Shown here: piece by piece, positions 1-27,610 of the stretch
How positions within the stretch are numbered: position 1 is the stretch's first letter
How the letters are laid out: each line of letters begins with the position of its first letter
Origin: a virus
Virus record (IMG/VR): IMGVR_UViG_3300015360_000028
Coordinates: 64,001 to 91,610 of that record
DNA: 27,610 bases
Strand: one strand, 5' to 3'
Made by a program: the position numbers and the translations under genes
Notes under the pieces: generated by a model
Seen by the model: only the letters and a program-made list of their open reading frames with translations
Told to the model about the DNA's origin: nothing
Database searches by the model: none

Positions 1-520
1 CGAGCATCACGTTCGCCAGAGAAGGATCTAATAGAGCGCCTAAATCTACTCCTTTACCAAATCCTGTCCCGAATTTACCTTTTACTTTTTCACCTCTATC
101 ACGAGTATTAGTCAAGAACTGTTTAAGCATTTCACCAATGCTTTTGCCTTCACGCTTTTCTTCTTCGTGTTTGACTTCGTTCTTGTCTGCTAATTTCTGT
201 GCGTCTGTACGACCCATTCTCAATTCATCTGTGATCTGAAGGAGATTGCCATTGGCTTGCTTTAATGATTCATCCATTTTGTAAAAGAAGTTGACATTAG
301 AGCCCTTTGATATATCAGATAACCCACCTAGCAAATCTCTCTGCAAAGAAGTCTTCATCATCATGAAGCGCTTTTTAAAGAAATTCATATTGGATGTGGC
401 GATTAGATTGTAGTATTCACGAAGGTTTTCATTCAGATTATCAACCAATTTGGCTGTCGTGGGGCTAATTCCATCAGCAGTACCTGAATTGGGCAGCGGA
501 ATGTTTCTTTTCGTCACCAT
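1..520 (-). CDS. Probable tail tape-measure protein, N-terminal 173 residues (runs off the window)
   Basis: The reading frame starts with ATG at 518-520 on the minus strand and stays open to base 1, so only the N-terminus is present. The start is supported by an AGGAG ribosome binding site (529-533 as CTCCT on the plus strand) eight bases upstream, inside the end of the preceding small ORF. The visible part begins MVTKRNIPLPNSGTADG and is mostly charged and helix-forming (stretches such as KHEEEKREGKSIGEM), ending in a glycine-containing stretch. I recognise no domain. The tape-measure call rests on position: it lies directly after a gp26-like gene with a -1 slippery site, and in many tailed phages the frameshifted tail assembly chaperone gene immediately precedes the tape measure. 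The tape measure sets tail length and is threaded in the tube lumen. It could instead be another hub or tail protein (T4 gp29 or gp28 position). Total length is unknown. Confidence 0.5.
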   Translation of the reverse strand, partial: MVTKRNIPLPNSGTADGISPTTAKLVDNLNENLREYYNLIATSNMNFFKKRFMMMKTSLQRDLLGGLSDISKGSNVNFFYKMDESLKQANGNLLQITDELRMGRTDAQKLADKNEVKHEEEKREGKSIGEMLKQFLTNTRDRGEKVKGKFGTGFGKGVDLGALLDPSLANVML

Positions 521-523
521 TTA

Positions 524-748
524 TTAAACTCCTGGGGCGAAGGGGATTGATTCGTGGAATATCTCTCCGCCTTTCTTTTTGTTCTTCTTTTCATCTTCTT
601 CTTTCTTAGCTATGAGAATGCCAAGATAGATATCACGTTCATATGGAACCATGTTGTCCCAATATTCCATTTCTTGTTTATGATCAAACATCAAATAATA
701 ATTTTCCATATATCGATTCAATAAGGATGCATGACTAAGGCTTATGTA
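524..748 (-). CDS. Frame -1 extension of the gp26-like protein (gp51-position small ORF)
   Basis: This frame has no good independent start. The first candidates, TTG at 719-721 and ATG at 707-709, lack an upstream Shine-Dalgarno sequence. The same frame is open upstream without a stop through the 3' end of the gp26-like gene, back to the heptamer at 748-754. A -1 slip there would add 74 residues to residue 233 of the upstream protein, beginning YISLSHASLLNRYMENYY and ending SIPFAPGV, giving a fusion of about 307 residues. The segment is acidic then strongly basic, with a lysine-rich stretch near EEDEKKNKKKGG and the motif MVPYERDIYLGILIA. By position and length it resembles the second component of tail assembly chaperone pairs (lambda gpT, or T4 gp51 by gene order). 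Its role would be to bind and solubilise the tape measure. Whether it is made alone, as a fusion, or both is inference. Confidence 0.6.
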   Translation of the reverse strand, partial: YISLSHASLLNRYMENYYLMFDHKQEMEYWDNMVPYERDIYLGILIAKKEEDEKKNKKKGGEIFHESIPFAPGV

Positions 749-1446
749 AAAAAATCCTTGAGCCCTCTGAGCTCATAAGTTTCTTCCTCTTTGCATTTCT
801 CGCATTTGTAGGTTAGTTTCAAACTCAAATATGGCATGTCTGCCAAGAAGCCTAAGAGTAGCTGAAGATGAGGTTCTGATAATGATTCGACCCAATCCCC
901 AATTTCTTTCTCGGTAAATTCTGCATGGAGTTCTTCACCGTCATAGATGCTCTCAATGCACGAGCCCACGAGTTTAAACAAACTCTGGACGTTCATTTCG
1001 TCTGCATTGATGGCGTGCTTTGGGGAAGGATAACGCATTGTAACTCCCATCTCTTCAGTAAGTTTTACAACTCTGGATGGGTTAGCTGGTTTTACTGTTT
1101 CAACCTTTCTTAGATCAACCTTAATCTTTTGGGCATGGTCGCAAGTGGTAGATTTTTGATGTCTGAGTGAGATCTCAGATATTTCACTAACTGATTTCAT
1201 TCTGAGATTGATAAATACCTTCTCCAAGTCAAAAGACGGAAGTTCTTCAACAACAATCCCGGGAGTGATGATACAATTCTGTATGATCTGAATAATGGAA
1301 TCGTTCATTTCTTTGGTGTCATTGCTTTCTAAAGCAGTGAGCAAAATCTTTTCTTCTTTGACCAGGAATGGTCTTAGTTCTATCTCTTGGTCATTTGAAA
1401 TAAGATTCATCTTAAACTTTGGATAGGATATTTTTGGAAGTGTCAT
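742..1446 (-). CDS. 26: T4 gp26-like baseplate hub / tail assembly protein
   Basis: A 234-residue protein close to the length of T4 gp26 (208 residues). The N-terminal part contains the family pattern in which a short proline-containing lead (LPKISYPKFKMNL) is followed by ELRPFLVKEEKILLTALES and then a hydrophobic helix ending NCII, then FDLEKVFINLRMKSVSE. This matches the T4 base-plate family (PF12322) as I know it. C102 with H104, and C215 with C218 (YKCEKC), could form one zinc site. The ATG at 1444-1446 has a good AAAGG site upstream and lies three bases after the tube gene stop. The last codons hold a slippery heptamer, so two products (234 and about 307 residues) are expected. In T4 the protein is required for hub assembly. 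The frameshift and the adjacent tape-measure candidate suggest the role of a tail assembly chaperone. Confidence 0.8.
   Translation of the reverse strand: MTLPKISYPKFKMNLISNDQEIELRPFLVKEEKILLTALESNDTKEMNDSIIQIIQNCIITPGIVVEELPSFDLEKVFINLRMKSVSEISEISLRHQKSTTCDHAQKIKVDLRKVETVKPANPSRVVKLTEEMGVTMRYPSPKHAINADEMNVQSLFKLVGSCIESIYDGEELHAEFTEKEIGDWVESLSEPHLQLLLGFLADMPYLSLKLTYKCEKCKEEETYELRGLKDFFT
748..754 (-). promoter_or_regulatory. Putative -1 programmed ribosomal frameshift site (T TTT TTT)
   Basis: Read on the minus strand the gene ends GAT TTT TTT ACA TAA. The seven Ts (AAAAAAA on the plus strand at 748-754) are in the correct phase for simultaneous slippage of two tRNA-Phe. The zero-frame stop follows after one further codon. 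An AGAGGG element lies about eight bases upstream of the heptamer, a position like that of the Shine-Dalgarno stimulators at bacterial -1 sites. Slippage enters the open downstream frame with no intervening stop. Confidence 0.6.
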
Positions 1447-1449
1447 CTA

Positions 1450-1995
1450 TTACCTTTCATCTAAAAAGAAGCGATAGGCGAAGGTAACGTTTAATCTAAG
1501 CGCTTCCGTCCCTGCTTCCCATGATCTATTCACATCTCCAATATTTAGAGGATATGCTTCAATCAATTCTATTGTGTTCGTTATTTCGCCGGTGTCATCG
1601 TAAGAGTTGATACGAACGTTTCCAACGTAGTCATCATAAAAGCCGATCTTGAACATCGACTTATCTATTGCGCCAGTACGATATGTGCCGACAATTAAAT
1701 CCTGCCATTCGTGAAAGTAAGTCTTCTCTCTCAAATCTGCTGAGAGGATGAATGTCGCTTCTACTGGATTGAGGATTGAATCGTAACCGATCTTTTCTGC
1801 TACACCATAAAGTGAATATTCTGTTGTTTGAATATTTCTTCCTGGCATTGTGACGCTGTCGGCCCTGAACATCATATCACGTTCATTGTTTATGTCACCG
1901 ATACGGCCATGAACCTGAACTGAATAGTTCGAAGATTTTGCGATATTGCCGCGATCAATCTCGGCTAAGAATTCATTTATATTGAAACCTGACAT
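1450..1995 (-). CDS. 19: Tail tube protein (T4 gp19 family)
   Basis: The 181-residue protein has the features of the gp19 tube family: an early MPGRNIQTTEYSLYG segment, EKIGYDSILNPVEATFILS, an aromatic WQDLIVG helix region, a YDDYVGNVRI strand, IELIEAYPLNIGD and the C-terminal LNVTFAYRFF strand. These proteins stack as hexameric rings to form the rigid inner tube that is pushed through the envelope on sheath contraction. T4 gp19 has 163 residues. The start has a strong AAGGGG site that overlaps the stop of the gp4-like gene, and the stop lies three bases before the gp26-like start, so the three genes form one translationally linked leftward operon. Baseplate tube proteins gp48 and gp54 share the fold, so gp54 is a possible alternative, but length and similarity favour the major tube protein. 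Confidence 0.8.
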   Translation of the reverse strand: MSGFNINEFLAEIDRGNIAKSSNYSVQVHGRIGDINNERDMMFRADSVTMPGRNIQTTEYSLYGVAEKIGYDSILNPVEATFILSADLREKTYFHEWQDLIVGTYRTGAIDKSMFKIGFYDDYVGNVRINSYDDTGEITNTIELIEAYPLNIGDVNRSWEAGTEALRLNVTFAYRFFLDER

Positions 1996-2004
1996 TGCTA
2001 CCCC

Positions 2005-2493
2005 TTAAAATCCGTGCGACAAATCTTTTTCGGTCAGCACATGGAATTCATAACCACGTTTTCTACACCAAGCAGTTGCATGCATCCATTTATCGTAATT
2101 TTTCTGATAATCCATTGCTTCTTTAATGTATCTCTTGCCTTTACTTTTTGGTTCGATCGTTTGGGAATGGGGCTTGATCTCTATGACCAATATCCGTGTC
2201 TTTCCCGTTCTGTCTTTTACTTTCACAACGAAATCAGGAAAGTATCGTCTAATCTTTATTTTACCAGAGCGGGCTTCTTCTGCTGCGTCCAACTTAGTAC
2301 GATATTGGATAATCAATTCTTCAGAGGCCCAAGCGAGTATGCTTGACTGTTCATCAAATACTTTCATGAAACGCTTCTCTAGATTTGATCTAAAGATAAT
2401 TCCTTTGGCATCCCCGTCATACTTCTTTGGGTTTTTTGGAGCGAATATCCCTTGTCTGTATCGTGTGCTTCCAGTAAGAGTAGGTTTTTGCAT
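2005..2493 (-). CDS. 4: Head-completion nuclease, T4 gp4-like (PD-(D/E)xK fold)
   Basis: The 162-residue protein begins with the family lead YRQGIFAPKNPKKYDG, followed by an SNLEKR segment, WASEELIIQY, and the nuclease core RRYFPDFVV then LVIEIKP. E39, D87 and the E105-x-K107 pair fit the PD-(D/E)xK metal-dependent active site. The C-terminal HVLTEKDL is also typical. In T4, gp4 acts after DNA packaging, preparing the filled head for tail joining. The gene is first in the leftward operon and has a TATAAATA late promoter about 38 bases upstream of its ATG. Its ribosome binding site is poor (CGGA directly against the ATG). In T4 gene 4 lies next to gene 53 on the same strand. Here it stays near gp53 but is inverted. 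Confidence 0.85.
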   Translation of the reverse strand: MQKPTLTGSTRYRQGIFAPKNPKKYDGDAKGIIFRSNLEKRFMKVFDEQSSILAWASEELIIQYRTKLDAAEEARSGKIKIRRYFPDFVVKVKDRTGKTRILVIEIKPHSQTIEPKSKGKRYIKEAMDYQKNYDKWMHATAWCRKRGYEFHVLTEKDLSHGF

Positions 2494-2505
2494 TCCGTTT
2501 TTCTA

Positions 2506-2513
2506 TATAAATA
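2506..2513 (+). promoter_or_regulatory. T4-type late promoter (TATAAATA) for the gp48-gp53-gp27-gp5 operon
   Basis: An exact copy of the T4 late-promoter octamer lies 39 bases upstream of the gp48-like start, in the intergenic region. T4 late promoters have only this -10-like element, recognised by the gp55-type sigma factor. Transcription would start near 2519 and run rightward. Confidence 0.75.
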
Positions 2514-2530
2514 ATGAATAATATCGTTCT

Positions 2531-2538
2531 TATTTATA
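2531..2538 (-). promoter_or_regulatory. T4-type late promoter (TATAAATA) for the leftward tube/tape-measure operon
   Basis: The plus strand reads TATTTATA, which is TATAAATA on the minus strand, 38 bases upstream of the gp4-like ATG. It faces the plus-strand late promoter, with 17 bases between them, so the two transcripts would start within a few bases of each other and overlap at their 5' ends. The element also touches the Shine-Dalgarno sequence (AAGGGA, 2538-2543) of the gp48-like gene. Confidence 0.75.
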
Positions 2539-2551
2539 AGGGATTTAGTGA

Positions 2552-3451
2552 TTGCCACCTCTTCCAATCAATGCCAGTCTAGAAACACCAGCTGCTACAG
2601 GCTCTAGTCTCAGATTTCCGTCTAAATTCGACGTTGAAAGCGGTCAATGGATGCTTTTCACCAGATATACCTATTCAAGACCAGACAAGAATTCGCCACC
2701 TGTTGAAAATAAGGCAGGAAACACTGTTTCACTTCCAATTCCAACCCAGTTGATGGCGGCTTATGGCGCGCAATGGGAAAACGTAGAGCTTGGAATGTTC
2801 GGGAAGAATATTTCTGCAGGGGTGGCCGGAGCAGTAAACGAAATCAAGACTAAAGCCGGGACGCTAGCTGATCAGCTAGCGTCAGGTCAGACGACAGCGA
2901 CGACTAAGATGAACATTATGATGAAAACCTTCACAGATAGTTTTTCGTCATTCTCTATTGAAGCGCTAAAGGGCGCGGGAATCGACTATGCCGCAGATTT
3001 GGCCACAGCCTCAGAAACATTTACAAAAGCCGGTTCATATCATGGCTTGGCTAGAAACCCTTTCAATGCCGTCCTTTATTCGGGACCAACCTTCAGAACG
3101 TTTGAATTTGAATGGAAGCTAATCCCCAAGAACAGAGCTGAAGCAACAGTCATTAAGAACATCATCCGAGAGTTTAAGATTGCCATGCATCCTTCATTCC
3201 TTAAAGGATTTGAAGACAACTTGTTTGAATATCCAGACATCTACAAAATCAACATGTCTAATTCAGCGCATACTTTCAAGATCGCTCATTGCGCCCTAAA
3301 AGACTTCTCAGTATCGTATGGAACTGAAGGAGCGACACCTAAATACTTCGAAGGGGACATTCCTTTCTCAGTCACTATGAGATGCCAGTTCCAAGAATTG
3401 ACAATCTTGACCAGAGAAGACATCCTTACAGCAGGAGATGGTGGATACTAA
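2552..3451 (+). CDS. 48: Baseplate tail-tube cap protein, T4 gp48-like
   Basis: A 299-residue protein. A TTG start at 2552 is chosen because an in-frame TGA sits directly before it, an AAGGGA site lies eight bases upstream, and the first in-frame ATG (residue 34) would remove the family-like lead GSSLRFPSKFDVESGQW. The middle carries SLPIPTQLMAAYGAQWENV. The C-terminal half has FEFEWKLIPKNRAEATVIKN, then YPDIYKINM, FKIAHCALKDFSVSYG and VTMRCQFQELTILTREDI, the pattern of the gp48 family that joins the tube to the baseplate hub. T4 gp48 has 364 residues, so this one is shorter. Its stop overlaps the next start by one base (TAATG). A perfect 24-bp palindrome lies inside the gene at 2860-2883. 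Confidence 0.75.
   Translation: MPPLPINASLETPAATGSSLRFPSKFDVESGQWMLFTRYTYSRPDKNSPPVENKAGNTVSLPIPTQLMAAYGAQWENVELGMFGKNISAGVAGAVNEIKTKAGTLADQLASGQTTATTKMNIMMKTFTDSFSSFSIEALKGAGIDYAADLATASETFTKAGSYHGLARNPFNAVLYSGPTFRTFEFEWKLIPKNRAEATVIKNIIREFKIAMHPSFLKGFEDNLFEYPDIYKINMSNSAHTFKIAHCALKDFSVSYGTEGATPKYFEGDIPFSVTMRCQFQELTILTREDILTAGDGGY
2860..2883. repeat. Perfect 24-bp palindrome inside the gp48-like gene
   Basis: The half-site GACGCTAGCTGA (2860-2871) is followed directly by its exact reverse complement (2872-2883). It encodes part of AGTLADQLASG in the gp48-like protein. The mRNA could fold into a hairpin of about ten base pairs with a four-base loop. A palindrome this long is expected by chance about 0.002 times in a window this size with even base use. 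Confidence 0.9.
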
Positions 3452-4017
3452 TGGCTACATTCTTCACACCTTTTGAGAAGGTCGGTTATGATATGAATAA
3501 GTCTGGGATGACTTTCCAGGCCACGAATATTATGAAACGCTTTCAGATTAAAGAAGTAGTGCGTCAAATCGGATACATATACCATGATTATGATATAAAA
3601 GAAGGTGATAGACCTGACATCGTTTCTTATAAAGCATATGGAAAGGTCGATTTAGAATGGCTTATCATGCTAACGAACTCCATCATAGATCCTTATTTCC
3701 AATGGCCTCTGACTTACAATCAGCTCCAGGCTTACATGATTAAGAAATATGGAAGCATTCCGATCGCTTCCCAGACAGTTCATCACTACGAGCGCATTAT
3801 TCAGGACGCAGAAACATTATCAGACGGAACAGTAATTCCCCAGAAGACAGTCATCATTGATGCCGATGCCTACGCTCTTTTGGACGGCCCAGAAAGAATC
3901 TTGGTTTATAAATACGATCATGAGATCGCTTTGAACGAGAAGAGAGCACGTATTAAGATATTAGATCCTTCATACGTCCCACAAATCGTCAAGGAAATTG
4001 AAAGTATCTTTTCCTAA
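3451..4017 (+). CDS. 53: Baseplate wedge protein, T4 gp53-like
   Basis: The ATG at 3451, overlapping the previous stop as TAATG, gives 188 residues, close to the 196 of T4 gp53. The frame is open further upstream (from 3382), but that stretch lies inside the gp48-like gene. Family features are MATFFTPFEKVGYDMN at the N-terminus, the segment TNIMKRFQIKE, YHDYDIKEGDRPDIVSYKAY, NSIIDPYFQWPLTYNQLQAY, VHHYERIIQ, and the C-terminal HEIALNEKRARIKILDPSY. These match the base-plate wedge 53 family (PF11246). In T4, gp53 joins neighbouring wedges around the hub to give the six-fold baseplate. The gene ends in another TAATG overlap with the hub gene, so translation is probably coupled. A TATAAATA match at 3907-3914 within it may be a weak internal promoter. 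Confidence 0.85.
   Translation: MATFFTPFEKVGYDMNKSGMTFQATNIMKRFQIKEVVRQIGYIYHDYDIKEGDRPDIVSYKAYGKVDLEWLIMLTNSIIDPYFQWPLTYNQLQAYMIKKYGSIPIASQTVHHYERIIQDAETLSDGTVIPQKTVIIDADAYALLDGPERILVYKYDHEIALNEKRARIKILDPSYVPQIVKEIESIFS
3907..3914 (+). promoter_or_regulatory. Possible internal late promoter (TATAAATA) upstream of the hub gene
   Basis: An exact TATAAATA octamer lies in the 3' part of the gp53-like gene, 103 bases before the gp27-like start. It encodes part of VYKYDHE, so it may be a chance result of codon use. An internal late promoter would raise expression of the hub and spike genes relative to gp48 and gp53. Confidence 0.3.
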
Positions 4018-5564
4018 TGGCAGAAGTAGCTACCGCTAAACTAGCAGCAGGTTCGATAAAGCTCGAAACTATTACAATCAAGAGTGAAGTGACAAAAGAC
4101 ACCATCGATTTGAAGTCTATCGTCACAGAATTTAATATCTATGAGTCTATCTCAGCTCCATTTATTACCGCCGATTTGGTAATAGGAGACGCGCTTGCTC
4201 TTACGACAAAGCTCCCAATCATTGGCCAAGAAGAGGTTGAGATTAAATTCAAGACACCTGATCCTTCTATATCTAATTCAATCAATTTAAAGCTCCGAGT
4301 CGTTCGTATCCAAGAACTCACCAGAACGAATCAAAGAACGATGCAGTATGTGATAAAACTTGCCTCTGAAGAATACTTCTCTGATTTAAACACTAAGATT
4401 TCCAAAGCATTTGTCGGTAAGACGATCTCAGACATGATTAAAGATATAGGAACTTATTCTCTCCAGATGGATAGAGGCAAGGTCCTTTATGCTTCAGAGA
4501 CAGAAGGCGAAAGAACAATTGTTATTCCAAACATGGCGCCAACTAAAGCAATCAATTTCTTATGCAAGGAAGCGAAATCACCAAGATATCCAGCATCCAA
4601 TTTTATCTTCTTTGAAAACTGCAACGGCTTTCAATTCAAAACAGTAGATGAACTTATCATTGCTCCATACCCAGATTTAAGAAATCCATCGACTCCAAAT
4701 ACTACTCCACCTGCAGATGGCTCTCCTGGGTCGAGCCCAGAGATAGGTGGCAATTCTCCAGAGTCAAGACAAACAAATATTGATTATTACTATGCAACAG
4801 ATAAAGACTTCAACAAAGGTGGCGCAGATTCAGTTGAATGGCGTGGCGGCGTTCAATCTAAGAAACCATTCGAGCTCCAGAAAATCAATGGCTTTAGATT
4901 CGTGTCTCTCTTTAACAATGATTTGACAACAATCAGAGGTGGATTTGAAACTAGATATATGTATCTGAACCCTGTGCTTTCAACATATGAAGAAAGAACA
5001 TACGATTATTTCAAGAACTTCTATGATCTCGAACATACAACAGCGACCAATGAAGGTCAGTTGCTTACCGACAAAAATTTGAATATATCCAAATCAGGTG
5101 ATTCGCATCAGATATTTGTTATGACGAACAAAGGTGAAACAGATACGATGCTTCTAGATCAGAAGACAGACTTCCTTCATCTCAAGGTTGGCTCTTTAGG
5201 ATTGCTTGAAGACATCGTAGTTGATGTCGACATTCCAGGAGACACCGACAGAAGAGCTGGTGATCTAGTCAGAATGCAATTCCCAGAATTTGGCGCAACA
5301 GACGACGTCAAAGGAAAAATCAATAAGTTCGTTTCAGGCGATTATTTGGTAGTGGCCATCCGTCATCATTACAACGGCGAAAACGGTTACCGCTGCATAA
5401 TGTCATGTATGAAGAATTGCTACGAAACAGATATTGAATCTTTGCCTCAGATACCACAGATTGATGAGGCCCCAGTACCAACAACAGCATTGCCGGCGAC
5501 AGAAACAGGATCAACACCTGAACCGCGTTCAGGCAGCATAAGAAGAAATAGAGGACAATTATAG
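4017..5564 (+). CDS. 27: Baseplate hub protein, T4 gp27-like
   Basis: A 515-residue protein, longer than T4 gp27 (391). The N-terminal part has the beta-rich start LETITIKSEVTKDTIDLKSI, TEFNIYESISAPFITADLVI and a further strand region through LKLRVVRIQEL, typical of gp27/gpD-like hub domains. The middle carries TKAINFLCKEA and FIFFENCNGFQFKTVDEL. A proline- and serine-rich stretch around residues 225-250 (TPNTTPPADGSPGSSPE) looks like a flexible insertion. The C-terminal half has LGLLEDIVVDVDIPGDTDRR, then VVAIRHHYNGENGYRCIMSC, as in hub proteins that carry a spike. A trimer of this protein should link the tube to the gp5-like spike encoded next. Its stop TAG shares a base with the GTG start of the spike gene. 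Confidence 0.8.
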   Translation: MAEVATAKLAAGSIKLETITIKSEVTKDTIDLKSIVTEFNIYESISAPFITADLVIGDALALTTKLPIIGQEEVEIKFKTPDPSISNSINLKLRVVRIQELTRTNQRTMQYVIKLASEEYFSDLNTKISKAFVGKTISDMIKDIGTYSLQMDRGKVLYASETEGERTIVIPNMAPTKAINFLCKEAKSPRYPASNFIFFENCNGFQFKTVDELIIAPYPDLRNPSTPNTTPPADGSPGSSPEIGGNSPESRQTNIDYYYATDKDFNKGGADSVEWRGGVQSKKPFELQKINGFRFVSLFNNDLTTIRGGFETRYMYLNPVLSTYEERTYDYFKNFYDLEHTTATNEGQLLTDKNLNISKSGDSHQIFVMTNKGETDTMLLDQKTDFLHLKVGSLGLLEDIVVDVDIPGDTDRRAGDLVRMQFPEFGATDDVKGKINKFVSGDYLVVAIRHHYNGENGYRCIMSCMKNCYETDIESLPQIPQIDEAPVPTTALPATETGSTPEPRSGSIRRNRGQL

Positions 5565-8083
5565 TGGAATTTCAAGACCAGATTAATTCATTCATGGGCA
5601 AAGGCAACTTTACTTGGTGGGTCGGCGTTGTAGAAGATACAGCAGATCCAATGACACTCGGCCGTGTTAAGGTACGCTGCTTCGGCTTCCACACACAAGA
5701 CAGAGGTGCCATCCCAACGACTTCATTGCCTTGGTCAACGGTTGTTCAGCCAACTACTTCGGCTTCTACATCAGGAATCGGTTGGTCTCCAAATGGTTTG
5801 GAAGCAGACTCTTGGGTTATTGGTTTCTTCGCTGACGGTGAAGAAGGTCAATATCCTATCGTAATCGGTACCCTCCCTAGAATCCACAGAGGTGCGGCTT
5901 CTAATGATCCTTATGGTGGTTCTAGTTCGGGATATCTTACTGATGACCCAACGATGGGTTCAGGGGTTGGGCCTCCACCATTCCATGGTCAGAGATCAAC
6001 TTCTCATGGACCAGACGTTGGGGGAGATCCAAGACCGAAGGGACCAACTGATCCATCAAATAATAGAATCACAGATCTTCCGCCTTCATCAGGAGCAGGA
6101 GAAGGAGCAGTAATCAAAGATGGCCACTCATACATTACGAACGCAGACATTCCAAATTGGCCCCTTCAATATTACACCTGGGATGCTGTCGGATCAAGAG
6201 GCGGTTGTGGCCAAGGCAGAGGCCTTGCGTCCTGTGGACCGCCAGGACGACCAAGAGGAGCTGTCTATACTCATAAAGCAACAGCGCTTGCTTTAGAAGC
6301 CCTTTCAAAAGAAATCAAAGGTGGGCCGTTCACAATCATCTCAGCATATAGATCACCTGAATATAACAAATATGTAGGCGGCAAAGGCGGGTCACAGCAT
6401 AAGAATGGAAGAGCGTTCGATATTGCTCTTAATTCAATCGGCGATCTTCAAAGATTCCTAACCGCAGCAGTGAAGCATGGCTTCGTTGGTTTTGGCCTTT
6501 ATCCTTCCTTCATTCACATCGATACGGGTTCAGGAAGAACATGGAATGACGCTACTCTCAAACTGATTCCAATTCTACGAGCCGCTGGATGGTATCATGA
6601 TAAACCAGGACTTTCAGGAATTAAAACAACTCCTGGACAACAAGCAGAAACTGCTCCAGAAAACCCAACGGTTACTACTGCAAGCACGACAACAGCAGAT
6701 TCAGGATCAGGCGCGGCAGGCGGCGCTACTTCAGGATCAGGCGCGGCAGGCGGCGCTACAGGGCAGCAGGCGTCTACACCAGAAGGGGGCGGGGACGAAG
6801 ATTCTATCGTAAGAACAATTATTGCAGAAGCCGGCGGAGAAGGTTCAGCTGGTATGCAAGGCGTTGCCAATGTTATCAAGAACAGATCAACCAAAGCAGG
6901 TATCACACCAGGTTCAGTTGTTTCAGAAACGAACAGAGGAATAAGGCAATTCACTGGTTATCATGATTCAAATTGGTATTCGGCAGATCCTAACTCAGCT
7001 CGATATCAACAAGCTCTGCAAATTTGGAGGGGTGTCAATACCGGTGCTCTTGGAGATATTACAGGAAACGCTGATCACTATCATGCAGATTATGTTAAAC
7101 CTTCATGGAGAAATTCTATGGACAAGACTGCAGTCATTGGCCGTCATATTTTCTATAATGCACACGGCGCTTTCGTAAGCAAGCATGGAACAAAGATAGG
7201 TTTTCAAGATCCAACTGGCGGCCTTCCATATGGTGAATATAAAGGTGGACCATCGACAAACGTTGCAGCTCGTGGTATCAATTCATATCAAGGTCAAAAT
7301 AATGCAATGACCGACCAAGCAGCAAGACAAGGATCTTATCCAGTAGCAGGTGATAAAGGAACATTCGGGGCCCCAGAATCTGGCTTTGCTCCTCAGTATC
7401 CATACAACAATGTCTATGCTACGAAGTCTGGTCATCAAATGGAATTCGATGACACACCAGGCGCTTCAAGAGTTGCGATGAGACATAACTCAGGAACAAG
7501 TTCTACAATGACTGAAAACGGTTCTAAGATCGATTCGGTCAAAGGGAACGCTTATAAGATGGTAGAAGGCGACTCGTTCAACTCAGTTGATGACAGTTAT
7601 TATCTTTCAGTTAAAGATGACATTAACATCCGTGCTACCTCAGATATGGTTATCCATGCCGACGGTGCATTGATTACAATTTCTAGAAATGATTCTTCTG
7701 AACACGTCTCAGGAAAGAAAGACATTAGCGTAGGTGAAGTATTCCAAGTTAAGGCAAATAAGATTATCTTAGAAGCTGCACAGATCGATTTCTACTCTAC
7801 AGGAACAATGAACTTCCATTCAGAAGGTGATATGAACTTGAAGTCAGCAGGTAAGGTGAAGATAAACGGCGCAACGATGCATCTTAAAGCAGGCACTGTT
7901 TTCATGGATGACGTAGTCAAAGCCGTTGAAGGCGCCGCCGAAACCGCAGCAGACGCAGTATCCTCAGATTTGGGTACTGCCGCACCTAGAGCAGAAATTC
8001 TTAAAGTCAACAAACCAAGAATATATCCTGACGTACACGTCACATCTGACGAAGGATTTACCCATTATGGAGGTCAAAGCTAA
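5564..8083 (+). CDS. 5: Baseplate central spike, gp5-like, with M15 peptidase and SleB-type hydrolase domains
   Basis: An 839-residue protein read from GTG at 5564 (overlap TAGTG). Residues about 15-110 form the gp5 OB-fold (WWVGVVEDTADPMTLGRVKV, then LPWSTVVQPTTSAS). Residues about 200-345 form a zinc D-Ala-D-Ala peptidase domain of the M15_3 type, with ISAYRSPEYN, H279 and D286 in SQHKNGRAFDI, and H318 in FIHIDTG. A low-complexity linker with a tandem repeat follows (about 350-410). Residues about 412-530 form a SleB-type cell wall hydrolase domain: IVRTIIAEAGGEGSAGMQGV with the likely catalytic E422, then GNADHYHADYVKPSW. Residues about 620-800 have the repetitive strands of a trimeric beta-helix needle (YYLSVKDDINIRATSDMVIHAD). 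T4 gp5 instead carries one lysozyme domain between its OB-fold and needle. The two domains would cut peptide stems and the peptidoglycan backbone or amide bonds during tube entry. Confidence 0.88.
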   Translation: MEFQDQINSFMGKGNFTWWVGVVEDTADPMTLGRVKVRCFGFHTQDRGAIPTTSLPWSTVVQPTTSASTSGIGWSPNGLEADSWVIGFFADGEEGQYPIVIGTLPRIHRGAASNDPYGGSSSGYLTDDPTMGSGVGPPPFHGQRSTSHGPDVGGDPRPKGPTDPSNNRITDLPPSSGAGEGAVIKDGHSYITNADIPNWPLQYYTWDAVGSRGGCGQGRGLASCGPPGRPRGAVYTHKATALALEALSKEIKGGPFTIISAYRSPEYNKYVGGKGGSQHKNGRAFDIALNSIGDLQRFLTAAVKHGFVGFGLYPSFIHIDTGSGRTWNDATLKLIPILRAAGWYHDKPGLSGIKTTPGQQAETAPENPTVTTASTTTADSGSGAAGGATSGSGAAGGATGQQASTPEGGGDEDSIVRTIIAEAGGEGSAGMQGVANVIKNRSTKAGITPGSVVSETNRGIRQFTGYHDSNWYSADPNSARYQQALQIWRGVNTGALGDITGNADHYHADYVKPSWRNSMDKTAVIGRHIFYNAHGAFVSKHGTKIGFQDPTGGLPYGEYKGGPSTNVAARGINSYQGQNNAMTDQAARQGSYPVAGDKGTFGAPESGFAPQYPYNNVYATKSGHQMEFDDTPGASRVAMRHNSGTSSTMTENGSKIDSVKGNAYKMVEGDSFNSVDDSYYLSVKDDINIRATSDMVIHADGALITISRNDSSEHVSGKKDISVGEVFQVKANKIILEAAQIDFYSTGTMNFHSEGDMNLKSAGKVKINGATMHLKAGTVFMDDVVKAVEGAAETAADAVSSDLGTAAPRAEILKVNKPRIYPDVHVTSDEGFTHYGGQS
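6701..6760 (+). repeat. 30-bp tandem duplication in the spike linker
   Basis: Two adjacent 30-bp copies (6701-6730 and 6731-6760) differ only in their last base. Each encodes SGSGAAGGAT. They form the flexible linker between the two hydrolase domains of the spike and look like a recent slippage duplication. Confidence 0.95.
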
Positions 8084-8751
8084 TGAGCAAAGATTTCAAC
8101 AACGTAACCTATCCAACATATGAAGCCTCTGATAAAGACCCTGCTGTGCCAGAAGCTCATCTTGAATCTTCTCACGAAGGGCTCGCCTCAAATGTAAAGG
8201 GAGCAACTCATCCTTTATTCTCGAGCGAAGGTCTTATCCAAACGATCAATCAAGCGAGAAATATTAGCAACACATCAGAGCCACAGTTAAGCGGCGAAAT
8301 AAAAGAACAGTTCTTTGTTGACGTGGTTGCAGCAGCTCGTAAAACAAAATGCCCAGTCGACTTGCTCTTGTTCATGTGTGATTGGGAAAAAGATGTAACT
8401 TCAAGATCAGACGGTAAAGACGCTGAGGGGATTGCTAAGAAGATTGTATCGAATGTTTCTTCTCTCAGACAAACTCTTGGCCGCGATCCATTGCATGCTG
8501 AAGTATTTGCTGCCCACGTGGTAAAAGATGCAGGTAAGGTCAAGCAGATTTATGACGACAACAAAAATAAACCAGAAAAACCGTGCACTCCACCAGGATC
8601 TGATAAAGACCCGATCGTAACGAAGAAATTGCGTAACGCTAAAGAAGTTCTCAGAACCAACCGTGAAATGTATGATTTCTTCCACAAGAGATTTCCAACA
8701 GGAAAAGTTCTCTATAAACAGCTATTAGGAAAAGATAAATACACAGCATGA
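8083..8751 (+). CDS. Hub-operon protein of unknown function (possible degenerate transglycosylase-like domain)
   Basis: A 222-residue protein encoded between the spike and the M15-like gene, with a TAATG start overlap and an ATGA end overlap. I do not firmly recognise it. Residues about 65-155 are helical: EIKEQFFVDVVAAARKT, then CPVDLLLFMCDWEKD, then LGRDPLHAEVFAAHVVKDAG. The last segment resembles the C-terminal helix pattern of some lytic transglycosylase domains (L-G-R-x-P followed by xxAHxxxxxG). A glutamate in CDWEKD sits where the catalytic residue could be. The serine/glycine environment of active enzymes is missing, so activity is doubtful. No signal peptide or membrane segment is present. 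Position suggests a virion hub component or a spike-associated accessory. Confidence 0.35.
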   Translation: MSKDFNNVTYPTYEASDKDPAVPEAHLESSHEGLASNVKGATHPLFSSEGLIQTINQARNISNTSEPQLSGEIKEQFFVDVVAAARKTKCPVDLLLFMCDWEKDVTSRSDGKDAEGIAKKIVSNVSSLRQTLGRDPLHAEVFAAHVVKDAGKVKQIYDDNKNKPEKPCTPPGSDKDPIVTKKLRNAKEVLRTNREMYDFFHKRFPTGKVLYKQLLGKDKYTA

Positions 8752-9326
8752 ACATAGACGCTTCAACATTTATTGATAAGGGTTTCCCCTTATCGAGAAA
8801 CTTCATCCTCGAACATCTTTCTTCTGGTGCCTATAATCAGATGCTGGGGCAATGGATGCCGAAGTTCTCGTCTAAGATTATTCCCAGAGCAACTGGTCAA
8901 TTCGGCTTTGATGGGAGCATACCTCTTTGGAAGGTTATTTCCAATCTTCAGGCAGGTGCAGAAGGCTTGCTTGAAAGATTTGTAGACGGCTTCGGTGGTG
9001 ATCTCCAGGTTATGGCAGGTTTCCTAAACAACGTATCTAAAACCAACATCAGCTCTGAACTACAGCATTTAGCTGGAGCGAGCTTTGACATCCAGATTGG
9101 TGGATATCAATCGAATATGTATAATGTAGCCAAGGAAATCCAAAAACTAAGCCGTGGCGCTTCTACGTTAGAGCTTATCCATTCGACAACATCTTCTTGG
9201 GTTCACGTCGGCTTTGACAAGAAAGCGCTGATCGATTCAATTAAAGAAACTCCACAATTCATGACCAGAGATTTGGTTTCTGGTATTGCTGAACAAGGAT
9301 TAACATCTTTGAGAGGTTTTGTTTAA
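8748..9326 (+). CDS. Small M15-like zinc peptidase-fold protein of the hub operon
   Basis: A 192-residue protein starting ATG at 8748, overlapping the previous stop (ATGA). Residues 103-116 read SELQHLAGASFDIQ, matching the HxxGxxxD zinc motif of M15 D-Ala-D-Ala peptidases (H107, D114). Residues 150-155 read SSWVHVGF, supplying the second histidine (H153). The pattern resembles M15-like proteins annotated in T4-type phages, where an S/H-x-x-G-x-A-x-D motif is followed by a helix and a W-[IV]-H-V strand. The glutamate that precedes W-x-H in classical VanX/VanY enzymes is replaced by serine, so catalysis needs testing. The protein has no signal peptide and lies at the end of the hub operon, so a virion-associated cell wall function is the best guess. 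Its stop codon overlaps that of the convergent exported-protein gene (TTAA at 9323-9326). Confidence 0.55.
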   Translation: MNIDASTFIDKGFPLSRNFILEHLSSGAYNQMLGQWMPKFSSKIIPRATGQFGFDGSIPLWKVISNLQAGAEGLLERFVDGFGGDLQVMAGFLNNVSKTNISSELQHLAGASFDIQIGGYQSNMYNVAKEIQKLSRGASTLELIHSTTSSWVHVGFDKKALIDSIKETPQFMTRDLVSGIAEQGLTSLRGFV

Positions 9327-9844
9327 TTCAACGACTTGTAGAAATCGTTCGTGAAACTGCGATATTCTTTCTTACAAACCGCCCACCAGAGATCATAGTA
9401 GAAACTGCGTTCATCAGTTGCCGTCGGGCCGACTCCGGCTTTGATTGCTTCTGGGTCGATATATTGTGGACCGGGTCCTGGACCTTGTGGCATTAGATGC
9501 GAGGGCGTGTACGTTAAATCATCCGTCATCGCGGGATAATTGCAGACCACCTCATAGAACTCATGGTGCGGATAATTTGGGTAGGGAAGTTTTTTCGTGC
9601 TGCCGTCTGAATTCTTTGTGACGGTCTTAACCTTCACATCAAACCCCTCATCACCTTCGCTGCTGAAGGCTTTTTTCTTGACGATGAAGCCGTAAGTCAC
9701 AGACTGGATTCTTTCGAGGTTCATCGTAAATACAGGGAATACGGTGAACGCTTTTTCTGCGTCTTTGTGCTTGAAGTCAGTAGCTAACGCTGAAGACGTG
9801 GTTATCAGGAAGGCTACGCAAGTCGCTTTTACAATGTGTTTCAT
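9323..9844 (-). CDS. Exported protein of unknown function, probable moron gene
   Basis: The ATG at 9842-9844 gives 173 residues starting MKHIVKATCVAFLITTSSALA, a classical Sec signal peptide: basic start, hydrophobic core and A-x-A cleavage site before TDFKHKD. A start at 9869-9871 would add nine residues and spoil the signal peptide. Neither start has a clear ribosome binding site. The mature part is soluble, with two cysteines (EVVCNYP and WWAVCKKE) that could form a disulfide. A Pro/Gly stretch MPQGPGPGPQYIDPEA comes before a conserved-looking end ERSFYYDLWWAVCKKEYRSF. I recognise no family. It lies opposite to the surrounding late genes, convergent with the hub operon. Upstream it has its own sigma70-like promoter and a terminator-containing leader. 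A periplasmic role in the infected or lysogenised host, such as envelope modification or exclusion, is inference. Confidence 0.75.
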   Translation of the reverse strand: MKHIVKATCVAFLITTSSALATDFKHKDAEKAFTVFPVFTMNLERIQSVTYGFIVKKKAFSSEGDEGFDVKVKTVTKNSDGSTKKLPYPNYPHHEFYEVVCNYPAMTDDLTYTPSHLMPQGPGPGPQYIDPEAIKAGVGPTATDERSFYYDLWWAVCKKEYRSFTNDFYKSLN

Positions 9845-9909
9845 ATATCTAATATAATAGATGGATAGCATAAATACAAGGTTTCAATAAAGTAGAGTTA
9901 AAGAACACC

Positions 9910-9940
9910 AAATAAAAAGAAACGACGGGTACGTCGCTTC
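9910..9940 (-). terminator. Intrinsic terminator, minus strand, upstream of the exported-protein gene
   Basis: On the minus strand GAAGCGACG (9940-9932) pairs with CGTCGTTTC (9927-9919) across a TACC loop, a nine-base-pair stem with one G-U pair. It is followed directly by TTTTTATTT. The plus strand has no U-tract, so the signal works leftward. It lies about 65-75 bases upstream of the exported-protein start. Confidence 0.75.
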
Positions 9941-10041
9941 AGTTTATGGCTTTCACAGATAGATAAGGTCGGTAGGGACTGCAGGGTGAACCGAAATCCC
10001 TACCGGTGCTAACCTCTTCGCCCAACTTTTCAGCAAAGGCA
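9912..10041 (-). ncRNA. Putative structured small RNA or attenuated leader upstream of the exported-protein gene
   Basis: This stretch lies between a sigma70-like promoter (10048-10075) and an intrinsic terminator (9910-9940), all on the minus strand, and contains no ORF. A transcript of about 130 nt would start near 10041. It contains a strong hairpin: CGGTAGGGA (10005-9997 on the minus strand) pairs perfectly over nine bases with TCCCTACCG (9978-9970) around an 18-base loop. A further AGGT/ACCT helix lies outside it. It could be a free small RNA or the 5' leader of the exported-protein gene, with the terminator acting as an attenuator. It matches no RNA family I can name. The rest of the 268-base gap (9872-10139) holds only the promoters described here. 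Confidence 0.5.
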
Positions 10042-10047
10042 CGTATT

Positions 10048-10075
10048 ATCTTAACACTTTGGCGGCAGAAGTCAA
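10048..10075 (-). promoter_or_regulatory. Sigma70-like promoter for the minus-strand RNA/exported-protein unit
   Basis: On the minus strand TTGACT (10075-10070) and TAAGAT (10053-10048) are separated by 16 bases. The -35 element matches the consensus in five of six positions, and the -10 region continues as TAAGATAAT. Unlike the late promoters of the neighbouring genes, this type is read by the unmodified host polymerase. A second TTGACT with a TAAGAT only 14 bases away lies just upstream (10106-10081). Confidence 0.6.
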
Positions 10076-10116
10076 TACCGATCTTAGGTTTCTAGAAATA
10101 AGTCAAGTGATTTCTG

Positions 10117-10124
10117 TATAAATA
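10117..10124 (+). promoter_or_regulatory. T4-type late promoter (TATAAATA) for the PAAR-gp25-gp6 operon
   Basis: An exact late-promoter octamer lies 15 bases before the PAAR start, with a strong GGAGGG ribosome binding site between them. The predicted start near 10130 leaves a very short leader. It restarts rightward late transcription after the inserted minus-strand unit. Confidence 0.8.
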
Positions 10125-10139
10125 AACGGAGGGAAAAGA

Positions 10140-10424
10140 ATGGCAGAGTTGGTAGCAGTAAAAGACGATCCAAATACGCACGGCGAAGGCAAATTGCTAG
10201 CGTCGACGAATCCTGGATTGTTTTATATTAACGGAAAACTCCTTGTTACCGTTGAAAGCACAGCAACCCCTGATAATGCTGGCCACTCCCCCCATGATGT
10301 AAACTCGAAGGGCGGCTCTTCGAAATTCTTTGCTATGGGACTAGCCGTACACAGAAACAATGACGCCAGATACTGCGACGCCCTCACAGTCGTCCAGGGA
10401 CAGACAAAATTTACTTCGGGATAA
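10140..10424 (+). CDS. 5.4: PAAR-type spike tip protein (T4 gp5.4-like)
   Basis: A 94-residue protein, similar to the 97 of T4 gp5.4. It has the PAAR layout: an NTHGEGKLLAS start, GLFYINGKLLVTVES, a HSPHDVN segment, a second FFAMGLAVHRNND repeat and a terminal QGQTKFTSG. H14, H49 or H52, H71 and C79 could supply the three-histidine/one-cysteine metal site that holds the tip together. PAAR proteins form the sharp cone that caps the gp5-type needle and first touches the membrane. The start has a near-ideal GGAGGG site and a late promoter directly upstream. The gp25-like gene follows after three bases. Confidence 0.8.
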   Translation: MAELVAVKDDPNTHGEGKLLASTNPGLFYINGKLLVTVESTATPDNAGHSPHDVNSKGGSSKFFAMGLAVHRNNDARYCDALTVVQGQTKFTSG

Positions 10425-10427
10425 GAG

Positions 10428-10829
10428 ATGCCATTAATTCCACTGAAAGAGATCATTTATAAAGATTTGGATTTGTCTTTCGCCAAGCATCCCGTAACGA
10501 ATCAGCCAGCCGTTCTAAAGAATGCCAACGCAATTAGCCGATCAATCAAGAATCTAGTTCTAACAAACAGATACGAAAGATTGTTCCAGCCTACAACTTA
10601 CAGCGATGTTGTCGCTACACTCTTTGAAAACTTCGATCCTATCACCGTCCAGATTCTAAAGAACGCAATTATCGACGTCATCAAGAACAACGAAAAAAGA
10701 GCTCAACTCGTCGATGTCATAATTAAAGAAGACTTTGATAATAACAGGCTTGAGGTGACAGTCGGATACATTCCACTCAATGCCCGCGAAATTGTAGAAG
10801 TCCAGATTTTTCTAGAGAGAACAAGATAA
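10428..10829 (+). CDS. 25: Baseplate wedge protein gp25-like
   Basis: A 133-residue protein, almost the length of T4 gp25 (132). Family features are YKDLDLSFAKHPVTNQPAVL, NANAISRSIKNLVLTNRYER with the conserved LFQP just after it, TLFENFDPITVQILKNAI, and the C-terminal strand pair NNRLEVTVGYIPLNAREIVE. This protein is homologous to TssE of type VI secretion systems. It sits at the contact between wedge core and sheath, where contraction starts. It lies between the PAAR gene and gp6, as expected for a baseplate operon. Confidence 0.88.
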   Translation: MPLIPLKEIIYKDLDLSFAKHPVTNQPAVLKNANAISRSIKNLVLTNRYERLFQPTTYSDVVATLFENFDPITVQILKNAIIDVIKNNEKRAQLVDVIIKEDFDNNRLEVTVGYIPLNAREIVEVQIFLERTR

Positions 10830-10830
10830 C

Positions 10831-12711
10831 ATGTCAATTGCTAATACATCCCTTAGAGTCACTGACCTCAATTTCAGAGATATCAAACAGAACCTCACAA
10901 CTTACTTGAAAGGTAAGTCAGAGTTTGCCGACTTTGATTTTAACGGATCGACACTCTCGACGATCCTAGACGTTCTTTCTTATAACACATATTACAATGC
11001 TTTCTACCTAAACATGGTAGCAAACGAAATGTATATCGATTCAGCTACACTCAGAGGCTCGGTATCTTCTCTCTCAAAAGCATTAAACTATCTTCCCAGA
11101 TCAGCAAGATCTTCAGTTGCAACTTTGAATTTGACCTTCGTCCCTAACAACTCTCCAGCAGAAATCATCATCCCTAAATACACCAGATTTGAAACAAGAA
11201 TCGATGGTGTAGTTTATGAATATACTACCAATCAAGCCTACACAGTTCTTGATGATGATGGCCTTTATAGAAAAACGATTGACGTCTATGAAGGTATCGC
11301 TTTGACATACACCTTCGGATTCATGACAGGACAGAGACCTTACTTTGTGATTCCATTGGAAAACTTAGACACGACCAGTCTAGTGGTTAGCGTTAGACCT
11401 TCAACTGGATCAACAGAAACAATTGAATATACCGTGGTTTCAGATATCACCGAAGTGGGTTCAACCTCGACGGTCTACTACGTTCAAGAAAATATCGATC
11501 AATTCTACGAAATCTATTTTGGGGACGGCGTTCTAGGCAAAGCACTTGCTAATGGAAACGTCGTGACAATCATCGCTAGAGAATGCAGTGGGTCAGCTCC
11601 AAACGGAGCGTCAGTATTCACAGCACTTGGTTATTCTGGATATAACAAGCTAACACCGACAACACGTTACACGGCAGATGTCTCATCAGTTAGCCAAACA
11701 GCAACCGATGGTGAAGAAAAAGAAACATTGGAATCAATCAAGTTCAATGCTCCAAGAAGCTACGAAACTCAAAATAGATTGGTTACAGAATCAGACTATA
11801 AGCAGTTCTTGCTGAACAACTTCTCTGATATTCAATCGGTATCGTTATGGGGCGGTGAAGAAAACGACCCCCCTTATTATGGAAAGGTTATTCTTTCGGC
11901 CAAACCTATCAGCGGATTCCTCTTGTCGAACACTCGTAAGACTACAATCATTCAGCAGATGAAGAAATATAACCCAATGTCAATTGACGTTCTGATTATT
12001 GATCCTTCATTTATCTACGTTACACCGACAATCAAAGTTTCGTATCAATCGACAGCAACAACACTTTCTGCCGATGCTTTGCTAGCATTAGTTTCGGCTA
12101 AGGTGCAATCGTATGAAACAAATCAACTTTCAATCTTTGGAAATAATTTCTATGCATCCAAATTCATTAAGACGATCGACGATGCTGACACATCCATTGT
12201 TTCCAACAAATCAACCTTTAGATTCGAGAAACGCTTCGTCCCTTCACTTAGCTCTCTACTCACATACAAGATCGATTTCAAAGCAGCCATCTATAATCCA
12301 TTCGAAGGATATCAAGGGGCAGTTGCTTCCACAGCATTTAACTTGGAAGGAACAACTCAAGAACTTTACTTGGATGATGATGGCTACGGCCGTATTAGAC
12401 TTTACTATCTAGATGGCAACACGAAGATCTTCACCAACACAGATGCAGGCACAGTAAATTATTCAACTGGCATCATCCAATTGAATTCTTTTATCTTCTC
12501 AGACTATGCAGGGGACGAAGTAAAAATCAATATTGAACCTCTTGAAAAAGATCTAACACCAACAAAATCACAAATCGTTCTTCTTTCTTATCCTCAGGTC
12601 ACCCTGTTCGACGTCTCAACAAGAGTTATCACCAAGATCTCATTGCTAGATGTTGTCGGGAATGACTCTCCGGTTAAGACAGATAGCGTCTTGAATACGG
12701 TTCTCGTCTAA
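10831..12711 (+). CDS. 6: Baseplate wedge protein gp6-like (baseplate J family)
   Basis: A 626-residue protein, close to T4 gp6 (660). The N-terminal half has the pattern LTTYLKGKSEFADFDFNGST, SYNTYYNAFYLNMVANEMY and LSKALNYLPRSARS, which is the conserved start of gp6/baseplate J proteins. The middle has EIYFGDGVLGKALANGNVVT, and the region before the C-terminal domain has NRLVTESDYKQFLLNNFSDI, the known J-family motif. In T4, gp6 forms the continuous ring of the baseplate inner core together with gp25, gp53 and gp7. Start ATG at 10831 lies one base after the gp25 stop, so coupling is likely. Confidence 0.9.
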   Translation: MSIANTSLRVTDLNFRDIKQNLTTYLKGKSEFADFDFNGSTLSTILDVLSYNTYYNAFYLNMVANEMYIDSATLRGSVSSLSKALNYLPRSARSSVATLNLTFVPNNSPAEIIIPKYTRFETRIDGVVYEYTTNQAYTVLDDDGLYRKTIDVYEGIALTYTFGFMTGQRPYFVIPLENLDTTSLVVSVRPSTGSTETIEYTVVSDITEVGSTSTVYYVQENIDQFYEIYFGDGVLGKALANGNVVTIIARECSGSAPNGASVFTALGYSGYNKLTPTTRYTADVSSVSQTATDGEEKETLESIKFNAPRSYETQNRLVTESDYKQFLLNNFSDIQSVSLWGGEENDPPYYGKVILSAKPISGFLLSNTRKTTIIQQMKKYNPMSIDVLIIDPSFIYVTPTIKVSYQSTATTLSADALLALVSAKVQSYETNQLSIFGNNFYASKFIKTIDDADTSIVSNKSTFRFEKRFVPSLSSLLTYKIDFKAAIYNPFEGYQGAVASTAFNLEGTTQELYLDDDGYGRIRLYYLDGNTKIFTNTDAGTVNYSTGIIQLNSFIFSDYAGDEVKINIEPLEKDLTPTKSQIVLLSYPQVTLFDVSTRVITKISLLDVVGNDSPVKTDSVLNTVLV

Positions 12712-12713
12712 TA

Positions 12714-14063
12714 ATGTCACAAGCAAACACCATATCAATTTTCGTTAAAAGTCAGTTCCCTGACAACTTCAATGTTGATGGTGCGCAACTTGTCAAATTC
12801 ATCGAATACTATTACGAATGGCTTGAGCAATATGAAAATCCTGTTTATGTCGCTCGTAAACTTCAAGAATATGCTGACGTAGATTTCATCCCCGACAAGT
12901 TCTTTGATTTTATCCGTGATGAGTTTATGAAGAACATTCCGACGCAAAACGTCGTTGATGACCGTTTACTTGTAAAGCACATCAAAGATTTCTATAGAGC
13001 GAAGGGAACTGAAAAATCCTTTAGACTCTTGTTTAGAATTCTTTTCAATGACGACATCGATTTCTACTACCCAGGCGAAGATATCCTCAGAGCCTCTGAT
13101 GGACGTTGGGTTGTCGAAAGATCGGTTATTGTTAACAGTTTGGTTAGTGACTTCACACCTTTTGTTTCTGTAAAAGGGGAAAACTCTGTAGCAACGGCAA
13201 AGATTGACAGGGTTGCAACATACATTCAGTCAAGCGTTGAAATTACTGAAGTCTATCTCACAAGCATCTTTGGAACATTCCAACAGAATGAATATTTGAT
13301 AGACACTATATCAGGAGACAAGATTGCCTATGTCACTTCAAACGGAGTGACAACTTATCCAGGCTCATGGGCAGGAACAAAAGGTTGGTTATCTTGGGAC
13401 AAATATCTTCAAGATAATTTCTACTACCAGGAATTTTCCTATGTTCTTAAAACTTCTAATCCGGTAAACAACTATCGTGATATCGTTGAAAAGCTAGTTC
13501 ATCCAGCCGGTACAAAACTATTCGGCAGCATTCTCATTATTCCTGATCTTAACCAAGGTCAGTTCTCGAACGTTGCATCCTTAACATCACTATCAGCTGG
13601 GGGTGGCTCGTTGGACTTGGGTGTCGGTGTCGAATCTATCTTAGGCTTCGCTGCAGTTGACGTTGGTACGTCAGGCGTATTCGTGTTCGAATTGATCGTC
13701 GATTCTTACCCGACCCCATTCTCAGCTAATTCATATATTTCAGTAGCCTCTTCAGCAAACGGAGCAGGAACCCTTTCAGTTCTAAATTCTCAGCTTATAA
13801 CTTTCTATGCTTCCAATACAATTTCTGAGCTAAGAGGACTTGAATTAAGTCACTTCTCAGGGGCGGCAAAGATTGTTTATGGAACTGGAACCGACTTCGA
13901 ACCAAGCGTAACCTCAGGGGATGCTCTTGACATCTACAACTCGAATGGCACCTTCCAAACTATCATTTCAAAGGTTTCTTCAGACAGATGGTTAGCACTC
14001 AAAGACGCTCACACATATGGAACAGTTACAGCGAAAACGTATAAATATTATAGCATAGCATAA
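12714..14063 (+). CDS. Baseplate wedge-associated structural protein at the gp7 position
   Basis: A 449-residue protein between gp6-like and gp8-like genes, where T4 has gene 7. The N-terminal 150 residues are conserved in T4-type phages as I know them: SIFVKSQFPDNF, FIEYYYEWLEQYENPVY, a DVDFIPDKFFDFIRDEF segment, IKDFYRAKGTEKSFRLLFRI and YPGEDILRASDGRWVVERS. A beta module follows with EVYLTSIFGTFQQNEYLID. The C-terminal part is a beta-rich, serine/glycine-rich domain. T4 gp7 is much longer (1032 residues), so I do not assign the symbol. The role in wedge assembly is inferred from gene order. The last codons contain a TATAAATA late promoter for the next gene. Confidence 0.6.
   Translation: MSQANTISIFVKSQFPDNFNVDGAQLVKFIEYYYEWLEQYENPVYVARKLQEYADVDFIPDKFFDFIRDEFMKNIPTQNVVDDRLLVKHIKDFYRAKGTEKSFRLLFRILFNDDIDFYYPGEDILRASDGRWVVERSVIVNSLVSDFTPFVSVKGENSVATAKIDRVATYIQSSVEITEVYLTSIFGTFQQNEYLIDTISGDKIAYVTSNGVTTYPGSWAGTKGWLSWDKYLQDNFYYQEFSYVLKTSNPVNNYRDIVEKLVHPAGTKLFGSILIIPDLNQGQFSNVASLTSLSAGGGSLDLGVGVESILGFAAVDVGTSGVFVFELIVDSYPTPFSANSYISVASSANGAGTLSVLNSQLITFYASNTISELRGLELSHFSGAAKIVYGTGTDFEPSVTSGDALDIYNSNGTFQTIISKVSSDRWLALKDAHTYGTVTAKTYKYYSIA
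14040..14047 (+). promoter_or_regulatory. T4-type late promoter (TATAAATA) upstream of the gp8-like gene
   Basis: The octamer overlaps the last codons (KYYSIA) of the preceding gene and lies 28 bases before the gp8-like ATG, the same spacing class as the intergenic late promoters here. It would start a transcript for gp8 and the large fibre-attachment genes. Confidence 0.65.
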
Positions 14064-14075
14064 CAGGGATTAGAC

Positions 14076-15587
14076 ATGGCCGGTATTATTACTAAAAACT
14101 TTCGTCTTCACAACACGACACAGTTCAAGGAACAGTTTTCAGAAGCTGCAGCAACGAATATCTACTTATTCGTAGCCAGAAACAGATCTTGGCCAGACGA
14201 TAACAATCCTCCAGTGCCAACTGAAGTTCTTGATACCGTAGAATATGATATCTGGAACAATATGCTGGCTATGAAGCGCGTCAATGCTTCAGATGTTTCC
14301 TATGCTTCTCCCAGAATTGATTGGATTACCGGAACTGTCTATGCTCAATACACCGCTACAACAACCTATTCCGATGTCGCTCAATACTACGTCGTTACAG
14401 AAGATTATAATGTCTACAAATGTATTTCGAATAATCTTGGCGCCCAATCAACGGTTAAACCCACAGGAGCTCTAACGACTGTTTTTTCTACAGCAGATGG
14501 TTACAAATGGAAGTTCTTATTTGCCGTATCGGCAGCAGACGCCATCAAGTTCTTGACCTCTACTTATATTCCAGTGAACACGCTCACGGTCGACAACGGT
14601 TCATCCCAATGGGGTGTTCAGACTGCTGCAGCTAACGGTTCAATCGAAACCATTTCTGTTACATCTACAGGCTCAGCCTATAAATCACACGCAGGGGTTC
14701 TTGCAGCAGGCGGTACCACATCGGTCACACTTGCATCGGGGGCAGACGCAACAGACGACGTCTACAATTATTCTTCACTTTATATATCTTCAGGAACTGG
14801 AGCAGGGCAGCTTAGAAAGATTGTGAACTATGTAGGTGCAACAAAGGTTGCAACTCTACAGTCAGCATTTTCTCCAGCATTGGATACTTCATCGAACTAC
14901 ATTCTAGGTCCAACCGTAAACGTTACAGGAGATGGAACCTCTCTAACAGCATATGCAAACGTCAACTCAGGCGTCTTAAGATATGTGAACGTTATCGCCA
15001 GAGGTTCGAACTACTCTTATGCGAACGTTACAATTACAGCCAACGCTTCTTGGGGAACAGGCGCTGCAGTTGCTGCTCAGATTTCGCCAAAAGGTGGACA
15101 CGGCAAAGATGCAACCGCAGAACTCTACGCTCATAACTTGATCTTGAACGTAAAACTAACAGGCACAGAATCTTCAACATTCTTTACTTCAAATGATTTT
15201 AGAATCTTGGGGCTTGTAGCCGATCCAATTTCAAACGGTGCGGTATCAGCGGCAGCATCATACAGAATGACAAAAAGATACGTGGTTACTTCACCAGCAG
15301 GAACTCCAACAGCAGATGAAATCTTCACAGGTGGATCTTCGGGCGCTACAGGGTATTTCGTCGAAAAAGCAAACACCACGGTTCTTTTCTTCACAGGCGG
15401 AAGAGGAACATTTACAGCAGCCGAAATCATTACAGGTGGATCGTCAGGAGCAACGGCAACAGTGGCTTCGGTTATTCATCCATTGGTTTCTAAATACAGA
15501 GGCAAGATTATTTACTTTGAAAATAGAGCACCTATCGCCAGAGCATCAGACCAGGCTGAAGACATTAAATTGATTACAAGATTCTAA
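14076..15587 (+). CDS. 8: Baseplate wedge protein gp8-like
   Basis: A 503-residue protein, longer than T4 gp8 (334). The N-terminal 170 residues match the gp8 pattern: NFRLHNTTQFKEQF, NIYLFVARNRSWPDDNNPP, DIWNNMLAMKRVNASDV, RIDWITGTVYAQY, YYVVTEDYNVYKCISNN and DGYKWKFLFAVS followed by YIPVNTL. In T4, gp8 is a dimer in each wedge, holding gp7 and gp10. The C-terminal extension contains two copies of a small motif, one near DEIFTGGSSGAT and one near AEIITGGSSGAT. Variants of this motif also appear in the neighbouring structural proteins. The start has a CAGGGA site upstream and follows the late promoter at 14040. Confidence 0.85.
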   Translation: MAGIITKNFRLHNTTQFKEQFSEAAATNIYLFVARNRSWPDDNNPPVPTEVLDTVEYDIWNNMLAMKRVNASDVSYASPRIDWITGTVYAQYTATTTYSDVAQYYVVTEDYNVYKCISNNLGAQSTVKPTGALTTVFSTADGYKWKFLFAVSAADAIKFLTSTYIPVNTLTVDNGSSQWGVQTAAANGSIETISVTSTGSAYKSHAGVLAAGGTTSVTLASGADATDDVYNYSSLYISSGTGAGQLRKIVNYVGATKVATLQSAFSPALDTSSNYILGPTVNVTGDGTSLTAYANVNSGVLRYVNVIARGSNYSYANVTITANASWGTGAAVAAQISPKGGHGKDATAELYAHNLILNVKLTGTESSTFFTSNDFRILGLVADPISNGAVSAAASYRMTKRYVVTSPAGTPTADEIFTGGSSGATGYFVEKANTTVLFFTGGRGTFTAAEIITGGSSGATATVASVIHPLVSKYRGKIIYFENRAPIARASDQAEDIKLITRF

Positions 15588-15596
15588 GGAATATAA

Positions 15597-18500
15597 ATGG
15601 CCAATAACACCATCGATGCCAATAACTTCACGTTATCGACAGACTTAAACGTCGGTCCTTATTATGATGATTTCAATGCCTACAAAGATTTCTACAGAAT
15701 TCTTTATAAACCAGGTATGGCCGTTCAAGCACGTGAACTTACACAGATGCAAACGATGTTCCAGAAACAGATTGATCGTTTCGGTGAACACATTTTTAAA
15801 GAAGGCTCCATCGTAACTGGCTGCGCCTTCAACATCGATCTTAAAAGACCATTCGTTAAACTAAGAGATGCAAACTACGCGGCAGCAGCGGTGACAGTTG
15901 GCAACTTCGATGGCACTCTTGTTACAGGCGCGACGTCAGGTGTAAAGGCATATGTCTTAACCTCAAACACAGGTTCAGAAGCCGGGGCACCTGATTACAA
16001 AACTATTCATGTCAATTATACCGCATCAGGAACTAACACTCTAGCCTCTACCTTCATTGTAGGCGAAAGACTAAACGCTAACACAGGCTTCTCAGCTAAC
16101 GTTATTTCGTCAAACACAGGATTGGGGTATGGTTCATCCTTCACAGTTGGCGACGGCGTTATTTTCGCAAAAGAACATTTTATTAGAATTGCCGAGCAGA
16201 CAATTGTCCTCGAAAAATATTCAGTGACACCTTCATATAGAGTCGGTTTCAATGTTGTTGAAAGCATCGTAACCTATAACGAAGACACCTCATTAAACGA
16301 CCCTGCTCAAGGTTCTTATAACTACGCAGCACCAGGCGCCGATCGTTTGAAATTAAATGCAGTTCTTGAAAAAAGAGCTCTAACAGCGAACACAGCAAAC
16401 TTCGCTGAATTGTTCTTAATCGAAAACGGCGTTATCAAATCAAAAGCCCAAACGCCACAATACTCAGTTATTCGTGATGAACTCGCCAGAAGAACAGAAG
16501 ATGAATCAGGAAATTACACTGTTCGTGGCCTCGACGTTATCGTTCGTGAACACTTAAATTCTAACACAAACAACGGCGTCTACTATTCAGACGCTGGTGG
16601 TAATCCTTTGAAACTTGCTGCAGGTGTTGAACCCGGTAAGGCTTATGTCAAAGGTTATGATTACGAAAACCTCTACACAAGATATCTTGATATTGATAAG
16701 GGTATCGATTTCATTGATATCGAGCAGCAGACCATTTCAGCAAATTATGGCTCTTATGTATATGTCAACGACGTTTGTGGTTTCTGGGATGTGAACACCC
16801 AACCACTCGTTAAACTCTACAGCACAGCACAAAACAAAGTTTCAGGCAGCTCATATTCAACAGGTTCTGCCTCAGGAGCGATGATCGGTACTGCCAGAGC
16901 TAGAGCAATCGTTTATAATTCTGGAACTGTAAATAATCCAAACGCTGTCTACAAACTATATCTTCATGATATTAAAATGTCTAACGGCGCCTTCTCAGCG
17001 ACCCGCGCAGTCCTCCTAGATGGTGTGACAACAAAGGGCTTTGCTGACACAGTGTTGGTTTCAAACAACACAGTTCTTCAGGAAACTTCTTTTGACACCT
17101 CTGTGTTTATACTTCCTGCAAAAGCAGTGAAGAGAATTAGAGACTCCGCCGGCAACATTGACAACTCATTTCAGTTCTACAAATATTTCGACGTTACAAT
17201 CGCTTCGGGCGGAACATTCTCGATCGCTACCGGTGCAGTTGATGAAACGTTCCCGTATTCAGCAGGTTTATTGAACAACACTCAGATGCTAGCAGACATG
17301 TATGTAGTGACCAATGCTACTCAGCATACGGCTTCTTTGACAGGCACGATCAGCGTAAATTCTGGCTCCAATACATTCAACGGATTGGGCACAGCGTTCA
17401 CAACTCAGCTCGCAGTCGACGATCATATTAGAATCGGTGGCGGCACTATCTACAGAATTCATTCAATTACAAGCGCAAACACCTTAATCGTTACAACTCA
17501 GCCAGGCGGTAACCTGGCATCACAGGTTTATGTAAGAACTTATTATCAGGGCAAGATTATTGACTTCACAAGAACAGGAGCAACCGGTACATCTAGATCG
17601 GTAAACATCACCTCTGCAACCGGTGCAACATTCGACATGAAAGAAACCTTAGCAAGTACAGTATCTGCTACAGCAATCGTGAAGCTAAACAAAGTCGATG
17701 GCCAAGAAAAGAGAAAGGTTCTAAACGCTGACAAATATGTGAAGATCAGAATTTCAACACATCCTTTGACAACCACAGGACCTTGGACACTAGGTATTCC
17801 AGACGTATTCAATATCGTTTCAGTAAGAAGACATACAGCCAACTTCACAACCGTGAGTGATGGTACAGATGTGACTTCATATTTCACCTTGAACACAGGG
17901 CAAACAGATACTCTCTACAACCACTCATCTATTGTAAACTCAGGTGGATTGACTATTGCTTCCGGCGATTACTTACTGGTGAAACTTGATTACTTTGCAC
18001 ATGATACCTCTCAGGGGGTGGGTTACTTCTCAGTTGATTCTTATCCAGTTGATGATATCTCAGTAGCAAATACATCAGCAATAACCACCAAGGAAATTCC
18101 GAGATATACTTCGCCGACATCAGGCATTCTTTATGATCTAAGAGATTCAATTGATATTCGTCCGTCTGTTACGCTCACAGCAAACAGCGTTTCAACATTG
18201 ACCAACATCTCGCAGAATCCAGCAGAATCTACAACACTCGCAACGGTTACTGGTGGCCTCCACTATATGCCACCGAATTCGTATATGCTAGCTGATTTGT
18301 CTTATTATCTTTCGAGAAAAGATTTGGTTACTCTAAACAGCCGTGGTGATTATAAGGTAATTCGTGGCGTTCCTTCGAAATTCCCAATCACACCGACCGC
18401 GCCAGACGACTCGATGACTCTTTCAAAAATTGAAGTAAGTCCATTCCCATCCTTAACAACTTCCATTGCACAGGCATATGGTCGTCAGGACTTGTCAATT

Positions 18501-19346
18501 ACTTTGAAAAAGATTGAGAACAAGCGTTACACAATGAGAGATATCGGCGTCCTAGAAAATCGTATAAATAACTTAGAATATTATGTGACATTGTCATTGC
18601 TAGAAAAAGATACCAAAGATCTAGTTGTTCTAGATGGTAACGGTTTAGATAGATTTAAGAATGGTATCTTAGTTGATTCGTTCACTGGCCACAATATCGG
18701 CAACGTTTATGATGTGGATTACAAGATTGCAATTGACCCATCGTTAGGTGAAGCAAGACCTCAGTTCTTCTTGAACAACGTGGAATTGTTCTTCAATGCC
18801 GCCGTCTCGTCAAATTACGCACGTAGCGCGGCAGACGCAACAATAACAGTGGCCAGTACGACAGCATTCGTAATTGGTGAATCAATTTATCAAGGTGCTA
18901 ACTTCGGTGCAGCTACAGCAGTTGGCGTATTGAGAAGAAAGTCTTCGACAAATCTATATCTTGAACAGGTAACAGGAACATTCGCTGGTGCCACTGCTAC
19001 AAAAGGAAACACTTCTGGTGGATCATCAGTATCCTCAGCAGTAGCACTTCCAACACTTAGTAAGCTGGTGACGCTTCCATATACTCATGAAACACTAATT
19101 GATCAGCCATATTCTACAACCGCAAGAAATCCAGCGGGACTTTTTTACAGATGGAAAGGCGTATTGACGCTGAACCCAGATGCAGATTATTGGGTAGACA
19201 CGACACAGGTTCCAGACGTCCAGGTGAACTTCGACAATAACAAAGATAACTGGGTGCAGAATGTCGGCGTTTGGAGAACTGAATGGAACAACTGGCAGAC
19301 AAACGTTACAGGAACGGCGGGAGACAGAATAAATGAAAAGAGATAG
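15597..19346 (+). CDS. Large DUF4815-type baseplate/tail fibre attachment protein
   Basis: A 1249-residue protein. The N-terminus has GPYYDDFNAYKDFYRILYKP followed by GMAVQARELTQMQTMFQKQI and FGEHIFKEGSIVTGC, the pattern of DUF4815 (PF16075) proteins found after gp8 in T4-type marine and environmental phages. Later segments include VREHLNSNTNNGVYYSD, GKAYVKGYDYENLYTRYLDI and MRDIGVLENRINNLEYYVTL, a short coiled coil. The C-terminus carries LPYTHETLIDQPYSTTARNP and a tryptophan-rich end (WRTEWNNWQTNVTG). Several beta modules with SGA-type loops lie between these. The role is probably a peripheral wedge component that carries fibres, at the place of T4 gp9-gp10. The start has an AAGGA site. An internal TATAAATA at 18563-18570 is probably chance. 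Confidence 0.7.
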   Translation: MANNTIDANNFTLSTDLNVGPYYDDFNAYKDFYRILYKPGMAVQARELTQMQTMFQKQIDRFGEHIFKEGSIVTGCAFNIDLKRPFVKLRDANYAAAAVTVGNFDGTLVTGATSGVKAYVLTSNTGSEAGAPDYKTIHVNYTASGTNTLASTFIVGERLNANTGFSANVISSNTGLGYGSSFTVGDGVIFAKEHFIRIAEQTIVLEKYSVTPSYRVGFNVVESIVTYNEDTSLNDPAQGSYNYAAPGADRLKLNAVLEKRALTANTANFAELFLIENGVIKSKAQTPQYSVIRDELARRTEDESGNYTVRGLDVIVREHLNSNTNNGVYYSDAGGNPLKLAAGVEPGKAYVKGYDYENLYTRYLDIDKGIDFIDIEQQTISANYGSYVYVNDVCGFWDVNTQPLVKLYSTAQNKVSGSSYSTGSASGAMIGTARARAIVYNSGTVNNPNAVYKLYLHDIKMSNGAFSATRAVLLDGVTTKGFADTVLVSNNTVLQETSFDTSVFILPAKAVKRIRDSAGNIDNSFQFYKYFDVTIASGGTFSIATGAVDETFPYSAGLLNNTQMLADMYVVTNATQHTASLTGTISVNSGSNTFNGLGTAFTTQLAVDDHIRIGGGTIYRIHSITSANTLIVTTQPGGNLASQVYVRTYYQGKIIDFTRTGATGTSRSVNITSATGATFDMKETLASTVSATAIVKLNKVDGQEKRKVLNADKYVKIRISTHPLTTTGPWTLGIPDVFNIVSVRRHTANFTTVSDGTDVTSYFTLNTGQTDTLYNHSSIVNSGGLTIASGDYLLVKLDYFAHDTSQGVGYFSVDSYPVDDISVANTSAITTKEIPRYTSPTSGILYDLRDSIDIRPSVTLTANSVSTLTNISQNPAESTTLATVTGGLHYMPPNSYMLADLSYYLSRKDLVTLNSRGDYKVIRGVPSKFPITPTAPDDSMTLSKIEVSPFPSLTTSIAQAYGRQDLSITLKKIENKRYTMRDIGVLENRINNLEYYVTLSLLEKDTKDLVVLDGNGLDRFKNGILVDSFTGHNIGNVYDVDYKIAIDPSLGEARPQFFLNNVELFFNAAVSSNYARSAADATITVASTTAFVIGESIYQGANFGAATAVGVLRRKSSTNLYLEQVTGTFAGATATKGNTSGGSSVSSAVALPTLSKLVTLPYTHETLIDQPYSTTARNPAGLFYRWKGVLTLNPDADYWVDTTQVPDVQVNFDNNKDNWVQNVGVWRTEWNNWQTNVTGTAGDRINEKR

Positions 19347-19395
19347 AAACGGCAATCAAGTTGATTCTAACAGACCGTCTTCGTAAGGGCAAATA

Positions 19396-22191
19396 ATGGC
19401 AACGACACCTAAACAATTTAGAAGTTCAACAACGGCTGCGGCGGCGGCGGCGCCGGCGGCGGCAGACACAACGTCTAGAAGAATTACTGATATTAGAACT
19501 GGAACAAGAACTACCGTTGTTCCTGAAACTGTAAATCAGAGTCTTGGGGCAAAGGTAATAGACGTTTCAATTAGACCGTGGATTAGACCTAGAGAAGTTC
19601 AGTTCACCGCACATGGCATGAAACCCTCAACAAGATTGTGGGCATTTTTTGATGGCGAACCAGTAAAAGATTATATCATTCCAACGAACTCATCTTTCGC
19701 TAACACAGGAAGCCAAGGCTCGTTTCTAACCTCAAACTCTTTAGGAAGTGTCTATGGCATTTTCAAGATCCCAAACTCAGAAGCACTTCGTTTCAGAACA
19801 GGGCAGAGAATCTTTAGAATTTGTGATAGCATTGACAACTCACAAGAGTTGGGGCTTGTAAATACCTCAGCAGAATCAGAATACAACGCAGATGGTCTTC
19901 ATCAAACCGTACAAGACACAGTCATATCGACTAAAGTGCCAAGAATCGTAACAGAAACAGTTACTGAAACAAGAACAAGAGAGCCCCCCTCTGTAAATCG
20001 GCCGGGGCTCAATGATCGGGGGGGGTGTTGCTTCGATCCAAAATCATTGGTTACGATGGCAGATGGTTCCACAAAGCAAATTAAAGATGTAGTCATTGGT
20101 GATAGAGTGCAAGGTTCTACAATGATCAACACAGTTCTTGGAATTGATATTCCAAAACTCTTTTCTAGATATATGTGTTCTTTCAATAACAATTGGGAAT
20201 TCATTTCTGAAGAACACCCTATTATGACAGACAAAGGATGGTCGGCATTTGAACCAGAAAGTCCATATGTAGATTACATGTTCATCGGCAAACTAGCAAA
20301 ACTAGACATCGGTTCTAAAGTTCTAAAGTTAGATGGATCTTGGGAAGAGGTCGTGACGATAAATTACATCGAACAGCCAGAAGATATGGATATTTATAAT
20401 CTTCTATTAGACGGTGATCACACCTATTATGTCGAAGGGTATTCAGTTCACAACAAAGGCTCTGATCCTATAGCACAATCATTCACAATACCGGATGAAA
20501 TTGACAATAACCCAGTTCAGATTGGTGTGTTCGTTACGAAGATCGATTTGTTCTTCCAACAGAAAGACGCAACTCTTCCGGTCATTGTTGAACTCCGTGA
20601 AATGTCTGGTGGTATTATTCTTTCGTCTAGAATGTTGCCTTACTCGCAAGTCATATTATTCCCAGCAGACGTGAACGTTAGTGAAGATGGTTCTGTGGCT
20701 ACACAGTTCGTATTTACAGCACCAGTGTTTCTATACTCGAGGACTGAATACGCATTCGTCGTAAAGCCAGGTGGAACAAATCCGAACTATAAAGTTTGGA
20801 CCTCTAAATTAGGAGAAGAAGATCTTCTAACTGGTTTCAGAATTAATCAGCAGCCAGCAACAGGTGTTCTACTTGCTTCTTCTAACGATTCGACTTGGTC
20901 GGCCGTACAAGATGAAGATATCAAGTTCACACTTTATAGAGCTGAATTCAACAACACTGTGACAGGAAATATTTATCTTGTTAATGAGGGCAAAGACTTC
21001 CTTACTGCCAACAACTCAACTGGATTGTTTGATCTAGAAGCAGTAAGAGGCGAAACAAGATTGACAGTAGGTGCATTAGCAAATGGTACACCAATAGTCG
21101 GGCAAAAGATTTATGGTCTAACTTCTACAACATATGGAACAATCACTAATATTGCCGGCGGTGTTTATAGATTAAAGGACGTCTCGTTTGGAAAAAACTT
21201 CACAGCAGCTGAAGTCCTTCGTTTCAGATACTCAAACAATTTCAACACAGGTGCAACTGGTACTGCAACATCTTATACCCAGCCAACTGGCAAGATCAAT
21301 TTTTATGATATCTATTCCTCAGCAAACACTCTGATTCATATCGCCAACACAGCAGGTGGTTACATTGCAGGCGAATGGATTCAAGGGATGAGCTCAAATA
21401 CTCAGGCCCTAATCCACTCTATCGATGATCTCCAGGTAAACGTATTCCAACCAGATGTGAACTACATCGAGTTTGCTAACACAAACGTTGATTGGTATGC
21501 GAAGACAACTTCAACTGGTCATGCACTTGGATCGACATTCGATCTAATCAATATGGCCGATAACAATGAAACAGCCACAGAAAAAAGAGTTGTTTCTAAA
21601 TCTAAAGAAATCTCAGATATGACCTCGAACAAATCTTTCCAAATCAAGGGAATGATGACGTCAGAATCAAGCCTCTTGTCTCCAGCAATTGATTTGTCGC
21701 TTGCAGGTGTAACCTTAGTCGGTAATATCATAAACAATGTTTCAACAAACGAAACAGGTAAGACAGGTGGAGATGCTAAGGCCAGATATATCACAAGAAT
21801 CGTGACACTCGATGAAGGTCAAGATGCAGAAGATTTGAAGGTCTATGCAACTGTTTACAAACCAGCCGGAACTGATATAAAAGTCTACTATAAGATTCTA
21901 CATGCTGAAGACTCAGATGATTTCTCAGACTTCTCATGGGTCGAAATGGGACAAGACAACACTTCAACATTGGTTTCAGATAATGTCGATAAGTTCGACT
22001 ATAAAGAATTCTCATGGTCGGTTCCAACAGCTAAATTGACAGGGCCGCTTGGTCAGGTTCGTTACACAAACTCAGCCTCGGTTGTCTTTACTGGGTTCAA
22101 AAGATTTATGATTAAAGCAATTCTTCTGGGTTCTGATACATCAGTCATTCCTAGAATGGCCGATATTCGTGTCCTAGCAATGCAGAAATAA
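19396..22191 (+). CDS. Virion structural protein interrupted by a Hint (intein-like) domain
   Basis: A 931-residue protein. Residues 10-25 are an alanine-rich tract (AAAAAAPAAA) from GCG repeats. Residues about 50-200 are a beta-rich domain including RPWIRPREVQFTAHGMKPST. Residues 212-353 are a complete Hint domain. From residue 354 the protein continues with KGSDPIAQSFTIPDE, then VFVTKIDLFFQQKDATLPVI, SGGIILSSRMLPYSQVILF and YSRTEYAFVVKPGG, a conserved structural domain of T4-type phages in which a DP[IL]AQ[ST]F motif is typical. The C-terminal part has further beta modules and ends MADIRVLAMQK. It follows the DUF4815 gene, with an AAGGG site before the ATG, and probably forms part of the fibre attachment apparatus. 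The Hint domain probably processes the protein. Which cleavage or splicing occurs cannot be seen. Confidence 0.75.
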   Translation: MATTPKQFRSSTTAAAAAAPAAADTTSRRITDIRTGTRTTVVPETVNQSLGAKVIDVSIRPWIRPREVQFTAHGMKPSTRLWAFFDGEPVKDYIIPTNSSFANTGSQGSFLTSNSLGSVYGIFKIPNSEALRFRTGQRIFRICDSIDNSQELGLVNTSAESEYNADGLHQTVQDTVISTKVPRIVTETVTETRTREPPSVNRPGLNDRGGCCFDPKSLVTMADGSTKQIKDVVIGDRVQGSTMINTVLGIDIPKLFSRYMCSFNNNWEFISEEHPIMTDKGWSAFEPESPYVDYMFIGKLAKLDIGSKVLKLDGSWEEVVTINYIEQPEDMDIYNLLLDGDHTYYVEGYSVHNKGSDPIAQSFTIPDEIDNNPVQIGVFVTKIDLFFQQKDATLPVIVELREMSGGIILSSRMLPYSQVILFPADVNVSEDGSVATQFVFTAPVFLYSRTEYAFVVKPGGTNPNYKVWTSKLGEEDLLTGFRINQQPATGVLLASSNDSTWSAVQDEDIKFTLYRAEFNNTVTGNIYLVNEGKDFLTANNSTGLFDLEAVRGETRLTVGALANGTPIVGQKIYGLTSTTYGTITNIAGGVYRLKDVSFGKNFTAAEVLRFRYSNNFNTGATGTATSYTQPTGKINFYDIYSSANTLIHIANTAGGYIAGEWIQGMSSNTQALIHSIDDLQVNVFQPDVNYIEFANTNVDWYAKTTSTGHALGSTFDLINMADNNETATEKRVVSKSKEISDMTSNKSFQIKGMMTSESSLLSPAIDLSLAGVTLVGNIINNVSTNETGKTGGDAKARYITRIVTLDEGQDAEDLKVYATVYKPAGTDIKVYYKILHAEDSDDFSDFSWVEMGQDNTSTLVSDNVDKFDYKEFSWSVPTAKLTGPLGQVRYTNSASVVFTGFKRFMIKAILLGSDTSVIPRMADIRVLAMQK
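19981..20025 (+). repeat. Inverted repeat and G8 run at the Hint domain junction
   Basis: GAGCCCC (19981-19987, part of a six-C run) is the exact reverse complement of GGGGCTC (20004-20010), with 16 bases between. Eight consecutive Gs follow at 20018-20025, directly before the two cysteine codons that open the Hint domain. Such runs are otherwise rare in this gene. They encode the Gly/Arg-rich linker NRPGLNDRGG. Confidence 0.8.
20029..20454 (+). other. Hint / mini-intein-like autoprocessing domain (residues 212-353)
   Basis: The 142-residue insert has the intein block order. Block A is CFDPKSLVTMADGSTKQIKD with C212 as the likely nucleophile (C211 directly precedes it), then VVIGDRV. Block B is represented by ISEEHPIMTDKGW, with S in place of the usual T. 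A strand DGSWEEVVTINYI follows. The C-terminal blocks are DMDIYNLLLDGDHTYYV and VEGYSVHN, ending H352-N353. No homing endonuclease is present and the size is that of a mini-intein. The residue after Asn is Lys, not Cys, Ser or Thr, so canonical splicing is not expected. That fits bacterial intein-like (BIL) domains, which tend to cleave. The insert lies directly before the conserved KGSDPIAQSF of the host protein. Confidence 0.85.
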
Positions 22192-22193
22192 TA

Positions 22194-22421
22194 ATGCGAG
22201 CAAAAATAGAAGGTGAGACGGGATATGTAAAGGATTTCGGTTCTAGAGCAATCCTAGCAGAATCGGGAAATAAGAATCTCGAAGCATATAAGAAAAGAAA
22301 AGCAGAAATGAGGAAGAGAGAAGACCTCGAAGAAAAGGTCGCCTCTCTTACAGAAGACGTATCTGATATGAAGAAACTGCTTCTAGAGATCAAAGAATCG
22401 CTTATAAATAAGAACAGTTAA
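22194..22421 (+). CDS. Small conserved phage protein with C-terminal coiled coil
   Basis: A 75-residue protein read from the ATG two bases after the previous stop. The N-terminus MRAKIEGETGYVKDFGSRAI resembles a short motif seen in small proteins encoded near tail fibre genes of T4-type phages, where a YVRD or YVKD segment is followed by S-[KR]-A-[IV]. Residues about 28-70 are highly charged and predicted helical, with heptad-like hydrophobics (LEEKVASLTEDVSDMKKLLL). Its function is unknown to me. Position between a structural protein and a fibre gene suggests a small virion or assembly component. The final codons contain the late promoter for the fibre gene. Confidence 0.7.
   Translation: MRAKIEGETGYVKDFGSRAILAESGNKNLEAYKKRKAEMRKREDLEEKVASLTEDVSDMKKLLLEIKESLINKNS
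22403..22410 (+). promoter_or_regulatory. T4-type late promoter (TATAAATA) for the fibre genes
   Basis: An exact octamer lies in the last codons of the small coiled-coil gene, 32 bases before the fibre ATG. It would drive the tail fibre and the overlapping glycine-rich gene as a separate transcript. Confidence 0.7.
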
Positions 22422-22442
22422 TCTAGAGAGAAGAACACCCGA

Positions 22443-23939
22443 ATGACTATCACCTTAATGGATGTTTCCAATACCAGCCCTGTCACAGTTCTACAGCAGG
22501 CGGTAAAGATTAATGAAATTGCTAACACCGTCAACATTATGGGTGCTGGTGGTAATCTAGTTTCTAACACTTACGCACAGGTAACATTCGCGAAATATGG
22601 CGCCACGCAGACCATTTCTGGTGCGTGGACATTTACAGCAATACCAACGATGAACAACGTCGTTCTTCGTTTAGCGAATGGTACGGCATCTCTTCCTTCT
22701 CTATCAAGAGCATCTGATACAAACAACGGTATCTATTTTCCAGGAACTGACGCAATAGGCTTTGCCCACAATGGCGTGCAGTATATGGTTTCCAATACTT
22801 CAGGTGTCTTCAACAAAGGCATCAATTTCTACGTGGGCCATGGTTTAACCACAGCAAACGCTACACTTGAAGTTGGTACTGGTAGATCAGGATCTGGTTT
22901 CTCAAGAATTGATCTCGTCAGCGATACAACTTACACAGACGCCGGTCTTAGAATTCAAAGAGGCAACACAGGTGCCAATTCAAATACGGCCTTCGTCCAC
23001 AGAGGAACTGGTGAATTCCAGATTAATGCCTTTGATGCAGCCGGTTCAATTGGATTCTATGGAGCTAGCACTAGAAGATTGCAGATGGACACAGGTGGTC
23101 ATTTCGCCATTGGTTCAGGCAATCCAGAAGCCGGCACAGCCCTTTATATCACAAAGACAATGTCGGCTAACGCAACGAGCTATGGTTTCAGAGCAACCCC
23201 GACACTAAGTTCAACGATTACTGAATGGAATGGTTTTTATTCAGGATTCGCAACGCAAGCAACCCCATATGTTATTCAGAACATTTACAACTTCAGAGCA
23301 CGTGGTGCCGAACTTGTAGGTGGTGGTTCTTCCATGGTAAACCAATATGGCTTCTATGTTGGAACAAATCTTACCAATGCTTCAAACAACTTCGCATATT
23401 ATGGCGGTCTTACACACGCTAATAAGCGTTGGAATATTTATATGGCCGGCACCGCCAGAAACTATCTTGAAGGTAACACCGGCATTGGCACGATAACTGG
23501 CCTAGGCACTTACAAGCTAGCAGTTGGCGGTGACATCAACTTCACAGGAAATCTTTATAAAAACGGTTCCTTGTTCCAATCAGGCGTCCTTCTAAACGCC
23601 AACAATCAATTCACAAAAGCGCAAAGAGTAACAGTTGCTACATTAGCTGATGCTCCAACAATCACCCCAGATTTTACTGCGTCTAACTATTTTTACTTGA
23701 ACTTAAAGGGAAACAGAACGATTGATAATCCTTCAAGTATGGCTGCTGGCCAAACTGGAGTTATTGAAATCAAGCAAGCGAACACAGGAAGCAAAACACT
23801 TTCTTGGGGTTCACAATGGAAGTTCCCATCTAACACAGCACCTATCTTAACCGCAACCGTTGGAAGAAGTGATCTTGTATCATACTTCGTATCGAACGGC
23901 ACATTCATCTTCGCACAATTAAAGAACGATTTTTACTAA
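22443..23939 (+). CDS. Tail fibre protein
   Basis: A 498-residue protein with fibre-like composition: glycine, asparagine, serine and threonine rich, with almost no cysteine. The N-terminal 60 residues (VLQQAVKINEIANTVNIMGA) probably attach to the baseplate or to the preceding large proteins. The shaft contains AIPTMNNVVLRLANGTASLP, NNGIYFPGTDAIGFAHNG and RRLQMDTGGHFAIGSGNPEA, which are repeats common in phage fibres. A later segment reads LAVGGDINFTGNLYKNGSLF. The C-terminal domain (about 400-498) has YFYLNLKGNRTIDNPSSMAA, TGVIEIKQANTGSKTLSW and DLVSYFVSNGTFIFAQL, a pattern seen at the ends of many cyanophage and marine phage fibres. No intramolecular chaperone motif is evident. The stop overlaps the next start (TAATG), so the two fibre genes are translated together. 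Confidence 0.75.
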   Translation: MTITLMDVSNTSPVTVLQQAVKINEIANTVNIMGAGGNLVSNTYAQVTFAKYGATQTISGAWTFTAIPTMNNVVLRLANGTASLPSLSRASDTNNGIYFPGTDAIGFAHNGVQYMVSNTSGVFNKGINFYVGHGLTTANATLEVGTGRSGSGFSRIDLVSDTTYTDAGLRIQRGNTGANSNTAFVHRGTGEFQINAFDAAGSIGFYGASTRRLQMDTGGHFAIGSGNPEAGTALYITKTMSANATSYGFRATPTLSSTITEWNGFYSGFATQATPYVIQNIYNFRARGAELVGGGSSMVNQYGFYVGTNLTNASNNFAYYGGLTHANKRWNIYMAGTARNYLEGNTGIGTITGLGTYKLAVGGDINFTGNLYKNGSLFQSGVLLNANNQFTKAQRVTVATLADAPTITPDFTASNYFYLNLKGNRTIDNPSSMAAGQTGVIEIKQANTGSKTLSWGSQWKFPSNTAPILTATVGRSDLVSYFVSNGTFIFAQLKNDFY

Positions 23940-26900
23940 TGCATTTTTTTAATAATCAATTTTCTAATTATAACCGCAAGGTAACTTATCGTCTTGGCAG
24001 CATTATTGACAAATTCACAGCAATTGTTCCGCCTGGTGCCTCTGCCCTAAGATTAAAAATATGGGCAGCTGGTGGTTCTGCAGGTGGCTGGAATACGACT
24101 GCAGATCGTCTTGGTGGCGATGGTGCTGGCGGTGGTTTCTTTTCAGGGACTATGTCAGTTACCACAGGAGGCAGTTTCTCTGTATGGCTTTCTGGCCCAC
24201 AAACTTCACCTGTTGCTGGGCGCGGCGGTGCCGGCGGCGGTCATGTTCAAATTTATTATGCTGCTGCAGGAGTCTTGGCAGGAGGTCCCTCAATTGCAGT
24301 CGTTGGCGGTGGCGGCGGCGGTGGCGGCGCTGGGCAAAACGCAACCAGTTCTGGAGGTGCCGGCGGTGCCGGCGGCGGTTCTACCGGAGGATCAGGTAGT
24401 TTAAGCCAAGACGCTACATCTAATTTTGGTCAAGGTGGCTCTCAAATCGCGGGTGGTGTTGGCGGCGCCGGCGGAGCAGGTACGGATGGTGCAGCAGGTG
24501 GATCAGTTTCTGTAGACCCTGCGGGCGGTGGCGGCGGTAATGGTGGTGCTTCTGGTACAGGTGGTGCAGCTAATGCCGGGTCTATTGGCGGTGCTGGTGC
24601 TGGGGGTTCGATCACGTCGGGTCGTGGTGGCGGCGGCGGTGGTGGCGGCGGCTATTATGGCGGCGGTGGCGGCGAAGGGGGCCAAACATCAGGCAATGCC
24701 GGCGGCGCCGGCGGTGGAGGCGGCTCAACATGGCATGATACAGCTTATTTCACAAAAGTAGTTTCTACTCAGGGCTCAGGATCTAACGCAGCGAATATGA
24801 CAGACGTAGATTATATATCTGGCGTGGGTATGGGTGGTATATCAGTTCTAGATCAAGTCGGTGGAATGACTGGTGGAGATGCTATAGCAGTTTTTGAATG
24901 GGTCATGTCTGATCAGCCTACAACAAAAAAACACATTTTTTATGAACCAACAAGTGGTTCGGCGTTTCAAGTTCCAGACGGTGTTACAAGATTAGACGTA
25001 AAATTATGGGGAGCAGGGGGAGCTTCTGGAAGCCTCGGTGCTGCATTAGGAACTTCTGGCGCAGGCGGTGGCGGCGGAAACGTTAATGGATGGTTCGCAG
25101 TAACTCCTGGCGAAACCATTATGATCATCGTTGGCCACGGCGGCTTTGCCGTTCCAGCGGGTTCAACTGGTGGAGGAAGAGGCGGAAACGATACCAGCAT
25201 CTATAGACTTAAGATGCCGCCAACAAATTATCATGAGGCTGGAATCCAGCGTCTAAACACATATAAATGGGTCCCAATAGCTTTTGCTGGTGGAGGCGGC
25301 GGTGGAGGCGGCGTTGCTAATGTTGGAACTGGCGTAACTGCCGGTTCAGGTGGACCCGGCGGTGGCACAACAGCCATAAGCGGCGGAACGTCTACAGGAG
25401 GAACATCTAATGGTGTCGGTGCTTCTGGTGGCGACTCATCTGCCGGGGGTGCTCCTGGAGCAGGTGCCGGAACAGGATTAATAGGTATCACTGGCGATAC
25501 TTCTGCCGTATATGAAGGTGGCTCTGCTGGTGGCACATTATTACCTTCTACTGGCGTAAGAAGTGGCCAGCATAAATCCGGGGGCCTCACAAACGCTGAT
25601 ACTGCCACAGTAGGTGGCGGTGGCGGTGGCGGCGCAGGATATCATGGCGGTGGCGGTGGCGGCGGCGGTGGTCATGCGACTCTTGCTGCAGGCGGCGGTG
25701 GCGGTGGCGGTGGATCAAGCTACACAGGCCTCTTGTCAGGGGTAACCAGTACACAGGGATCTGGAACAGATCCCGCTGGATATGGAGATGCAGATTATAT
25801 TTATCCGGCTGGAACGGGCGGCGCGGCAATCGTGACAACCGCATCAGCCGCTAATGCAGGGAACCATGGCTTATGTGTTATCACACATGCTATTCCGGCA
25901 AAGAAAATAATAAAAAGAATTTTCGCCCATCATCTCGCTTCTTACAGAAATGTTAATTGGATAGTTCCTAAAGGTGTGTCTTCAGTGACCTTCAAAGTTT
26001 GGGGACCGGGAGGCAGTTCTGGTAATATATCGACAGGGTCCTCGATAAATGCCGGTGGCGGTGGCGGTGGTGGTTTCGCCCAAGGAACATTGGCAGTCAC
26101 ATCTGGCCAAGTATTTCAAATTCTTACATGCGTTAGATCTAGAAGATTATTCGCTAGTAACTCTGTTAGCGGTGGCTGTGGCGGTGCTATGGCTGCTGTC
26201 AGTCTTTATAGTGACGGCTCCTCCGGCTTAGCCGTAGCAATTCCTTATCTTATCGCTGGTGGTGGTGGTGGTGGTGGCGCTTCAGGAACCGTCGCCTCAG
26301 GATACGGCGGCGACGGTGGACCAGGTGGCGGCAGCACAGGCGGCGCAGGTGGAAATTCAAATGGTAATTCGGCCTTCGGCGGCGGGGGTGGAACTCAAGT
26401 AGCAGGCGGCACCGGCGGCACCGGCGGCGCAGGTGGTGATGGGGTAGCAGGAACCGCACAGCATGGTGGCGATGGTAATGGCACTCTGACTACTGCTGCA
26501 GCAGGAAATTTTAATGACAGTTATGGCAACGTCGGGGGGGCCGGCTCCGCCGGCGGCGGCGGAGGCGGCGGAGCCGGTTATTATGGCGGCGGCGGCGGCG
26601 AAAGTGCTTCACCATCTGGTGGCGGTGGAGGCGGCGGAGGATCTAACTTCCTTCATGCTTCTCTAACAAGTACCATAAGCACACAAGGTTCAGGCAGTAC
26701 TCCTGCTAACAACACAGATGAAGATTTTATAGACAGTGGTGATTATGGTTATGGTGCAAGACAAAATATAGTGGCTTCAGCTATTCCAGGAAATATGGGG
26801 TCGCAAGGATATGTAGTTGTCATTTATGATCAACGAGTCAGTGTCCCAGATTTTAATGCGAGTTATGAATTCGCACCAACAACTTCACAATCTTGGGTTG

Positions 26901-27610
26901 TTCCAAATAATTGTAGATATATATCAGCAAAACTTTGGGGAGCTGGCGGCGGCGGCGGCAATCATGGCGGAGTAGATGGCACAGTCAGTGATACTATCAC
27001 AAACGGATCATTCGGAGGATTGGGCGGAGGCGGAGCATTCCTTCATACTATGATTTCAGTTACACCAGGTGAAACTCTTACCATGAAAGTTGGTGGAGGT
27101 GGTCATGTAACGACCGGTGGCGGTGGAGGTGGCGGATATACTGCTATCTATCGTAGCTCTGTTCTATTGGCTATGACTGGAGGCGGTGGCGGTGGCGCCC
27201 AATCTGGCACCTTCGTATCCACGACCGGCCTATTCCACGGCGGTGGCTGTGGCGGTGGCGGTGGAATTCTTTCGGGAAATGGCGGCGAACATGCCAGACC
27301 TCACGCTTCAGGCGGTTCTCCTGGAACTCAAATAGCAGGTGGATTGACAGACAGTACATCTGGGGACGTGGGAACTTCTGGTTCTTCTCTTCAAGGAGGG
27401 CAAGGAGCCGGCACGGGAGTAGCAAGTTCAGGTGGATTTAATGGTGGTGGTGATGGTGGCAAAGCAAGTGGTGTGTCAGCCGGTGGTGGTGGCGGCGGTG
27501 GCGGCTATTATGGCGGAGCCGGCGGCAATAAAGCATCATCAGGAACTGACATGAGTGCAGGCGGTGGTGGCGGTTCTGGGTATCTTGGAGGCGATGTTGT
27601 CTTGGCCGAA
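23939..27610 (+). CDS. Giant glycine-rich tandem-repeat fibre/adhesin (incomplete, at least 1224 residues)
   Basis: The ATG at 23939 overlaps the fibre stop as TAATG, and the frame has no stop to the window end, giving exactly 1224 codons with the C-terminus missing. After a short lead (MHFFNNQFSNYNRKVTYRLG) the protein consists of four tandem domains of about 310-330 residues. Each starts with a beta strand before a W-G-x-G-G motif: LKIWAAGGSAGG, VKLWGAGGASG, FKVWGPGGSSG and AKLWGAGGGGG. The W codons are at 24062, 25007, 26000 and 26936. Long Gly runs follow, with GGGGGGGYYGGGGG-type tracts and a domain-end T-x-G-S-G plus acidic D-[YF]-I segment. This matches the glycine-rich domain (Gly_rich_2-type) of phage fibres as I know it. 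Polyglycine helix sandwiches form receptor-binding tips in phage S16 gp38-type adhesins, so a host-recognition role is likely but inferred. Confidence 0.8.
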   Translation, partial: MHFFNNQFSNYNRKVTYRLGSIIDKFTAIVPPGASALRLKIWAAGGSAGGWNTTADRLGGDGAGGGFFSGTMSVTTGGSFSVWLSGPQTSPVAGRGGAGGGHVQIYYAAAGVLAGGPSIAVVGGGGGGGGAGQNATSSGGAGGAGGGSTGGSGSLSQDATSNFGQGGSQIAGGVGGAGGAGTDGAAGGSVSVDPAGGGGGNGGASGTGGAANAGSIGGAGAGGSITSGRGGGGGGGGGYYGGGGGEGGQTSGNAGGAGGGGGSTWHDTAYFTKVVSTQGSGSNAANMTDVDYISGVGMGGISVLDQVGGMTGGDAIAVFEWVMSDQPTTKKHIFYEPTSGSAFQVPDGVTRLDVKLWGAGGASGSLGAALGTSGAGGGGGNVNGWFAVTPGETIMIIVGHGGFAVPAGSTGGGRGGNDTSIYRLKMPPTNYHEAGIQRLNTYKWVPIAFAGGGGGGGGVANVGTGVTAGSGGPGGGTTAISGGTSTGGTSNGVGASGGDSSAGGAPGAGAGTGLIGITGDTSAVYEGGSAGGTLLPSTGVRSGQHKSGGLTNADTATVGGGGGGGAGYHGGGGGGGGGHATLAAGGGGGGGGSSYTGLLSGVTSTQGSGTDPAGYGDADYIYPAGTGGAAIVTTASAANAGNHGLCVITHAIPAKKIIKRIFAHHLASYRNVNWIVPKGVSSVTFKVWGPGGSSGNISTGSSINAGGGGGGGFAQGTLAVTSGQVFQILTCVRSRRLFASNSVSGGCGGAMAAVSLYSDGSSGLAVAIPYLIAGGGGGGGASGTVASGYGGDGGPGGGSTGGAGGNSNGNSAFGGGGGTQVAGGTGGTGGAGGDGVAGTAQHGGDGNGTLTTAAAGNFNDSYGNVGGAGSAGGGGGGGAGYYGGGGGESASPSGGGGGGGGSNFLHASLTSTISTQGSGSTPANNTDEDFIDSGDYGYGARQNIVASAIPGNMGSQGYVVVIYDQRVSVPDFNASYEFAPTTSQSWVVPNNCRYISAKLWGAGGGGGNHGGVDGTVSDTITNGSFGGLGGGGAFLHTMISVTPGETLTMKVGGGGHVTTGGGGGGGYTAIYRSSVLLAMTGGGGGGAQSGTFVSTTGLFHGGGCGGGGGILSGNGGEHARPHASGGSPGTQIAGGLTDSTSGDVGTSGSSLQGGQGAGTGVASSGGFNGGGDGGKASGVSAGGGGGGGGYYGGAGGNKASSGTDMSAGGGGGSGYLGGDVVLAE
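23987..27610 (+). repeat. Four tandem glycine-rich domain repeats (period 936-993 bp)
   Basis: Measured between the W codons of the W-[GA]-x-G-G motif, the repeat lengths are 945, 993 and 936 bp (315, 331 and 312 residues). Repeat 4 is cut by the window end. The copies differ strongly in sequence outside the Gly tracts, so they are old duplications. The GGC/GGT tracts are near-repetitive DNA and could recombine with each other. Confidence 0.8.

Follow-up and report, generated by a model that had tools for sequence, protein, structure and literature searches.

What does a complete Hint domain do in the middle of a phage baseplate protein? This question is raised by a stretch of viral DNA of 27,610 nucleotides (hereafter the window; positions 64,001 to 91,610 of IMG/VR record IMGVR_UViG_3300015360_000028), in which a reading frame open across 931 codons carries such a domain between a β-domain and a DPIAQSF motif (Table 1).

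The Hint domain lies in the C-terminal half of a VrlC-type baseplate protein

A preliminary description of this DNA had taken the 931-residue product for a virion protein, with the Hint domain placed directly between a β-domain and a conserved motif. Both points hold. The phrog_358 (VrlC/DUF4815) profile matched the protein over both flanks of the insert, and the protein is homologous to ORF65 of a staphylococcal phage, a baseplate chain of solved structure (9euf; E 2e-14), whose residues 671-788 match the part before the insert and 786-951 the part after it. The reading frame encodes the C-terminal half of a double-layer baseplate protein of the VrlC/DUF4815 type, kin of A511 Gp106 and phage 812 ORF65. 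In Ochrobactrum phage OC (locus L003), both halves found in the window are fused in a single reading frame of 1942 residues that lacks the Hint domain. The window splits VrlC at 19347-19395, between the DUF4815 half and the β-domain, as do Xanthomonas phage X1 and Caulobacter phage Cr30; in other relatives the split instead follows TF[QKST]EA[EQ].

VrlC has been described as a component of two-layered baseplates (PMC7029224), and its homologue Gp106 of A511 builds pyramids at the tail fibres that turn towards the cell at adsorption (PMC11406892). Lectin- or CBM-like folds have been placed at about residues 811-959 and 1060-1164 of homologues, and the C-terminal part studied here corresponds by position to the region of this kind in Deep-Blue Gp176 (PMC11406892). 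From homology, we infer that the domain opening at DPIAQSF is the first of these lectin/CBM-like folds, which would put the Hint domain between the stem and the surface-binding part. The characterised VrlC, A511 Gp106 and phage 812 ORF65 proteins form the host family and share this domain order but lack the Hint domain; in the data examined, none of the named characterised members (A511 Gp106, phage 812 ORF65) carries one at the junction of stem and C-terminal part.

Table 1 Features of the baseplate locus in the window (aa, amino acids; AF2, AlphaFold).
Feature	Position	Strand	Basis
N-terminal half of VrlC/DUF4815 baseplate protein, 1249 aa, own gene	15597..19346	+	DUF4815 E 1.7e-58; phrog_358 E 8.5e-258
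931-aa ORF: stem β-domain, linker, Hint, C-terminal part	19396..22191	+	phrog_358 E 7e-135
Stem β-domain, residues 45-180	19528..19935	+	matches 9euf 671-788; AF2 pLDDT about 90 over most
Flexible linker, residues 182-211, ending RGG-C211	19939..20028	+	AF2 pLDDT 32-50
Cys211, position -1 of the doubled cysteine	20026..20028	+	Cys at -1 in 10/11 close Hints
Hint (type-A BIL-like) domain, residues 212-353, 142 aa	20029..20454	+	profiles, AF2 model, fold search
Cys212 (Cys1), predicted nucleophile of the N-S acyl shift	20029..20031	+	18/18 fused relatives
His274, block-B histidine (SEEH)	20215..20217	+	18/18 fused relatives
His352-Asn353 (Asn353 at 20452-20454), block-G pair for predicted Asn cyclisation	20449..20454	+	18/18 fused relatives
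Lys354, +1 residue, family signature	20455..20457	+	15 Lys and 3 Arg of 18; Lys in 24/29 His-Asn clusters
C-terminal part, residues 354-931, opening with a DPIAQSF carbohydrate-binding-module-like domain	20455..22188	+	9euf 786-951, profile E 2.1e-45
DPIAQSF motif, start of the C-terminal part	20464..20484	+	

The insert is an intact domain resembling type-A BILs

Residues 212-353 matched the Pfam profiles Vint, Hint and PT-HINT in a scan of the whole protein (E 1.8e-5 to 8e-4), and the isolated domain scored 31.8 bits against Vint, for which the Pfam cut-off is 27. An AlphaFold model built from 32 relatives reached a pLDDT of 92.8 and a pTM of 0.87. It shows the horseshoe fold of the HINT superfamily, with C212 as N-terminal nucleophile and H274 in the block-B motif SEEH. 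The top PDB matches of this model in a Foldseek search were BUBL BIL2 (E 1.4e-9), the gp41-1 intein and the BIL domain of C. thermocellum; fold comparison gave Z scores of 19.6, 16.8 and 16.7 for these three and of 14.4 for Hog, and dozens of inteins and BILs matched at Z 12-20. BIL2 also ranked first in a profile search with the domain (E 1.4e-13). Since the Pfam profiles, the HINT fold model and the Foldseek matches agree, the assignment is not a chance one, and the complete, mini-intein-sized Hint domain from C212 to N353 that had been proposed is confirmed with all its catalytic residues. A larger model of 501 residues shows a folded β-domain, a disordered linker (about 182-209) and a Hint domain that continues straight into the C-terminal part; with a pTM of 0.45 its domain orientation is uncertain and was left uninterpreted. 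The GC content of the Hint region is 36.9% compared with 45.0% and 40.6% in its flanks, at similar GC3.

All residues for an N-S acyl shift and for Asn cyclisation are present, and the nucleophile for transesterification is absent. The domain ends in H352-N353 and has no nucleophile at +1 (Lys here, Lys or Arg in relatives), as expected of type-A BILs. It shares with the type-A BIL of C. thermocellum (2lwy) the HINT fold, Cys1, the block-B His, the C-terminal His-Asn, the missing +1 nucleophile and a position between independent domains. It differs from type-A BILs by a conserved basic +1 residue (Lys/Arg), its place in a tailed-phage virion protein, recurrent insertion at one junction and tandem arrays, and its processing is predicted. 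With BIL2 of Tetrahymena thermophila (6y75, 6tmm) it has in common a Gly-Gly before the Hint domain and a similar length (C1-N143, here 142 residues); BIL2 is set apart by ubiquitin-like flanking domains, a Lys of the neighbouring domain as acyl acceptor and activation by Zn. As to whether the domain lies nearer to type-A BILs than to inteins, BIL2 ranks first, but the intein gp41-1 and the BIL 2lwy are tied by Z; this order reflects fold scores and not a tree.

Three other assignments were rejected. The class 1 mini-intein gp41-1 (6qaz) resembles the domain in its fold, its SxxH block B, its His-Asn end, its location in a phage gene and the lack of an endonuclease, but inteins of this type need Cys, Ser or Thr at +1, where the window has Lys; a canonical class 1 intein was therefore discarded. 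The Hedgehog Hog domain (1at0) and Vint (8r2c) are alike in HINT fold, Cys1 and N-side thioester chemistry, whereas the window domain has His-Asn and a C-terminal flank and no sterol-recognition region; a Hog domain was dismissed as His-Asn is present and 578 residues of baseplate protein follow. A type-B BIL was excluded by the presence of block G (VHN). The domain is intact and probably active; its fold, catalytic residues, conservation, insertion site and turnover are observed, and from these we infer its activity and the outcome.

The doubled cysteine C211-C212 had been called an oddity. It is real, and it is a trait of the nearest Hint subfamily, with Cys at -1 in 10 of 11 close Hints; across the wider family this position is mostly S, C, T or G. 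One idea, by analogy, is that the pair could act as a redox lock. PDB entry 3nzm, termed a 'redox trap', is among the fold matches; this trap is a disulphide between the intein Cys1 and a cysteine of the N-terminal flank.

A basic +1 residue behaves as part of the module

A lysine at +1 had been noted. The residue is there, and it is no oddity of this one protein but a conserved signature of the family. We checked 18 dereplicated fused relatives with a Hint domain at this junction, spanning several Hint subtypes: Cys1, the block-B His and His-Asn are kept in every one, and the +1 residue is always basic (15 Lys, 3 Arg). Among 29 His-Asn clusters at 70% identity, +1 is Lys in 24, Cys in four and Arg in one, a count restricted to loci found with patterns lacking K, which replaced biased counts from a VHNK pattern. 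Lys is also retained as the final residue of proteins ending in VHNK (L030-L034, L070) and between abutting tandem Hints, where VHNK runs directly into CFIAGT (L257, L258, L252, L218). Since Lys is kept both at protein ends and between Hints, it behaves as though it belonged to the module rather than opening the host flank.

VrlC proteins with two to four Hints in tandem occur in L257, L258, L252 and L218, in L024-L027, and in L037-L039 and L044; the last copy in L024 and L037 lacks His-Asn. Outside VrlC, the C-terminal Hint of L030-L034 (e.g. L030 1840-3003) sits in a tail assembly protein (phrog_32) and ends exactly at VHNK and the stop codon; the gene lies between gpK- and gpJ-like genes, a place like that of lambda gpI. 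In Pelagibius marinus and Pelagibius litoralis (L181, L185), two nearby bacterial genes each encode a Hint, then VHNKGG and a tail rich in Gly.

Could the lysine serve as an acceptor? By analogy to BIL2, the Hint domain might activate the end of the stem and hand it to an amine, which could be that of a Lys on a different chain of the baseplate or of the +1 Lys side chain, giving an isopeptide cross-link. BIL2, the nearest solved fold, is reported to link to Lys through an isopeptide bond (PMC8616854). Such a transfer would fit the retention of Lys as last residue and between abutting Hints, and also Hints at protein C-termini, where N-side chemistry alone counts. However, BIL2 and inteins are so close in fold that likeness leaves the chemistry unfixed, and Arg replaces Lys in 3 of the 18 fused relatives and Cys does so elsewhere, so that the module does not require a Lys side chain that reacts. 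We consider acyl transfer improbable; the arginines argue that, in at least some lineages, selection keeps a basic residue rather than a reacting lysine amine. A highly improbable extension of the idea treats phage HN-K Hints as a large mobile autoprocessing class, in which the conserved +1 Lys would be the acyl acceptor: the stem would be joined to the ε-amine of Lys354 and cyclisation of Asn353 would free the Hint, leaving a baseplate protein branched through an isopeptide bond or, in proteins that end with Lys, a stem with an ε-linked Lys tag.

Scar-free insertion and possible splicing

Relatives were collected by scanning viral contigs with the Hint domain and, separately, with the C-terminal part, for which an alignment of 19 sequences proved too diverse as a query. 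The scans gave 117 dereplicated C-part loci, of which 73 are fused without a Hint, 7 split without, 19 fused with and 18 split with one; as the set was partly gathered via Hints, these counts are no measure of prevalence, and the assignments of L248 and L258 are doubtful. A comparison with insert-free relatives had been suggested at the outset: most relatives lack the insert and run directly from the linker to DP[IL]AQ[ST]F, and in 15 of the 18 checked fused relatives the Asn lies 0-3 residues from this motif. The insertions leave no scar: L117 reads SGGG-DPIAQSF, and its near relative L118 reads SGGG, then a Hint of 146 residues between C and HN, then KPIAQSF. Phage OC (ERGGGP-DPVAQTF) and the window offer the same comparison of a junction without and with a Hint, and the tail end of one split gene also shows a clean insertion (L078 compared with L074).

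Such junctions would suit splicing, in which the α-amine of Lys354 would attack the Cys212 thioester after Asn353 cyclisation to give a 789-residue protein reading ...DRGGC-KGSDPIAQSF.... Every splicing motif is kept except the +1 nucleophile. Its absence had been taken to make normal splicing unlikely; the nucleophile is indeed missing, but splicing may still occur, as type-A BILs can join their flanks at low yield with the free α-amine in place of a nucleophilic side chain (PMC4031507). On the other side, there is no +1 Cys, Ser or Thr and cleavage usually dominates in BILs, cis-splicing in the split-gene phages could restore just a short tail, and Lys alone could be joined in L030-L034 and L070, which end at HNK. 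We regard splicing as the main outcome as rather unlikely.

The module is gained, lost and exchanged between phages

On a tree of the C-terminal part (quick tree method, parsimony), Hint presence changed at least about 17 times and the gene split 6 times. For pairs with usable dS, dN/dS was 0.06-0.16 for the Hint, compared with 0.15-0.39 for the β-domain and 0.07-0.28 for the C-terminal part; the module is under purifying selection, generally with a lower ratio than the β-domain of its host. The Hints of L016 and L018 are 93% identical with a dS of 0.56 while their flanks reach 1.54 and 1.62, and the Hint dS of L067 and L072 is 0.29 against 0.75 and 0.63; as the Hint values lie below those of the flanks, such Hints have been exchanged between phages.

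These data also bear on an inert or selfish module that would spread between phage linkers by recombination with no role in the virion. The many gains and losses, the low dS of the L016/L018 Hint and the lack of an endonuclease would agree with this; yet all 18 fused relatives keep the catalytic residues, selection is purifying, and a dead insert would decay. The divergent copy in phage DLP_6 may be an instance of such decay. We hold a module of this sort to be highly improbable.

The C-terminal parts of L070, L016 and L068 are near-identical, and L070 carries at the same site a quite different Hint subtype (CHAPWAKITM..VAHNK, then stop), a module replacement. In L046 (1575-6278), a Hint ending in VHNC lies late in the DUF4815 half; DUF4214 repeats come after it, and the next reading frame holds the β-domain. 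This is a second insertion site within the VrlC/DUF4815 family. A tblastn search of 50,697 phage records with the window Hint returned no clear VrlC-type relative but only helicase and terminase inteins and a T7-like phage protein, and wider Hint queries of phage records likewise gave no cultured VrlC copy. They did give a virion protein of the cultured jumbo phage Erwinia phage pEa_SNUABM_3 (gp111; L268 3026-4468), which has collagen repeats and a C-terminal Hint ending in HN-T and might serve as an experimental model.

Gene splits indicate that a cut is tolerated at the junction

In several phages (L016-L020, L067, L068, L072, L074, L079) the reading frame stops soon after the Hint, and the next one opens just before [DN/H/K]P[IL]AQ[ST]F. 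The triple-Hint phages L024-L027 and L037 show the same split, with the motif at the start of a separate reading frame. In Stenotrophomonas phage DLP_6 (L012, KU682439.2), the first VrlC reading frame ends in a divergent Hint and the C-terminal part is the next one; the unannotated Hint-like end (GGGGGGCVVSD...YSHNA..., about 900-1426 of the locus) was spotted by eye, lies below the profile threshold and may be decaying. Because the C-terminal part is its own reading frame beside a Hint in several phages, a two-chain VrlC is viable.

Splits without a Hint were found at 7 loci, and five lineages of the same freshwater clade are split without one; splits also occur at other VrlC boundaries, e.g. 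between the two reading frames of the window. The association of Hint and split was strong in raw counts and not significant after correction for descent; we therefore dropped it as proof of function. The splits show tolerance of cutting at this place and are no proof that the Hint cuts.

Proposed cleavage at one or both Hint ends

Our best explanation, which we judge to have a slightly better than even chance, is type-A BIL-like autoprocessing by cleavage at one or both ends of the Hint domain. Cys212 would take over the acyl group of Cys211 in an N-S shift aided by His274, and Asn353 would cyclise with the aid of His352 and free Lys354. Because Lys and not Cys, Ser or Thr occupies +1, normal transesterification could not follow and cleavage at one or both ends would be usual. 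Residues 1-211 and 354-931 would then stay together in the baseplate as two chains, with the Hint released and a minor fraction rejoined through the free amine of Lys354. C-terminal cleavage would be marked by a peptide KGSDPIAQSFTIPDE with a free N-terminus. A search by mass spectrometry for an N-terminus at K354, as proposed earlier, is confounded by a trypsin digest, because this enzyme itself cuts behind K354.

Precedent lies with type-A BILs, which have His-Asn and no +1 nucleophile: they mostly cleave (PMC4031507, PMC7664689) and splice weakly through the free α-amine (PMC4031507). Self-cleavage or acyl transfer to another amine, named from the start as the likely chemistry, thus draws support from published work on BIL domains (PMC4031507, PMC8616854). 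In the 15 of 18 fused relatives with Asn next to the motif, a C-terminal cut would mimic the natural starts of separate C-part genes, and on the N-side the linker is disordered in the AlphaFold model. Against cleavage, junctions of the L117/L118 type would be restored equally well by splicing, and 73 of the 117 dereplicated loci encode one uncut chain without a Hint; as most relatives are of this kind, cutting is dispensable in general. The earlier suggestion that autoprocessing matures the phage particle must be narrowed accordingly: cleavage is generally unneeded, and the module is recurrent and laterally moving instead of a one-off.

Implications

Neither the Hint fold nor its chemistry is of a new kind. 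Four features do look new: the module is placed recurrently in a virion protein, its +1 residue is basic and conserved, it forms tandem arrays, and it is exchanged laterally. A limited literature search, which does not exclude that such work exists, found none on Hint domains in phage structural proteins. If active, the domain would build autoprocessing into a phage tail machine, where the stem meets the surface-binding part of the double-layer baseplate, a structure that reorients in A511 on adsorption. It would also place BIL domains, of whose biological roles little is understood, in a defined setting that can be tested. With hundreds of natural variants that carry a basic residue at +1, the Hint family is a resource for work on how acyl groups pass to amines and for tools in protein engineering.
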